From Otariodibacter oris (GTDB taxonomy: Bacteria; Pseudomonadota; Gammaproteobacteria; Enterobacterales; Pasteurellaceae), in NCBI RefSeq assembly GCF_009684715.1, contig NZ_CP016604.1:759262-823261 (forward strand): DNA of 64,000 bases. Reading direction: 5' to 3'. A program made the translations under genes and the position numbers. The notes under the pieces are model-generated. The model worked only from the letters and a program-made list of their open reading frames with translations, ran no database searches and had not been told where the DNA came from. Positions 1 to 64,000 of the stretch are shown here, piece after piece (the first letter of the stretch is position 1; each line of letters opens with the position of its first letter).

Positions 1-94
1 CTTTGAAAAATCCGCTATTCGAGTTGAATTAGATAAACGCAGAGCATTAGCGATCAAACAATTTAAGCAATCGCAAATGAATCGTAATAATTAA
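1..94 (+). CDS. C-terminal fragment of an unidentified protein
   Basis: The frame beginning at base 2 is open from the window edge and ends in TAA at 92-94, giving about 30 residues that are rich in Lys, Arg and Gln and end MNRNN. The 5' part lies outside the window. I do not recognise the family. The tail could also be a chance open frame, but no other frame is open across this stretch and hpt starts 124 bases downstream on the same strand. Confidence 0.4.
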   Translation, partial: FEKSAIRVELDKRRALAIKQFKQSQMNRNN

Positions 95-218
95 ACTAAA
101 TGTAGAGAATTAAAACAGGGATTTTTGCAAAATAAGGCAAAAAGGGCTACCATTCTTCTCCAAGTTATATGGTAATACACATAAGTTTATTACACCTTAC
201 GCATTCATAGGATCGATA

Positions 219-758
219 ATGAAAAAACACCATCTTAATACACTTATTTCAGCAGAGGACGTGCAAAATCGGATTGCTGAGTTAGCAAAAGAAATCAATC
301 ATGATTATCACTATAACCACAGTAAAGATTTAGTGGTGGTGGGGCTGTTACGTGGTTCGTTTATGTTTATGGCGGATCTGGTTCGTCAATTAGATTTACC
401 TGTTGAAGTCGATTTTTTAACGGCATCAAGTTATGGTACAGGTACAGAATCAAGTCGTGATGTGAAGATTCTAAAAGATTTAGATGGCGATATTTGTGGC
501 AAGGATGTGCTTATTGTTGAGGATATTATTGATACAGGTTTTACTTTGAGTAAAGTAAGTGAAATCTTAAAATTAAGAGAACCTCGTTCAGTAAAAATTT
601 GTACCTTGCTTGATAAACCTTCGCGCCGAGAAGTTGAGGTTGATGTTGAGTGGGTGGGTTTCACTATTCCAGATGAATTTGTGGTGGGTTATGGTATTGA
701 TTATGCCCAGCACTATCGTAATTTAGATTATATTGCGAAAGTGATCATTGAAGAATAA
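219..758 (+). CDS. hpt: hypoxanthine phosphoribosyltransferase
   Basis: Cytosolic purine salvage enzyme that converts hypoxanthine (and guanine) plus PRPP to IMP or GMP. At 179 residues it has the usual length for bacterial Hpt. The PRPP-binding signature [14 protein letters not shown] sits at residues 97-110, and the [12 protein letters not shown] loop at about 43-54 matches the pyrophosphate-binding region. The start is preceded by AGGATCG. The gene stands alone and is followed by a strong hairpin terminator before slt. The assignment rests on clear family motifs. Substrate preference between hypoxanthine and guanine cannot be read from the sequence. Confidence 0.93.
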
Positions 759-776
759 TGCAAAATATTAAATAAA

Positions 777-812
777 ACTAACCGCTTGTTGGCAACTTCA
801 AGCGGTTTTTGT
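777..812 (+). terminator. hpt terminator made of two inverted uptake-signal cores
   Basis: The arms ACCGCTTG (781-788) and CAAGCGGT (799-806) are perfect complements around a 10-base loop and are followed by TTTTT. The left arm is part of an exact uptake signal (ACCGCTTGT). Paired uptake signals acting as terminators are a known habit of Pasteurellaceae. Confidence 0.85.
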
Positions 813-843
813 ATTCTAATGATCATCAATCAGGAGAGAATGT

Positions 844-3018
844 ATGATCAAAAAGTCCTTGGGGTTACTCTTTATCACAACAGTGATACAAAATGCGATC
901 GCTGAAGAAGTAACGCAACAAACAACGCCCCCTAAAGTTTTTTCAGAAAATGAAGTGTTGCAATTAAAGACAGAATGGTTAGCCGAGCAACAGGTTGCTA
1001 GTCAAGATCGTCTGAAACAAAGAGCAAATTTCTTACAGTTAGAATCGCTATTGCAAGCAGCTCAATCGCAAGATAAGCTTTCCTCTTATACTTTATCCCT
1101 TGCAAGAGGGTTGGTACCAAAAGGTTATCCGTTACAAGAAGATATGGATTGGCTATTCCTTAAAGCTGAACTAGCAATGGCGGATACGGAAAAAAGTGTC
1201 TCGATCATCAAAAATTTTACCAGCAAATATCCGGCAATCGCTGAACGAAATCAGTTAGATCAGATTCCATTTTCTCTCTATTTTGATCGTCAGCAATTTG
1301 AGGATCTTGTTGCCTATGCAGAAACTTACCCTGCAAGAACCGTAGAAAACCAGTGTCGAGTTTTTGGCGCACAATATCAATTATTAGCGGAAAAAATCCA
1401 ACCCAACCCAGAGGCTGAACAAGCGGGAAATCGTGAGTCAATTTCAACAGACAGTATGACTAAGCTATTGCAGGATTTTGAGGCCTTTTGGTTGTTAGAT
1501 ATGCAAAGTGATTTCTGGAAAAATGCCAATAGTAGTGAGAAAAATTATTGGCGAAATCACGCATCATTACCCGATTCTTGCGGTGGGCTTGAAAGTTATT
1601 GGAAAGATAGTGGTTTAAAAACAGCTGAAAAAGTTAAAACTAAAGCGCTAGAATTATTTGCATTAAATTCATCCGTTGGATTAAAAGGATTGATTTCCAA
1701 CACTCAAGACAAAGAATTAGCAGAATGGCTAGAAATGGTGGATAATCTAAAATCCTCGCCAAAAAATTTGCAAACTTTTGTGCAGAACGCACCGCTTGAT
1801 GAGTGGAATAAAAGGTTAGTGGTGGAGAGTTTTTCTTCATTTATTCGCACATTCCCAGAACAGACTGAAAAATCCAGTTTTGCGGATTATCAGCAATGGG
1901 CGGAAAAATGGCAACTGACACAAGATGAAATTAACGATTGGAAAGTCGCTATGCTCAATCGTTTATTTGATAATAACGATCCAACTTTTCAACAGTGGCG
2001 AGATGATCAGATAAAACAGCTTAAAGTCGATAGCTTGACCGAAAGACGTTTAAGAATTGCGATTCGAGAAAAAGCTGACTTGAATCCTTGGTTAGCATTG
2101 CTATCTGATGAATCTAAAAATAAGCAAGAGTGGCAATATTGGCAAGCGAAAGCCAGTTCAGATCAAGCACAAAGAGAGGCAATCTTAAAAGAGTTAATCA
2201 CAGAGCGTGGTTTTTATCCAATGTTAGCGGCTCAACTTTTGAAACAGCCTTATATATTGGATATTCCACCGATTAAATCCCTTACGCAAGAGCAAAAAGC
2301 CCAGTTTGGTCGTCAATTAGATCGTATTCAAGAATTAAGAATATTGAATCGTTTAGGTACTGCGAAATTAGCGTGGGGCGATTTATTACAAGCGGTCAGT
2401 TTCGAAGAACAATTAGCATTATCTGAATATGCCTTACAGCAAGATTGGTATGATTTAGTTGTAGATGGCACGATAAAATCAAAAGCGTGGGATCATATTC
2501 AGCTACGCTTACCGAATGCTTATTCTGATTGGTTTGATTTGAATTTAGCCAATAAACCAATTCAGAAAAGTTTTGCGATGGCGATTGCCCGACAAGAAAG
2601 TGCATGGAATTTCCAAATACGCTCACACGCTAATGCGATTGGTTTAATGCAAATGCTACCAACGACCGCCAGTGAAACTGCGAAAAATAATGAGTTGGTT
2701 TATAGCGGAGAGCGAGATCTTGTTTTACCATTTAACAATATTATGCTCGGCACAACCCATTTAACCGAACTCAATCAAAAATACCCGAATAACCGTATTT
2801 TAATTGCATCTGCTTATAATGCAGGCGCAAGACGAGCAGATCAGTGGTTAGAACGAGCCAATGGTAAATTAGATATGGACGAGTTTATCGCCACCATCCC
2901 ATTTTACGAAACAAGAGGCTATGTCGAAAATGTCCTCGCCTATGATTACTATTATCAGACATTGTATGGGAAAGGGGATAAAACGTTATTTTATAAGGAA
3001 GAGCAGAGGAAGTATTAG
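844..3018 (+). CDS. slt: soluble lytic murein transglycosylase
   Basis: Periplasmic enzyme that cleaves the MurNAc-GlcNAc bond of peptidoglycan to form 1,6-anhydro-muropeptides. A signal peptide with likely cleavage after AIA (residue 20) is followed by a long, mostly helical region corresponding to the U-shaped superhelical domain. The C-terminal SLT domain covers roughly residues 575-690. The catalytic glutamate is E585 in ARQESAWN, followed by GLMQMLP and AYNAGARRA, all diagnostic of family 1 transglycosylases. A good ribosome site (CAGGAGAG) precedes the ATG. At 724 residues the protein is longer than E. coli Slt70 (about 645). The extra length lies in the helical region. It converges on polA across a bidirectional terminator. 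Confidence 0.92.
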   Translation: MIKKSLGLLFITTVIQNAIAEEVTQQTTPPKVFSENEVLQLKTEWLAEQQVASQDRLKQRANFLQLESLLQAAQSQDKLSSYTLSLARGLVPKGYPLQEDMDWLFLKAELAMADTEKSVSIIKNFTSKYPAIAERNQLDQIPFSLYFDRQQFEDLVAYAETYPARTVENQCRVFGAQYQLLAEKIQPNPEAEQAGNRESISTDSMTKLLQDFEAFWLLDMQSDFWKNANSSEKNYWRNHASLPDSCGGLESYWKDSGLKTAEKVKTKALELFALNSSVGLKGLISNTQDKELAEWLEMVDNLKSSPKNLQTFVQNAPLDEWNKRLVVESFSSFIRTFPEQTEKSSFADYQQWAEKWQLTQDEINDWKVAMLNRLFDNNDPTFQQWRDDQIKQLKVDSLTERRLRIAIREKADLNPWLALLSDESKNKQEWQYWQAKASSDQAQREAILKELITERGFYPMLAAQLLKQPYILDIPPIKSLTQEQKAQFGRQLDRIQELRILNRLGTAKLAWGDLLQAVSFEEQLALSEYALQQDWYDLVVDGTIKSKAWDHIQLRLPNAYSDWFDLNLANKPIQKSFAMAIARQESAWNFQIRSHANAIGLMQMLPTTASETAKNNELVYSGERDLVLPFNNIMLGTTHLTELNQKYPNNRILIASAYNAGARRADQWLERANGKLDMDEFIATIPFYETRGYVENVLAYDYYYQTLYGKGDKTLFYKEEQRKY

Positions 3019-3021
3019 AAT

Positions 3022-3054
3022 AAAAAACAGGCAGGGTTTTCTGCCTGTTTTTTT
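3022..3054. terminator. bidirectional terminator between slt and polA
   Basis: The arms CAGGCAG (3028-3034) and CTGCCTG (3041-3047) form a hairpin with A-rich sequence on the left and T-rich sequence on the right, so it can serve both slt (+) and polA (-). Confidence 0.85.
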
Positions 3055-3077
3055 ATTTGTTGGGAAAAATATTAAGA

Positions 3078-5948
3078 CTAATGCGCCTCATCCCAATTCT
3101 TACCAATTCCGACTTCTGCAATAAGTGGAACATGGAGGTCGATAGCTCGTTCCATTTCGGCTTTGATAAGGGCCTTGTAGTAATCAATTTTATCTTCTTT
3201 TACTTCAAAGACTAGCTCATCGTGTACTTGCATAATCATAAGAATATCATCACGTTGTGCAATGGCTTTGTCGATATTAATCATTGCGACTTTGATGATA
3301 TCCGCTGCGGTCCCTTGCATTGGGGCGTTGATGGCGACACGTTCTGCAGCTTTACGACGCATTTGGTTACTGGCTTGAATATCGGGTAAATATAAACGGC
3401 GTCCGAATAGTGTTTCAACGTAGCCTTTTTCTGCCGCTTTTTCACGAATATCGACCATAAATTGTTGCACTGCAGGGTAGCGTTGGAAATAACGTTCCAT
3501 ATATTTTTTCGCATCGCTACGGCTAATGCCTAATTGGTTCGATAAACCAAATTCACTCATACCATAAATTAAGCCGAAGTTAATCGCTTTAGCACTACGA
3601 CGTTGCTCGCTTGTTACTTCATCTAAAGCGACACCAAAGATCTCAGCGGCAGTGGCTCTGTGAATATCTCGACCTTCTGCGAAGGCTTGAATCATGGTTT
3701 TATCATTCGATAAATGTGCCATAATTCTTAATTCAATTTGGGAATAGTCGGCAGCCATTACCACATAACCCTCACGAGCAATAAAGGCTTGGCGAATACG
3801 TCTGCCTTCTTCGTTACGGATCGGGATATTTTGTAAATTTGGATCACTTGATGATAGACGACCTGTTGCGGTTACCGCTTGATGATAGGAAGTATGAACA
3901 CGCCCCGTTTTTGGGTTAATCATCAATGGGAGTTTATCCGTATAAGTCGATTTTAATTTACTCAGCCCACGATGCTCAATCAGCAATTTAGGCACTTCAT
4001 GACCTTGTTTGGCTAATTCATCTAATACTTCTTCATTAGTTGAAGGTGCGCCTTTTGGGGTTTTCTTTAAAACGGGCAAGCCTAATTTTGTGAATAAAAT
4101 CTCTTGCAGTTGCTTGGTTGAGGCTAAGTTAAAGGTTTCTCCTGCCGCCTCGTGAACCAATTTTTCTAATTCAGCTAAACGGGTTTCAATTTCTTTGGAA
4201 TGATCCAATAATAATTTAGGATCGATGAGTACGCCATTTTGCTCAATATGAGAAAGAGTTTCGACTAATGGCATTTCCATTTTTTCAAAAAGCGCTTGCA
4301 GTTCTGGTGATTTAACCAATTCAGCATATAAAACTTGGTGCAGTTTCATTGTAATATCCGCATCTTTGGCGGCATATTCTGTGGCTTTTTCAATTTCAAT
4401 TTGATCAAAAGTTTTCTGATTTTTTCCTTTGCCAGCTAATTCCTCAAAAGGGATTGTCTTATGATTTAAGTAGCGATCAGACAAATCATCCATATTGTGT
4501 CTGCCTGTACTATTTAATGTGTAAGACTCTAGCATCGTATCAAAGGCAACACCTTTAACCTCAATGCCATTTTGTGCGAAGATAGTCAGATCATATTTAA
4601 TATTTTGCCCAATTTTTTTGATGTTTGGATTTTCTAAAATGGGTTTAAGTTGAGCTAAACAATCTACCTTATTTAATTGATTTGGCAGTAATATTTCCGT
4701 TGTGTTAGTCGTTTCTTCAACGTCATCAAACATATCAGTTTGTTGTGGTTCGCTTACTAATCCTTTATGAGTTAATGGAATATAGCACGCCTCGCCATTT
4801 TCTAGGGCAAATGAAATTCCAACCAATTCTGCACTCATGGCATCTAAACTGTTTGTTTCTGTATCTACGGCAATAAGTTTCGCATCGTTTAATTTTTTGA
4901 GCCAAGGAGTAAATAATTCAGGGGTGTTTACACATTGATAAGCGGTGCGATCAATCGTTACTTTTGCAATTTTTATTTCAGAAGTGACCGCTTGTGAGCT
5001 AACCGATGAAGTCGCTTGATAGTTATTTGGGATCTTTTCTGCATTGATCTGCGTAACAGGATTTGCATCACCTAATACTTCATTTAACCAGCGTTTAAAT
5101 TCATAACGCCCGAATAATTCAACTAATTGATCACGTTGTTGAGGTTGTAAGGTAAGCTGATCGTGAGTAACGTCTAACTCAACGTCAGTTTTAATTGTCG
5201 CTAACAAGTAAGATAAATCAGCAACTTCTTTTTCAGCTTCCAATTTCGGTGCAAAGTTTTTTGAACCTCGGAATCCCAATTCAGCTACTTTATCTAAATT
5301 GGCATAAATTGTTTCCATTGAGCCTAACCCTTGTAATAAGGCTAGTGCAGTTTTTTCACCCACACCTTTTACACCCGGAATGTTATCCGATGAGTCACCC
5401 AGTAAGGCTAAATAATCAATAATTAATTCAGGCGGAATACCATATTTTTCAATTACACCTTCGCGGTCAAGCAAGGTATTATTCATGGTATTGATTAGCA
5501 TAATATGCTCATTGACTAGCTGTGCCATATCTTTATCGCCTGTACTAATCAATACATCTTTACCATCTCGTGAAGCTTGAATCGCAAGAGTACCAATCAC
5601 GTCATCAGCCTCTACGCCTTCAATGGAAAGTAGCGGAATACCGAGTGCTTTGATCATGGTATGAAGTGGTTCAATTTGAGAACGTAAATCGTCAGGCATT
5701 GGTGGGCGGTGAGATTTATATTGTTCAAATAAATCGTCACGGAATGTTTTGCCTTTTGCATCAAATACCACCGCAATATGGCTTGGTTCAACTTGGGAAA
5801 TTAAGCTTTTCAGCATATTTAATACGCCATACATTGCTCCTGTCGGCTCACCTTGTTTATTGGTAAGAGGCGGGAATGCGTGAAAAGCTCGATATAGATA
5901 AGATGAACCGTCAACTAAGACTAGTGGATTTTGTGCAATAACTGCCAT
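3078..5948 (-). CDS. polA: DNA polymerase I
   Basis: Polymerase for Okazaki fragment maturation and repair. The start at 5948 gives [20 protein letters not shown], which matches the family N-terminus and is preceded by GAGAGAAATT. Earlier in-frame ATGs (5969, 5960) lack a ribosome site. The protein is 956 residues. The N-terminal 5'-nuclease domain is complete ([37 protein letters not shown]). The proofreading domain keeps [15 protein letters not shown] and YAAKDAD, so 3'-5' exonuclease activity is expected. Polymerase motifs A (DYSQIELR), B ([14 protein letters not shown]) and C ([10 protein letters not shown]) are all present. A monocistronic gene, convergent with slt. Confidence 0.96.
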
Positions 5949-6077
5949 AATTTCTCTCATTAAGTACAAATAATGGGAACATTATACCTAAATCGAGGTG
6001 GGTTTTGTCAGTTATTAGCAATTATTACAGTTGGTAAGCGGTGAGTTTAGCTATAAATTTCACTACAAATTCAACTA

Positions 6078-6106
6078 CAAAAAAGGGCTAGTTTTCACTA
6101 GCCCTC
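6078..6106 (-). terminator. pckA terminator
   Basis: On the minus strand AGGGCTAG and CTAGCCCT (6084-6091 with 6098-6105) pair around a six-base loop and are followed by a T tract. It lies just downstream of the pckA stop. Confidence 0.85.
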
Positions 6107-6131
6107 TCACATTATGAATTATTTAGCAGAA

Positions 6132-7742
6132 TTATTTTTTAGGACCTGCTGCAACTAATGCTTTACCTTCATCATTAGTTGTGTATTTTTCGAAGTTTTT
6201 CACGAAACGACCTGCAAGATCTTCTGCTTTAGCTTGCCATTGTGCTTTGTCTGCATAAGTATCACGAGGATCTAAGATTGCAGGATCAACACCTGGTAAT
6301 GCTTTTGGAATTGCTAAATTGAAGATTGGTAATGAACCCATCTCTGCTTTTTCGATAGAACCATCTAAGATTGCGTCGATAATACCACGAGTATCTTTGA
6401 TTGAGATACGTTTACCAGTACCGTTCCAACCTGTATTTACTAAGTATGCTTCCGCACCAGATGCTTGCATACGTTTAACTAATACTTCAGCATATTGTGT
6501 TGGGTGAAGTGATAAGAATGCTGCACCGAAACATGCTGAGAATGTTGGAGTTGGTTCAGTAATACCACGTTCTGTACCTGCTAATTTTGCAGTAAATCCA
6601 GATAAGAAATAGTATTTAGTTTGTTCTGGAGTAAGTTTAGATACTGGTGGTAATACACCGAATGCATCAGCTGTTAAGAAAATAACTTTCTTAGCATGAC
6701 CAGCTTTTGATACTGGTGTAACGATATTATCAATGTGATAAATTGGGTAAGAAACACGAGTATTTTCTGTTTTTGAACCATCTTCAAATGCAACAGAACC
6801 ATCTTCTTTTACTACCACGTTTTCTAATAATGCATCACGTTTGATTGCATGATAGATATCTGGTTCGTTTTCTTCTGAAAGATTGATTGTTTTCGCATAG
6901 CAACCACCTTCAAAGTTGAATACACCATCGTCATCCCAACCGTGTTCATCATCACCGATTAATTGACGTTTTGGATCTGTTGAAAGCGTTGTTTTACCTG
7001 TACCAGATAAACCGAAGAAGATTGCAACGTCGCCTTCTTTACCTACGTTAGCAGAACAGTGCATTGATGCGATGCCTTTTAATGGAAGGAAGTAGTTCAT
7101 CATTGAGAACATACCTTTCTTCATTTCACCGCCGTACCAAGTACCACCGATTAATTGAACACCTTCAGTAATATTGAACGCAACGAAGTTTTCTGAATTT
7201 AAACCTTGTTCTTTCCAGTTAGGGTTAGTAACTTTTGCTCCATTCATTACAACGAAGTTTGGTTTGAAGTTTTTCAATTCTTCTTCAGAAGGGCGAACAA
7301 ACATATTTTTTACGAAGTGAGCTTGCCATGCAACTTCTGTTACAATACGCACAGCTAAACGAGTGTCTGGGTTAGCACCACAGAACGCATCAACTACGAA
7401 TAAGCGTTTGTTTGAAAGTTGGTTAGTCACTAACTCTTTTAAACTTTGCCATGTAGCTTGGTTCATTGGTTTGTTATCATTTTTTGCTGCATCAGATGTC
7501 CACCAAACAGTATCTTTTGTTTTTTCATCTAATACGATATATTTATCTTTTGGTGAACGACCTGTGAAGATACCAGTATCCACAGCTACGGCACCAGATG
7601 TTGTCAAGCGACCTTTTTCAAAGCCTTCTAAACCAGGTTTCATTTCTTCTTCAAAGAGTTGCTCATAACTTGGGTTATAAACGATTTCTTTTACGTTTGT
7701 AATACCTAAAAGTTCAAGTTCTTGTACAACACGATTTGACAT
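6132..7742 (-). CDS. pckA: phosphoenolpyruvate carboxykinase (ATP)
   Basis: Cytosolic enzyme interconverting oxaloacetate plus ATP and phosphoenolpyruvate plus CO2. In Pasteurellaceae it also drives anaplerotic CO2 fixation towards succinate. At 536 residues it has the full family length. The phosphate-binding loop GLSGTGKT is at residues 244-251, followed by the metal-binding GDDEHGW near 263-269. GRSPKDK near 61-67 is the substrate-binding loop. The start is preceded by GAGGTGTTACT. The gene is monocistronic, divergent from ftsB, and ends at its own hairpin terminator. I see no clear CRP operator in the 230-base upstream region. Confidence 0.96.
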
Positions 7743-7974
7743 AGTAACACCTCATATTGGTTAAATTTAAAATAATAACTGGACATATTATAAGTAATAA
7801 TTTTTTAAAAAAAGACAATCTAAATCAAATTTTTGAACATTTCTTGAAAAATTTACAAATAAAAATATTGATCTGATAAAATAGGGCTAAAATAGAAAAG
7901 AAATATTGCAAAATACATAACAATATAACTTCAATTTTTTAACAAATTCACAACTAATTAAATGAGAAAAATAA

Positions 7975-8250
7975 ATGAGAGTTTTAATTGTCTTTTTATC
8001 TGTACTTTTATGTTACTTACAATTTAGTTTTTGGTTTGGTAAAAATGGTTGGATTGAATATCAAGAGGCACAAGTACAAGTTGAAGAATTGCGTGAAGAA
8101 AATGAACAATTAACAGCACGTAATAATCTGATTAGTGCTGAGATTCAAGATCTTAAGACAGGCGTAAATGCGCTTGAAGAACGAGCAAGACTTGAGAGAG
8201 AAATGGTTAAGTCCGATGAAGTTTTTTATCGTATCGTTTCAGACGAGTAA
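7975..8250 (+). CDS. ftsB: cell division protein FtsB
   Basis: Small bitopic divisome protein that forms the FtsQ-FtsB-FtsL complex. At 91 residues it has a short cytoplasmic N-terminus, one transmembrane segment at about 3-20, the conserved FWFGKNGW at the membrane exit, then a coiled coil (about 28-65) rich in Glu, and the family's [20 protein letters not shown] tail. It is directly followed by ispD, the same order as in other gammaproteobacteria. The start codon lacks a strong ribosome site, but the N-terminus fits the family. Confidence 0.92.
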
Positions 8251-8261
8251 TTGAGGTGATT

Positions 8262-8948
8262 GTGTTACGAAATATTATTGCGATCATCCCAGCTTCAGGT
8301 GTTGGCAGTCGAATGGCAGCGAATAAGCCAAAGCAGTACCTTGAAATTCAAGGTAAAACAATTTTAGAACATACCTTACAACCTTTTTTGCAACATTCAC
8401 AAATCCAAAAAATCATAGTTGCGGTGTCAGAAACTGATCCTTTTTATGCTGATTTAGTGATTTTAAGCCATCCGAAAATTGAATTAGTCTTTGGTGGGGA
8501 AACCCGCGCTCATTCTGTTTTTAATGCTTTGCAAAAATTAAATGAGGGCGATTGGGCATTGGTGCATGATGCGGCTAGACCTTGTTTAAAGCGGTCAGAT
8601 TTGGATAAACTTTTGCAAATTACGGATGAAAGTGGGGCTATTTTAGCTACGCCAACAATTGATACAATCAAAAGAACGGAAAACGGCAAAACGATTGATT
8701 ATACCGAAGATCGTGCTTTTTTATGGCATGCGCTTACTCCACAGTTTTTCCCCGCTGAGAAACTAAAGAATGCAATAGCGAGTGCATTTACGAAAAATTT
8801 AGCGATTACTGATGAGTCATCTGCAATGGAATTAGAAGGTGTTCATCCTCAATTAGTTGAAGGGCGAAGTGATAATATCAAAGTGACTCGTCCAGAAGAT
8901 CTTGCGTTAGCCGAATTTTATTTATTAAGGAATCAAGAAAATGTTTAG
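8262..8948 (+). CDS. ispD: 2-C-methyl-D-erythritol 4-phosphate cytidylyltransferase
   Basis: Third step of the MEP isoprenoid pathway: CTP plus MEP gives CDP-ME. The nucleotide-binding loop [19 protein letters not shown] is near the N-terminus, with VHDAARP and [10 protein letters not shown] further on, all typical of IspD. I place the start at the GTG at 8262, five bases after GAGG. The in-frame GTG at 8256 would overlap that ribosome site. There is no ATG start. The protein is about 228 residues. It lies 11 bases after ftsB and overlaps ispF by eight bases, so the three genes form one operon. Confidence 0.94.
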
Positions 8949-9417
8949 AGTTGGTCACGGTTTTGATGTACACGCATTTAGTGAACAAGGTCCATTGATT
9001 ATTGGCGGAGTAACAATTCCCTACGAGAAAGGATTTATTGCTCATTCAGATGGTGATGTCGCACTACACGCTTTAACTGATGCGTTACTCGGTGCGGTTG
9101 CTTTAGGCGATATTGGCAAGTTATTTCCTGATACAGATATGGCATATAAAGGGGCGAATAGTCGTCATTTATTGATAGAGGCTTATCGTCAAGTGCAAGA
9201 AAAAGGCTACGTTGTAAGTAATGTGGATTTAACCATTATCGCACAAGCCCCTAAAATGCGACCTTATATTGATGAAATGAGAAAAGTGATCGCAGAAGAT
9301 CTAAAGTGTGATGTCGATCAAGTGAATGTGAAGGCAACAACAACGGAAAAACTTGGATTTACAGGGCGACAAGAAGGGATTGCCGCTGAGGCAGTTGCCC
9401 TTCTTATGAAACGATAA
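8941..9417 (+). CDS. ispF: 2-C-methyl-D-erythritol 2,4-cyclodiphosphate synthase
   Basis: Converts CDP-ME-2-phosphate to the cyclic diphosphate MEcPP with loss of CMP. It works as a trimer with a zinc site. At 158 residues it has the exact family length. DVHAF near residue 9 supplies the zinc ligands Asp and His, and [18 protein letters not shown] and FPDTD follow. The C-terminal [20 protein letters not shown] is the nucleotide-binding signature. The start overlaps the end of ispD (AAGGAATCAAGAAAATG). It converges on the next gene with no spacer. Confidence 0.96.
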
Positions 9418-9690
9418 TCAAGCAATTAATTGAGAATGGCTTCGTATCATTCTTTTTTCAACATAACTACAGCTTGGATGAATCTTTAACTGATTTTGTT
9501 CAGCAAATTCAATTAAGGCATTGTAAAGTTTTCCTGCAATGCCTTCGCCTTGATGATTTACATCAACTTCTGTGTGATAGGCATTGATAACCTTATCTGA
9601 TACATACTGATAGGCAAGCTCGCCAATCAGTTTCTTTTGCTCTGTTTGAAAAATAAAACGATGATTTTCTTTATCATGTAATACGTACAT
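9418..9690 (-). CDS. small GNAT-family N-acetyltransferase (GNAT_acetyltr_3-like)
   Basis: A 90-residue protein with the compact form of the GNAT fold: an antiparallel sheet up to about residue 40, then HTEVDVNHQGEGIAGKLYNALIE, which corresponds to the acetyl-CoA pyrophosphate loop (Q/RxxGxG/A), then an HPSCSYV strand with a conserved Cys. This is the pattern of the YidJ/YjdJ-type small acetyltransferases. The substrate is unknown. The ribosome site GGAGTC precedes the start. Its stop abuts the ispF stop with no visible terminator, so convergent transcripts probably overlap. Confidence 0.75.
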   Translation of the reverse strand: MYVLHDKENHRFIFQTEQKKLIGELAYQYVSDKVINAYHTEVDVNHQGEGIAGKLYNALIEFAEQNQLKIHPSCSYVEKRMIRSHSQLIA

Positions 9691-9762
9691 TTTAGACTCC
9701 TCAAGTTATTTTTTACACGTCTAATATTAGGTAGGTAAATTATTTTTCAAGTTTGAATTTGC

Positions 9763-10551
9763 TTACTCTAATACAATAATTTCATCCTTAATTTTCACCA
9801 CTCCGCTATTTTCTGGAATTAAATGAATACCAAAAGTCGGTTTACCCTGTTCATTGGTGTGATATTTTTTGAGGGTTCTAAAAGGTTCTGCATTAGGATC
9901 AAGTTGATTCGTTTCAATATTGCGAGTGATAAGGATACAACGAGTACATTGTTGTGCAACGCTAAATATTACTTCGCCAATTTGAATCCGTTGCCAGTGA
10001 TCTTCTTCAAAGGCTTTTAATCCATCAATTACAATATTACTTCTAAATTGTTGCATCACAGAATGGATTGGTGACCATTCATTTAATTGTGCTAGTGATT
10101 TTTCAGAAGTGAGTAAGATTGGATTACTGTCGGCAAAACTCAGTGGCATAGCATTACTATTAGATAAATGCCGCTGGCTTTGTTGCCCTAACCAACGTAG
10201 CTGAACAGGACGCTCAAAATAGCGACTTAGCCATTGATTGATTTTTTCATTAGCGACAAAAGAGGGAAAGTGATTTCCCCATACTTCGCTGGATTGTGTT
10301 TGTGAAAAATCGTGATAATGGACTAAAAATTGTTCGCCATCTGGGGCTAAAATCGCTATTCCCATTGGTAGAGGAAAAGCAGAAAATTGATAAATTACCG
10401 CATCTTTTCTGGCGGTAATGAATTTTCCATCAAGTTCAGTGATCATAAATTCACGATCAAAATTAAGCCCTTGAGGTTGTATAAAAGCTTGATGAACGGT
10501 ATAGGGTTTAGTTGATTTTATCGGGTATAAATGGAGTTGTGATATTTGCAT
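9763..10551 (-). CDS. MOSC-domain protein, YcbX-like
   Basis: 262 residues with an N-terminal MOSC beta-barrel domain (HLYPIKSTKPYTVHQA, DREFMI) and a C-terminal MOSC domain carrying QQCTRCILITRN, in which the conserved cysteine binds the molybdenum cofactor in the mARC/YcbX family. E. coli YcbX is about 369 residues because it adds a 2Fe-2S ferredoxin domain. That domain is absent here, so electrons would come from a separate partner. The likely role is reduction of N-hydroxylated bases such as 6-hydroxylaminopurine, by family analogy only. Transcribed with, or just before, the small acetyltransferase. Confidence 0.8.
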   Translation of the reverse strand: MQISQLHLYPIKSTKPYTVHQAFIQPQGLNFDREFMITELDGKFITARKDAVIYQFSAFPLPMGIAILAPDGEQFLVHYHDFSQTQSSEVWGNHFPSFVANEKINQWLSRYFERPVQLRWLGQQSQRHLSNSNAMPLSFADSNPILLTSEKSLAQLNEWSPIHSVMQQFRSNIVIDGLKAFEEDHWQRIQIGEVIFSVAQQCTRCILITRNIETNQLDPNAEPFRTLKKYHTNEQGKPTFGIHLIPENSGVVKIKDEIIVLE

Positions 10552-10656
10552 AGAATCGAATCTTTGTAATAGGAATAGTAAAAATAATCCACATTTGCAA
10601 AATTCTCAAGTAAAATGACCGCTTGTAAAGTGAGTATAAGATATAAGGATATTGGT

Positions 10657-10881
10657 ATGGCAAAGAAACCTACACCTGATTTTGAAACTACATTAAAAGA
10701 ATTGGAAGAAATTGTCGGGCATTTAGAAGCAGGCGATCTGCCTTTAGAAGAAGCGTTAAATGAATTTGAAACGGCAATTAAATTGGTACAACAAGGGCAA
10801 GAGCGTTTACAAAAAGCAGAACAACGTATTCAAATTCTTTTGCAAAAAAATGAAACAAGTGAACTTTCGGATTATCAATAA
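10657..10881 (+). CDS. xseB: exodeoxyribonuclease VII small subunit
   Basis: Small helical subunit of ExoVII, which degrades single-stranded DNA with XseA. The start at 10657 ([10 protein letters not shown]) follows ATAAGGATATT and gives 74 residues. An upstream in-frame ATG at 10615 would run through an uptake signal (ACCGCTTGT) and has no ribosome site. The family pattern [26 protein letters not shown] is clear. The stop overlaps the ispA start by one base, so the two are translationally coupled. Confidence 0.93.
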
Positions 10882-11774
10882 TGACTGATCAATTTTCTAC
10901 TGACTTGACCTATTATCAACAACGTATCAATCAATTCTTAAAAAATCAATTCACTTTATATAGCAAAGCGAATGCACCATTAGTGGATGCCATGGAATAT
11001 GCGGTATTGCTTGGTGGTAAAAGAGTTCGTCCATTTCTTATTTATGCCACAGGTAAGACGCTGAATGTTGAATTGGAAAAATTGGATCATTCAGCGGCAG
11101 CAATGGAATCCATTCACGCTTATTCATTAGTGCATGATGATTTACCCGCAATGGATAATGATGCATTGAGAAGAGGTAAACCGACTTGTCATATTGCTTT
11201 TGATGAGGCCACAGCCATTTTAGCGGGCGATGCGTTGCAAAGCTTTGCCTTTGAATTATTGGCAAGCGATCCTTATTTGACAGCGGAACAAAAAGTTGCG
11301 CAATTTAAAGCATTATCTACTGCGGCAGGTGCAAGGGGAATGTGTTTAGGGCAAAGTTTAGATTTGCAATCAGAAAATAAATTAATTGCATTAGATGAAT
11401 TGGAAACGATTCATCGTAATAAGACTGGGGCTTTGATTGAAGCCTCTGTTTTAATGGGCTTTAATTTATCTGAATATGTTGAAGATCAGATGATTAAATC
11501 TTCCTTACAGCAATATGCTCAAGCGATTGGATTAGCTTTTCAAGTACAAGATGATATTTTAGACGTGGTTGGGCAGAGTGATAAAATTGGTAAAGTTGTT
11601 GGTGCGGATGAAGCATTAAATAAAAGCACTTACCCTAAATTGCTTGGTTTAGGAGGGGCAAAATTGAAGGCGAGTGAATTGCACCAAAGTGCATTAGTTG
11701 CTTTGGCAAAATTGCCTTTTGATACTACTTCACTAAAAGAATTGGCGGATTTTATTGTAAAGAGAGATCGATAA
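10881..11774 (+). CDS. ispA: farnesyl diphosphate synthase
   Basis: Condenses IPP with DMAPP and GPP to make farnesyl diphosphate for quinones and undecaprenyl carrier. The first aspartate-rich motif DDLPAMDND is at residues 86-94 and the second, QVQDDILDVVG, follows, with LGGKRVRPF near residue 44 for IPP binding. At 297 residues it has normal length. In many gammaproteobacteria xseB-ispA is followed by dxs. Here the next gene is cvpA after a 204-base gap, so dxs must lie elsewhere. Confidence 0.95.
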   Translation: MTDQFSTDLTYYQQRINQFLKNQFTLYSKANAPLVDAMEYAVLLGGKRVRPFLIYATGKTLNVELEKLDHSAAAMESIHAYSLVHDDLPAMDNDALRRGKPTCHIAFDEATAILAGDALQSFAFELLASDPYLTAEQKVAQFKALSTAAGARGMCLGQSLDLQSENKLIALDELETIHRNKTGALIEASVLMGFNLSEYVEDQMIKSSLQQYAQAIGLAFQVQDDILDVVGQSDKIGKVVGADEALNKSTYPKLLGLGGAKLKASELHQSALVALAKLPFDTTSLKELADFIVKRDR

Positions 11775-11917
11775 ATAGACTTGATTAATTACTCAAAGTG
11801 AATAATTAATATGGTTTTAAATTCTTTAGTCTTCAAAATAATGTGATAAAATACATACAATTTTGATAGAGTAAAGCGTGTTGTGGAATCGTTTGTGAAT
11901 TAGTTCTATTAAGGGCT

Positions 11918-11933
11918 ACGCAAACGTTTTCTT
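11918..11933 (+). promoter_or_regulatory. PurR operator (PUR box) of cvpA-purF
   Basis: ACGCAAACGTTTTCTT agrees with every specified position of the E. coli PurR consensus ACGCAAACGTTTTCNT. It lies 46 bases upstream of the cvpA ATG and immediately before a TAAAAT hexamer at 11940-11945 that can serve as the -10, so repressor binding would cover the -35 region. E. coli cvpA-purF is controlled by PurR in the same way. Confidence 0.85.
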
Positions 11934-11978
11934 TTTTTGTAAAATAGGCATCAGTACTCCAACTGATATAGAGGTTTT

Positions 11979-12485
11979 ATGGTTGATTTTATTATTATCG
12001 GTATTATTGTTTTTTCATTGCTAGTCAGTTTATGGAGAGGATTTGTACAGGAAGTTTTGTCATTAGTTGGATGGGTATTAGCTTTCTTTATTGCTAGTCA
12101 GTTTTATTCCCCATTGGCACAATTATTGTTACAGGTCGATTCTGTTTATTTACAGCAATCAGAATATTTACGCAATGGTATTGCTGTCGCAATTTTGTTC
12201 CTTGCGGTATTAATTGTGAGTAGTCTCATTAATGCATTAATCAGTAAGTTAGTCGATAAAACAGGACTATCGGGAACAGATAGAGTATTAGGTGCAGGCT
12301 TTGGCGTATTACGTGGTATTTTTATTGTTGCTGCAATTTTATTCTTTTTGGATACATTCACGCAATTTAGTCAAAGCGAACTTTGGAAAGAATCTCAATT
12401 AATTCCACATTTTGATTTTATTGTTAAATGGTTTTTTGAGCAATTACAAGCGAATTCAAGTTTTTTAGAATCAACTACTAATTAG
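11979..12485 (+). CDS. cvpA: CvpA family inner membrane protein
   Basis: 168-residue inner membrane protein with four predicted transmembrane helices (about 2-20, 28-48, 63-88 and 100-122). It is the conserved partner upstream of purF, originally noted for its need in colicin V export. Its molecular function is not established. The family pattern [27 protein letters not shown] is at the N-terminus and [14 protein letters not shown] in the third loop region. Ribosome site AGAGG precedes the ATG. It is eight bases from purF, in one PurR-controlled operon. Confidence 0.92.
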
Positions 12486-12493
12486 GGGTTATT

Positions 12494-14011
12494 ATGTGTG
12501 GTATTGTCGGGATTGTAGGACATTCTCCGGTTAATCAGGCTATTTATGATGGGCTTACGCTTTTACAGCATCGAGGACAAGATGCCGCAGGGATCGTCAC
12601 GATTGATGCAGAAAATCGTTTCCGTTTACGTAAAGCGAATGGCTTAGTGAGCGATGTGTTTCGCCAAGAACATATGTTACGTTTACAAGGTCATGTAGGA
12701 CTTGGACATGTTCGTTACCCGACTGCTGGGAGTTCAAGTGTATCAGAAGCTCAGCCTTTCTATGTTAATTCGCCTTATGGATTGACTTTGGTTCATAATG
12801 GGAATTTAACCAATAATGCAGAATTGAAAAAGCTATTATTTACGTTGGCAAAACGTCACGTAAATACAAATTCTGATTCAGAGGCTCTTCTCAATATTTT
12901 CGCTTATTACTTAGATCAGCATCAAACAGAACCATTAACACCAGAAAATATTTTTGAAACTGTGCGTAACACAAATAAGGTAATTAAAGGTGCTTACGCT
13001 TGTTTAACCATGATTATTGGACATGGTATTGTGGCTTTCCGTGATCCTTTAGGAATTCGTCCTTTAGTACTAGGAAAACGTGAAGAAAGTGGTAAAACGG
13101 AATATATGTTCGCTTCAGAAACAACTGCATTAGATATTGTTGGTTTTGAATATGTGAGAGATGTTGAGCCGGGTGAGGCTATTTATATTACCTTTGATGG
13201 CGAGTTCCACTCAGCTATTTGTGCAGATAATCCAAAATTAAATCCTTGTATCTTTGAATATGTTTATTTCGCTCGTCCAGATTCAGTGATTAATGGTGTG
13301 TCTGTGTATGGTGCAAGAGTCCACATGGGACGTTTCCTTGGTGAAAAAATTGCAAATGAATGGAAAGATATTTTAGATGAAATTGATGTTGTGATTCCAA
13401 TTCCTGAAACTTCAACAGATATTGCCTTACAAATTGCTAATGTATTGAATAAGCCATATCGCCAAGGTTATGTAAAAAATCGTTATGTAGCAAGAACCTT
13501 TATTATGCCAGGTCAAGCACAGCGAAAATCTTCCGTTCGCCGTAAATTAAATGCGATAGCAAGTGAATTCAAAGGCAAAAATGTACTATTGGTGGATGAC
13601 TCTATTGTACGAGGTACAACGTCTGAACAGATTGTCGAAATGGCTCGTTTAGCGGGAGCAAATAAGGTGTATTTTGCGTCTGCTGCGCCAGAAGTACGTT
13701 ACCCAAATGTGTATGGTATTGATATGCCAACAAGTGAAGAGCTTGTTGCTTATAATCGTTCAGTTGAAGAAATTGCTCAAATGATTGGCGTAGATCGATT
13801 AGTCTTCCAAGATTTAGAGGCGCTCTTCAAAGCGGTTCAACTTGAAAATCCAGAAATTAAAGCATTTGATGCATCTGTATTTACTGGTGAGTATATTACT
13901 GGAGATATCGATCAAGCTTACTTAGATAGTATTGCTCAAGCCCGCAACGATAAAGCGAAGTCACAGCTTTCTAAGCAAGAAGAAAACTTAGAAATCTATA
14001 ACGAAAGTTAG
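12494..14011 (+). CDS. purF: amidophosphoribosyltransferase
   Basis: First committed step of purine synthesis: PRPP plus glutamine gives phosphoribosylamine. Cys2 ([10 protein letters not shown]) is the N-terminal nucleophile of the glutaminase domain, with no propeptide. [18 protein letters not shown] and VHNGNLTNN complete that domain. The C-terminal PRTase domain has the PRPP loop [14 protein letters not shown] around residues 366-379. At 505 residues it has normal length and appears intact. A clear AGGGG ribosome site precedes the start. Co-transcribed with cvpA under the PurR box at 11918. Confidence 0.96.
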
Positions 14012-14033
14012 TATCTTATCATTCATTACAAAG

Positions 14034-14061
14034 CCCTCCTCCTCCTCTTTTTAGGGGAGGG
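14034..14061. terminator. probable hairpin between purF and pilD
   Basis: CCCTCC (14034-14039) can pair with GGAGGG (14056-14061) around a loop that contains a T5 tract. It occupies the 50-base gap between convergent purF and pilD. The tail is not a typical T run on either strand, so termination is only probable. Confidence 0.4.
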
Positions 14062-14723
14062 TTAAATCGTCAAAATAAATCCAATCGTAATAAAGGGAAT
14101 AAATGGTAATTTAACCAACTTTTCTTTTTTAAATAAATAGTAACCACTATAAAAAAGGATTCCAGCTAGACTTGCTATAAATAGTAGTAATGCTATTTTT
14201 TCTATAGTAAATAAAGGTGATAATGCTATCAGCAATAAAATATCACCAAATCCCATAGCCTCTCTTTGCATAATCCATTCAGCAATATAATTAAAAGAAA
14301 TAAAAAATAGGATTGTAAATAGTAAACAAACTATATTTTCATATAAATTTACTGTGTTATTAGTCAGTATATGAGTAATTGATAATGTGAAAATGATTGC
14401 GATATATTTAATTTCAGTAAGATAATAGGTGTAATCTAAAAGTGAGAGATAAATTAATATCATACTAATTACTATGATTTCTTCTGAACTATGTTGAAAA
14501 TAGAATGGTGTTAATATCAATAGTGGTAATATCAATATTTCTTTAGTTTCCTCTATTTTTAGAATATTCGATTTTTTATAAAATAGTTAAGTGAAAAGTT
14601 TAAATTCATAACGCCGCACATTTCGTCATAAATGTTTTTATGTATTCGATAATGAAATAGGCTAAGTTCTCTTTTAAACCAAAAGAAGAGCAGTACCGAT
14701 AGGGTAAGATTAATTATTATCAT
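14062..14723 (-). pseudogene. pilD: prepilin peptidase PilD/HofD, reading frame broken by a -1 shift at an A6 tract
   Basis: The gene should begin at the ATG at 14723, which overlaps the pilC stop as ATGA. That frame encodes MIIINLTLSVLLFFWFK and continues for 54 codons to TAA at 14559-14561. The rest of the peptidase is in the -1 frame, open from about 14590 down to 14062: it contains the first aspartate motif (LSLLDYTYYLTE) and the second, GFGD in EAMGFGDILLL, plus six or so membrane helices. The frames overlap at ATA AAA AAT (14579-14571), which contains a run of six A. Joining the frames there gives about 220 residues, close to H. influenzae HofD (230). Without the join, the 3' part has only a TTG start at 14535 with a distant ribosome site. 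Either the gene is inactive, or it is read by -1 slippage, or one base is missing from the assembly. Confidence 0.7.
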
Positions 14724-15907
14724 ATGATGCTACCTAATTCAAAAATTGGTAGGTATAAAGCGATAATGATAATACTCACAATTGAACCAATCACGAGCAT
14801 AATAATAGGCTCAAGCAGTTGAGAAAGTATATCAATTTTGTATTCAAGACGTTCTTGATATATTTGGCTTATTTTATGCATCATACTGGATAAGTTTCCA
14901 CTTTTTTCGCCAATATAAATCATTTGTACGATATCTTCGCCAAAGATATGTCCATTGATACCTTGATGAAGGTAATATCCCTTTTGTATTGACTCTAACA
15001 TAATTTTAATCTCTTGTTTGAAAGAGGAATCTTTATGATTTGCGTTGAGAAAAGTCTGTAAAATATTTTCTAGCTTTAAGTTAGCATCAAGCATTAATGA
15101 GAAATAGTTAAAGAAGAAGATGGTTTTTTGTGTATGTATTATGTTTCCAAAAATAGGAATGTGATTAATTAACTTGTTCTTGATTTTTTCTGTTTTTCTT
15201 TTTAATAGAAATTTATAAATAACAAATGATAATAAAAAAGTCATGATGAGATACGTATAATTCTCAGTGATAAATGAAGATAGATTAAAGACTATTTCAG
15301 TCAGTAAGGGGAGTGCTTTATCTTTTGACGTATATAATTCAGCAAACTGTGGAACAATAAAAATCATCAATAATAGAGATAAAATAATCGATATACTTAA
15401 TATAATCACAGGATAAAATAGAATTTTGTTTACTTTTTTTCTTAATCCTTCTGATTTTAAACGTGAGAGTACAATTTGCTCTAATATAGTCGATAGCTTT
15501 CCACTTTTTTCTCCAATACTCACTAATAATATTTCTTGGCTTGATAAATAGGCATCTTTATTTTCTAACGAACTAGAAAGGTTAAAACCTTGCTCTAATC
15601 GTTCAATTATATTGAATAACCATTGTGTCAGTTTAATATTTAAGCAAGTATTGGTAATGATATTTAATGCAGATTTAAGTGTAATACCCGCATTTAATAA
15701 TAGCGATAATTGATTGATGATTTGCGTAATTTCTTCGTATTTGGGCTTTTGTGGAATCACAAAATTGCGACTGATATGAAGATGGGTGTAGCCTTTTTCA
15801 GTAAGTTTTTGTTCTAAATTTTCATGGCTTTGGGCAAGGGATTTCCCTTGTTGTTTGACTTTTAATTGATTTAGTCCTTTCCAGCGATATTCGTATAATT
15901 TAGTCAT
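14720..15907 (-). CDS. pilC: type IV pilus inner membrane platform protein PilC/HofC
   Basis: GspF/PilC-family platform protein of the type IV pilus and competence machine. 395 residues with two homologous cytoplasmic domains (about 60-160 and 260-360), each with the family pattern GxxLxxAL and a VSIGEKSGKLS or IYIGEKSGNLS motif, and membrane segments near 165-190, 215-235 and 370-390. It overlaps pilB by eight bases and pilD by four, so translation of the operon is coupled. Its sequence appears intact, unlike the downstream pilD. Confidence 0.9.
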   Translation of the reverse strand: MTKLYEYRWKGLNQLKVKQQGKSLAQSHENLEQKLTEKGYTHLHISRNFVIPQKPKYEEITQIINQLSLLLNAGITLKSALNIITNTCLNIKLTQWLFNIIERLEQGFNLSSSLENKDAYLSSQEILLVSIGEKSGKLSTILEQIVLSRLKSEGLRKKVNKILFYPVIILSISIILSLLLMIFIVPQFAELYTSKDKALPLLTEIVFNLSSFITENYTYLIMTFLLSFVIYKFLLKRKTEKIKNKLINHIPIFGNIIHTQKTIFFFNYFSLMLDANLKLENILQTFLNANHKDSSFKQEIKIMLESIQKGYYLHQGINGHIFGEDIVQMIYIGEKSGNLSSMMHKISQIYQERLEYKIDILSQLLEPIIMLVIGSIVSIIIIALYLPIFELGSII

Positions 15908-17291
15908 ACCCTAGTACTCTTTGAATTTCAGCTAGATTAGTTTGGTTCGATTCAACCTTTTGTTTCGCACTAAGATATAAAGATGAGTAGTCTAAACAAG
16001 CGGTCAGTTTGTTAAATTCTTTTGCAGAACGGGATAAGCATTGATAAACACCAATTCGACCTTTATAGCCTTGATAGCAGTACTGGCAAGATTTACCGAG
16101 GCATTTTTCGCATAGTTTTCTAACAAGTCTTTGAGCGATAACTAATAATAGAGAATTTCTAATTTCATATTCATCAATACCTAGCTGTACCAGTCGATCA
16201 ATCGCAGAGGGAGCATCATTGGTATGCAGTGTTGATAGGACTAGATGTCCCGTTTGGGCCGCACTTAATGCTATTTTGGCACTTTCAGGATCTCGGATTT
16301 CGCCTAGCATAATAATATCGGGATCTTGCCTTAAAAAAGTCTTTAACAACTTACTAAATGTAAGATCTAAAGAGGAATTGACTTGGGTTTGAATTAACCC
16401 CTCAATTTCAATTTCTATGGGATCTTCAGCCGTGAGAATATGTTTGTCTGTTTGGTTTAAGTGATTTAATGAAGTATATAGGGTAATACTTTTACCACTT
16501 CCTGTTGGACCTGTAACGAGTATCAGACCTTGAGGTTGGCTTAATGCGTGTAATAAGATTTCCTTTTGTTGTGGAGTAAAACCTAAAGTAAGGAAATCAA
16601 GTTGAACGGGCTTATCTTTTTGTAAACGTAAGACTAATTTTTCTCCGTGATAGGTTGGCAATGTTGAAACACGAAAATCCAAAGATTCTGACAGTACGGT
16701 GGTAAAACTAAATTGACCATCTTGCGGTTGGCGAGATTCACTAATATCAAGATTTGCGAGGAGTTTAATCTTTAACACTAATCGATTCGCTAAATGCTGA
16801 GGTAGTGTTTTATAAACTTGCAGTAGCCCATCTATTCTTAGGCGTATGTTCAATTTATCTTTTGCAGGTTCTATGTGTATATCTGAGGCATTTTGTTGCA
16901 AACAAAATTTAAAAAGATTATCAAGGATCTGAATAATTGGATCATTGTAGTCTGGCTTATTCGAGGTATTCTCAGATACATAATTTATGTCGGCCAATTC
17001 ATTGGTGATTTCATGATTGGGTGAGAGTTCATTGAGCAAATATTTTAATTCTTCAGATGAAATAATAATCTGCTCAATTTTTTTATTGTGTATAAAGGCG
17101 AAACTATCACTGGCATTCAAATTATTTTGATCATCAATAGCAAGCCACAACGTATTATCCGTTTCTTTAACAGGGATGGCTAAATAGCGTTGTAAAATAT
17201 GCTTGTTTTTACAATTTTTCTGCCACAGTTCATTTGCGATTGTAAAAATTTGTTGTGAGCTAATTTCGCAAACTGAATACATAGAGGTCAT
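15900..17291 (-). CDS. pilB: type IV pilus assembly ATPase PilB/HofB
   Basis: Cytoplasmic hexameric ATPase of the GspE/PilB family that powers pilin polymerisation. 463 residues. Walker A is GPTGSGKS, the Asp box includes DPIEIE, the Walker B region is DPDIIMLGEIRD, and the His box is TGHLVLSTLHTND. A four-cysteine zinc motif CEKCLGKSCQYC follows near residue 395, as in secretion ATPases. The N-terminal domain is short, as in H. influenzae PilB. An exact uptake signal lies inside the gene at 15996. Start at 17291, 27 bases after the pilA stop. Confidence 0.92.
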   Translation of the reverse strand: MTSMYSVCEISSQQIFTIANELWQKNCKNKHILQRYLAIPVKETDNTLWLAIDDQNNLNASDSFAFIHNKKIEQIIISSEELKYLLNELSPNHEITNELADINYVSENTSNKPDYNDPIIQILDNLFKFCLQQNASDIHIEPAKDKLNIRLRIDGLLQVYKTLPQHLANRLVLKIKLLANLDISESRQPQDGQFSFTTVLSESLDFRVSTLPTYHGEKLVLRLQKDKPVQLDFLTLGFTPQQKEILLHALSQPQGLILVTGPTGSGKSITLYTSLNHLNQTDKHILTAEDPIEIEIEGLIQTQVNSSLDLTFSKLLKTFLRQDPDIIMLGEIRDPESAKIALSAAQTGHLVLSTLHTNDAPSAIDRLVQLGIDEYEIRNSLLLVIAQRLVRKLCEKCLGKSCQYCYQGYKGRIGVYQCLSRSAKEFNKLTACLDYSSLYLSAKQKVESNQTNLAEIQRVLGYD

Positions 17292-17318
17292 AATTAAGCC
17301 TTTATTTACACTAGAATA

Positions 17319-17762
17319 TTATGAGTCACAGAAGTTAGCTGGAAATAGGCTGGTATCTTCGCCTTTACAGGTTGTTGACCAGCTAATATTGTTATCACTT
17401 ATCTTAGGTGTTAGGGTATAGCCATAATCTGCTAAGCTAGCTTTTCCTTCAACGGCGATAACTCCGTCAGATACAGAAACAGATTTGAGGTATTTATTGT
17501 CATCACTGTCTGATAGTGCAGCTTGAATACCATTTTTTCCAGCTGAACAGCTTGATAATGCCCCAGTGTTATAAATGCATATTTCAACATCGGCTTTATA
17601 GGTTGAAGAGGCTCGTAATAATTCTGATAGCGCTGCTTTTTTTGTATAGCCGTTATAGGATGGAATCGCAATGGTTGCAAGAATTGCAATGATAGCAATA
17701 ACAATCATGAGTTCAATGAGAGTAAAAGCCTTAAGTGTCTTATTAATATGGAAATTTTTCAT
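17319..17762 (-). CDS. pilA: type IV pilin major subunit, with Ala at the cleavage -1 position
   Basis: 147-residue type IVa prepilin. The leader is [12 protein letters not shown] and the mature protein should begin [20 protein letters not shown], with the conserved Glu5 at precursor residue E17. Two C-terminal cysteines in [16 protein letters not shown] form the D-region disulphide, and an internal pair [11 protein letters not shown] is also present, as in H. influenzae PilA. The residue before the cleavage point is Ala12 (codon GCT) where the consensus is Gly. Ribosome site AAGG precedes the ATG. The upstream CRP-S site suggests induction with competence by Sxy and CRP. First gene of pilABCD. 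Confidence 0.93.
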
Positions 17763-17848
17763 AGGATTACCTTAGCGTTGAGAGCGTTATGTGATGAATG
17801 TTGTGAAGTGTGAGCGATTTTAAAAATAAGTCTATGTGTGGCTTATTC

Positions 17849-17870
17849 TTTTGCGATCACGCTCGAAAAA
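17849..17870 (-). promoter_or_regulatory. CRP-S (Sxy-dependent) site upstream of pilA
   Basis: The 22-base element begins TTTTGCGATC, then AC, then GCTCGAAAAA. It fits the CRP-S form (TTTTGCGATC N2 GATCGCAAAA) at all but two positions and has the diagnostic T4 and C6 of Sxy-dependent sites in place of the TGTGA half site of ordinary CRP sites. It is 87 bases upstream of the pilA start and 105 bases from radA on the other side. In H. influenzae the pilABCD operon is in the CRP-S competence regulon. Confidence 0.75.
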
Positions 17871-17974
17871 TAAGTAAAACAGAAGTGAAATAACTGTTTT
17901 TTTAAACAGTATTTTTTGGTACTATCATTGCAAAATAAATCAGTGCAAATAACTAGAAATGAGGTTGAAATTAA

Positions 17975-19354
17975 ATGGCTAAAGCACCCAAAACAGCTTA
18001 TGTTTGTAATCAATGTGGAGCTGAATATGCTCGTTGGATGGGACAATGTAAGGCTTGTTTAGAATGGAATACGATTAGTGAAGTTCGCCTTGTTTCAGCA
18101 AAGCAAGAATCTCACAGTCATAGATTAAGTGGCTATGCTGGAGAGACCTCAGGAAAAGTTAAGGTTCTATCAGAAATTGATTTACAGGACGTTCCACGCT
18201 TTACGAGCGGTTTTTTAGAGTTAGATCGTGTGCTTGGTGGCGGAGTTGTTCCAGGTAGTGCAATTTTGATTGGCGGACATCCTGGTGCAGGGAAGAGTAC
18301 ATTATTGTTACAAGTTATGTGTGGCTTATCCAATAGCATTTCGACATTATATGTGACGGGTGAAGAATCTTTACAGCAAGTTGCAATGCGAGCTCATCGA
18401 TTGGGTTTACCAACGGAAAAGCTAAAATTACTCTCAGAAACCTCGGTCGAGCATATTTGTAATATTGCCGATCAAGAAAAACCTCAATTGATTGTGATTG
18501 ATTCAATTCAAGTGATGCATTTAGCTGATATTCAATCTTCGCCGGGCAGTGTTTCACAAGTGAGAGAATGCGCCTCTTTTCTAACACGTTATGCGAAAAC
18601 CCACCAAGTTGCGATTATTATGGTAGGGCATGTTACAAAAGATGGCACATTAGCAGGGCCTAAAGTATTAGAACATTGTATCGATTGTTCTATTTTACTT
18701 GAGGGCGAGGCTGATTCCCGCTATCGCACATTACGAAGTCAAAAGAACCGCTTTGGTGCAGTAAATGAGCTTGGGGTTTTTGCGATGACTGAACAAGGAC
18801 TTAGGGAAGTCAAAAATCCATCAGCAATTTTTCTTAGTCGCAGTTCAGAACAAACATCGGGCAGTTCCGTTATGGTAATTTGGGAGGGAACACGTCCTTT
18901 ACTTGTTGAAATTCAAGCATTGGTTGATCACTCTATGTTAGCTAATCCTCGTCGAGTAGCGGTAGGGTTGGAGCAAAATAGATTATCACTTCTTCTTGCT
19001 GTATTGCACCGACATGGTGGTTTGCAAATGTCTGCTCAGGATGTCTTTGTTAATGTAGTGGGTGGGGTAAAAGTCACAGAAACAAGCGCCGATCTGGCTT
19101 TGTTACTTGCCTTAGTGTCTAGTTTTAAAAATAGACCATTACCCGATGATCTAGTGGTATTTGGAGAAGTGGGATTAGCTGGAGAGATCCGCCCTGTGCC
19201 GAGTGGACAAGAAAGAATGAGTGAGGCCGCTAAACATGGGTTTCGCCGAGCAATCGTACCCGCAGGGAATGCACCTAAAAAAGTCATTACAGGTATGGAA
19301 GTCTTTCCTGTGAAAAAACTTTCGGATGCGTTAGAAATTCTAAGTGGTATGTAA
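17975..19354 (+). CDS. radA: DNA repair protein RadA
   Basis: RecA-related helicase that promotes branch migration during recombination and natural transformation. 459 residues. N-terminal zinc finger CNQCG...CKAC at about 11-31, Walker A GGHPGAGKST, the RadA-specific KNRFG motif, and a C-terminal Lon-protease-like domain (GGVKVTETSADLALLLAL). A GAGGTTG ribosome site precedes the ATG. Divergent from the pilus operon and ended by a perfect 15-base-pair hairpin. Confidence 0.95.
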   Translation: MAKAPKTAYVCNQCGAEYARWMGQCKACLEWNTISEVRLVSAKQESHSHRLSGYAGETSGKVKVLSEIDLQDVPRFTSGFLELDRVLGGGVVPGSAILIGGHPGAGKSTLLLQVMCGLSNSISTLYVTGEESLQQVAMRAHRLGLPTEKLKLLSETSVEHICNIADQEKPQLIVIDSIQVMHLADIQSSPGSVSQVRECASFLTRYAKTHQVAIIMVGHVTKDGTLAGPKVLEHCIDCSILLEGEADSRYRTLRSQKNRFGAVNELGVFAMTEQGLREVKNPSAIFLSRSSEQTSGSSVMVIWEGTRPLLVEIQALVDHSMLANPRRVAVGLEQNRLSLLLAVLHRHGGLQMSAQDVFVNVVGGVKVTETSADLALLLALVSSFKNRPLPDDLVVFGEVGLAGEIRPVPSGQERMSEAAKHGFRRAIVPAGNAPKKVITGMEVFPVKKLSDALEILSGM

Positions 19355-19363
19355 TTTTAATAA

Positions 19364-19402
19364 AAAACTACAGATACTCTGAGGTAGTATCTGTAGTTTT
19401 AG
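19364..19402. terminator. bidirectional terminator after radA
   Basis: A perfect 15-base-pair inverted repeat (19364-19378 with 19386-19400, core ACTACAGATACT) with a seven-base loop, flanked by A-rich and T-rich ends. It separates convergent radA and the small unknown gene. Confidence 0.88.
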
Positions 19403-19426
19403 TGTATATCAGTAATGAGATGACAA

Positions 19427-19753
19427 TTATTTGTCTGATTTTTTATGGCTGTGATTTGCCATTTGTTTACGAATTTCTTTACGTTGTTTAGATAAATCAG
19501 CATTACGGATTGTATAGTCATCAACACGAGCTTCATAATCTTCGCGCATATTCGCAATGATAGCTCTGATATCTTCGATAGTCATGCCTTCTGTAATATA
19601 TTGGTTTAAGTTATCTAACAATAAAATTCGTTTTTGGTTATCGCGAATTTTTCTATCGTTATCTGCAGTGTCTCTAAGAAGTTTGTTTTTTAAACGATAA
19701 AGATGGACATATTCCAACATATCATGAAAGCATTGTGCGTTATTATTTGCCAT
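19427..19753 (-). CDS. conserved-looking small coiled-coil protein of unknown function
   Basis: 108 residues from the ATG at 19753, which follows CCGAGGAATATCAC. An in-frame ATG at 19792 would add 13 residues but has no ribosome site. The protein is highly charged, with no signal peptide or membrane segment. Heptad-like stretches at about 18-45 and 75-100 suggest a helical hairpin or coiled coil, and the tail is HSHKKSDK. I do not recognise a family. Good ribosome site, clean terminator and normal composition argue that it is a real gene. It is divergent from mepA. Confidence 0.75.
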
Positions 19754-19943
19754 GTGATATTCCTCGGGTCTTTTATAAATGAAAGTAAGCAAATGCTAGA
19801 CTTTTTATCTTCATTCGTCAAAAGTTTTTATGCTATAACTTATTGAGTAGAGAATAAAAATACAACTTTTGCTTTTCATAGGGTATTAAACTAGAATGGT
19901 TGAAGATAAAAGCGATTCTGCTTATGAAGTTTAGGACAATAAT

Positions 19944-20771
19944 ATGAATTTATTAAAAATAGCTGTGGCATGTATTCCACTCGTTTCAGGGATATCTATG
20001 GCAACTCCATGGGAAAAAATCAAAGCACCAGTTGCTGGTGCAGCACAATCCATTGGGGGATATAGTAATGGCTGTATTATTGGTGCCGAACCATTAGCGT
20101 TAAAAGGGGAAGGGTATCAAGTCATCCGTTCTATCAAGAATCGCTATTATGGCCATCCGAAATTATTAAGCTATTTGACTAATTTAGGTCAAAGAGCAAA
20201 ATCATCAGGGCTTCCACCGATATTAATTGGTGATATGGGAATGCCTGCGGGTGGGCGTTTTTCATCGGGGCATGCCAGCCATCAAACAGGGCTAGATGCA
20301 GATATTTGGCTAAGATTTGGTCCTATGGATGATAAAACCGCAAGAAATCCCGCGGGGCTAGCGACTATTATGGTCGATCGTTCTGCCAATGTGGTAAATG
20401 AGCGTTTATGGACACCTAATCATACACAATTAATAAAATTAGCAGCATCAGATGATCGTGTTGATCGCATTTTTGTTAATCCTGCAATTAAAGTTAAATT
20501 ATGCAATACGGCAGGAAATGATCGAGATTGGTTGCGTAAGATTCGTCCATGGTTTGGGCATGATTCACACTTCCATGTCAGATTAGGATGTCCTGCTGAT
20601 GCAAAACAATGTAAGAATCAAGCTCCTCCACCGGCTGGAGACGGATGTGGATCAGAACTTTATTCTTGGTTTGAGCCTGCAAAACCATCTACATCTAAAC
20701 CTAAATCTAAAGTATTACCGCAACCACCACAGTTGTGCCAAATGATTTTGTCTTCTCAAGGCGTAAATTAG
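19944..20771 (+). CDS. mepA: penicillin-insensitive murein endopeptidase
   Basis: Periplasmic zinc metallopeptidase of the LAS family that cleaves D-alanyl-meso-DAP crosslinks. A signal peptide (about 1-20, ending ISMA) is followed by [20 protein letters not shown], which holds the zinc ligands His and Asp, and by [12 protein letters not shown] with the remaining His ligands. Several cysteines in the C-terminal half fit the disulphides of this enzyme. 275 residues, normal length. topB begins 26 bases after its stop. Confidence 0.94.
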
Positions 20772-20797
20772 TTAGTTTTTTGCTAAATCTTGATCGT

Positions 20798-22717
20798 ATG
20801 CGTTTGTTTATTGCAGAAAAGCCTAGTCTTGGGCGAGCTATCGCTCAAGTCTTACCTAAACCTCATTTTACTAAAGATGGATTTATTGAATGTGGTGAAG
20901 GAAATGTTGTCACTTGGTGTATTGGGCATTTGCTTGAACAAGCTGAGCCTGATGCCTATGATGAACGTTTCAAAACTTGGCGTATTGAACACCTACCTAT
21001 TATTCCTCAACAGTGGAAACTTCTCCCTAAGAAAGAAACCTTAAAACAATTAAAGGTTGTCGAGAAACTTATTCGTAAAGCCGATATTTTAGTGAATGCA
21101 GGCGATCCAGATAGAGAAGGGCAATTATTAGTTGATGAGGTGTTTGGTTATCTAAAGTTAGGCTCTGAAAAAATAGCTCAAATTCAACGCTGTTTAATCA
21201 GCGACCTTAACCCGAATGCAGTCAAAAAAGCGATTGAAAAATTGCAATCTAACCGAGATTTTATCCCTTTAGCGACTTCAGCTTTAGCGAGAGCGAGGGC
21301 TGATTGGTTATATGGTATAAATATGACACGCTCATATACGTTACAAGGTCAAAGACAAGGCTACAAGGGAGTGCTATCGGTCGGTCGAGTACAAACACCA
21401 GTGCTTGGGCTTATTGTTCGTCGTGATTTAGAAATCGAAAATTTTGTCCCAAAAGATTATTTTGAGGTCATTGCTAATATTACTGTGCCAGAAACAAAAG
21501 AGCAATTTAAGGCTCAATGGCAACCAAGTAAAGCATGTGAAGATTATCAAGATGAAGATGGACGAGTTTTATCACGCGCTCTAGCTGAAAACGTGGTGAA
21601 AAGAATTACCGATAAACCTGCCGTTGTTTCTCAATATCAAGATAAAGTGGAAACAGAAACTGCGCCATTGCCTTATTCATTATCCGCATTACAAATTGAT
21701 GCTGCCCGTAAATTTGGATTATCTGCTCAAAACGTATTGGATATATGTCAAAAATTGTATGAAACACACAAATTAATTACTTATCCTCGTTCAGATAACC
21801 GTTATTTACCTCAAGAACATTTTAATGATCGCTTTCAAGTGGCTAATGCGATTAGCGGACATTTGGAAGAATATTCCGCATTGCCTGAAGTGGTTGATCT
21901 AAACATTAGGAATAGATGTTGGAATGATAAGAAAGTAGAAGCCCATCACGCAATCATTCCAACTTCGAGATCGGGAAATGTGCGATTAACAGAAAACGAA
22001 AAACGAATTTATTCACTGATTGCTCGTCAATATTTATTACAGTTTTGTCCAGATGCTCAATTTAGAAAAGGTAAAATTGAACTCAATATTTCAGGCGGAT
22101 TATTTATTGCTCAAGCTAGGAATTTGATTATTGTTGGTTGGAAATCCTTACTAGGTAAGGAAGATAGTGATGATGCTGTAGAGCCTCTTTTACCAGTGGT
22201 TAAAAAAGATCAGATTTTACATTGTGATAATGGGGAAATCTTAACTAAAAAAACTCAACCACCTCGCTATTTTAGCGACGCAACCTTGCTATCCGCAATG
22301 ACAGGGATTGCTCGTTTTGTTCAAGACAAACAACTTAAAAAGATATTAAGAGAAACGGATGGTTTAGGAACAGAAGCCACTCGTGCAGGAATTATTGAAT
22401 TATTGTTTAAACGAGGATTTTTAGTTAAGAAAGGGCGTAATATTCATAGTACTGAACTTGGTCGCACATTGATTCAAGCGTTACCAGAGAGTGCAACGTT
22501 ACCAGATATGACAGCACATTGGGAGATGCAATTGACGAATATGAGCAAAAAACAAGTCAGTTACCAGCAATTTATGCATGAGTTGGGTTTTAGCTTACCG
22601 CAATTATTACAGTCTCCTCACCCTGAAATTTTGCAAAATTTGGCAAAGATCTCACCGCTTGTATCTTATAGTAAAAATAGTAGTAAGCGGAAGTATAAAA
22701 GGACTGATGAAAAATAA
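20798..22717 (+). CDS. topB: DNA topoisomerase III
   Basis: Type IA topoisomerase for decatenation. The start at 20798 gives [20 protein letters not shown], the standard N-terminal Toprim sequence. An open frame extends 63 bases upstream into the end of mepA but lacks family similarity. [16 protein letters not shown] carries the metal-binding acidic residues. The active-site tyrosine is Y329 in [13 protein letters not shown]. The protein has 639 residues, near H. influenzae TopB, and ends in a basic tail (SSKRKYKR) rather than zinc fingers. An uptake signal lies at 22654 within the gene. Confidence 0.95.
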
Positions 22718-22842
22718 ATCGGATATGCTCAATTTGTAAAAATTTTCTTGCAAGAAAAACTAGAACCTTATATCATTCTTCACGTTAAAAATATTCCGCT
22801 CTTGTGCGGAATTTTATTTTGAATCAGATTAAAGAGAATAAA

Positions 22843-23178
22843 ATGTTAATTAATGTGTTAACTATCGTGTATCTTTGTGTTGCTGTATTACTTGTTGGTT
22901 TCATTTTGATTCAACAAGGTAAAGGTGCTGATATGGGTGCATCATTTGGTGCAGGTGCGGCAGGAACTGTTTTTGGTTCTGCGGGTTCAGCAAATTTTCT
23001 ATCTAGAACAACAGCAATATTAGCAATTATATTTTTTGCAATCAGCTTGGTAATAGGAAATTTAAATACGGAAGTACAAGCGCCTCAAAGTCAATTTGAA
23101 GACTTAAGTCAAGTTGAACAGCTTCAGCAACTTCCAGTTGAAACACAGAAACAACAAAATAACGATATTCCTCAATAA
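22843..23178 (+). CDS. secG: protein-export membrane protein SecG
   Basis: Auxiliary subunit of the SecYEG translocon. The start at 22843 (MLINVLTIVYLCVAVLLVGFILIQ) follows AAAGAGAATAAA. Two transmembrane helices (about 2-24 and 50-70) flank the conserved QQGKGADMGASFGAGAAGTVFGSAG loop. The C-terminal tail is Gln-rich. 111 residues. The tRNA-Leu gene begins 10 bases after the stop, the same secG-leuU arrangement as in E. coli, so the two are probably co-transcribed. Confidence 0.95.
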   Translation: MLINVLTIVYLCVAVLLVGFILIQQGKGADMGASFGAGAAGTVFGSAGSANFLSRTTAILAIIFFAISLVIGNLNTEVQAPQSQFEDLSQVEQLQQLPVETQKQQNNDIPQ

Positions 23179-23187
23179 ATAAATTTA

Positions 23188-23273
23188 GCTCTGGTGGTGG
23201 AATTGGTAGACACGCTATCTTGAGGGGGTAGTGTCCGGCGGATGTGCGAGTTCGAGTCTCGCCCAGAGCACCA
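23188..23273 (+). tRNA. tRNA-Leu (anticodon GAG)
   Basis: 86 bases with an encoded CCA end. Acceptor arms GCTCTGG and CCAGAGC pair, and the D arm contains GGTGGAATTGGTAGAC. The anticodon loop is CTTGAGG with GAG, reading CUU and CUC codons. There is a long variable arm, as required for class II leucine tRNA, and the T arm is GCGAGTTCGAGTCTCGC. It follows secG as leuU does in E. coli. Confidence 0.95.
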
Positions 23274-23279
23274 TTTATG

Positions 23280-23309
23280 AAAGCCTAGTAATTTTACTAG
23301 GCTTTTTTT
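23280..23309 (+). terminator. secG/tRNA-Leu terminator
   Basis: AAGCCTAGTA (23281-23290) pairs with TACTAGGCTT (23295-23304) and is followed by TTTTT. It ends the secG-tRNA transcript. Confidence 0.9.
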
Positions 23310-23354
23310 ATTCTTGTTTATATGATGTCTATTTTGTCTACTATGCCGAATACC

Positions 23355-24569
23355 TTAGCCCACAACTTGCGGTAATAATCCTTGATTGATTAAGAACGGG
23401 ACAATGACAATAAATACCCCAACAATTAGTGCTGTAATTAATGCTGTATTTCCACCTTTCACTTTATAAGCTAAATCAGGATATTGTTTACGTAGTTTCC
23501 ATACCATAGCAATTGGCAATACGATGGCATAAAATGCAAACATTTGTCCAGCATAGCCTAATGCCGTGATAAATCCTTGTGGGTAAAAGAAGGCAAATAG
23601 CATAGGTGGAATAAAAGTCATTGCACCTAAAGTCAATCTTCCTGCTTCAATATTTACACGCTTAAGCAAGTCTTCTAATGCTTCAAATAATCCTAGTGCT
23701 ACACCTAAAAATGAGGTAATCAGAGCCAATCCAGAGAAGATTCTAACAGATGCACCAATTATTGAACTACTTGTAATTTGCGTAGCGGCTTTTGCCAACC
23801 CATTTAAGGTTGGATCTTGCTCTAGAATTTGTAAAAATTCGGTTTGAGATAAAACACCGTGAGTTGCTAATTGCCATAAAATATAAGCAATGAGAGGGAT
23901 GGCTGTACCAACTAAAATAGAAATACGTAATGCTTTGACATTGCCTTCTAAATATTTATTTAAACTAGGAATTGAACCATGGAATCCAAATGATGTAAAA
24001 AATATTGGGCTTGCTGAAATTAATAACGCATTATTAATCGGCATTTCTAATAGGTTATCTATTGAAATTTCTGGTAACAATAAAAAAAGTACAAAAGCAA
24101 AAGCGAAAATTTTCGTAGTAAATAATATTCGATTGATTGCATCTACACTTTTTGTACCCACAATAATGAAAGCACCAAAAATAAGGGTAAATAAAATCCC
24201 TGCAATACGAGACGTGGTTTCTTCATCAATAATAGTGGGTAAAAAAGCACTAAGAATTGAGCTGCCACCTGAAACATAAGCAGACAAAATTGCATAGAGG
24301 AAAATAATTAAAACTGCAGTTGAAACTATTCTACCAAAAGTCCCATAATATTTTTCTGCTAATGTCCCTATTCCCGCATCACTGTCAACTGTTTGATACA
24401 GTTCAACAAATAATAATGCACTAAAACAAAGTAACAGCCATAAAGTAACAAGAAGCCCAACAGTAAATCCAAATCCAATACCTGCAGAAGTTAGAGGCAT
24501 AGCTAACATACCACCACCAATTGTGGTACCTGCAACAATTAGTGCACTTCCTAAAGTTTTGCTTTTCAT
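23355..24569 (-). CDS. tyrP: tyrosine-specific transporter, copy 1
   Basis: Inner membrane aromatic amino acid permease of the HAAAP family, about 11 membrane helices. The start at 24569 gives MKSKTLGSALIVAGTTIGGG, the family N-terminus. An upstream in-frame start would add 16 unrelated residues. The conserved GGGMLAMPLTSAGIGFG and ASPIFFTSFGFHGSIPSLNKYL motifs are present. 404 residues. It is the second of two tandem same-strand paralogues, about 300 bases from copy 2. A TyrR-like box lies 56 bases upstream, which supports tyrosine rather than tryptophan as substrate. Confidence 0.87.
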   Translation of the reverse strand: MKSKTLGSALIVAGTTIGGGMLAMPLTSAGIGFGFTVGLLVTLWLLLCFSALLFVELYQTVDSDAGIGTLAEKYYGTFGRIVSTAVLIIFLYAILSAYVSGGSSILSAFLPTIIDEETTSRIAGILFTLIFGAFIIVGTKSVDAINRILFTTKIFAFAFVLFLLLPEISIDNLLEMPINNALLISASPIFFTSFGFHGSIPSLNKYLEGNVKALRISILVGTAIPLIAYILWQLATHGVLSQTEFLQILEQDPTLNGLAKAATQITSSSIIGASVRIFSGLALITSFLGVALGLFEALEDLLKRVNIEAGRLTLGAMTFIPPMLFAFFYPQGFITALGYAGQMFAFYAIVLPIAMVWKLRKQYPDLAYKVKGGNTALITALIVGVFIVIVPFLINQGLLPQVVG

Positions 24570-24624
24570 ATAACAACCAAACCAATTAAAAAATATCAGT
24601 ATTTTAACAAACAACAAATTATAC

Positions 24625-24642
24625 TGTAAATATTTTATTGCA
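24625..24642 (-). promoter_or_regulatory. TyrR-like box upstream of tyrP copy 1
   Basis: TGTAAATATTTTATTGCA has the TyrR box layout TGTAAA-N6-TTTACA with two mismatches. The same N6 (TATTTT) and flanks occur at the box upstream of copy 2, so the promoter seems to have been duplicated with the gene. Confidence 0.6.
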
Positions 24643-24781
24643 GAAGTGTTTTTATTTTTTTACATCATGTTCTGTTAACAATTTTAATTGATATGATTAA
24701 GGTAATGGCAGGTTAAAAAAGGAGGTAATTATCAAGGTAAAAACTGATAACTTATTTTTTTATGTTGGTTGTATTTAATGA

Positions 24782-24840
24782 TAAAAAATCTGCTTCTTAA
24801 TAAGTTGATTGAATGGTAACTTTTGGGAAGCAGATTAAAA
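24782..24840 (-). terminator. terminator of tyrP copy 2
   Basis: AATCTGCTTC and GAAGCAGATT (24788-24797 with 24827-24836) form a stem with an inner AAGTT/AACTT helix. On the minus strand the stem is followed by a T run. It lies 30 bases past the stop of tyrP copy 2, so the second copy has its own transcript. Confidence 0.75.
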
Positions 24841-24868
24841 TGTATTATTTTTATTTTATAGATATGAA

Positions 24869-26077
24869 CTAACTAATTACCGGTGGTAGTAATTCACCTT
24901 GAATTAAAAATGGTACACACATAATGACCACACCTAAAATAAGAGCTAATACTAAAGCTACATTTCCACCCATAACACGATATTCTAAATCTGGGTATTT
25001 TTTACGTAATACCCACGCCATCCCTACAGGTAATACAAGTCCGTAGAAGGTAAACATTTGACCGGCATAGCTGAGTACACCAAGGAAGTCACGATAGAAT
25101 AGTGCAAATATTAAAACGGGTACAAAGGTAAGTAAGCTTAATGAAATACGATTTGCTTTGATATTAATACGTTTTAGTAAATCATCTAAACAGTCAACAA
25201 GCGCTAAAGCAACACCTAGGTATGATGTAATAAGTGCTAAAGATGAGAAGATACGCACAGATTCACTGATAAAACTACTTCCTGTTGCTTGTAATGTCGC
25301 TGCAATTAATCCATTTAATGTCGGATCTTCACTGATAATTTCCACAAACTTAAGTTGTGAAAATACTCCATGTGTCGCCATTTGCCATAAAATATAAGCA
25401 ACAAGAGGAATTGCTGTACCTCCAATAATCGCAATGCGTAAGCGACGAATATCTCCATCTAAGTAGTTATTAATACTTGGAATAACAACGTGGAAACCAA
25501 ATGATGTAAAGAATACTGGGCTTGCCGAAATTATTACGAGATATTTTAATGGCATTGCACCTAAGTTTTCTGCAGTCGCTAGAGGTAGCATCATGTAGAG
25601 AACAAAGAAGAATGCAACTAATTTTATTATGAAGAGAACTCGGGTAAAGGCATCTACCGCTTGAGTACCAATGGTCACCGCTATTGCAAAAAAGACAATA
25701 AATGCTGTGATAGAAACCGCTTCCGCATTACCACCTATAAATTCTAAGAATGGTGCAAGTAAATTACCACCCCCTAAGGCATATACAGTTAAAATTGCAT
25801 ACATAAAGATAACGAGTGATAAGGTTGCTAGAACTCTACCAATCATCCCAAAATGTTGCTCTGCCAGTGTTGCAATTCCCGCATCTTGGCGTTCAGCTTT
25901 TTGGTAGACTTCAACAAATAGTAGAGCACTGTATGAAAGAAGTAGCCATAATGTAAATAGTAAGACCATTGTATAGCCAAAACCCATCTCAGCAGAAGTA
26001 AGTGGCATTGCTAACATTCCTGCGCCAATTGTCGTTCCTGCAACGATTAAGGCACTTCCTAAAGTTTTATTTTTCAT
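24869..26077 (-). CDS. tyrP: tyrosine-specific transporter, copy 2
   Basis: Paralogue of the neighbouring permease, 402 residues from the ATG at 26077 (MKNKTLGSALIVAGTTIGAG), preceded by TTAGGTATTT. The same family motifs appear: GAGMLAMPLTSAEMGFG, ASPVFFTSFGFHVVIPSINNYL and GGTAIPLVAYILWQMATHGVFS. The two copies align along their full length but differ at many positions, so the duplication is not recent. Both are intact. A TyrR-like box lies 56 bases upstream. H. influenzae also carries two tyrP-like genes. Confidence 0.88.
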   Translation of the reverse strand: MKNKTLGSALIVAGTTIGAGMLAMPLTSAEMGFGYTMVLLFTLWLLLSYSALLFVEVYQKAERQDAGIATLAEQHFGMIGRVLATLSLVIFMYAILTVYALGGGNLLAPFLEFIGGNAEAVSITAFIVFFAIAVTIGTQAVDAFTRVLFIIKLVAFFFVLYMMLPLATAENLGAMPLKYLVIISASPVFFTSFGFHVVIPSINNYLDGDIRRLRIAIIGGTAIPLVAYILWQMATHGVFSQLKFVEIISEDPTLNGLIAATLQATGSSFISESVRIFSSLALITSYLGVALALVDCLDDLLKRINIKANRISLSLLTFVPVLIFALFYRDFLGVLSYAGQMFTFYGLVLPVGMAWVLRKKYPDLEYRVMGGNVALVLALILGVVIMCVPFLIQGELLPPVIS

Positions 26078-26132
26078 ATAAATACCTAATAAGTAATAAG
26101 ATGAGAGCATTCTAGCAAACAATAAATTAATT

Positions 26133-26150
26133 TGTAAATATTTTATTACA
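26133..26150 (-). promoter_or_regulatory. TyrR-like box upstream of tyrP copy 2
   Basis: TGTAAATATTTTATTACA matches the TyrR box TGTAAA-N6-TTTACA at 11 of 12 specified positions, 56 bases upstream of the tyrP copy 2 start. Confidence 0.68.
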
Positions 26151-26304
26151 TAGTATTTTATGTTTTACAATTATGTTTAATTGCACTATTTTTTATATAA
26201 AAATTTTGGTAGCTAAAAGATATTAAATAGGCTTTTTAGTGAAAATTTGGTAAAGTGTATATATCAAAAATATATAGTTAAACTGATTATAGTGAGAAAA
26301 TGAA

Positions 26305-27690
26305 ATGTACTCATCAAATTTTAACAATCTACTTTTAAATGTCGACAGTTATAAAGCATCCCACTGGTTACAATACCCCCCTAATACTGAACATATTTCT
26401 TACTATATCGAAGCTCGAAAGAGTAATTTTGATGTTGTGATGTTCGGCTTACAAGCGTTTATTAAAGAATATTTACTTGTTCCAATCACTCAAACTGATA
26501 TAGATCAGGCAGAAATTACACTTACTGCCCACGGATTACCCTTTCATCGAAAAGGTTGGCAAAGATTGCTTGAAAAGCATAAAGGGTTATTGCCAATTAA
26601 AATAGATGCAGTGCCTGAAGGAACAGTCTTACCTGTTGGCAATGTAGTGTGTCAAATTGTAAATACCGATCCTGAATTTTATTGGTTATCGGGCTACCTA
26701 GAAACAGCGTTGCTACGTGCCGTATGGTATCCCTCGACAGTCGCTAGTATTTCTTATTTCTGTAAACAGAAAATTAAACAAGCCTTATTAAAATCGTCAG
26801 ATAGCCTTGATGGGTTAGACTTCCAACTGCATGATTTTGGTGCAAGGGGCGCTTCAAGCTTAGAAACAGTTGCATTAGGTGGATTAGCTCATTTAGTCAA
26901 TTTTAGAGGAACTGATAGTGTTTCAGCATTATTAGCGGCAAAGCGTTGGTACAACGTGACTAAAATGCCCGCTTTTTCTATTCCAGCAGCCGAGCATAGT
27001 ACCATCACAGCTTGGGGAAAAGATAATGAAGCGATGGCTTATGACAATATGATCACGCAATTTGCTGGCGACAAGAAAATTTATGCGGTTGTTTCAGATA
27101 GCTATAATTTATGGAATGCATTGGAAAATATTTGGGGAGAGCAACTTCATCAAAAAATTAAAGAAAAAGGTGGCAGATTAGTTATTCGTCCAGATAGCGG
27201 TGATCCTATTGAGATTGTGTGCAAGACCCTTGAGATCCTAGCAGAAAAATTTGGTACTACCGTCAATAGTAAAGGCTATAAGGTCCTCCCTGATTACATC
27301 CGTATTATTCAAGGAGATGGCATTAATATGAACTCCCTTGACCCTATTTTAGATGCCATTATGCAAAAAGGTTTTAGTGTTGAAAATGTGAATTTCGGTA
27401 TGGGTGGTGGCTTATTGCAACAAGTGAATCGAGATACGATGAGTTGGGCTATGAAAGCCAGTGCAATTTGTATTAATGGTGAATGGAAAGATATTTTCAA
27501 AGCCCCAATCACTAGCCAAATGAAACGTTCTAAAAAAGGTATTCAAGCCTTAATCTACGAAGACAACCAATGGCAAACTGTCCGACAAGATGAATTAGCT
27601 AACAGAGAAAATCAATTAAAAACAGTTTTCTTAAATGGTAAGTTATTGGTGGATGAGCATTTAGATAGTATTAGAGATAGAACGAGATAA
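26305..27690 (+). CDS. nadV: nicotinamide phosphoribosyltransferase NadV
   Basis: Converts nicotinamide plus PRPP to nicotinamide mononucleotide, allowing NAD synthesis from nicotinamide without an external V factor. 461 residues. Family signatures include VDSYKASHWLQYP at the N-terminus, LQLHDFGARGASS-type loop at about 175, AAEHSTITAWGKDNEA with the catalytic His, VIRPDSGDPIEIV and IQGDGINM for phosphate and ribose binding, and NFGMGGGLLQQVNRDT. The start at 26305 follows AGTGAGAAAATGAA. The gene is divergent from tyrP and is not accompanied by other NAD genes. It suggests a V-factor-independent strain, although an NMN adenylyltransferase is needed elsewhere. Confidence 0.95.
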   Translation: MYSSNFNNLLLNVDSYKASHWLQYPPNTEHISYYIEARKSNFDVVMFGLQAFIKEYLLVPITQTDIDQAEITLTAHGLPFHRKGWQRLLEKHKGLLPIKIDAVPEGTVLPVGNVVCQIVNTDPEFYWLSGYLETALLRAVWYPSTVASISYFCKQKIKQALLKSSDSLDGLDFQLHDFGARGASSLETVALGGLAHLVNFRGTDSVSALLAAKRWYNVTKMPAFSIPAAEHSTITAWGKDNEAMAYDNMITQFAGDKKIYAVVSDSYNLWNALENIWGEQLHQKIKEKGGRLVIRPDSGDPIEIVCKTLEILAEKFGTTVNSKGYKVLPDYIRIIQGDGINMNSLDPILDAIMQKGFSVENVNFGMGGGLLQQVNRDTMSWAMKASAICINGEWKDIFKAPITSQMKRSKKGIQALIYEDNQWQTVRQDELANRENQLKTVFLNGKLLVDEHLDSIRDRTR

Positions 27691-27698
27691 CAAGCGGT
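27690..27698 (+). repeat. DNA uptake signal sequence (Apl type)
   Basis: Exact ACAAGCGGT overlapping the nadV stop, followed 28 bases later by TTTTGCAAAATTTTGCA, which resembles the extended AT-rich part of the A. pleuropneumoniae-type uptake signal. Other exact copies start at 781, 2388, 4987, 10618, 15996, 22654, 30237, 36803 and 59751. Confidence 0.85.
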
Positions 27699-27729
27699 CA
27701 GTTCATCGTATTATTTTGCAAAATTTTGC

Positions 27730-27758
27730 ATAAAACCCACTGTAAAGTGGGTTTTATG
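27730..27758. terminator. bidirectional terminator between nadV and the FMN reductase gene
   Basis: AAAACCCACT (27732-27741) pairs with AGTGGGTTTT (27746-27755), with A-rich and T-rich flanks serving both convergent genes. Confidence 0.88.
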
Positions 27759-27760
27759 TT

Positions 27761-28324
27761 TTATGCATTTTCTTCAACTAATTGAACAAAGCGGTTCACA
27801 TAATCTTGCAAAAATTCGCGCGTTTTTTCTGTGTTTAAATTGCCATCTTCATCGAAATAAGTTGGTGAGTTGCCTAAAAAGATTTCAGGTTGTCCTACGG
27901 TTTTCATATCAAAGTAAGATAAAGCCAGTCTTAGATTTTTTTGGCTACTGTATCCGCCCATTTTTCCAACCGAGTGGCTGATGATGCCATTCGGTTTATT
28001 TTTCCAAGCGACATCATTATTTGGTTTTGATCCAATATCAACGGCATTTTTTAAACAAGCAGGAATGGTGCGGTTATTTTCTGGCGTAACAAAGAATATA
28101 CCATCTGAAGTTTTTATGGTTTCTCTAAATTCGGTGTATGCTTCTGGAAGAGGGAAATCGGTCATGGCAGGATCGTCATAGTCAAAGTTGTATAAAGGTA
28201 AGTGACCAATTTCGACGATGCTGACTTGATAATTTTGAGGAAACATAGGGATGATATTTTTTGCAATTTTTCTAGCAAAAGAGCCTTGGCGTAGGCTGCC
28301 AACTAATATACTTATTTTTTTCAT
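27761..28324 (-). CDS. NADPH-dependent FMN reductase family protein
   Basis: Flavodoxin-fold oxidoreductase (NADPH-dependent FMN reductase/quinone reductase family). 187 residues from the ATG at 28324 (MKKISILVGSLRQGSFARKIA), preceded by GGATACTCAC. An ATG four codons upstream is possible but lacks a ribosome site. The FMN phosphate loop GSLRQGSFARK and the isoalloxazine-contact loop TPENNRTIPACLKNAVD are clear, followed by SVGKMGGYSSQKNLR. The physiological substrate is unknown: flavin, quinone or ferric chelates are all possible. A Fur-like box about 100 bases upstream hints at iron control. Confidence 0.82.
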   Translation of the reverse strand: MKKISILVGSLRQGSFARKIAKNIIPMFPQNYQVSIVEIGHLPLYNFDYDDPAMTDFPLPEAYTEFRETIKTSDGIFFVTPENNRTIPACLKNAVDIGSKPNNDVAWKNKPNGIISHSVGKMGGYSSQKNLRLALSYFDMKTVGQPEIFLGNSPTYFDEDGNLNTEKTREFLQDYVNRFVQLVEENA

Positions 28325-28421
28325 GTGAGTATCCATTTTTAAAACAAACTTAAATTATGTTGATAATCAGAATATCCCAGTAGAAAAGGAGATATTACGG
28401 ATTAGCATTGGCTATTTTATT

Positions 28422-28440
28422 TTAAATGATAAGCATTATC
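28422..28440 (-). promoter_or_regulatory. Fur-like box upstream of the FMN reductase gene
   Basis: The right-hand 15 bases ATGATAAGCATTATC match 14 of 15 bases of the Fur consensus end ATGATAATCATTATC. The element is symmetric around TGATAAGCATTATCA and sits 98 bases upstream of the FMN reductase start. Confidence 0.6.
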
Positions 28441-28486
28441 AATAAAATAAATAGTAAAGTATAGGTGAAAAGGAATGGATAGAAGA

Positions 28487-28521
28487 AAGGCTAAGAAAAG
28501 GTAAAATCCTTTCTTAGCCTT
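28487..28521 (-). terminator. hairpin downstream of the MFS transporter gene
   Basis: GGCTAAGAAA and TTTCTTAGCC (28489-28498 with 28510-28519) form a long stem about 40 bases past the MFS stop codon. The T run on the minus strand is interrupted, so efficiency is uncertain. Confidence 0.6.
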
Positions 28522-28559
28522 GAGAGCTAATTAATTAGATGATAATAAATTAACGACAG

Positions 28560-30203
28560 TTAATGATTTTTAAAGCCAACAAAATGTTTAATTTTTGGTT
28601 TATCACCTTGATGATAGGCATTAATTTCAGCTTGTAGTTGGGCATCCACTTTTGAAATTCTTCCATGTTGACGTAGATGCTCAGCCCAGCTTTCCACTAA
28701 AAACCATTCTAAAATAATTTCAGGATCTTCCGTATCTTCAACGACTCCCCAAGAATATGCACCATCTTTACGACGATGTTCTGCAAATTTTTTCAGCTTT
28801 CTTAAGAATGCTTTTTGATCATCTTTATTGATTCGATATTCAACTTGAATCATCACTGGTGAACGATGAAGTGGAATATTATCGTGAGTATGTGGGGCTT
28901 CCCAGTGGTTTGCAGGGGATAAATCATCTTCACCTAATGGCAATTTGGCTTTATTAGCTAATACACTAATAATGATAAGTATCACTGCACCCAGGGCAAG
29001 CGTCATCGACAAACCAATATATTGTGCAACAAATCCCCAAGTTAAACTTCCAACAGTCATTGCACCATTAAATGTTGTGAGATAAATTGCCAAAGAGCGA
29101 CCTCGTACCCAATTTGGTAAAATCGTTTGGGCAACGCCATTTAACGTTGTTAATGCAGTAATCCAAGCAAATCCAAGGAATAAGGTTGCGATAACAGCAG
29201 ACCATTGCGGCGGAGAAAGTGCTAAGAAACACATGACGACAGCACTAATAATTGCGGACGTTAATAATAGCTGATCTGAGGATAAGCGGTTTCTTAATAT
29301 TGGAAGAATAATTGCACCAATAATGGCACCTATTCCCACTGCTGCAAGGAGTAATCCGTAGAATCCTGCTGTTCCGCCTAATAATTGGCGGGCAATTAAT
29401 GGTAATAATGCCCATACTGGACTGACAAATAAAAAGTAGAGGACAGTACGGAAAAGCACACGATGTAAAGGTTTACTTGATTTTGCATAGCGTAATCCTG
29501 CACGGAATGCGCCCCCAAAATGCTCAAAGAGTTCATCATGTTCTTTAACTTCCCGTTTCCACCACCATAATGCACTAATGACAAATGCATAGCTGATGAC
29601 ATCCATTCCATAAGCAAAAGATGCCCCAAGTTGTGCAAGGACAACCCCTCCAATAGCGGGACCGACTGCACGAGAAATGTTGATACCTAATGAATTAAGA
29701 GCAACGGCATTTTTAAGGTTTTCACGATTAACTAATTCAGGCACGATAGCTTGCCATGTTGGTCCCATTAGTGCCGCACCGATTCCTCCAGTAAAGGTAA
29801 AGAGAACAAGTGTTATGACAGATTGTAAACCTGTTGCAGAAAGTAGCATTAGACAGGTACTACTTAAGGCCAAAATGAACTGAATTGAAATAAGAAATTT
29901 ACGACGGTCTAATATGTCCGACATGACTCCAGCAGGAATTGCGAGTAAGAAAAAGGGGAGTGTTGTTGCTGCTTGAATAAGTGAAACTGCAGCAGGTGAG
30001 GCTGATAATTCGGTAATTAACCAACTGCTTGCTACATCACGAATAAAACTACCGACATTACCTACGATAGTTGCAATCCATAAAATGAGGAACAGTTTTT
30101 GCCTAAGTGGGGCAAAGCTACCACCTTGTTTATTATTTTTTGGCTCTAGGTGGCTAGGTTGATGATCGTGATTTTCCGACCTTTTCTTTTTAGAAATTGG
30201 CAT
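28560..30203 (-). CDS. MFS transporter of the EntS type with a C-terminal ABM-like domain
   Basis: 547-residue major facilitator (MFS_3/EntS-like) with 10 to 12 membrane helices between about residues 30 and 420. The motif A-like loop GVMSDILDRRKFL and the pattern ASSWLITELSASPAAVSLIQAA are typical of this exporter group. After about residue 440 a soluble domain follows (MIQVEYRINKDDQKAFL through KHFVGF) that looks like a dimeric alpha/beta barrel of the ABM monooxygenase type. The His-rich, charged N-terminus precedes helix 1. Ribosome site AAGGAGAG. Last gene of the 33.2-28.5 kb operon. Substrate unknown; an exported product or an inhibitor is possible. Confidence 0.82.
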   Translation of the reverse strand: MPISKKKRSENHDHQPSHLEPKNNKQGGSFAPLRQKLFLILWIATIVGNVGSFIRDVASSWLITELSASPAAVSLIQAATTLPFFLLAIPAGVMSDILDRRKFLISIQFILALSSTCLMLLSATGLQSVITLVLFTFTGGIGAALMGPTWQAIVPELVNRENLKNAVALNSLGINISRAVGPAIGGVVLAQLGASFAYGMDVISYAFVISALWWWKREVKEHDELFEHFGGAFRAGLRYAKSSKPLHRVLFRTVLYFLFVSPVWALLPLIARQLLGGTAGFYGLLLAAVGIGAIIGAIILPILRNRLSSDQLLLTSAIISAVVMCFLALSPPQWSAVIATLFLGFAWITALTTLNGVAQTILPNWVRGRSLAIYLTTFNGAMTVGSLTWGFVAQYIGLSMTLALGAVILIIISVLANKAKLPLGEDDLSPANHWEAPHTHDNIPLHRSPVMIQVEYRINKDDQKAFLRKLKKFAEHRRKDGAYSWGVVEDTEDPEIILEWFLVESWAEHLRQHGRISKVDAQLQAEINAYHQGDKPKIKHFVGFKNH

Positions 30204-30236
30204 GTTACTCTCCTTAATTTATGCTTTTCTATACAT

Positions 30237-30291
30237 ACAAGCGGTCGGATTCCGCGATTAATGTGCAAAATCCGACCGATTTTTATACTAA
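30237..30291. repeat. intercistronic hairpin starting with an uptake signal
   Basis: An exact ACAAGCGGT at 30237 overlaps the left arm. GGTCGGATT and AATCCGACC form the stem, followed on the plus strand by ATTTTTA. It lies between the amidohydrolase gene and the MFS gene, both on the minus strand, so it may lower downstream expression or stabilise RNA. Confidence 0.6.
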
Positions 30292-30304
30292 CAATAAGTT
30301 AAAA

Positions 30305-32200
30305 TTAAGCCATCCAGCAAGAACAACCTAATGCCCCAAAGAAACCTTTGAGGTCTGAGCTAGGTATATTAGATCCCCATGCTCTCGCATGATCGTGTCC
30401 GTGTACACCACAAGCACTGCCACAGCCACAGCTTGCAACAGCTTGTTGGCGAATTGGGGATAATGAGTTTTTACCAGCGCCTTCAGGATTGCCCCAAGCC
30501 GCAAATCCTTTATATTTACGAACTGGTGACCAATCTGGCATTGCTGGTGGGACTGGATTATCGTCTAAGGAAGTGAAATCACCATCACCAAATACTACAC
30601 GTCCACCAACCACAGTAAGATGTGAAGTTAAGAAAGAAATTTCATCTTCTGGTACGGTGAAATAATCTTTACTTGGTACGATAAAGTCAGCAAATTGTCC
30701 CACTTCGATACGTCCACGTTTACCTTCTTCATTAGAGAACCATGAAACATTTTCTGTCCACATACGTAGCGCAGTTTCACGATCTAAAAGATTTGCACGA
30801 GGATATAAACTTGTTCCACCTACTGTTTTACCAGTAACTAACCAAGAGAGTGCGACCCAAGGGTTATAAGAGGCAACACGGGTTGCATCTGTACCCGCAG
30901 AGACTTTTACTCCACGATCTAAAATTTTCTTCACTGGTGGAGTGGCTTCTGCCGCAGCAGCACCATAGCGTTCAACAAAGTATTCACCTTGGTATGCCAT
31001 ACGGTGTTGTACGGCGACACCACCGCCTAAAGCAGCGATACGGTCGATAGATTTATCTGAAATTGTTTCAGCATGGTCAAAGAACCAATTGATACCCTCT
31101 AATGGTATGTCTTTATTGACTTTTTCAAATACGTCTAATGCACGAGAAATAGTTTCATCATAGGTTGCATGTAAACGCCAAGGCCATTTATTTTCAGCTA
31201 AAATACGCACCACTTCTTCTAAGTCACCTTCCATTTGAGGTGGCATATCAGGGCGAGGTTGGCGGAAATCTTCAAAGTCAGCCGCAGAGTATACTAACAT
31301 TTCGCCAGCACCATTATGTCTGAAATAGTCATTACCTTGTTTATATTTAACTGAAGATGTCCAATTTAAGAAGTCTTCTTTTTCTTCTTTCGGTTTTTGT
31401 GTAAACAAGTTATAAGCAATACGTACAGTTAACTGATTTTCATCAGATAATTTTTGAATAACTTCATAGTCATCTGGATAGTTTTGAGAACCACCACCTG
31501 CATCAATAATACCTGTAATACCTAAACGGTTTAATTCACGCATAAAATGACGAGTTGAATTTAATTGATATTCAAATGGAAGTTTTGGACCTTTAGCTAG
31601 GGTTGCGTATAGAAGGCTTGCATTTGGTGCAGCTAATAATAAACCGGTTGGATTACCTTGGCTATCTCGTACAATTTCCCCACCCACTGGATTAGGTGTA
31701 TCTTTTGTATAACCGACAACACGTAATGCTGCGGCATTGAGTAATGCACGATCGTATAGGTGTAAAATAAATACGGGTGTATCTGGTGCAATTGCGTTGA
31801 TTTCATCAATCGTTGGTAAACGTTTTTCCGCAAATTGATGTTCGGTAAATCCACCAACGACACGTACCCATTGTGGTGCAGGGGTAATATCAACTTGTGC
31901 TTTTAGCATAGCAAGTGCATCAGCAAGGCTACGCACTCCATCCCAACGAAGTTCGAGGTTATAATTTAATCCACCACGAATAACGTGAGTATGATTATCG
32001 AAAAGTCCTGGTAATACGCCTCGACCTTTTAGGTCAATTTTACGAGTACTTTCACCGGCTAAAGGGACAACATCTGAATCTGAGCCGACAGCTAAAAATT
32101 TTCCATCTTTAATTGCTACAGCTTGAGCAACAGGTTGAGCTTTATTTAAGGTTGTAATATTACCATTGTAAAAAATGATATCAGGAATTTGATTTGTCAT
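30305..32200 (-). CDS. YtcJ-type amidohydrolase with a Cys/His-rich tail
   Basis: 631-residue member of the amidohydrolase superfamily (amidohydrolase family 3, YtcJ-like). Metal ligands are visible as DNHTH (His70, His72) after LKGRGVLPG, with HATYDET and FFDHAE in the barrel and SAGTDATRVASYNPW near the C-terminal side carrying the catalytic Asp. The N- and C-terminal beta-sandwich pieces (YNGNITTLNKAQPV and GRIEVGQFADFIV) fit the family. After about residue 585 there is an unusual tail with Cys591, 593, 597, 626, 628 and His600, 602, 604. A strong GGAGG precedes the start, which overlaps the XapX gene by 20 bases. Substrate is unknown; N-acyl or cyclic amide compounds are plausible. Confidence 0.85.
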   Translation of the reverse strand: MTNQIPDIIFYNGNITTLNKAQPVAQAVAIKDGKFLAVGSDSDVVPLAGESTRKIDLKGRGVLPGLFDNHTHVIRGGLNYNLELRWDGVRSLADALAMLKAQVDITPAPQWVRVVGGFTEHQFAEKRLPTIDEINAIAPDTPVFILHLYDRALLNAAALRVVGYTKDTPNPVGGEIVRDSQGNPTGLLLAAPNASLLYATLAKGPKLPFEYQLNSTRHFMRELNRLGITGIIDAGGGSQNYPDDYEVIQKLSDENQLTVRIAYNLFTQKPKEEKEDFLNWTSSVKYKQGNDYFRHNGAGEMLVYSAADFEDFRQPRPDMPPQMEGDLEEVVRILAENKWPWRLHATYDETISRALDVFEKVNKDIPLEGINWFFDHAETISDKSIDRIAALGGGVAVQHRMAYQGEYFVERYGAAAAEATPPVKKILDRGVKVSAGTDATRVASYNPWVALSWLVTGKTVGGTSLYPRANLLDRETALRMWTENVSWFSNEEGKRGRIEVGQFADFIVPSKDYFTVPEDEISFLTSHLTVVGGRVVFGDGDFTSLDDNPVPPAMPDWSPVRKYKGFAAWGNPEGAGKNSLSPIRQQAVASCGCGSACGVHGHDHARAWGSNIPSSDLKGFFGALGCSCWMA

Positions 32201-32462
32201 GATTTTTATCCTCCACTGTTATCGAATGTTTACTTGGTAGCTCTCCTAAAACAGATTTTGTAGCGTTAGTTTCTTGGCAAGCATTAACAAAGCTTTGTCC
32301 TGTAAACATACTTTTAGCTACAGGGATGACTTGTTCACCAATGAGCATACCAAGTAAACCTAATAGCGCGACAATAGGAGGTGCAGGAGATCGAACATCT
32401 AAAGCATAATAAATTACACCGACTAAAATTCCGACACCAAAGCTAAGAAGATACATTTTCAT
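32181..32462 (-). CDS. XapX domain (DUF1427) membrane protein
   Basis: 93 residues from the ATG at 32462, which follows ACAGGTAAAAAAA; upstream in-frame codons to 32516 run through a hairpin and lack a ribosome site. The first 50 residues carry the XapX pattern YLLSFGVGILVGVIYYALDVRSPAPPIVALLGLLGMLIGE, with two membrane helices around the invariant RSPAPP. The remainder is a soluble, weakly conserved tail. Function of XapX proteins is unknown. They commonly sit next to YtcJ-like amidohydrolases and isochorismatase-fold hydrolases, as here. Translationally coupled to the amidohydrolase gene. Confidence 0.85.
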   Translation of the reverse strand: MKMYLLSFGVGILVGVIYYALDVRSPAPPIVALLGLLGMLIGEQVIPVAKSMFTGQSFVNACQETNATKSVLGELPSKHSITVEDKNHDKSNS

Positions 32463-32474
32463 TTTTTTTACCTG

Positions 32475-32522
32475 TAAAAAAGCGGTTCGATTGTTACTGT
32501 TTTGGTAAAATCGCACCGCTCA
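32475..32522 (-). terminator. hairpin between the isochorismatase-fold gene and the XapX gene
   Basis: AGCGGTTCGATT (32481-32492) pairs with AATCGCACCGCT (32509-32520) with one mismatch. On the minus strand it is followed by six T, so it should partly terminate transcription after the first gene of the operon. Confidence 0.7.
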
Positions 32523-32551
32523 TCATTTATTTATTAATCAAAAATTGATTT

Positions 32552-33238
32552 TTATTTTGCTGGGTTTGGTCCGATGCGTTCACCATGTTCAACTCGTTCT
32601 GGAGCTTTATGTACCATTGTATAAGCATAATCAACACCCATACCATATGCACCAGAATGTTCTTTTACGATATCCATTACTGCATCATAAGTATCTCTAC
32701 GTGCCCAGTCACGTTGCCATTCAAGTAAAACTTGTTGCCATGTAACAGGAACAACACCTGCTTGAACCATACGATCCATTGCATATTTGTGTGCATCAGC
32801 AGAAGTACCGCCAGAAGCATCTGCAACCATATAGATTTCATAGTCACCTTCAAGCATTGCGCATAATGCGAAGCTTAAGTTACAAACTTCAGTCCATAAT
32901 CCTGCAACAACAACTTTTTTACGTCCATTTTTTGCTAATGCATCACGTACGTTTTGGTCATCCCAAGAGTTCATTGATGTACGTTCTAAGATTTTATGAT
33001 CAGGGAACACTGATAATAATTCTGGATAAGTATGTCCTGAGAAGCTTTCTGTTTCTACTGTTGTAATTGTTGTTGGAATATTAAATACTTTTGCTGCTTT
33101 TGCTAATCCAACAACATTATTTTTTAATGTTTGACGATCGATTGATTGTACACCAAATGCCATTTGTGGTTGGTGGTCGATAATGATTAATTGGCTGTTT
33201 TCTGGAGTCAATAATTCAAGAAGTTTTTTGTTAGACAT
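32552..33238 (-). CDS. isochorismatase-fold cysteine hydrolase, YcaC-like
   Basis: 228-residue cysteine hydrolase of the isochorismatase superfamily, closest in pattern to E. coli YcaC. Asp21 (IIIDHQPQ), Arg86 (LERTSMNSWDD) and Cys119 (GLWTEVCNLSF) occupy the triad positions of YcaC. DASGGTSADAHKYAMDRMVQAG is another family block. The C-terminus is about 20 residues longer than YcaC. True isochorismatases lack this pattern, so isochorismate is unlikely as substrate. Ribosome site GGAGACG precedes the ATG. It is the promoter-proximal gene of the operon with XapX, amidohydrolase and MFS genes. Confidence 0.85.
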   Translation of the reverse strand: MSNKKLLELLTPENSQLIIIDHQPQMAFGVQSIDRQTLKNNVVGLAKAAKVFNIPTTITTVETESFSGHTYPELLSVFPDHKILERTSMNSWDDQNVRDALAKNGRKKVVVAGLWTEVCNLSFALCAMLEGDYEIYMVADASGGTSADAHKYAMDRMVQAGVVPVTWQQVLLEWQRDWARRDTYDAVMDIVKEHSGAYGMGVDYAYTMVHKAPERVEHGERIGPNPAK

Positions 33239-33555
33239 AATTTCGTCTCCATATAATTAATTTAACGATACTACTTCAAACTTGGAGTAGATAAATTGAA
33301 CTTCAATCCAATTCACGGTTTGCATTATATGCCTACTATTCGATAGATAAAGCCAGTTTTTGGAAAAATATTGTTTACTAATTTTATATAATAGAATTGT
33401 TTTTTGATTTATTTTTCTAAAAAATTAAATAAATTATTGTTTATTAATAACTTTTAAACGATTAATATTGAATCAATATAGAAACTTTAGTAATAAAAAT
33501 CCCCAATTATTTTCATAATTGGGGTTGATATTAAAATGATGTTGGAATTTATATT
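33239..33555. other. intergenic region with a terminator and a probable promoter
   Basis: 317 bases without a gene. The left-hand part (33324-33329) holds TATAAT on the minus strand, a plausible -10 for the isochorismatase-fold operon, next to an imperfect palindrome CTATTCGATAG at 33336-33346 that could bind a regulator. No regulator gene is adjacent. The middle is very AT-rich. The right end holds the terminator of the alanine symporter gene. Confidence 0.45.
33492..33528 (-). terminator. terminator of the alanine symporter gene
   Basis: CCCCAATTAT (33501-33510) and ATAATTGGGG (33515-33524) form a perfect stem with loop TTTC. On the minus strand it is followed by ATTTTTATT. Confidence 0.9.
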
Positions 33556-35001
33556 TTATTGTTTACCATTCCATACTGTCGGATCGACTCCTCGCTTAAT
33601 TAATTGTGGATATTCTTCTACGTTGAAAACAGGCTCTTTATTGGCTTTGAGCTGTTTTTTATAGTCTTTAAGAATAATCCAAACAATTGGTGAAAGTAAG
33701 ATAATTGATACTAAGTTAATCATACCCATAGATGCCATAACGGTATCAGCGAACGCCCAAACAATACCACCACTACGTACCGCTCCAAAATATACAAAGA
33801 AAAGTACAACTAAACGGAATCCAAGAATAAATCCAGGTCTATTACGTATAAAGCGAATATTACTTTCTGCGTATGCATAGTTACCAACAATAGAGGTATA
33901 ACAGAATAGTAAGATAATGAAAGCAAGGAAATGTAAGCCAAATTCCCCCACATGGAATTCTAATGCAGTCTGAGTAAGTGATACACCATTGAGGGCTTCA
34001 CTCCCATAATTGTCGGACATTAAAATAATAATTGCAGTACTTGTACAAACGATAATAGTATCAACAAATACGCCTAACATTTGAATTAACCCTTGTGTTG
34101 CTGGATGTTTTGCATCAGATGTTGCTGCTGAATTTGGTGCAGAACCCATACCTGCTTCATTTGAGAATAAACCGCGTTTTACACCTAATAGCATTGCTTG
34201 AGAAAATAATGAGCCAAATAATCCACCAGCCATTGAAGAAAAATCAAATGCATTAGCAATAATATTTGATAGTACAGCAGGGACTTTTCCAAAATTCATT
34301 CCAAGAATAATTACGGCAATAATTAGATAGAATAAAGCCATCATAGGCACGATTCTTGCAGAGAGTTTACCAATTCGTCTTACACCACCAAAAATAATGG
34401 CAGCAGTCATAATAACTAATACAATCCCGACATATTGGGGATCCCAAGACCACGCATTTTTTGTTGCTTCTACAATAGAGTTAGCTTGAACAGCATTGAA
34501 AGCAAAACCGAAGGTAAAGATAAGAGTAACGGCAAAAGCAACGGCTAACCAAGGTGCTTTTAATCCTCGAGAAATATAGTAGGCAGGACCACCACGAAAC
34601 ATACCATCAGCATCTCTTTTTTTATAAACTTGAGCGAGTGATGATTCCGCAAAAGCACTACTCATACCAATTAATGCGGTGATCCACATCCAAAAAACTG
34701 CTCCAGGACCACCAAGTGCAATAGCAGTTGCTACACCACCAATATTACCTACACCAACTCGGCTCGCAAGACCTGTAGTGAATGCTTGGAATGGTGTTAG
34801 AGCATCACCAGTAGATGCACGCCCAAACCACATTTCACGAATACTTTGCGGAAGTAAGCGTAACTGGATTAAACCTGTTGTGATAGTGAAAAATAATCCC
34901 GTTCCAAGTAATGTGATAGTAGTAATATCCCATAATGGGCCATCTACATGCTCAACAATCCACCTTAGAACTGATTCAAACATCGTTACAATGCTTTCCA
35001 T
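33556..35001 (-). CDS. alanine/glycine:cation symporter family protein
   Basis: 481-residue inner membrane symporter of the AGCS family (sodium- or proton-coupled alanine/glycine uptake). The family signature GLASRVGVGNIGGVATAIALGGPGAVFWMW is at about 75-105 and GLFSNEAGMGSAPNSAA at about 275-291. Ten to eleven membrane helices are apparent. The ATG at 35001 follows GAGAGGTTATTCATTT. Some family genes in Pasteurellaceae have a glycine riboswitch; the 107-base upstream region here is too short and lacks one. Monocistronic, with its own terminator at 33501. Confidence 0.9.
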   Translation of the reverse strand: MESIVTMFESVLRWIVEHVDGPLWDITTITLLGTGLFFTITTGLIQLRLLPQSIREMWFGRASTGDALTPFQAFTTGLASRVGVGNIGGVATAIALGGPGAVFWMWITALIGMSSAFAESSLAQVYKKRDADGMFRGGPAYYISRGLKAPWLAVAFAVTLIFTFGFAFNAVQANSIVEATKNAWSWDPQYVGIVLVIMTAAIIFGGVRRIGKLSARIVPMMALFYLIIAVIILGMNFGKVPAVLSNIIANAFDFSSMAGGLFGSLFSQAMLLGVKRGLFSNEAGMGSAPNSAATSDAKHPATQGLIQMLGVFVDTIIVCTSTAIIILMSDNYGSEALNGVSLTQTALEFHVGEFGLHFLAFIILLFCYTSIVGNYAYAESNIRFIRNRPGFILGFRLVVLFFVYFGAVRSGGIVWAFADTVMASMGMINLVSIILLSPIVWIILKDYKKQLKANKEPVFNVEEYPQLIKRGVDPTVWNGKQ

Positions 35002-35108
35002 AAATGAATAACCTCTCTATGTTGGAAAAAATAATGCCAACATTGTAACGATTTTTTTACATTTTAAAAGTTTTTTTAATGATATTTATAAAAAAAAATA
35101 ATGGCAAG

Positions 35109-36116
35109 TTATCTTCCACCAAATAGGAGAGTCGTTGTATCAATTAAACTTCCGTGGAATAGCATTGTGCCAAATCCGATAAGAAAGATACCCATCATGA
35201 CTTTCATTCCAACGACAAGCTGTTTATTGGTATGCATAGAAAAATACCAACGGCTTGTTTCAATAGCTTTGTTACGGCTAAACAATACAAACAGTGCAAA
35301 TAATGTTAGAGTTAATCCCGTACCTAAAGCCATCACTAATGCAGAAGCTACTCCCCAAAGATATAGATCAATGGTATAAGCAAGGAATAATACTAATACG
35401 GCACCAGTACATGGGCGAAGACCAATACTAATGATAACCATCATCATAGATTTCCAATCTTGGATATTCTCCATTTCTTCCGATGAAGGAAGATGTTTAT
35501 GACCACAGCCACAATGCTCAGAGTGAACGTGATCTGCGGCAAGCTTAGCGGTATAAGCCACGGGTTGCTGGATAGATTGAATTTTCTTTATTTTTATCGG
35601 TTTGATTATTTCTTTTTTCTTCGCAAGATTTTTCCATACAGATTTAATGCTTTGGTAGATCCAATAGCATCCAAATAGAATCATCACGATAAAACTACCG
35701 CGTTCAACCCATGTTAACGTAAGATTAAAATGTTGACGAGATAGCGTAAGAACAACGACTAATAATGTCACTAGGCCAACTGCAACTAATCCCTGAAACA
35801 TCGCTGCAAGCAGTGTGATTTTAATTGTCTTTGGTATTTTGGTTGTTTCAAGAGAAAGATAGGTTCCTAGAATGAATTTACCATGACCAGGCCCTACGGC
35901 ATGAAATATGCCATAAATGAAGCTAACCACCATTAACCATAAACCAGCTTGCTGGCTATTTTCATTAAGTGCACGTAAAGAGGATGATATTTGTAAATTG
36001 AATTCACGTTGCCATTCCATGACTTTAAAAAGAAGGTAAGGATAGGCCTCATACATAGCAATAATGAGTAGTAATAGTGCAACTACCCAGAGTAATTTTT
36101 TATATTTTACTGACAT
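35109..36116 (-). CDS. nickel/cobalt transporter, NicO family
   Basis: 335-residue inner membrane protein of the NicO/RcnA type. HAVGPGHGKFILGTYL at about 72-87 is the metal-binding motif of the family, and a second GLRPCTGAVLVL motif lies near 231. A cytoplasmic or periplasmic loop near 195-210 is His/Cys-rich (HVHSEHCGCGHKH). About six to seven membrane helices. The start overlaps the end of the DUF1007 gene by ten bases. This pair is usual in Pasteurellaceae and related bacteria and is considered a nickel or cobalt transport system. Direction of transport cannot be read from the sequence. Confidence 0.85.
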   Translation of the reverse strand: MSVKYKKLLWVVALLLLIIAMYEAYPYLLFKVMEWQREFNLQISSSLRALNENSQQAGLWLMVVSFIYGIFHAVGPGHGKFILGTYLSLETTKIPKTIKITLLAAMFQGLVAVGLVTLLVVVLTLSRQHFNLTLTWVERGSFIVMILFGCYWIYQSIKSVWKNLAKKKEIIKPIKIKKIQSIQQPVAYTAKLAADHVHSEHCGCGHKHLPSSEEMENIQDWKSMMMVIISIGLRPCTGAVLVLFLAYTIDLYLWGVASALVMALGTGLTLTLFALFVLFSRNKAIETSRWYFSMHTNKQLVVGMKVMMGIFLIGFGTMLFHGSLIDTTTLLFGGR

Positions 36117-36748
36117 ACTATATTTACCTTTTGAGAAAATAATGCCCCGAGAGATAAGCTACTGGTTGTTGGCATATCGGGTGTTTCTGTTTGATCTAGC
36201 GAAGAAGCGTAAAGGCGTAAAGAATCATTAACCTGAGGTTCTTCCATTGATACTTTACAAACCGATTGAGGAGTAACAGTCACATCACTTGCTTTCTCAT
36301 AACTCATTGAAAGATAATAACTTGGTTCGAAAGTATATAATCTAAACGTATGACCTTTCAATGGTTGTGGCTTCGCTAGTGTTAATTCAAAGTGATATAT
36401 AATGCGATTCTTTTGAATTTCAACCGAAGGATTAATAGGCTGGGCTTTAAACTTTATCGGCTCATTCTTTTCATTATAGAACTCACTAAAATAATGAGCT
36501 TCTACCGCAGAGGTGGAAAGTTCATCGGTAATTTTTTGGATGGCTTCTGATTTATCTTCTGCATGATTGATTTCATACAAAAGTTCTGCGGAAGTAATTT
36601 CATCCAACATCCAACTCATTGCAAACCCTTTTAATGTATCATCTGTAATCAGCACTTGATTTTTCATATCAACAAAAGAGTGGGGATGAGCAAGGGCGGC
36701 TTGATTTACACAGAAAAGTCCGAGTAAACCTAAAAAGTATTTTTTCAT
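36107..36748 (-). CDS. DUF1007 family periplasmic protein
   Basis: 213 residues. Signal peptide of about 20 residues ending ALA, so the mature protein would start with HPHSFVDM, an N-terminal His-rich pattern typical of DUF1007 and suited to bind a divalent metal. The rest contains LKGFAMSWMLDEITSAELL and YEPSYYLSMSYE-like family blocks. It overlaps the NicO gene and is probably its metal-binding partner (inference from conserved pairing). A 7-6-7 palindrome lies 71 bases upstream. Confidence 0.8.
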   Translation of the reverse strand: MKKYFLGLLGLFCVNQAALAHPHSFVDMKNQVLITDDTLKGFAMSWMLDEITSAELLYEINHAEDKSEAIQKITDELSTSAVEAHYFSEFYNEKNEPIKFKAQPINPSVEIQKNRIIYHFELTLAKPQPLKGHTFRLYTFEPSYYLSMSYEKASDVTVTPQSVCKVSMEEPQVNDSLRLYASSLDQTETPDMPTTSSLSLGALFSQKVNIVCQ

Positions 36749-36818
36749 CTAATTGTCCATGATCGAAGTTGAAGGTTGTCTACAAATTGTTAACACCAAC
36801 TGACCGCTTGTGAAAAAA

Positions 36819-36838
36819 TTGTATAATGTTATATACAA
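36819..36838 (-). promoter_or_regulatory. palindrome upstream of the nickel/cobalt operon
   Basis: TTGTATA-ATGTTA-TATACAA has perfect seven-base arms with a six-base spacer, 71 bases upstream of the DUF1007 start. The position and symmetry suit a dimeric repressor such as a metal regulator. It also abuts the rnpB terminator. The binding protein is not identified. Confidence 0.45.
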
Positions 36839-36866
36839 AAAAACGAACAGAAAGTTCTGTTCGTCC
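36836..36866 (-). terminator. rnpB terminator
   Basis: CGAACAGAA (36844-36852) pairs with TTCTGTTCG (36855-36863). On the minus strand it is followed by seven T. It lies directly past the RNase P RNA 3' end. Confidence 0.88.
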
Positions 36867-36876
36867 TAAAAAAATT

Positions 36877-37255
36877 AAGTTGAGTTGGTTGATAAGCCGA
36901 GTTCTGTCGCGGACAATCATTCCTCTAGGCGCATGTTCGCACATACGCTCAAGCAACCTACCCGAATCCCAAGCGGGCAACTCGTTGGATTCCTATTTGG
37001 TCTTGCTACGAGTGGAGTTTACCTTGCCATGAACTGTTGCCAGCCATGCGGTGCGCTCTTACCACACCCTTTCACCCTTACCAGCCTAAACTGGCGGTCT
37101 GCTCTCTGTTGCACTTGTCGTAGGCTCACGCCTCCCAGACGTTATCTGGCACTCTGCCCTGTGTAGCTCGGACTTTCCTCTCGTCTACTTGTCCCCTAGT
37201 TTACGCAATGCGAATTTGAGGGCTTCAATAAACCAGCGATTGTCTAACCAACTCA
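36877..37255 (-). ncRNA. rnpB: RNase P RNA
   Basis: Catalytic RNA of RNase P, type A. On the minus strand the 5' end GAGTTGGTTAGACAATCGC pairs with the 3' end AACCAACTC to form helix P1. The universally conserved GAGGAAAGTCCGAGCT (CR I region) is at about 37170-37190, and the 3' conserved region with CGACAGAACTCGGCTTA is at about 36891-36910. Length about 379 bases. Small open frames on the plus strand in this stretch are antisense artefacts. Exact ends are estimated from P1 pairing and the terminator. Confidence 0.93.
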
Positions 37256-37384
37256 GGCTAGCGAGTATATATGATTTATCATGAATTGGAAAGGTTAGCG
37301 GAAATATCGAAGAAAAGTAGTTTTAAGAAAAATAAAGGCGGGGAAATTCCCGCCTTGTTTCATTAGTTTTGGTTGGTTTGAATA

Positions 37385-38068
37385 TTATAAATAGAACTTC
37401 TCAACAAAGTTTAATTTATCATCAAGTTTTAAAACTAATGGTTGACCAGTAGGAATTTCAAAATCCATGATGTCTGCATCAGAAATATTCATGATGTGTT
37501 TTGCTAATGCACGAAGTGAGTTACCGTGTGCAGTAACAAGTACACGTTTACCAGAAAGCAGTGCTGGAGCAATTTGATCTTCCCAGAATGGTAATACACG
37601 TTCTAATGTTACTTTTAAGTTTTCACCATCTGGTACAACATCAGCAGGTAAATGTGCATAACGACGATCGTTATGTGCAGAGTTAGGATCTTTAGGGTCT
37701 AATAATGGTGGCAATACATCATAAGAACGACGCCAAATATGCACTTGTTCATCACCGTGTTCTTCAGCAGCCGCTTTTTTATCTAAGCCTTGTAATGCAC
37801 CGTAGTGACGTTCATTTAAACGCCAGTTTTTAACTTGTGGAATCCATAATTGGTGAGATTCTTCCAAAACGATATTACAAGTTTTGATTGCACGTGTTAA
37901 AACAGAAGTGAAAGCGATATCGAATTCATAACCTGCATCAAGTAATTTTTTACCTGCTGCTTTTGCTTCTTCAACACCACGTTCTGTTAGATTGACATCA
38001 CGCCAACCAGTGAATAAGTTTTTTGCATTCCATTCACTAAAACCGTGACGAATAAATACCAATTCCAT
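37385..38068 (-). CDS. gpmA: 2,3-bisphosphoglycerate-dependent phosphoglycerate mutase
   Basis: Glycolytic enzyme interconverting 3- and 2-phosphoglycerate. 227 residues, the size of the short dPGM. The catalytic His is in [18 protein letters not shown] near residue 8-11, the second His is in [11 protein letters not shown], and [13 protein letters not shown] and RRSYDVLPP are family blocks. Phe in RHGF where E. coli has Glu is normal for this family in Pasteurellaceae. Ribosome site TAGGAG. Monocistronic. Confidence 0.96.
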
Positions 38069-38344
38069 AAGTTCTCCTATTTAATAAAGTTAATTGATTT
38101 CGAAAACTCGCTCTTTATAGCAAAAAATGGCTTTTTTTGAAATATACAAAGTAGATTCTTTGCAAGAAAGCTGATTTTTAGCAAATTATTGATAAATAAA
38201 TAGAGGGTATTGTCTGGAATTGCAAAAAATTACGGGTAACCGACCGCTTTCTTCTTCATTTTTAGCGAATTTCAGGTACAATCCATCGATTATTTTTCTT
38301 TTATGATAAACCTAACAAATAGGACATTTACTGCCCTTATGAAC

Positions 38345-40138
38345 ATGCAGAATATTCGTAACTTTTCAATTATTGCACATATCGACCACGGTAAATCGAC
38401 ACTTTCAGATCGATTAATTCAAACCTGTGGTGGATTATCAGATCGTGAAATGGCGGCTCAAGTTCTTGATTCAATGGATTTAGAACGTGAACGTGGTATT
38501 ACTATTAAAGCACAAAGTGTAACCCTAAATTATAAAGCAAAAGATGGGGAAACTTATCAGCTTAACTTCATTGATACTCCAGGACACGTGGACTTTTCTT
38601 ATGAAGTATCTCGCTCTTTAGCGGCTTGTGAGGGGGCGTTATTAGTGGTTGATGCGGGGCAAGGCGTTGAAGCACAAACCCTTGCTAACTGTTATACCGC
38701 AATCGAAATGGATCTTGAGGTTGTGCCAATTCTTAATAAAATTGATTTACCTGCGGCAGAGCCAGATCGAGTAGCAGAAGAAATCGAAGATATCGTGGGT
38801 ATTGATGCTGCCGATGCGGTACGTTGTTCTGCAAAAACAGGGCAGGGTATTGAAGAAGTTTTAGAAGAAATTGTCGCTAAAATTCCAGCGCCTGAAGGTG
38901 ATCCTGAAGCTCCATTACAAGCATTGATTATCGACTCTTGGTTTGATAACTATTTAGGTGTCGTTTCACTGGTTCGTGTGAAAAATGGTGTGATCAAAAA
39001 AGGCGATAAGATTAAAGTGATGAGTACTGGACAATCCTACAATGTGGATCGTTTAGGTATCTTTACACCAAAACAAATTGATACAACCGAATTAAAAACA
39101 GGTGAAGTAGGTTGGGTTGTATGTGCGATTAAAGATATTTTAGGAGCGCCAGTAGGGGATACATTAACCTCTCACCATCACTCTGCAACGACAGCATTAC
39201 CGGGCTTTAAAAAAGTTAAACCACAAGTTTATGCAGGTTTATTCCCGATCAGTTCAGATGATTATGAAGCCTTCCGAGATGCGTTAGGCAAGCTCAGTTT
39301 AAATGATGCATCACTTTTCTATGAACCGGAAAATTCAACGGCGTTAGGCTTTGGTTTCCGTTGCGGATTCTTGGGCTTATTGCACATGGAGATCATTCAA
39401 GAACGATTAGAGCGCGAATATGATCTCGATTTAATTACCACTGCACCGACCGTAGTGTATGAAGTGGAACAAACCAATGGGGAAGTAGTCTATATTGACA
39501 GCCCATCGAAACTTCCACCATTGAGCAACGTGGCAGAAATTCGTGAACCAATCGCAGAATGTAATATGCTTGTTCCTCAAGAATATTTAGGTAATGTGAT
39601 TACACTTTGTGTAGAAAAACGTGGTGTTCAGACCAACATGGTTTATCACGGTAACCAAATTGCATTAACCTATGAAATCCCAATGGGCGAGGTGGTGCTT
39701 GATTTCTTCGATCGCTTAAAATCCACCTCTCGTGGTTATGCTTCATTGGATTATGCATTCAAGCGTTTCCAAGCGGCAGATATGGTACGCGTCGATATTA
39801 TGATCAATGGTGATCGTGTTGATGCGTTAGCCTTGATTGTGCATAAAGCGAATGCGCCTTATCGTGGTCGTGAATTAGTGGAAAAAATGAAAGAATTGAT
39901 TCCACGTCAGCAATTCGATATTGCTATTCAAGCTGCGATTGGTAACCATATCATTGCACGTTCAACCGTAAAACAATTGCGTAAGAACGTATTAGCAAAA
40001 TGTTATGGTGGGGACGTGAGCCGTAAGAAGAAACTATTACAAAAACAAAAAGAAGGTAAAAAGCGCATGAAGTCTTTGGGTAACGTTGAAGTGCCACAAG
40101 AAGCATTCTTAGCAATTTTACATGTAGGTAAAGATTAA
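38345..40138 (+). CDS. lepA: elongation factor 4 (LepA)
   Basis: Translational GTPase that back-translocates stalled ribosomes. I start at 38345 ([20 protein letters not shown]), which aligns with the H. influenzae protein; an ATG two codons earlier (38339) is equally possible and the TTATGATAA region upstream is not family-like. G1 [10 protein letters not shown]2 region [11 protein letters not shown]3 [13 protein letters not shown]4 NKIDLPAA. The C-terminal LepA-specific domain ends [17 protein letters not shown]...LHVGKD. 597 residues. First gene of lepA-lepB-rnc-era-recO. Confidence 0.95.
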
Positions 40139-40161
40139 TAAATAGGATAAAGTGAGTAGAG

Positions 40162-40214
40162 AAGCGGTAGGATGTTATTATTTTTTTCAAAAATAATACA
40201 GGATCTCACCGCTT
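40162..40214. repeat. intergenic inverted repeat between lepA and lepB
   Basis: Outer arms AAGCGGT (40162-40168) and ACCGCTT (40208-40214) enclose a second stem TATTATTTTT/AAAAATAATA. It looks like a folded pair of degenerate uptake signals and would form a large hairpin in RNA. Confidence 0.7.
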
Positions 40215-40249
40215 AATTTACTTTAACTTCCAGTGTTAAGGAGTCAACA

Positions 40250-41212
40250 ATGGCAAATTTAGTGCCAATTATTTTTATTGCTATATTATACGGCGCTTGG
40301 CGAGTATTAGATTCAATGCAATTACCTAATACGATCTCGATCATTTTAGTTACGCTTGTGATTATTTGTGGTGCTTTTGCTGGGTTTTATAAATTTAGTG
40401 CAAATCCACGTCGTCAGGCAAAAATAGCGCGTGAAGAAAAGCGTTTAGGTAGAGAATTAACAGACGAAGAATTGAAAGAAATTCAGCCACGTTCAGCGAT
40501 TGGTGAATTTTTTGCTTCACTTTTTGGGGTGTTATTCTTTGTAACAGTATTACGTTCATTCATTTTAGAGCCATTTCAAATCCCAAGTGGTTCAATGGAA
40601 CCTACCTTACGAGTAGGGGATTTCCTCGTAGTAGAAAAGTATGCCTATGGCATTAAAGATCCAATTTGGCAAACAACTTTGATCGAAACAGGTAAACCTC
40701 AACGTGGAGATGTGGTAGTATTTAAAGCACCAGAGCAACCGAGTGTGGACTATATCAAACGTGTGATTGGTGTTGGCGGTGATACAGTAAAATATGATTT
40801 CTTAACCCAAGAGCTGACAGTGATTCATGGCGATACAGGTGAAGTTGAGCATCTTCAATATAGTCAAGGTAAGCCAAATCCAGAGTTTTTCTATCACGGT
40901 GAAATGCAAGTTGAACGTACAGAAACAGGTGATGTAACTCATCAAATCTTGAATAATCCGTATCCGTTTAATTATGAACCTTACTTCTTTAAACAAGAAG
41001 GTCAAGAACCAGGTGTTTGGGTTGTACCTGAAGACGAATATTTCGTGATGGGTGATAACCGTGATAACAGTGAAGATAGTCGTTTCTGGGGCTTTGTGCC
41101 AAATAGAAATTTTGTGGGTAAGGCAACATTTATTTGGTTGAGTTTAGATAAAAAAGCTAATGAATACCCAACAGGATTACGCTTTGATCGTATTTTTACC
41201 TCAATTAAATAG
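40250..41212 (+). CDS. lepB: signal peptidase I
   Basis: Inner membrane protease that removes signal peptides from exported preproteins. 320 residues. Two N-terminal membrane helices (about 3-20 and 28-46) and a third near 88-105. Catalytic serine is S115 in IPSGSMEPTL and the general base lysine is K170 in DYIKRVIGVGGD. The C-terminal box GDNRDNSEDSRFWGFVP is complete. Ribosome site AAGGAG. It lies between lepA and rnc as in E. coli. Confidence 0.96.
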   Translation: MANLVPIIFIAILYGAWRVLDSMQLPNTISIILVTLVIICGAFAGFYKFSANPRRQAKIAREEKRLGRELTDEELKEIQPRSAIGEFFASLFGVLFFVTVLRSFILEPFQIPSGSMEPTLRVGDFLVVEKYAYGIKDPIWQTTLIETGKPQRGDVVVFKAPEQPSVDYIKRVIGVGGDTVKYDFLTQELTVIHGDTGEVEHLQYSQGKPNPEFFYHGEMQVERTETGDVTHQILNNPYPFNYEPYFFKQEGQEPGVWVVPEDEYFVMGDNRDNSEDSRFWGFVPNRNFVGKATFIWLSLDKKANEYPTGLRFDRIFTSIK

Positions 41213-41309
41213 TGACGATAAACAAGGTGGTGAGTAACCACCTTGTTTCCAATATAACAATTTCTATATTAACAACTTAACAAAAATAGGATAATTCATC
41301 ATACATATC

Positions 41310-41981
41310 ATGCAATTAGAACGATTACAGAAAAAATTAGGTTACCAATTTTCTAACCTTGATTACCTCCAACAAGCATTAACGCACCGCAGTGCTGCAT
41401 CTCATAACAATGAACGCCTTGAATTTTTGGGCGATTCCATTCTTAATTTTGCGATTGGCAAAGCCCTATACGAAAAATTCCCCAAATCAGATGAAGGTGA
41501 ATTAAGCCGAATGCGTGCTGCTTTAGTCAAGGAGCATACTTTAGCGGTTGTAGCTCGTCAGTTTGAATTAGGTGATTACTTAAAATTAGGTGCGGGTGAG
41601 TTGAAAAGCGGAGGATGTCGTCGTGAATCTATTCTTTCCGATTGTGTAGAAGCGATTATTGCTGCGATTTATCTCGATAATGGTATGAATAAAGCGATTG
41701 AGCGTATTTACGATTGGTATAAGGACTTACTTGCAAATATGAAACCAGGTGAGGCTCAAAAGGATCCGAAAACACGTTTACAAGAATTTTTACAAGGTAG
41801 AAGACTCAGCTTACCTGAATATGAAGTAATTGATATTAAAGGTGAAGCGCATAATCAAATGTTTAAAGTGAGCTGTAAAGTTGAGAAGTTACCTGAAATT
41901 GTGATTGGGATAGGTACAAGCCGTCGTAAAGCAGAACAACACGCAGCTGAACAAGTTATTGCAAAGCTAAATATTAAGTAA
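41310..41981 (+). CDS. rnc: ribonuclease III
   Basis: Double-stranded RNA endonuclease for rRNA and mRNA processing. 223 residues. Signature [17 protein letters not shown] near residue 35-52 holds the catalytic Glu and Asp, with [14 protein letters not shown] for the second acidic cluster. C-terminal dsRNA-binding domain from about 150 ([12 protein letters not shown] ... [18 protein letters not shown]). Weak ribosome site. In operon with lepB and era. Confidence 0.95.
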
Positions 41982-41993
41982 CACAAAATTAGC

Positions 41994-42047
41994 AAGCGGT
42001 TAGATCCTAATAATTTTTTGCAAAAAATAGAGTTAAACTCACCGCTT
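41994..42047. repeat. intergenic inverted repeat between rnc and era
   Basis: AAGCGGT (41994-42000) and ACCGCTT (42041-42047) enclose the palindrome ATTTTTTGCAAAAAAT. Same architecture as the element between lepA and lepB. Confidence 0.65.
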
Positions 42048-42090
42048 ATTTTATTATTATTCGTGCTAATAAAGCGCATAGAGAAATTAA

Positions 42091-42993
42091 ATGACAGAAC
42101 AAAAAACATATTGTGGCTTTATTGCCATTGTAGGTCGTCCTAACGTAGGCAAATCAACATTATTAAATAAAATTTTAGGGCAAAAGATTTCGATCACTTC
42201 ACGTAAAGCGCAAACAACTCGTCACCGTATTTTAGGGATTAAAACGGAAGGCGCTTATCAAGAAATTTATGTAGATACTCCAGGACTGCATATTGAAGAA
42301 AAACGTGCGATTAATCGTTTAATGAATCGTGCAGCAAGTAGTGCGATTAGTGATGTTGATTTAGTCATTTTTGTCGTTGAAGGCACAAAATGGACTGACG
42401 ACGATGAAATGGTATTAAATAAATTACGTGGTACTAAAGTACCCGTGGTATTAGCAATTAACAAAATTGATAATGTGAAAGAGAAAGAGGAATTACTCCC
42501 TCACATTATTAAATTAAGTGAAAAATTCCCATTCAAAGAAATCATTCCAATTTCAGGGCAACGTGGTAAAAACGTACATATTTTGGAAAAATTTGTTAGA
42601 GAATCGCTTAAAGAAGGGATTCATCATTATCCTGAAGATTATGTCACAGACCGTTCGCAACGCTTTATGGCATCCGAGATTATTCGTGAAAAATTAATGC
42701 GTTTTATGGGTGAAGAATTACCTTATTCGGTTACCGTTGAAATTGAGCAATTTAAAACGAATGAGCGTGGCACTTATGAAATTAACGGATTAATTTTAGT
42801 TGAACGTGAAGGTCAGAAAAAAATGGTAATCGGACAAGGCGGACAAAAAATTAAGGTAATCGGTACAGAAGCTCGCTTAGATATGGAACGCTTGTTTGAT
42901 AATAAAGTCCATTTAGAGCTTTGGGTTAAAGTTAAAGCAGGTTGGGCTGATGATGAACGAGCCTTAAGAAGTTTAGGCTACATTGATGAGTAA
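42091..42993 (+). CDS. era: GTPase Era
   Basis: Essential GTPase for 16S rRNA maturation and 30S assembly. 300 residues. G1 GRPNVGKST at about 15-23, G2 [10 protein letters not shown]3 DTPG, G4 NKID. The KH RNA-binding domain is C-terminal with [15 protein letters not shown]. Follows rnc and precedes recO by 23 bases, the classical cluster. Confidence 0.96.
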
Positions 42994-43016
42994 TTTTAAC
43001 TAATCTTAATCACAAT

Positions 43017-43739
43017 ATGAGTGAACAGTGGCAACGTGGTTTTGTTTTACACCGTAAAAATTATAGTGAAACGAGCTTACTTGTAGATTTTTTTACTGAA
43101 AATGATGGTCGTATTACATTACTTGCTAAGGGTGCAAGAAGACCTCGTTCGCCACTTAAAGCTGTATTACAACCTTTCACCCCCCTTCTATTAAGATGGA
43201 CGGGAAAAGGGGAGTTGAAAACCTTAACCAAAGCTGAGCCAGTTTCGTTAGCTTTACCCCTTAATACCATTTCCTTATATAGTGGGTTTTATGTTAATGA
43301 AGTGCTATCTCGAGTACTAGAACATAACACTGCCTATCCTGATTTATTTCAAGATTATCTACAATGCATTACTCATTTAGCGGTAAAGGCAGAAAATATC
43401 GAACCTATTTTGCGTACTTTTGAATTTAAAATCTTACAAGCGCTCGGTTACGCAGTAAATTTTACACATTGTGCTGCAACAGGTGAAAATGTTTCCCCTA
43501 CAATGACTTATCAGTTTTATCAAAATGAAGGCTTTATTGCCTCATTACTCCAGAATAACCAAACTTTTTTAGGCAAAGATTTACTGGCATTTTCTTGCTT
43601 AGACTTTTCAGAAAAAAGTACCCAACAAGCCGCAAAACGCTTTACTCGCATGGCATTAAAACCTTATTTAGGGTCTGCTCCATTAAAAAGTCGGGAATTA
43701 TTCCAAGCCATTTTGCCAAGTCGTATAAAGAGTGCCTAG
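43017..43739 (+). CDS. recO: DNA repair protein RecO
   Basis: Recombination mediator that loads RecA on SSB-coated DNA with RecR. 240 residues. The N-terminal OB fold holds [24 protein letters not shown] and [17 protein letters not shown]. The helical remainder contains [13 protein letters not shown]. The zinc-binding cysteines found in some RecO proteins are not all present, which is usual for this branch. Convergent with metX with only seven bases between stops. Confidence 0.94.
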
Positions 43740-43746
43740 TTCCACT

Positions 43747-44823
43747 TTATTTTGAGATTCCTTGCTTAATCATAGGGGCAAAGAATTCATAATCAATCAG
43801 AAAAGCATCATGCCCAAATACTGAATAAATTTCATAGAATTCAACCGGTATGCCTGCCATTTCAAGTTCTTGTTTACTTTGTCTTATATCATTTACTTTA
43901 AAGAGTTGGTCGCTATTTACTCCGACTAAGGTATAGCGTGCCTTAATTCTTGAAAGAGCGTCTTGGCGGTTTTCAAAGCCCAATGCTGGATCATATAGAT
44001 CGAGTGCGCGCAGTAAGCGTAAATAACTGTTGGCATCAAATCGAGAAAGAAATTTTTCACCTTGATAGCTCAAGTATGATTCAACTTGGAAATGGTCGCC
44101 ATAAAATTCACTGCTACGCTTTGTTTCTCGTCCAAACGCTTTGGTCAATTGTATATCGGTACGATAGGTTAGCATGCCGAGCATTCTCGCTATTTTCAAT
44201 CCTTTTTCAGGAGGCGCTTTATGATAGTAATCGCCCCCATTAAAGTTAGGATCATGAATAATGGCTTGTCTCATTATATGATTAAAGCCAATCGCTTCAG
44301 CACTGAGTGAGAGAGTAGAGCAGAGATTGACAATATTATCCATAAAATCGGGATAATATATTCCCCATTGCGTAGCTTGCATTCCACCAAAAGAGCCACC
44401 GACTACGGCTTTTAAATGAGGGATTGCTAATTGATCAAGTAATGCTTTTTGTACTTTTACAATATCTTGGATGGTAATAATAGGAAATAGGCTGCCATAT
44501 TGTTTATTGGTATCGGGATTGATTGATGCGGGGCCTGTTGTTCCCTTACAGCCTCCTAATACATTAGAGCAAATAAAAAAATATTTATCGGTATCAAAGG
44601 CTAATCCAGATCCAATAAAGTTTTGCCACCATCCTTTATTATCTGATTCTATATCGAGATAAGGCTCTGAATCTCCCGTTAATGCATGGCAAAGCAGTAT
44701 TGCATTAGATTTATCTTCATTTAGTGAGCCGTAAGTTTGATAAGCCACAGTAATTGATGATAGTGATCCACCAAGTACTAGATTTAAGGGCTTATCAGCA
44801 AAAAGAGTAATAAAATTTGCCAT
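43747..44823 (-). CDS. metX: homoserine O-acetyltransferase
   Basis: First committed step of methionine synthesis by the acetyl route: homoserine plus acetyl-CoA. Start at 44823 ([20 protein letters not shown]) after GAGGATCGG gives 358 residues; an ATG eight codons upstream lacks a ribosome site. Alpha/beta hydrolase fold with nucleophile Ser144 in [15 protein letters not shown], oxyanion region [11 protein letters not shown], and the catalytic His in [10 protein letters not shown] at the C-terminus. Controlled by a run of four MET boxes 73-104 bases upstream. Convergent with recO. Confidence 0.94.
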
Positions 44824-44895
44824 CCGATCCTCAATATTAATAAACAATTTTATTGGTAATTAACTTATAGAAGATTAAATTCTTTGTCAATAAAT

Positions 44896-44927
44896 AGATG
44901 GCTAAATGTCTAAACTTCTAGACTTCT
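44896..44927. promoter_or_regulatory. array of four MET boxes (MetJ operator)
   Basis: Four contiguous 8-base units resemble the MetJ consensus AGACGTCT. The best are AGACTTCT (44920-44927) and AAATGTCT (44904-44911); the others are one more mismatch away. MetJ binds tandem MET boxes cooperatively. The array is 73 bases upstream of metX and 69 bases upstream of the divergent DMT transporter gene, so it may control either or both. Confidence 0.75.
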
Positions 44928-44995
44928 TTTATTTAAACTTGCAATTTTAGATAGCTAATATATTCTATGCCAATCTTATTTACTCCCTTATAGTT

Positions 44996-45898
44996 ATGCA
45001 AAATCATCAACCAATTAAAGGCGCTATAGCGATTATTAGTGCAGGCGTTTTGTTTGCAGGGGTTAATACACTTATCCCAAAATTAACCTCTGTTTCTTCT
45101 ATTGATGCGAGTGTTGTTGCTCTCGTTCAGTACTTAGCGGCATTTTTATTTTTAATGCCAAGTATGGTAAATGCGGGTTTTTTCCAATCATTAAAAACAC
45201 AGCATTTTGGGCTACATTGTATAAGAGTGTTCTTATCGGCTATTGGTATACAATGTTGGACAATGGCGTTAGCGCACCCGATCCCTATTTGGCAAGGTAT
45301 CGCATTATTAATGACCTCCCCCCTATTCGTTACTATTGGTTCAGGTTTGATTCTTAAAGAAAAAGTAGATAAAAAGCGTTGGATTGCGACTTTTCTCGGT
45401 TTTGTTGGTGCTATGATTATTTTAGAACCGTGGTCAGAAGAGTTTGATTGGATTGTCTTACTACCTGTTGCTGCAGCATTCTTCTGGGCAGGCTATTCAT
45501 TAATGGTGAAAAAATTATCATCAGACGATTCACCAACCACAATGGTTGCTTATTTATTTATTTTGATCACGCCATTTAATCTTTTGATTGCAATGACTAA
45601 TTTAAGCCCAACAGGCTTTAGCATGCCATCTTTTAGTGATTTTGGTTTTCTTATTTTACTAGGGTTCTTAACTGCTCTCGCTCAGCTAGCGGTAGCAAAA
45701 GCGTATAATTTAGCAGATGCTTCTTATATTCAACCCTTTGACTTCATCAAATTGCCTTTGAATGTATTAGCAGGATGGCTTGTTTTTAATTGGGTTCCAC
45801 CAGGTAAATTATGGCTTGGTGCTGCTATCATTATTGGTGCAACGATGTATATTACTCACGCAGAAACAAAATTAGCTAAAAATTCTGATGGTCAATAA
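44996..45898 (+). CDS. EamA/DMT-superfamily transporter
   Basis: 300-residue inner membrane protein with ten predicted helices in two EamA repeats (about 8-140 and 150-290), for example LFAGVNTLIPKLTS in the first and AAAFFWAGYSLMVKKL in the second. Drug/metabolite transporters of this family export or import small metabolites. The substrate is unknown. Its promoter region is shared with metX and contains the MET boxes, so a link to methionine or a related sulphur compound is possible but unproven. It overlaps the next gene by 11 bases. Confidence 0.85.
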   Translation: MQNHQPIKGAIAIISAGVLFAGVNTLIPKLTSVSSIDASVVALVQYLAAFLFLMPSMVNAGFFQSLKTQHFGLHCIRVFLSAIGIQCWTMALAHPIPIWQGIALLMTSPLFVTIGSGLILKEKVDKKRWIATFLGFVGAMIILEPWSEEFDWIVLLPVAAAFFWAGYSLMVKKLSSDDSPTTMVAYLFILITPFNLLIAMTNLSPTGFSMPSFSDFGFLILLGFLTALAQLAVAKAYNLADASYIQPFDFIKLPLNVLAGWLVFNWVPPGKLWLGAAIIIGATMYITHAETKLAKNSDGQ

Positions 45899-46583
45899 GC
45901 AAAAAAATGTAGATAAAGAAAAAGTCACTTTGTTGAGTAAAGTGACTTACTTTATGCCTAAACTCATTAAGTTGATAATTAGTGGAGGTATATCATTTTT
46001 TTGTCTAATGTTATTGATTGATATGTCAATAGGTTATTTAGTCAAAGATCGAATTTATACCAATATAGAAGATTTACCTTATCGAGAATATGCACTGGTA
46101 CTTGGTACAGCAAAATATTATCCTTCAGGATCACCTAATTTGTATTATAAATATCGATTAGATGCAACCCAACAAGTATATGATAATGATAAAGTAAGCT
46201 ATTTTTTAATGAGTGGAGATAATTCAACCGCCTACTATAATGAACCTAAGGTAATGACTTCAGACTTGCAGAAATTGGGAGTACCAAATACGCTTATAAA
46301 GCAAGACTATGCGGGCTATAATACGTTAGATTCTATAGTTAGAGCAGATAAAGTATTTGATTTGTCGCCCTTTACGATTATTTCACAACGTTTTCATTGC
46401 GAGAGGGCATTATTTATTGCGAAATTTTATGATATTGACGCGATCTGTTTTGTGGCACAGTATCCTGAAGAGCATTATAAAGTCAGAATTCGAGAGTTTT
46501 TTGCAAGAACGGCTATGCTAATTAATCTTATTATAGGTGTTCAGCCGACTACATTAGAAGAATCTAAAATTACTGAACTATAA
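45888..46583 (+). CDS. sanA: SanA/YdcF-like DUF218 membrane protein
   Basis: 231 residues with one N-terminal membrane helix (about 29-50) and a DUF218 domain: YALVLGTAKYYPSGSPNLYYKYRLDAT, SGDNSTAYYNEP and YAGYNTLDSIVRA, then the SQRFHCERALFIAKFYDI block. These are the SanA family signatures. SanA influences envelope permeability and vancomycin resistance in E. coli; the biochemical role is not known. The start overlaps the DMT transporter gene; a later ATG at 45954 is also possible. Confidence 0.85.
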   Translation: MVNKQKNVDKEKVTLLSKVTYFMPKLIKLIISGGISFFCLMLLIDMSIGYLVKDRIYTNIEDLPYREYALVLGTAKYYPSGSPNLYYKYRLDATQQVYDNDKVSYFLMSGDNSTAYYNEPKVMTSDLQKLGVPNTLIKQDYAGYNTLDSIVRADKVFDLSPFTIISQRFHCERALFIAKFYDIDAICFVAQYPEEHYKVRIREFFARTAMLINLIIGVQPTTLEESKITEL

Positions 46584-46587
46584 AAAT

Positions 46588-46630
46588 AAGCGGTAAGTTT
46601 AAATGTAAGTATTGAAAATAAGTTTACCGC
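46588..46630. repeat. intergenic inverted repeat between sanA and the NhaC-family gene
   Basis: GCGGTAA (46590-46596) pairs with TTACCGC (46624-46630) in the gap between convergent genes. It belongs to the same AAGCGGT-type hairpin family seen elsewhere in the window. Confidence 0.6.
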
Positions 46631-46652
46631 CTCTTTTAGTTTTTTAGTTCAG

Positions 46653-48185
46653 TTATTTTTGTTTAGATTTAAATATTATGATAAATATAGCAAGCAATAT
46701 TGCTGTTCCAATAAAACTTAATAAAGCAGACTTAGTAAATCCTAATATCAAATATCCAATCATGGTTGCAACAGCAACAACCAAAGCATAAGGTAATTGA
46801 GATGTTACATGATCAATATGATTACATTGTGCGCCGGTAGAAGAAAGAATAGTTGTATCTGAAATTGGTGAACAATGATCTCCACAAACAGCCCCAGCCA
46901 TTACAGCTGATAATGATGGAAGTAATAAACTAGGATCAGCATTAGCTGCCATTGCCGCAGCAATTGGTAACATAATACCAAATGTTCCCCAACTCGTTCC
47001 TGTAGAAAATGCCATAAAACTTCCTAACACAAATAAGATAGCAGGCAAAAATGCTGGATTAATCGTATCTGCAACGAGTGTAGAAAGGTATTTACCTGTT
47101 TGCATATCGCCTACAATACCGTTAATAGTCCAAGCAAAAAATAAAATAAGAATTGCACCACTCATTGATTTTGCACCGATAAGATAAGATGAGGTGTATT
47201 CTTTAATATTTATTTTTTTATCAAACATAATAAGTAATGATGCGATAATAAGAGAGCTTATCCCACCAACAACGAGAGAAATACCTACGGTTGTATTTTC
47301 AAATGCCCCTAAAATATCAAAAGGTTTTCCACTTTCGGCTAATGCTTGGTTACCTGTTATCATCATCATAGTAACAGTTCCAACAATAAGTACAACGATA
47401 GGCAGAATAAGGTTACGGACTTTTCCTTCTGTATTTGAGTCCATATTTGAATGTTTGAATTTATCGTCTGCTAATGCTTCTTTTTCAAAACGCACCATAG
47501 AACCAATATCTAAAGTGTAGTAAGAAACTATAAATACCATAATGATAGAAAAAATGGCATAAAAATTCATTGCACTCATTGTCATAAAAGCGCCTAAAGG
47601 AGAGTATTCTGTTATGCTATAGGTCGCAAGTAATCCAGCTACTAATGTAATAATATAAGCTCCCCAGCTAGAGATTGGCATTAATACACACATTGGTGCT
47701 GCAGTAGAATCTAAAATATAAGCGAGTTTAGCTCTAGATATTTGAAATTTGTCGGTAACTGGGCGGGCAATAGCACCTACTGCAAGACTATGAAAATAGT
47801 CATCAATAAAAGTAAAGAAGACAAGGGAGGCTGCCATTAGTTTTGCACCTCTTCTACCTTTAATATGATTTTGGGCCCAAGAAGCAAACGCCTGGTTGCT
47901 ACCAGAGATACTAAGTAAAGCGGTAAGTATACCCAGCAAAATTAAGAATAGAATAATATTAATGTTATTTGAATTTAGTCCATCTTCACCATAGACTAAA
48001 GACAATATATTATTTTTTAAGTGGATTATGGCATCAATGGGGTTACCATTGTTAAGCATTAATGCCCCAGCTATAATACCAATACTTAAAGATATAATTA
48101 CTCTTCGCGTGAATATTGCAAGTAGCAGTGCAAGTAGTGGTGGAACCACTGACCAAGCTGATGTTGAATAATCAATTAAATTCAT
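46653..48185 (-). CDS. lysW: NhaC-family transporter, probable lysine transporter LysW
   Basis: 510-residue inner membrane protein of the NhaC Na+/H+ antiporter superfamily, about 11 to 12 helices. Family blocks include FFTFIDDYFHSLAVGAIARPVTDKF, STAAPMCVLMPISSWGAYI and CGDHCSPISDTTILSSTGAQCNHIDHV. A lysine riboswitch lies in its leader, so the cargo is very likely lysine, consistent with the LysW group proposed from riboswitch comparisons in gammaproteobacteria. Ribosome site AGAGG. Substrate is inferred from regulation, not from the protein itself. Confidence 0.85.
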   Translation of the reverse strand: MNLIDYSTSAWSVVPPLLALLLAIFTRRVIISLSIGIIAGALMLNNGNPIDAIIHLKNNILSLVYGEDGLNSNNINIILFLILLGILTALLSISGSNQAFASWAQNHIKGRRGAKLMAASLVFFTFIDDYFHSLAVGAIARPVTDKFQISRAKLAYILDSTAAPMCVLMPISSWGAYIITLVAGLLATYSITEYSPLGAFMTMSAMNFYAIFSIIMVFIVSYYTLDIGSMVRFEKEALADDKFKHSNMDSNTEGKVRNLILPIVVLIVGTVTMMMITGNQALAESGKPFDILGAFENTTVGISLVVGGISSLIIASLLIMFDKKINIKEYTSSYLIGAKSMSGAILILFFAWTINGIVGDMQTGKYLSTLVADTINPAFLPAILFVLGSFMAFSTGTSWGTFGIMLPIAAAMAANADPSLLLPSLSAVMAGAVCGDHCSPISDTTILSSTGAQCNHIDHVTSQLPYALVVAVATMIGYLILGFTKSALLSFIGTAILLAIFIIIFKSKQK

Positions 48186-48307
48186 AAAACCTCTAGGATT
48201 GTTTTGATAATAAAATAATAGCCAAACAAAGAAAGAGATCTACTGAAAATCTTATTAAAGACAAGGAAGGGATAAATGCGAAAACCCTAGCCTAAACAGT
48301 AGCGCTC

Positions 48308-48333
48308 CATAAGGTAAAAATGGTTACCTTATG
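48308..48333 (-). promoter_or_regulatory. hairpin directly 3' of the lysine aptamer
   Basis: CATAAGGTAA and TTTACCTTATG form a strong stem directly after the aptamer in the transcript. It has no T tail. The start codon is still about 120 bases away, so the switching mechanism is not obvious. Confidence 0.5.
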
Positions 48334-48334
48334 A

Positions 48335-48480
48335 CAGTGTCGCACCTTTCGATAACGACCCCAGCCAATTAAGATGACGCTTAACTGACTTCGGCAAATA
48401 CCCCTTTCAATTTTCTTCAACGTTCTCCACTCAGAAAATATACTTATGATGTCTGCACCTCTACAATTTGTAGGACACTG
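48335..48480 (-). ncRNA. lysine riboswitch (L box)
   Basis: On the minus strand the conserved L-box elements appear in order: TAGAGGTGC, AAGTA, TGAGTGGAGAA, GAAAGGGG, GCCGAAG, GGCTGG and a closing arm GACACTG that pairs with CAGTGTC at the 5' end to form P1. An extra small hairpin (CTAC/GTAG) sits in the 5' P1 region. This is a full lysine aptamer about 150 bases upstream of lysW, and lysine binding should lower its expression. Confidence 0.93.
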
Positions 48481-48719
48481 TCAGGTTACATGAATAAGTG
48501 ATATTTGCCAAGTGAAAAATGAGATCATTTATTTAAAATAAAATAACAGAATGATCTATTTTATTTTTAAATAGTAAAAGAGAATCTATTTAACTTTAAT
48601 AAGAAAAATACCAATATTTTAAAATATTATATTTACCAAAAAAAAATATTGAGTTAGTATATAAAGAGTAAATCTATAAAAAGTATATTTAAAAATATTA
48701 AATTTCTGGGAGTGTATTA

Positions 48720-49124
48720 ATGTCAGATTTAATCAAAACATTGTCAAATATTCGTAGCTTGAGAGCAGTAGCAAGAGAATCTTCATTAGAACAATTAGAA
48801 CTATTACTTGAAAAAGTAAATACTGTTGTAGAGGAAAAACGTGAAGAGGTAAGAGCGATAGAAGCTGAGGAAGCGAAACGCTTAGAAAGTCTGAATAAAT
48901 ATAAAGAATTATTGGCGCAAGATGGAATTTCTGCGGAGGAACTTGTATTATTACTTGGTGGCTCTTCAGTAGGTAAAAGACGCGAGTCTCGTTCCCCTCG
49001 TCCAGCAAAGTATAAGTTTTTGGATAATGGTATCGAAAAGACTTGGACTGGGCAAGGTAGAACCCCAAAAGCATTACAACAGGCGCTTAACTCAGGTAAA
49101 TCTCTAAAAGATTTTGAAATCTAG
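48720..49124 (+). CDS. hns: H-NS family nucleoid-associated protein
   Basis: Nucleoid silencing protein that prefers AT-rich DNA. 134 residues. The N-terminal helical oligomerisation domain spans about 1-65 (SLEQLELLLEKVNTVVEEKREEVRA). A basic linker KRRESRSPRPAKY follows. The C-terminal DNA-binding domain has YKFLDNGIEKTWTGQGRTPKALQQAL with the minor-groove loop GQGR. Ribosome site GGGAGTG. Ended by a strong terminator. Confidence 0.95.
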   Translation: MSDLIKTLSNIRSLRAVARESSLEQLELLLEKVNTVVEEKREEVRAIEAEEAKRLESLNKYKELLAQDGISAEELVLLLGGSSVGKRRESRSPRPAKYKFLDNGIEKTWTGQGRTPKALQQALNSGKSLKDFEI

Positions 49125-49157
49125 AGGTTTTGCTAACTGTAGAAGAATTATTCTAAG

Positions 49158-49190
49158 AAAGAATCCATTGTTATGTGGATTCTTTTTTTA
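49158..49190 (+). terminator. hns terminator
   Basis: AGAATCCA (49160-49167) pairs with TGGATTCT (49176-49183), followed by TTTTTTT. It overlaps the extreme 5' end of a longer open frame for purU, which argues for the shorter purU start. Confidence 0.9.
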
Positions 49191-49217
49191 TTTGTAAAAA
49201 TTAAGGAAGAAATAGAG

Positions 49218-50054
49218 ATGATTGAAGATAAGATTTTATTGACAGAATCGCCCGATTATAAAGGACTAGTCGCTAAAATTACTAATATTTGCTATAAGCA
49301 TCAACTAAATATTATTAATAATACAGAATTTGTAGATGGTGATACTCATCGCTTTTTTATGAGAACAGAACTCCAAGGGATTTTTAATGATGATACGTTT
49401 ATTGCTGATTTGAAATTCATGTTGCCAGAAGGCGCTACTTATAAATTAGTTCCTAAACAGCGCAAAAAAATAGTGATTCTTGTGACAAAGGAAGCTCATT
49501 GCTTAGGCGATATTTTAATGAAAAATTATTATGGTGGTTTAGATGTTGATATTGCTGCGGTAATTGGAAATCATGATAAGTTAAGAGAATTAACTGAAAA
49601 ATTTAATGTACCTTTTCACTTAGTCAGTCACGAAGGCTTGAGTCGAGTTGAACATGATAAGCTACTTAGTGAACAGATAGATGAATATGCTCCAGATTAT
49701 ATTGTATTGGCTAAATATATGAGGGTATTAAATCCAGAATTCGTTGAACGCTATCCAAATAGAGTGATTAATATTCACCATTCCTTTCTACCAGCTTTTA
49801 TTGGTGCAAAACCATATCAACAAGCTTACGACAGAGGGGTGAAAATTATCGGTGCAACAGCTCATTTTATTAATAATGAATTGGATCAAGGTCCTATCAT
49901 TATGCAAAATGTGATAAATATTGATCATACTTATACTGCAGATGCAATGATGAGAGCAGGAAGAGATGTAGAAAAAACAGTATTAAGTAGAGCATTAGAG
50001 CTAGTATTATCAGATCGAGTTTTTGTTCATAAAAATAAAACAATCGTTATGTGA
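49218..50054 (+). CDS. purU: formyltetrahydrofolate deformylase
   Basis: Hydrolyses 10-formyl-THF to formate and THF, balancing one-carbon pools and supplying formate to PurT. The ATG at 49218 follows AAGGAAGAAATAGAG and gives 278 residues, the family length; a longer frame would begin inside the hns terminator. An N-terminal ACT domain (TESPDYKGLVAKITNICYKH) precedes a formyltransferase domain with IGNH, NIHHSFLPAFIGAKPYQQA and GATAHFINNELDQGPII, which hold the Asn, His and Asp catalytic residues. Confidence 0.95.
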   Translation: MIEDKILLTESPDYKGLVAKITNICYKHQLNIINNTEFVDGDTHRFFMRTELQGIFNDDTFIADLKFMLPEGATYKLVPKQRKKIVILVTKEAHCLGDILMKNYYGGLDVDIAAVIGNHDKLRELTEKFNVPFHLVSHEGLSRVEHDKLLSEQIDEYAPDYIVLAKYMRVLNPEFVERYPNRVINIHHSFLPAFIGAKPYQQAYDRGVKIIGATAHFINNELDQGPIIMQNVINIDHTYTADAMMRAGRDVEKTVLSRALELVLSDRVFVHKNKTIVM

Positions 50055-50107
50055 TTGATAGTTAAGGATTATTTAAAGCATTTTAATATCATGGGAAAAG
50101 ACTATAA

Positions 50108-50566
50108 ATGAAAAAGATTGAAATTTTTACGGATGGATCTTGCTTGGGTAATCCTGGACCTGGTGGTATTGGATGTTTATTGCGTTATAAACATCATGAA
50201 AAAACAATTAGTAAAGGATTCTATCTGACTACAAATAATCGGATGGAGTTGCTGGCAGTAATTGAAGCATTATCCTTATTAAAAGAACCTTGTCATATTT
50301 CTTTATCCAGCGATAGCCAATACATGAAAAATGGCATTCAAAAGTGGATGAGTAATTGGAAAGCAAATAATTGGAAAACAAGTGGCAAAAAACCGGTAAA
50401 AAATCAAGATTTATGGGAAAGTTTGGATATGGCAATTCAACCTCATATCATTGATTGGTTTTGGGTAAAAGGACATTCAGGACACACGGAAAATGAAATA
50501 TGTGATAGACTTGCCAAAGAAGGGGCTAATTCTCCTTCTTTTGTTGATAAAGGATATCAATCTTAA
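50108..50566 (+). CDS. rnhA: ribonuclease HI
   Basis: Degrades RNA in RNA-DNA hybrids. 152 residues. Catalytic acids are visible: Asp9 in [14 protein letters not shown], Glu in [15 protein letters not shown], Asp in [12 protein letters not shown], and the C-terminal His/Asp region [21 protein letters not shown]. The handle loop [15 protein letters not shown] is present. Co-directional with purU, 53 bases downstream. Confidence 0.96.
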
Positions 50567-50590
50567 GTTTGGATACGATAGTTTTAATTT

Positions 50591-50606
50591 TGTGACTTAC
50601 TTATCA
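50591..50606 (+). promoter_or_regulatory. possible CRP site upstream of siaP
   Basis: TGTGA-CTTACT-TATCA has a perfect left half and a weak right half (3 of 5) of a CRP site, 130 bases upstream of siaP. H. influenzae sialic acid uptake is under CRP control, which makes the site plausible. Confidence 0.4.
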
Positions 50607-50666
50607 TTTTTGAAATAAAACTTCATTTTCTATATCAAAAATGGAATTTTCACTTTAAAATATCCG

Positions 50667-50680
50667 CAAGTTTAAACTTG
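50667..50680 (+). promoter_or_regulatory. perfect palindrome upstream of siaP, candidate SiaR/NanR operator
   Basis: CAAGTTTAAACTTG is a perfect 14-base palindrome 56 bases upstream of the siaP start, downstream of the possible CRP site. SiaR, an RpiR-type regulator, controls siaPT in H. influenzae. Identity of the binding protein here is inferred. Confidence 0.5.
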
Positions 50681-50688
50681 GTGTTTAA

Positions 50689-51717
<1,029 letters not shown>

Positions 51718-51727
51718 TGTCGTATTG

Positions 51728-51763
51728 CCTTATCTCTTTGTTTTAAGAGATAAGGCTTGTTTT
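51728..51763 (+). terminator. intercistronic attenuator between siaP and siaQM
   Basis: CCTTATCTCTT (51728-51738) and AAGAGATAAGG (51745-51755) pair perfectly and are followed by CTTGTTTTTA. Partial termination here would raise siaP relative to the membrane subunits. Confidence 0.75.
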
Positions 51764-51785
51764 TATTGGATTATTTGAGGTTCTT

Positions 51786-53633
51786 ATGAAAATAATAAAC
51801 AAATTAGAGGAGTGGATTGGTGGTGTGATGTTTATCGCCATCTTTATAATCCTTATTGCTCAGATTTTAGCGCGCCAAGTATTTGATTCCCCATTTATTT
51901 GGAGTGAAGAGTTAGCTAGATTACTCTTTATTTATGTTGCACTACTCGGTATAAGCATGGCAATTAGAAGTCAACAACATGTGTATATTGACTTCATTAC
52001 TAACCATTTGCCTGAAAAAGTAAAAAAAGTTGCTAATTCATTTGTTCAAATTCTGATTTTTATTTCCATTATTCTCTTTATCTATTTGGGTTTCAAGGTT
52101 TGGCTTGATTCTAGTTTTGAGATCGTTTCTTTAGGTATATCTGAAAAATGGTTATACGCAGCTCTACCTTTCATCTCTATTTTGATGCTTTTCCGTTTCT
52201 TACAAGCTCAGCAAAGTAATGTAAATAATGGATTAACTTATATTCCAGCCATTGCATATGTAATTTTTACTATTATCATTTTTGCTATTGTGTTTATTGA
52301 ACCTAATTGGTATAGAGCTCTTCGTATTTCTAATTATGTGAAATTAGGTGATTCAGCTGTTTATATTGTATTAGTTGTTTGGCTTGTAATCATGTTCTTA
52401 GGGACCCCAGTGGGTTGGTCATTATTTATTGCTACAATACTTTATTTCTTGATGACTAGATGGAATATTGTCAATTCAGCATCAAATAAACTTGTAGATA
52501 GCCTAAATAGTTTCTCTCTCCTTAGCGTTCCTTTCTTTATTTTAACTGGTATTTTAATGAATACTGGGGGAATTACAGAACGTATCTTTAATTTTGCAAG
52601 TGCTTTATTAGGCCACTATCGTGGTGGTATGGGGCATGTAAATATTGGAGCGAGTTTAATTTTCTCTGGTATGTCAGGTTCTGCTTTAGCAGATGCTGGT
52701 GGATTGGGACAGCTTGAGATTAAGGCAATGCGTGATGCTGGTTATGATGATGACATGTGTGGAGGAATTACTGCAGCATCATGTATTATTGGACCTCTTG
52801 TACCTCCTAGTATCGCAATGATAATTTACGGAGTTATTGCAAATCAATCTATTGCTAAACTATTTGTTGCAGGATTTATACCTGGTGTATTAGTAACAGC
52901 TGCATTAATGGCAATGAATTATTATATTGCGAAAAAACGAGGTTATCCAAGAACACCAAAAGCGAGTTTACAGCAACGTTGTCAAGCATTCAAAAAAGCG
53001 ATTTGGGCTGTACTTACTCCAGTTCTAATTATTGGCGGTATTTTCTCTGGTTCATTTACTCCAACAGAAGCAGCTGTGATTGCAGCTCTTTACTCTACAA
53101 TTATCGGAATGTTTGTGTATAAAGAGCTTACTTTAAAAATGCTCTTTAATAGCTGTGTAGAAGCAGTAGCTATTACTGGTGTAACAGCATTAATGGTTAT
53201 GACAGTAACTTTCTTTGGGGATATGATTGCACGTGAACAAGTCGCAATGCGAATTGCAGACGTATTTATGGCTGTCGCTAATTCTCCAATTACAGTGTTA
53301 CTTATGATTAACTTATTATTGTTATTCTTAGGTATGTTTATTGATGCCTTAGCATTACAGTTCTTGGTCTTACCTATGTTAATTCCAATTGCACAGCATT
53401 TTGGTATAGATTTAATTTTCTTTGGTGTAATGACTACATTGAATATGATGATTGGTATTCTTACTCCACCAATGGGAATGGCGTTATTTGTGGTAGCTCG
53501 TGTAGGTAATATGCCAGTAAGTACAGTAGCCAAGGGGGTCTTACCATTCCTTGTTCCAATTTTTGCAACATTGGCACTTATTACTATTTTCCCAGAAATC
53601 ATTACATTTATTCCAAATCTTCTTATGCCGTAG
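51786..53633 (+). CDS. siaT: sialic acid TRAP transporter fused membrane subunit SiaQM
   Basis: 615-residue fusion of the small (Q) and large (M) TRAP membrane subunits. The Q part covers about 1-160 with four helices ([27 protein letters not shown] is typical). A linking helix is followed by the M part (about 185-615) with [39 protein letters not shown], and [18 protein letters not shown]. The Q-M fusion is the standard form for Pasteurellaceae sialic acid transporters and is not an annotation error. Sodium-coupled uptake of Neu5Ac delivered by SiaP. Confidence 0.93.
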
Positions 53634-53651
53634 TGTATAAAGATTAGAAGT

Positions 53652-53675
53652 AAGCTAGCCGGTTTCGGCTAGCTT
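53652..53675. repeat. hairpin between siaQM and nanM
   Basis: AAGCTAGCC (53652-53660) pairs with GGCTAGCTT (53667-53675). There is no T tail, so it is probably an RNA-stability hairpin rather than a terminator. Confidence 0.55.
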
Positions 53676-53742
53676 AAAAAATCACTATTCAATGTTGTAT
53701 CTGAATAGACATTCATTCTTACTAGTTAAATGAGGTAATAAA

Positions 53743-54861
53743 ATGAAATTTACAAAAACAGCACTATTTTCAGTATTAGCAATGACAGCATTTGCAGCAC
53801 AGGCTGCTCAGTATCCAGATCTGCCAGAAGGTATCAAAAGTGGTACAGGTGCAGTAATTGGTGATACTGTTTATGTTGGATTAGGTGGTACAGGTACAAC
53901 AAAATTCTATTCACTCGATTTAAAAGATCCAAAAGCATGGAAAGAGATTGCAACATTTCCTGGAGGTGATCGTAATCAGCCAATTTCTGGCGTTGTTGAT
54001 GGTAAGTTATATGTGTTTGGTGGGTATCAAAAAAATGCACAAGGTGCATTAAATTTAGTTAATGATGCTTATAGTTATGATCCTGTAAAAAATGAATGGA
54101 CTAAATTAGAAACACGTTCTCCTAGAGGTTTAGTGGGTGCTTCAGCAGCGACTCGTGGAGATAAAATTTATGTTTTAGGTGGTTCAAATTTTGAAATTTT
54201 TGATGGAATCTTTAATGATTTAACTGCTGCTGGAGATGATAGCGCTAAGAAAGATGCAATCTCAGATGCTTATTTTAATCAAGCACCAGAAGATTATTTC
54301 TTTACAACAGAACTTTTAAGCTACCAACCAGCGAAAAATAAATGGACAAATGAAGGACAAGGTTATCCTAGAGCTGGTGCAATGTTTAGCATTGATGGTG
54401 ATAATTTAATGGTTGTTAATGGTGAAATCAAACCAGGTCTTCGTACTGCTGCAACTTATCAAGGTACTTTTGGTAAAAATGGTGTTGAATGGAAACAACT
54501 TCCAGATTTACCTGGTGTGAAAGGTCAAGCTCAAGATGGTTTAGCTGGTGCAATGGGCGGTTATTCTAATGGCCGCTATATTGTAACAGGTGGTGCAAAC
54601 TTCCCTGGTTCAGTTAAACAATTCAATGATGGTATGAATTGGGCTCATAAAGGTTTAACAAAAACTTATCATAATGATATTTATGCGTTTGGTGATGGGA
54701 AATGGAGTGTTGTAGGGGAATATCCAATGAACATCGCTTATGGTGTTGCTGTTAATTATGGTGACAAAGTTCTCATGATTGGCGGTGAAACTGATGGTGG
54801 TAAAGCGCTTACAGAAGTCAAAACTATGAGTTTTGATGGTGATAAAGTTGTTGTGGAATAA
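53743..54861 (+). CDS. nanM: N-acetylneuraminate epimerase (mutarotase) NanM
   Basis: Periplasmic Kelch-repeat enzyme that converts alpha- to beta-Neu5Ac before uptake. 372 residues. Signal peptide of about 21 residues ending AQA, then [27 protein letters not shown] and repeated Kelch blades such as [28 protein letters not shown] and [14 protein letters not shown]. Pairs with SiaP and SiaQM directly upstream, so the three act together in sialic acid uptake. The catabolic nan/nag genes are not in this window. Ribosome site TGAGGTAAT. Confidence 0.92.
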
Positions 54862-54890
54862 GATATTATCTAAAATATATCTTTAAACTT

Positions 54891-54929
54891 AAAAAAGAGT
54901 TGGTTCTAAATTAGAACCAACTCTTTTTA
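54891..54929. terminator. bidirectional terminator between nanM and purK
   Basis: AAAAGAGTTGGTTCT pairs with AGAACCAACTCTTTT (54893-54907 with 54913-54927), with A- and T-rich flanks for both convergent genes. Confidence 0.9.
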
Positions 54930-54964
54930 TATAAAGCTGAATTAATATTTAGTATGAGTTAAAA

Positions 54965-56062
54965 CTAAGCGACTTTAGATAAAAGTCCTTTTACCCAATC
55001 TAGCCCTGAGTAAAAGTCTTCAGATAGATAAGGTCTTAGTTGTTCTAAGCTAGTGATGACTTCATCACTATTAAGATGAAATAAATTTATATGCCCTAGC
55101 TTTCTTCCTGCTCTAACTTCTTTACCATACCAATGCAGTTGAGAATAAGGAATACCAAGCCACTCATTATGGTGCTCAATACCAATCAAATTCACCATAA
55201 CATTTGTCCCATTAGTAGTTAATTGTGGTGTTGGTAAATCAAGCAATGCACGTAAATGTAATTCAAATTGACTTACAGTGCAGCCTAACTGAGTCCAATG
55301 TCCACTATTATGTACTCTGGGTGCCAATTCATTAATTAATAATTTTTCTCCAGCAACAAAACATTCCATTGCCATTACGCCAACATAATTCAATTCATCC
55401 ATAATTGTGGAAAGCATTTTTTCTGCTTGAGTTTGAAATGATTGTTGATGAGGAAGGTTAAGATTAGTTACGCTATAGCGTAAAATGCCATTTTGTTGGA
55501 GATTATGGGTAATAGGGTAGAAACGATGTTCGCCATTACGAAATCTTGCACCTACAAGGGAAATTTCGCCATCAAATGGGATAAATTTCTCAGCAATTAC
55601 TTCTCCAAATAATTCGGGTGTAATTTGATCTACTGAATCTTTAGTGACAATCCATTGTCCTCGACCGTCATAGCCTCCAGTTCTTCGTTTGACGACAACT
55701 TTTTCACCTACTTGTGTGAAAATATCTTGCCATTGACTTGCTGACTCGACGGTTTGCCAAGGAGATGTGGGTAGCTTGAGATGATCGAGTAGTGACTTTT
55801 GAGTGAAACGATCAGCTAATTGTCCAAACACAGATAAATTGACAAAATTAGGATGGTTACCAAGAATTTGTGTAAATGGAGTTGGTTCCCATCGTTCAAT
55901 TTCAGCCGTAATCAGACTATCCGGTTCTAGATTGAATACGGGAGTATCAAAAGCAATAGTTTTCACTGTAATATCCAGAGGTGCTCCCGCATAGCGTAGC
56001 ATTCTGCCAAGTTGACCATTACCTAATACATAAATAGGAGGATAAATCGTACTTTGTTGCAT
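54965..56062 (-). CDS. purK: N5-carboxyaminoimidazole ribonucleotide synthase
   Basis: ATP-grasp enzyme that makes N5-CAIR from AIR, bicarbonate and ATP in purine synthesis. 365 residues. N-terminal Rossmann-like VLGNGQLGRMLRYAG, ATP-grasp lid GEKVVVKRRTGGYDGRGQW, acidic metal site GVMAMECFVAGEKLLINELAPRVHNSGHWT. Encoded downstream of purE with a 112-base gap that holds a perfect 11-base-pair inverted repeat. The AUG has only a weak ribosome site. Confidence 0.94.
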   Translation of the reverse strand: MQQSTIYPPIYVLGNGQLGRMLRYAGAPLDITVKTIAFDTPVFNLEPDSLITAEIERWEPTPFTQILGNHPNFVNLSVFGQLADRFTQKSLLDHLKLPTSPWQTVESASQWQDIFTQVGEKVVVKRRTGGYDGRGQWIVTKDSVDQITPELFGEVIAEKFIPFDGEISLVGARFRNGEHRFYPITHNLQQNGILRYSVTNLNLPHQQSFQTQAEKMLSTIMDELNYVGVMAMECFVAGEKLLINELAPRVHNSGHWTQLGCTVSQFELHLRALLDLPTPQLTTNGTNVMVNLIGIEHHNEWLGIPYSQLHWYGKEVRAGRKLGHINLFHLNSDEVITSLEQLRPYLSEDFYSGLDWVKGLLSKVA

Positions 56063-56088
56063 GGAATATTCTCAAATAAAAATAGTGG

Positions 56089-56144
56089 TAAGCGGTAAGA
56101 TCGTTATTGAAATTGGTAAAATTTCTTTCGAAACTTACCGCTTA
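56089..56144. repeat. intercistronic inverted repeat between purE and purK
   Basis: TAAGCGGTAAG (56089-56099) pairs perfectly with CTTACCGCTTA (56134-56144). The arms hold AAGCGGT/ACCGCTT and the loop has an AT-rich segment. No T tail on the minus strand, so it need not stop transcription into purK. Confidence 0.7.
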
Positions 56145-56174
56145 TATTGAAATAAAGTTAAATTACAAACTTGA

Positions 56175-56666
56175 CTAATCTCGAGGATCAGGATTATCAA
56201 GGACTGATTGTGTTTGAGAATGGCGGAATTCGTGCAATTTTTTTGCCAATTCATTATTAAAACTTGCTAATATTTGAGCTGCAAGTAACCCTGCATTAGC
56301 TGCTCCAGCTGGACCAATTGCCAATGTACCTACTGGAATGCCTTTTGGCATTTGAACGATGGAGTACAAGCTATCTACGCCACTTAACATTGAACTTTTT
56401 ACAGGTACTCCAAGTACGGGAACTATTGTTTTTGCAGCAATCATTCCAGGAAGATGAGCAGCACCTCCTGCACCAGCGATAATTACCTTATATCCATTTT
56501 TTTCGGCCTCTTCAGCAAAACTAAATAGTTTATCTGGTGTCCTATGGGCAGAAACTATTTCAACATGATAAGGAATGTCAAATTGGTCAAGAATTTGCAC
56601 AGCTTCTGACATTGTAGACCAATCACTTTTCGAACCCATAACGATCGCAATTTCTGGATTTTTCAT
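56175..56666 (-). CDS. purE: N5-carboxyaminoimidazole ribonucleotide mutase
   Basis: Rearranges N5-CAIR to CAIR in de novo purine synthesis. 163 residues, class I Pur[11 protein letters not shown] is the phosphate loop, [10 protein letters not shown] holds the catalytic His, and [17 protein letters not shown] is the third family block. Promoter region is shared with divergent aceE. A degenerate PUR box lies further upstream. Confidence 0.95.
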
Positions 56667-57038
56667 TATTTACATAACCTGATTAAAAGATTGATAAAAA
56701 GTTTTTGTAGAATAGCATAATTAGCGGATTTTTTCTTAAAAAATAGGCGGAAATCAAGTGTTTTTACCACTTTAAATTTTGGGGAAAAATGGACAAATTA
56801 GCCCAATTTTGTTATTCTTATATAAATATTCGCTTACGTTTTTTTAACAAAAAATAGATGTTGTTAAAAATCAAGTGGTTAGTATTATTGTGTTTGTAAA
56901 GATAATTCAATTAGTCTTAGTATTTTTGCATTCAATCTGATTTGGCAATAATAATGATGCCATTTTAGTCATATTTCACAGAGGGTAAGCAGTCCTGTTT
57001 ACTTGTATTATTCACTTATAAAAAAGGAAAGAAAAACT
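56667..57038. other. 372-base divergent promoter region of purE and aceE
   Basis: No gene visible. It holds a degenerate PUR box (56830-56845) and an inverted repeat TGGCA-N10-TGCCA (56943-56962). A possible aceE promoter is TTGCAT with AATAAT 18 bases later around 56928-56957, overlapping the inverted repeat. A PdhR site of the E. coli type (ATTGGTATGACCAAT-like) is not visible. Confidence 0.45.
56830..56845 (-). promoter_or_regulatory. possible degenerate PUR box for purE
   Basis: TCGCTTACGTTTTTTT matches 11 of 15 specified positions of the PurR consensus and keeps the central ACGTTTT. It is 164 bases upstream of purE, further than usual, so this is a weak call. Confidence 0.3.
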
Positions 57039-59705
57039 ATGTCAGAAATTTTAGGTAATGACGTAGATCCAATCGAAACTAATGATTGGTTACTTGCAAT
57101 TAACTCATTAATTCGTGAAGAAGGTGTAGAAAGAGCACAATTTATTGTTGAACAAGTACTTCAACAAGCTCGAGGTCAAGGTGTTCCTCTACAAAGTGGT
57201 ATCAGTACCGATTATGTTAATACAATTCCTGCGTCAGAAGATCTCCCTTATCCAGGAAATTTAGATTTAGAGCGCCGTATTCGCACTGCAGTACGTTGGA
57301 ACTCTATTATGATGGTGTTAAGAGCATCTAAGAAAGATTTGGAATTAGGGGGACATATGTCTTCTTACCAATCTGCTGCGACAATGTATGAAGTAGGTTT
57401 CAATCATTTCTTTAAGGCTCGCACTGAGAAAAATGGAGGGGATTTAGTTTTCTTCCAAGGTCATATTTCTCCTGGTATTTATGCAAGAGCATTTCTAGAA
57501 GGTCGTTTAACAGAAGAACAATTAGATAATTTCCGTCAAGAAGTGCATGGTAAAGGACTTTCATCTTACCCACATCCAAGATTAATGCCAGAATTTTGGC
57601 AATTCCCAACAGTATCAATGGGATTGGGTCCACTGAATGCAATTTATCAAGCACGTTTCTTAAAATATCTTCATAATCGTGGCTTAAAAGATACAACAGA
57701 TCAAACTGTGTATGCCTTCTTAGGTGATGGCGAAATGGATGAAGTCGAATCTCGTGGTGCAATCGCATTTGCAGCTCGTGAACACTTAGATAACCTAGTA
57801 TTTGTTATTAACTGTAATTTACAACGTCTTGATGGACCTGTAACAGGTAATAGCAAAATTGTTCAAGAACTCGAAAGTCAATTCATTGGTTCTGGTTGGG
57901 AAGTCATTAAAGTACTCTGGGGTTCAAACTGGGATCGTTTATTCCAAAAAGATACTTCGGGTAAATTAATTCAACTTATGATGGAAGTGGTTGATGGTGA
58001 CTATCAAACATTTAAATCAAAAGATGGTAAATATGTACGTGATAACTTCTTTGGACGTTATCCAGAAACTGCAGCATTAGTCGCTGATATGACAGATGAT
58101 GAAATTTGGCAATTAACACGTGGTGGTCACGATCCAATTAAAGTATTCACTGCATATAGCAAAGCAAAACAGGTTAAGAATAAACCAGTCGCACTATTAA
58201 TTAAAACTGTTAAAGGTTATGGTATGGGTGATGCAGCAGAAGGTAAAAATATTGCTCACCAAGTGAAAAAAATGGATATGAGTGGAATTAAACATTTCCG
58301 TGATCGTTTTCATGTACCTGTTGCAGATGAAGATCTTGAGCATTTACCTTACATTAAATTTGAAGAAGGTTCAGAAGAGTATAATTACTTACACCAACAA
58401 CGTAAGGCATTGAATGGTTACCTACCAACTCGTCTACCTAAATTTACTGAGAAACTAGAAATTCCAGCATTAGAAGAGTTTTCTCAATTATTTGAAGCTC
58501 AAGCTCGTCCAATTTCAACAACAATGGCGTTTATTCGTTCATTAAATGTGTTATTGAAAAATAAAGAATTAGGTAAACATATTGTGCCTATTCTTGCTGA
58601 TGAAGCGCGTACTTTTGGTATGGAAGGTTTATTCCGTCAAATCGGTATTTACAACCCTCATGGCCAAAACTATACACCACAAGACCGTGAACAAGTAGCT
58701 TACTACCGTGAATCAATCGATGGTCAAGTATTACAAGAAGGTATCAATGAGCAAGGTGCCGCAGCATCTTGGATTGCAGCAGCAACTTCATACTCAACAA
58801 ATGATCTCCCAATGATCCCATTCTTTGTTTACTACTCAATGTTTGGTTTCCAACGTATTGGCGATTTAATGTGGTTAGCGGGTGACCAACGTGCTCGTGG
58901 ATTCATGATCGGTGGTACATCAGGTCGTACAACGTTAAATGGTGAAGGTTTACAACATGAAGATGGTCATAGCCATATTCAAGCTGCGATTATCCCAAGC
59001 TGTATCGCTTATGATCCTGCATACGCTTATGAAGTTGCAGTGATCATCCAAGATGGTATGCGTCGTATGTATGGTGAGCCTCAAGAAGATGTGTATTACT
59101 ACATCACAACATTAAATGAGACTTATGACCAACCTGCAATGCCAGAAGGTGTTGAAGAAGGTATCCGTAAAGGTATCTATAAATTCGAAACTGTTCAAGC
59201 TAAGAAAGAAAAAGCATCTGTACAGTTAATGGGTTGTGGTTCTATTTTCCGTCACGTACGTGAAGCAGCACAAATTCTAGCGAATGACTACGGTGTATCT
59301 TCAGACGTTTACAGCGTTCCTTCATTCACTGAAGTTGCTCGTGAAGGTGCTGATGTAGAACGTTATAACTTGTTACACCCAACAGCAGAAAAACGTGTTC
59401 CATACATCGCTACAGTGATGAATGATAGACCAGCAGTTGCTGCAACAGACTATGTGAAATTATTCGCAGAACAAGTTGCTGCGTACGTGCCAGCTAAGAG
59501 TTATGCTGTGTTAGGTACTGATGGTTTCGGTCGTTCAGACAGCCGTGAAAACTTACGTTCACATTTCGAAGTTGATGCTCATCATGTTGTTATTGCTGCA
59601 TTATCTGAATTAGCAGAAGAAGGCTCAATTAAACCAAGTGTTGTTGCTGAAGCAATCGAAAAATTTGGAATTGATGCGGATAAAGTTAATCCACTTCACG
59701 CATAA
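57039..59705 (+). CDS. aceE: pyruvate dehydrogenase E1 component
   Basis: Thiamine diphosphate-dependent decarboxylase of the pyruvate dehydrogenase complex. Start at 57039 (MSEILGNDVDPIETNDWLLA) after AAAGGAAAGAAAAAC gives 888 residues; an earlier in-frame start would add 12 residues without similarity. The ThDP motif GDGEMDEVESRGAIAFAAREHLDNLVFVINCNLQ is complete, as are the homodimeric E1 blocks LGGHMSSYQSAATMYEVGFNHFF and EGINEQGAAASWIAAATSYS. First gene of aceE-aceF-lpdA. No pdhR gene is adjacent. Confidence 0.96.
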   Translation: MSEILGNDVDPIETNDWLLAINSLIREEGVERAQFIVEQVLQQARGQGVPLQSGISTDYVNTIPASEDLPYPGNLDLERRIRTAVRWNSIMMVLRASKKDLELGGHMSSYQSAATMYEVGFNHFFKARTEKNGGDLVFFQGHISPGIYARAFLEGRLTEEQLDNFRQEVHGKGLSSYPHPRLMPEFWQFPTVSMGLGPLNAIYQARFLKYLHNRGLKDTTDQTVYAFLGDGEMDEVESRGAIAFAAREHLDNLVFVINCNLQRLDGPVTGNSKIVQELESQFIGSGWEVIKVLWGSNWDRLFQKDTSGKLIQLMMEVVDGDYQTFKSKDGKYVRDNFFGRYPETAALVADMTDDEIWQLTRGGHDPIKVFTAYSKAKQVKNKPVALLIKTVKGYGMGDAAEGKNIAHQVKKMDMSGIKHFRDRFHVPVADEDLEHLPYIKFEEGSEEYNYLHQQRKALNGYLPTRLPKFTEKLEIPALEEFSQLFEAQARPISTTMAFIRSLNVLLKNKELGKHIVPILADEARTFGMEGLFRQIGIYNPHGQNYTPQDREQVAYYRESIDGQVLQEGINEQGAAASWIAAATSYSTNDLPMIPFFVYYSMFGFQRIGDLMWLAGDQRARGFMIGGTSGRTTLNGEGLQHEDGHSHIQAAIIPSCIAYDPAYAYEVAVIIQDGMRRMYGEPQEDVYYYITTLNETYDQPAMPEGVEEGIRKGIYKFETVQAKKEKASVQLMGCGSIFRHVREAAQILANDYGVSSDVYSVPSFTEVAREGADVERYNLLHPTAEKRVPYIATVMNDRPAVAATDYVKLFAEQVAAYVPAKSYAVLGTDGFGRSDSRENLRSHFEVDAHHVVIAALSELAEEGSIKPSVVAEAIEKFGIDADKVNPLHA

Positions 59706-59750
59706 AATCATGCTTCCCCTTGAAAAATAGGGGAAGTATAGGAAGATTTT

Positions 59751-59759
59751 ACAAGCGGT
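59751..59759 (+). repeat. DNA uptake signal sequence (Apl type)
   Basis: Exact ACAAGCGGT in the aceE-aceF gap, unpaired here. Confidence 0.85.
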
Positions 59760-59856
59760 GAGTTTTCTTTATTTTTTTACAAATTCAGTGTGTCTGAAAT
59801 CTTCCATAACTTTTTCTGATAGATGATAGAAAAAGAAATTACGAGGAAAAATAAAA

Positions 59857-61767
59857 ATGTCGAAACAAATTCAAGTGCCAGATATTGGTGGTGATGAAGT
59901 TACTGTAACTGAAGTGATGGTAAATGTTGGTGATACTATTGCAGTTGATCAAAGCGTAATTAACGTTGAAGGCGATAAAGCATCAATGGAAGTACCAGCA
60001 CCAGAAGCAGGTGTAGTAAAAGAAGTTTTAGTGAAAGTGGGTGACAAAGTTTCTACTGGCTCTCCTATGCTAGTTTTAGATTCTGCCGAAGCAGCGGCTG
60101 CTCCAGCAGCGCAACCGGCACCTGTTGCAGAAGCTGCACCAGCACCAGCAGCGACAGCAAGTGCAGTTGTAGATGTTAATGTACCAGATATTGGCGGTGA
60201 TGAAGTTAATGTGACTGAAATCATGGTTAAGGTTGGTGATGTTGTTGAACTTGATCAATCAATCATCAATGTAGAAGGTGATAAAGCATCAATGGAAGTA
60301 CCCGCTCCAGTAGCAGGCACAGTTAAAGAAATTTTAATCAATGTTGGTGATAAAGTTTCTACAGGTTCATTGATCATGAAATTTGAAGTTGCAGGTGCAG
60401 CACCAGCAGCGAGTGCACCAGCACAAGAATCTGCTCCAGCACCTCAGGCTCAAGCAACAGCTTCAGCAGTTCAAGATGTGAATGTACCAGACATTGGTGG
60501 TGATGAAGTTAATGTAACTGAAATCATGGTTAAAGTTGGTGATGTTGTTGAAGTGGATCAATCAATCATCAATGTAGAAGGTGATAAAGCATCAATGGAA
60601 GTTCCTGCTCCAATCGCAGGTACTGTAAAAGAAATCTTAATTAAAGTCGGCGACAAAGTTTCTACTGGCTCATTAATTATGAAATTTGAAGTTGCTAGTG
60701 CAGCACCAGCTCCTGTTCCGGCACAAGCTCAGCAAGCAGCTCCTGCAGCACCTCAAGCTGCGGCTCCAGCACAAGCAGGTGGTAATGTAGCAGGCCTAAG
60801 CCAAGAACAAGTAGTTGCAAGCAATGGCTATGCACACGCTACACCAGTAATTCGTCGTTTAGCACGTGAATTTGGTGTAAACCTTGACAAAGTCAAAGGT
60901 ACAGGTCGTAAAGGTCGTATCGTCAAAGAAGATATTCAAGCTTATGTGAAAACTGCAGTTAAAGCCTTTGAATCTGGCACAACAGCTCAAACATCAGGTA
61001 ATGGTGTGGCGAATGGTGCTGGTTTAGGTTTATTACCATGGCCGAAAGTTGATTTCAGCAAGTTTGGTGAAACTGAAGAAGTAGAATTAGGTCGTATTCA
61101 GAAGATTTCTGGTGCGAACTTACACCGTAACTGGGTGATGATTCCTCATGTAACACAATGGGATAAAGCAGATATCACTACATTAGAACAGTTCCGTAAA
61201 GAACAAAATGCGTTCTTAGAGAAAACTAAACAAGATGTTAAAGTAACTCCGTTAGTATTCATCATGAAAGCTGTTGCTAAAGCGTTGGAACAATTCCCTC
61301 GCTTCAATAGTTCACTTTCAGAAGATGGACAACGTTTAACACTTAAGAAATACATCAATATTGGTGTTGCGGTAGATACACCAAATGGTTTAGTTGTACC
61401 AGTATTCAGAAATGTGAATAAGAAAGGTATTATTGAGCTTTCTCGTGAATTATCAGAAATCTCGAAAAAAGCACGTGCGGGTAAATTAACTTCATCTGAT
61501 ATGCAAGGTGGATGTTTCACTATTTCAAGTTTAGGTGGTATTGGTGGTACTCAATTTACACCTATCGTAAATGCCCCTGAAGTAGCTATTCTTGGTGTGT
61601 CTAAATCAGAAATGACACCAGTGTGGAATGGTAAAGAATTTACACCACGTCTAATGTTACCATTATCATTATCATACGATCACCGTGTGATTGATGGTGC
61701 AGATGGTGCAAGATTTATCACTTACTTAAATGGCGTATTATCAGATATCCGTCGTTTAGTTATGTAG
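59857..61767 (+). CDS. aceF: dihydrolipoyllysine acetyltransferase (E2) with three lipoyl domains
   Basis: Core of the pyruvate dehydrogenase complex. 636 residues. Three N-terminal lipoyl domains carry lipoyl lysines K41, K143 and K244, each in GDKASMEVP, joined by Ala/Pro-rich flexible linkers. The second and third domains are nearly identical, giving an internal DNA repeat at about 60174-60380 and 60477-60690. Next is a peripheral-subunit-binding domain ([28 protein letters not shown]) and a catalytic domain ending with the active-site His609 and Asp613 in [13 protein letters not shown]. Ribosome site GAGGAAAAA. Confidence 0.96.
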
Positions 61768-61773
61768 TGAATG

Positions 61774-61836
61774 TAAGCGGTTAGATTATAAATAAAATTT
61801 GTAAAAATTTATGATGAACTGACCGCTTATTTTTGA
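61774..61836 (+). terminator. AAGCGGT-type hairpin between aceF and lpdA
   Basis: TAAGCGGT (61774-61781) pairs with ACCGCTTA (61822-61829) and is followed by TTTTT. The loop is AT-rich. It may reduce read-through or the lpdA gene may have its own promoter in the 170-base gap. Confidence 0.6.
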
Positions 61837-61937
61837 TTCTGTGATCTTGCTCTCGTTACAAAATTGTTAAAATTGGTTACACTTATAGTGAGATTATTTA
61901 TCAGTTTCGTGACTCGCAAATCATATCAGAGGTAAAA

Positions 61938-63362
61938 ATGAGCAAAGAAATTAAAACCCAAGTCGTTGTACTTGGTGCAGGTCCAGCAGGATATTCAGCA
62001 GCTTTCCGTTGTGCAGATTTAGGCTTAGAAACTGTGATTGTTGAGCGTTATTCAACTTTAGGTGGTGTGTGCTTAAATGTAGGATGTATTCCATCTAAAG
62101 CATTATTACACGTTGCAAAAGTGATTGAAGAAGCAAAACATGCAGAAAAAAATGGTATCACTTTCGGCGAACCTACTATTGATCTTGATCGCGTTCGTGA
62201 AGGTAAAGAAGCTGTAGTAAGTAAATTAACTGGCGGGTTAGCGGGTATGGCTAAAGCACGTAAAGTAACTGTTGTTGAAGGATTAGCAACGTTTACCGAT
62301 CCTAATACTTTAGTTGCACGTGATCGTGATGGTAACCCAACTACAATCAAATTTGATAATGCAATTATCGCAGCAGGTTCTCGTCCAATTCAATTACCAT
62401 TTATTCCACATGATGACCCTCGTGTTTGGGATTCAACTGATGCATTAAAATTAAAAGAAGTACCTAAAAAACTACTTATCATGGGTGGTGGTATCATCGG
62501 TTTAGAAATGGGAACTGTATATAATTCTTTAGGTTCTGAAGTTGAAGTTGTTGAAATGTTCGATCAAGTGATTCCTGCAGCAGATAAAGATGTTGTAGCA
62601 ATTTATACAAAACAGATCGAGAAAAAATTCAAATTAATGCTTGAAACTAAAGTGACTGCAGTAGAAGCGAAAGATGATGGTATCTATGTTTCTATGGAAG
62701 GTAAAGCATGCAATGATACTAAACGTTATGATGCTGTGCTAGTTGCTATCGGTCGTACACCAAATGGTAAATTGCTTGATGCAGGAAAAGCGGGTGTAGA
62801 AGTTGATGATCGTGGTTTTATCCGTGTTGATAAACAAATGCGTACTAACGTTCCTCACATTTTTGCAATCGGTGATATCGTTGGACAACCAATGTTAGCG
62901 CATAAAGGTGTTCATGAAGGTCATGTTGCAGCAGAAGTTATTGCAGGGAAAAAACATTATTTCGATCCAAAAGTGATTCCATCTATTGCTTATACTGAGC
63001 CAGAAGTTGCTTGGGTAGGTAAAACTGAGAAAGAATGTAAACAAGAAGGATTAAACTATGAAGTAGCGAAATTCCCTTGGGCTGCTTCAGGTCGTGCGAT
63101 TGCTTCTGAATGCTCAGAAGGTATGACTAAATTAATCTTTGATAAAGATACTCATCGCTTACTTGGTGGAGCTATTGTTGGTAGCAATGGTGGTGAATTA
63201 CTTGGTGAAATTGGTCTTGCAATCGAAATGGGTTGTGATGCTGAAGATATCGCATTAACAATTCACGCTCACCCAACATTACATGAATCTGTTGGATTAG
63301 CTGCAGAAGTATTTGAAGGGTCAATTACAGACCTTCCAAATGCAAAAGCGAAGAAAAAATAA
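61938..63362 (+). CDS. lpdA: dihydrolipoamide dehydrogenase
   Basis: FAD enzyme (E3) that reoxidises dihydrolipoamide for the pyruvate and 2-oxoglutarate dehydrogenase complexes. 474 residues. FAD motif VVLGAGPAGYSAAFRCADLG, redox disulphide GGVCLNVGCIPSKALL, NAD motif IMGGGIIGLEMGTVYNSLGSEVEVVE, and the C-terminal His-Glu pair in HAHPTLHESVG are all present. Ribosome site AGAGGTAAAA. Ends at a perfect terminator. Confidence 0.97.
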   Translation: MSKEIKTQVVVLGAGPAGYSAAFRCADLGLETVIVERYSTLGGVCLNVGCIPSKALLHVAKVIEEAKHAEKNGITFGEPTIDLDRVREGKEAVVSKLTGGLAGMAKARKVTVVEGLATFTDPNTLVARDRDGNPTTIKFDNAIIAAGSRPIQLPFIPHDDPRVWDSTDALKLKEVPKKLLIMGGGIIGLEMGTVYNSLGSEVEVVEMFDQVIPAADKDVVAIYTKQIEKKFKLMLETKVTAVEAKDDGIYVSMEGKACNDTKRYDAVLVAIGRTPNGKLLDAGKAGVEVDDRGFIRVDKQMRTNVPHIFAIGDIVGQPMLAHKGVHEGHVAAEVIAGKKHYFDPKVIPSIAYTEPEVAWVGKTEKECKQEGLNYEVAKFPWAASGRAIASECSEGMTKLIFDKDTHRLLGGAIVGSNGGELLGEIGLAIEMGCDAEDIALTIHAHPTLHESVGLAAEVFEGSITDLPNAKAKKK

Positions 63363-63392
63363 GTTTAATTAATATAAATTAAACCTCACAAT

Positions 63393-63428
63393 AAAAAACG
63401 GATAATCGTATTTGATTATCCGTTTTTT
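63393..63428. terminator. bidirectional terminator after lpdA
   Basis: A perfect 15-base-pair inverted repeat (63393-63407 with 63414-63428, core CGGATAATC) with a six-base loop, T-rich on both exits. Confidence 0.92.
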
Positions 63429-63443
63429 ATAAGCTTATTAAAT

Positions 63444-64000
63444 TTATTCAATCCAATTCAGTACGTAATTCCAAAATGGTTTATTTGGGTGAATAATTTC
63501 AGTATGAGGCATTGAGGATAGTCTTAAATAATCGACTGGAACTGTGCCAGTATTTTGTTTTTTAATATAGTTATCTGAAGTTTCAACTAACACTCTATTA
63601 TCATCCTTTCCTTGAACGACTAAAACTTTTTTCACACCAGTTAATTCATAATTTATTGGCGAAGCTTCTGCTAATAATTTTTCAGTAAGAGATTTTGCAT
63701 AATATTCTTCTACTGCATTATCACCTAATTTATGCTGATATGTGAAATTAACATCCGTAACAGGGGCTAGAGCTATGGTTTTATCTACGAGATTTGAGGT
63801 AAAAAGGACCAATTGTCCTCCAACTGAGTGACCTATTGTGATGAGTTCAGCACCGCTGTAGCGCTGCTTGATATCTTTAATAGCGGCTGTTACATCTTCA
63901 CAAGGAATAGGCCATTGATGTTCAGATCCTCTTCTATATTCAATAGTTGCTAGGTTATAGCCCTTTTCAACAAAATAAGTTTCCAATTCTTGTAATGAAT
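63444..64000 (-). CDS. alpha/beta hydrolase, N-terminal part beyond the window
   Basis: The minus-strand frame is open to the window edge, so the start is missing; a TTG at 63986 is not a convincing start. The visible 185 or so residues show the alpha/beta hydrolase core: YRRGSEHQWPIPCEDVTAAIKDIK, nucleophile elbow GHSVGGQL, acid region VVQGKDDNRV and a C-terminal MPHTEIIHP with the catalytic His. This is the BD-FAE/lipase-type esterase pattern. The oxyanion loop (HGGxW) would be upstream of the window. Convergent with lpdA. Confidence 0.75.
   Translation of the reverse strand, partial: SLQELETYFVEKGYNLATIEYRRGSEHQWPIPCEDVTAAIKDIKQRYSGAELITIGHSVGGQLVLFTSNLVDKTIALAPVTDVNFTYQHKLGDNAVEEYYAKSLTEKLLAEASPINYELTGVKKVLVVQGKDDNRVLVETSDNYIKKQNTGTVPVDYLRLSSMPHTEIIHPNKPFWNYVLNWIE

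Follow-up and report, generated by a model that had tools for sequence, protein, structure and literature searches.

A conserved, mobile amidohydrolase module in Otariodibacter oris with a Cys/His tail, an apparent dual start in its relatives and a candidate role in chemical-stress detoxification

What is achieved by a set of four adjacent genes in Otariodibacter oris that is built entirely of known families, is conserved and mobile, and is nevertheless uncharacterised? The genes lie within the 64,000-nucleotide stretch analysed here (the window; bases 759262-823261 of a genome of 2.02 Mb on a single contig), and encode an isochorismatase-fold hydrolase, a XapX protein, an amidohydrolase and an MFS transporter, in operon order (Table 1). 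A preliminary description had placed the four ORFs at 28560-33238 between terminators, and ORF listing and Pfam searches agreed, putting all four on the minus strand, with terminator-like hairpins on either side that are consensus matches only. The tight spacing it proposed is found between XapX and the amidohydrolase, which overlap by 20 nt, but not at the other two junctions: the amidohydrolase and MFS genes are 101 nt apart, and the isochorismatase-XapX interval, 35 nt to the GTG at 32516 reached by the listed XapX ORF, is approximately 89 nt to the better-supported ATG near 32462 (MKMYLL...), which agrees with the M-K-x-Y-L at the beginning of XapX relatives. Both the 89-nt and 101-nt gaps contain inverted repeats. 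Similarly, transport genes had been described on both flanks, whereas the flanking NAMPT, FMN reductase, AgcS-type symporter and NicO protein genes (identified by Pfam) place them on one side only. The FMN/quinone reductase, with 3u7r and 1rtt (PA1204) as its nearest solved structures, is predicted to be outside the operon transcript, and is possibly associated with the operon. The NadV-type nicotinamide phosphoribosyltransferase gene nearby (26305-27690) likely bears on NAD precursor use in Pasteurellaceae. An Rfam search returned no match close to gathering scores, and an anti-phage defence system was discarded as an explanation, as PADLOC models match none of the four proteins.

Table 1. 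Positions of the genes and sequence features of the operon and its surroundings, numbered within the window
Feature	Position	Strand	Basis or remark
Isochorismatase-fold cysteine hydrolase, YcaC-like, 228 aa	32552..33238	-	ORF, PF00857
XapX / DUF1427 small protein, 93 aa from ATG	32181..32462	-	PF07235, TIGR03510
YtcJ-like amidohydrolase, 631 aa	30305..32200	-	PF07969
Shine-Dalgarno GGAGG of amidohydrolase	32210..32214	-	Sequence; within XapX coding region
Conserved C-terminal Cys/His tail (C591-A631), CGCGSACGVHGHDHARAW...FFGALGCSCWMA	30308..30430	-	Invariant in 37-row alignment
Inverted repeat with Pasteurellaceae uptake signal ACAAGCGGT, amidohydrolase/MFS gap	30237..30280	.	
MFS_3-family exporter-type transporter, C-terminal extension, 547 aa	28560..30203	-	PF05977
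Terminator-like hairpin 3' of MFS gene	28487..28521	-	14-bp stem; consensus match only
Terminator-like hairpin, AgcS-type gene/operon interval	33501..33524	.	Consensus match only
NADPH-dependent FMN / quinone reductase	27761..28336	-	PF03358; next gene past operon terminator

The recurrence of this neighbourhood in proteobacteria, previously put forward, is genuine: the gene set and order are found in dozens of distant alpha-, beta- and gamma-proteobacterial genomes, far beyond chance. Among the 80 genome loci whose amidohydrolases are closest, 77 have the isochorismatase-fold hydrolase, 73 XapX, 65 DoxX, 61 the MFS gene, 33 a ring-cleaving-dioxygenase-like gene, 31 an alpha/beta hydrolase and 27 pirin, with a prevailing order of LysR(divergent)-[pirin]-hydrolase-XapX-amidohydrolase-[DoxX]-MFS. 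The LysR gene lies within about 6 kb at 60 of these loci; hence the lack of a linked regulator noted previously applies to the genes adjacent to the window copy, but not to the system. Because these loci are skewed towards close relatives, each protein was also used to search a sample of 398 Pseudomonadota genomes that had been drawn evenly. The amidohydrolase was present in 47, including 24 of the 25 genomes with a strong XapX match of about 60 bits or more (Fisher p=2e-24, a test that ignores genome relatedness), whereas just 24 of the 47 amidohydrolase genomes had XapX. XapX therefore goes with the amidohydrolase, and the reverse does not apply. The hydrolase was within 5 kb of the amidohydrolase at 40 of 56 loci, and the amidohydrolase was present in 26 of the 27 genomes with the highest-scoring MFS matches, the only matches to which that count applies. 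Hence these four genes are a genuine module. Its recurrent neighbours elsewhere are LysR, DoxX, pirin/quercetinase, glyoxalase/ring-cleaving-dioxygenase-like, alpha/beta hydrolase, RidA, ChaC and quinone reductase genes, with 9 of 46 genomes having pirin no more than 6 kb from the amidohydrolase, against an expected 0.4 (p=7e-10), and an ABM monooxygenase adjoining the module in Pseudomonas- and Enterobacterales-type variants. In Pantoea, two tandem XapX-type genes are divergent from the amidohydrolase (L107 5462-5940, L184 3494-4709), and in the genome containing L184 the amidohydrolase also has FMN reductase and ABM genes beside it.

The amidohydrolase scored 430.5 bits against PF07969 (Amidohydro_3; cut-off 29.7), and its predicted metal ligands (H70, H72, H344, H376 and D438, aligned to 3igh) were invariant in 37 rows. 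Past the catalytic domain is a tail of approximately 40 residues with the pattern CxC..C..HGHxH..GALGCSC[WF]A, the window protein ending in the GCxC[WF] of the PA2699 type. The terminal motif was in every complete member examined at 57% identity or above, and gone at 46% or below. Within this range the first CxC is reduced to a single Cys in members of 57-66% identity, and one otherwise typical member (L131) is without the CxC/HGHxH block yet retains the end motif. The tail had no significant match in Pfam or the PDB, and an AlphaFold model built with 37 close relatives left it unresolved, the mean pLDDT of 57 making the model too poor for placing it. The tail is likely to be a second metal or thiol site, and its defined sequence is now open to testing for metal or redox function. 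A CaaX-like reading of the C-terminus (CWMA, CWAV, CFAF) was considered and set aside, because bacteria are not known to have the corresponding prenyltransferase.

By sequence, the counterpart of the window module in Pseudomonas aeruginosa is PA2698/PA2699. The YtcJ-like PA2699 is a Tat substrate whose translation, when the gene is plasmid-borne, can begin at either of its two start codons; the authors described it as possibly the first bacterial case of localisation set by the start codon (PMC4899797). The published signal peptide of PA2699 (PMC6085387) has an 89% identical match immediately ahead of an amidohydrolase belonging to this subfamily, and the hydrolase, XapX and MFS genes adjoin that amidohydrolase. 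A Tat-type N-terminus was found in 76 of 157 amidohydrolase rows, a redundant set, and all 76 retain an internal Met at the start position of Tat-less members. Among the 37 Tat-bearing genes left when near-copies were removed, 34 have a strict Shine-Dalgarno sequence ahead of this internal ATG, just past the Tat linker, and 24 have one ahead of the Tat start itself. The corresponding figures are 21 of 503 for control internal Mets, and 20 of 1024 for the remaining signal and linker codons. The mean anti-SD duplex energy was -7.0 kcal/mol at the internal ATG versus -2.4 kcal/mol at controls. Hence the internal start appears to be under selection in alpha-, beta- and gamma-proteobacteria alike, and two starts in many lineages would place the amidohydrolase on either side of the inner membrane. 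The dual localisation shown for PA2699 therefore appears to extend family-wide, which would turn one reported case into an apparent conserved property. The window amidohydrolase has just six in-frame codons before its ATG and no RR motif, and the Tat form is likewise absent from the other Pasteurellaceae copies and many further members. Having lost this form and kept only the internal start, the window protein is expected to be confined to the cytoplasm. Three points are additions to the preliminary description, namely the Cys/His tail, the dual-start/Tat property and the PA2698/PA2699 counterpart; of the features described here, it is the conserved dual start and the tail that deserve specialist notice.

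The other proteins also have clear family assignments. The hydrolase scored 101 bits against PF00857 (Isochorismatase; cut-off 27), and alignment to 1yac and 4wgf, its nearest solved structures, identified D21, R85 and C119 as the Asp-Arg-Cys catalytic set reported for PaYcaC (PMC4519933). XapX, probably membrane-embedded, scored 116.9 bits against PF07235 (DUF1427; cut-off 27.1) and 66.2 bits against TIGR03510 (cut-off 27.8), and the transporter 682.7 bits against PF05977 (MFS_3; cut-off 27). The XapX/DUF1427 family was called restricted to plant-associated bacteria in 2005 (PMC554113), unlike its distribution here, which includes Pasteurellaceae, Moraxella and Conchiformibius. The literature searched on XapX and DUF1427, also in combination with neighbour genes, reported no function; its tie to one amidohydrolase subfamily gives the XapX family a testable home.

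The operon had been suspected to be an accessory insertion, and rather than occupying this position in all Pasteurellaceae, the subfamily was present in only 5 of 140 genomes, at differing sites, with further matches in that family being distant amidohydrolases. Among named relatives the closest, a MAG labelled Otariodibacter sp., has an amidohydrolase that is 97% identical. The module is at the window's site in a sister genome (G104), and adjoins genes without counterpart in the window in three others (G105, G106 and G047); judging from the starts of their sequences, the neighbours in G106 are presumably glycerol kinase and glycerophosphodiester phosphodiesterase, and those in G047 MenD and HemL. 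This rarity and variation in site argue for an accessory insertion. In the amidohydrolase tree, the Pasteurellaceae copies group together (95/90), alongside Moraxella, Conchiformibius and Lautropia, and are nested among beta- and gamma-proteobacterial sequences. Hence the module was, judging from these sequences, horizontally acquired by a few Pasteurellaceae from a proteobacteria-wide family. The base composition, previously called not obviously different, is unremarkable in GC3, but overall GC is slightly raised (39.4% versus 36.2 +/- 1.9% in same-size windows). Foreign composition was accordingly rejected as a sign of insertion.

Exchange may also have occurred within the locus. In G104 an unrelated 662-aa ORF replaces the MFS and FMN reductase genes, and homology breaks near two same-direction ACAAGCGGT uptake signals at window positions 27690 and 30237, making gene exchange at the signals bordering this block possible. 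The same observation takes in L100 10162, and the window contains 10 such signals in 64 kb. The inverted repeat in the amidohydrolase-MFS gap is present in all Pasteurellaceae copies retaining the MFS gene, the equivalents in L101, L102 and L103 having AAGTGCGGT and ACAAGCGGT cores. Further afield, an IncF plasmid of Escherichia albertii has an amidohydrolase fragment that lacks annotation (L109 7001-7981; residues 130-456, 84% identical) adjoining an IS21 transposase, a module remnant on an enterobacterial plasmid. No close DNA match was found in E. coli genomes, and no relative in viral contigs. The hydrolase-amidohydrolase pair of L112 (CAKLQF020000001), labelled Acinetobacter phage, lies amid clearly bacterial genes, and this is probably a bacterial contig deposited as phage; a 60% identical "phage" match (H101) was discounted, being among bacterial genes (tau, ars) in a probably mislabelled contig.

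What, then, does this module do? We favour a horizontally moving system for detoxification under chemical stress, with a probability of roughly 45%. The substrate would be a toxic compound, probably an electrophilic aromatic or one related to quinones, that contains an amide, imide or similar bond. The metal-dependent amidohydrolase would open this bond, the cysteine hydrolase would process the product further, the MFS_3 protein would export the compound or its products, and XapX would assist at the membrane; we infer the substrate class, order of reactions, direction of export, and roles of XapX and the tail. The stress-type neighbours (LysR, DoxX, pirin, ring-cleaving-dioxygenase-like, ABM and quinone reductase genes) favour detoxification over plain amide catabolism. 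Additionally, ectopic expression of the LysR protein BexR raises PA2698 7-fold, along with PA1202 (YcaC), PA1203, PA1204 (quinone reductase) and PA1205 (pirin) (PMC2796861; PMC4051601). Combined with those neighbours and the PA1204-related reductase beside the window operon, this co-regulation leads us to prefer, with moderate confidence, detoxification of an electrophilic aromatic or quinone-like compound to catabolism of amides, defence against oxidants or the handling of metals. Against this, the window operon has no stress-type neighbours save the FMN reductase beyond the terminator, which is not adjacent to the module in other Pasteurellaceae, and the association with neighbours alone fits quinones, reactive chlorine, isothiocyanates and plant phenolics alike. 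The literature found names no substrate; PA2699 was detected in the exoproteome under phosphate starvation, and the perturbations to which PA2698 responds are several and unrelated, so no single toxin fits.

The preliminary description had instead proposed breakdown of an amide-type compound, which is possible but not supported, as neighbours including RidA and ChaC better fit chemical-stress detoxification. In its catabolic form, in which the hydrolases free nitrogen or carbon from an amide, N-formyl, hydantoin or carbamoyl compound and the MFS protein is a facilitator, this idea seems unlikely, if far from negligible. The folds of both enzymes include known amidases, namely the N-substituted formamide deformylase NfdA (25% identity) and N-carbamoylsarcosine amidohydrolase, and the module is common on rhizobial plasmids, where nutrient catabolism genes abound; yet the transporter is of the MFS_3/EntS-like efflux rather than uptake type, and the neighbours are stress-type rather than those of central catabolism. 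A more specific defence against host oxidants (hypochlorite or chloramines), in which the Cys/His tail and the RidA, pirin, DoxX and ChaC neighbours would belong to a response to oxidants while the hydrolases clear chlorinated or oxidised amides, is decidedly improbable: gamma-glutamylcyclotransferase neighbours scored as oxidative-stress genes near chlorite dismutase (PMC9751292), and PA2699 is reportedly up-regulated on airway-cell contact and in infection models (PMC4899797), but hypochlorite induction was not found in the literature searched, and the carriers found were mostly soil or plant bacteria. Least probable of all is that the amidohydrolase chiefly binds Zn, Ni or Cu through its tail, with weak catalysis, for although the conserved CxC..C..HGHxH and terminal GCSC motifs, the Tat export of a pre-folded, usually cofactor-bearing protein in relatives and the ChIP peak of CzcR (zinc) that was attributed to PA2698 (PMC13209446) point that way, the catalytic metal ligands are invariant and L131 manages without the CxC/HGHxH block.

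Detoxification can be joined to the structural findings in a single tentative reading, with the odds rather against the whole being correct. A new enzyme subfamily with an extra Cys/His metal or redox site would be made in two forms via a conserved internal ribosome-binding site in the Tat linker, so that cytoplasm and periplasm alike would be protected from a single class of reactive compound, and the version in Pasteurellaceae would be horizontally acquired and cytoplasm-only. The mobile, probably protective module also crosses from bacteria of soil and plants into those associated with animals.

The window hydrolase has the fold and Asp-Arg-Cys set of YcaC (E. coli and P. aeruginosa PA1202; 1yac, 4wgf), but reaches only 133.8 bits against the NCBIfam YcaC equivalog NF041461, under the cut-off of 310; hence it is not YcaC, but a separate subfamily tied to the amidohydrolase. 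The transporter has the MFS_3 domain of EntS-type exporters, but at 99.7 bits falls under the equivalog cut-off of 324 for the EntS enterobactin exporter (NF007792). The amidohydrolase has the Amidohydro_3 domain and metal-ligand pattern of NfdA/YtcJ (COG1574), although the approximately 25% identical alignment with NfdA stops at residue 521, leaving the Cys/His tail without a counterpart in that match. The nearest likeness is to PA2698-PA2699, comprising a YcaC-like hydrolase and a YtcJ-like Tat exoprotein of the same amidohydrolase subfamily. In the P. aeruginosa-type locus, read in a related genome through the signal peptide match, the amidohydrolase has the same tail and is approximately 65% identical to that of the window, the hydrolase and XapX genes adjoin it and the MFS gene is downstream. 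Unlike in the window, the hydrolase and XapX genes are divergent from the amidohydrolase, and PA2699 has the Tat form that the O. oris protein is without.
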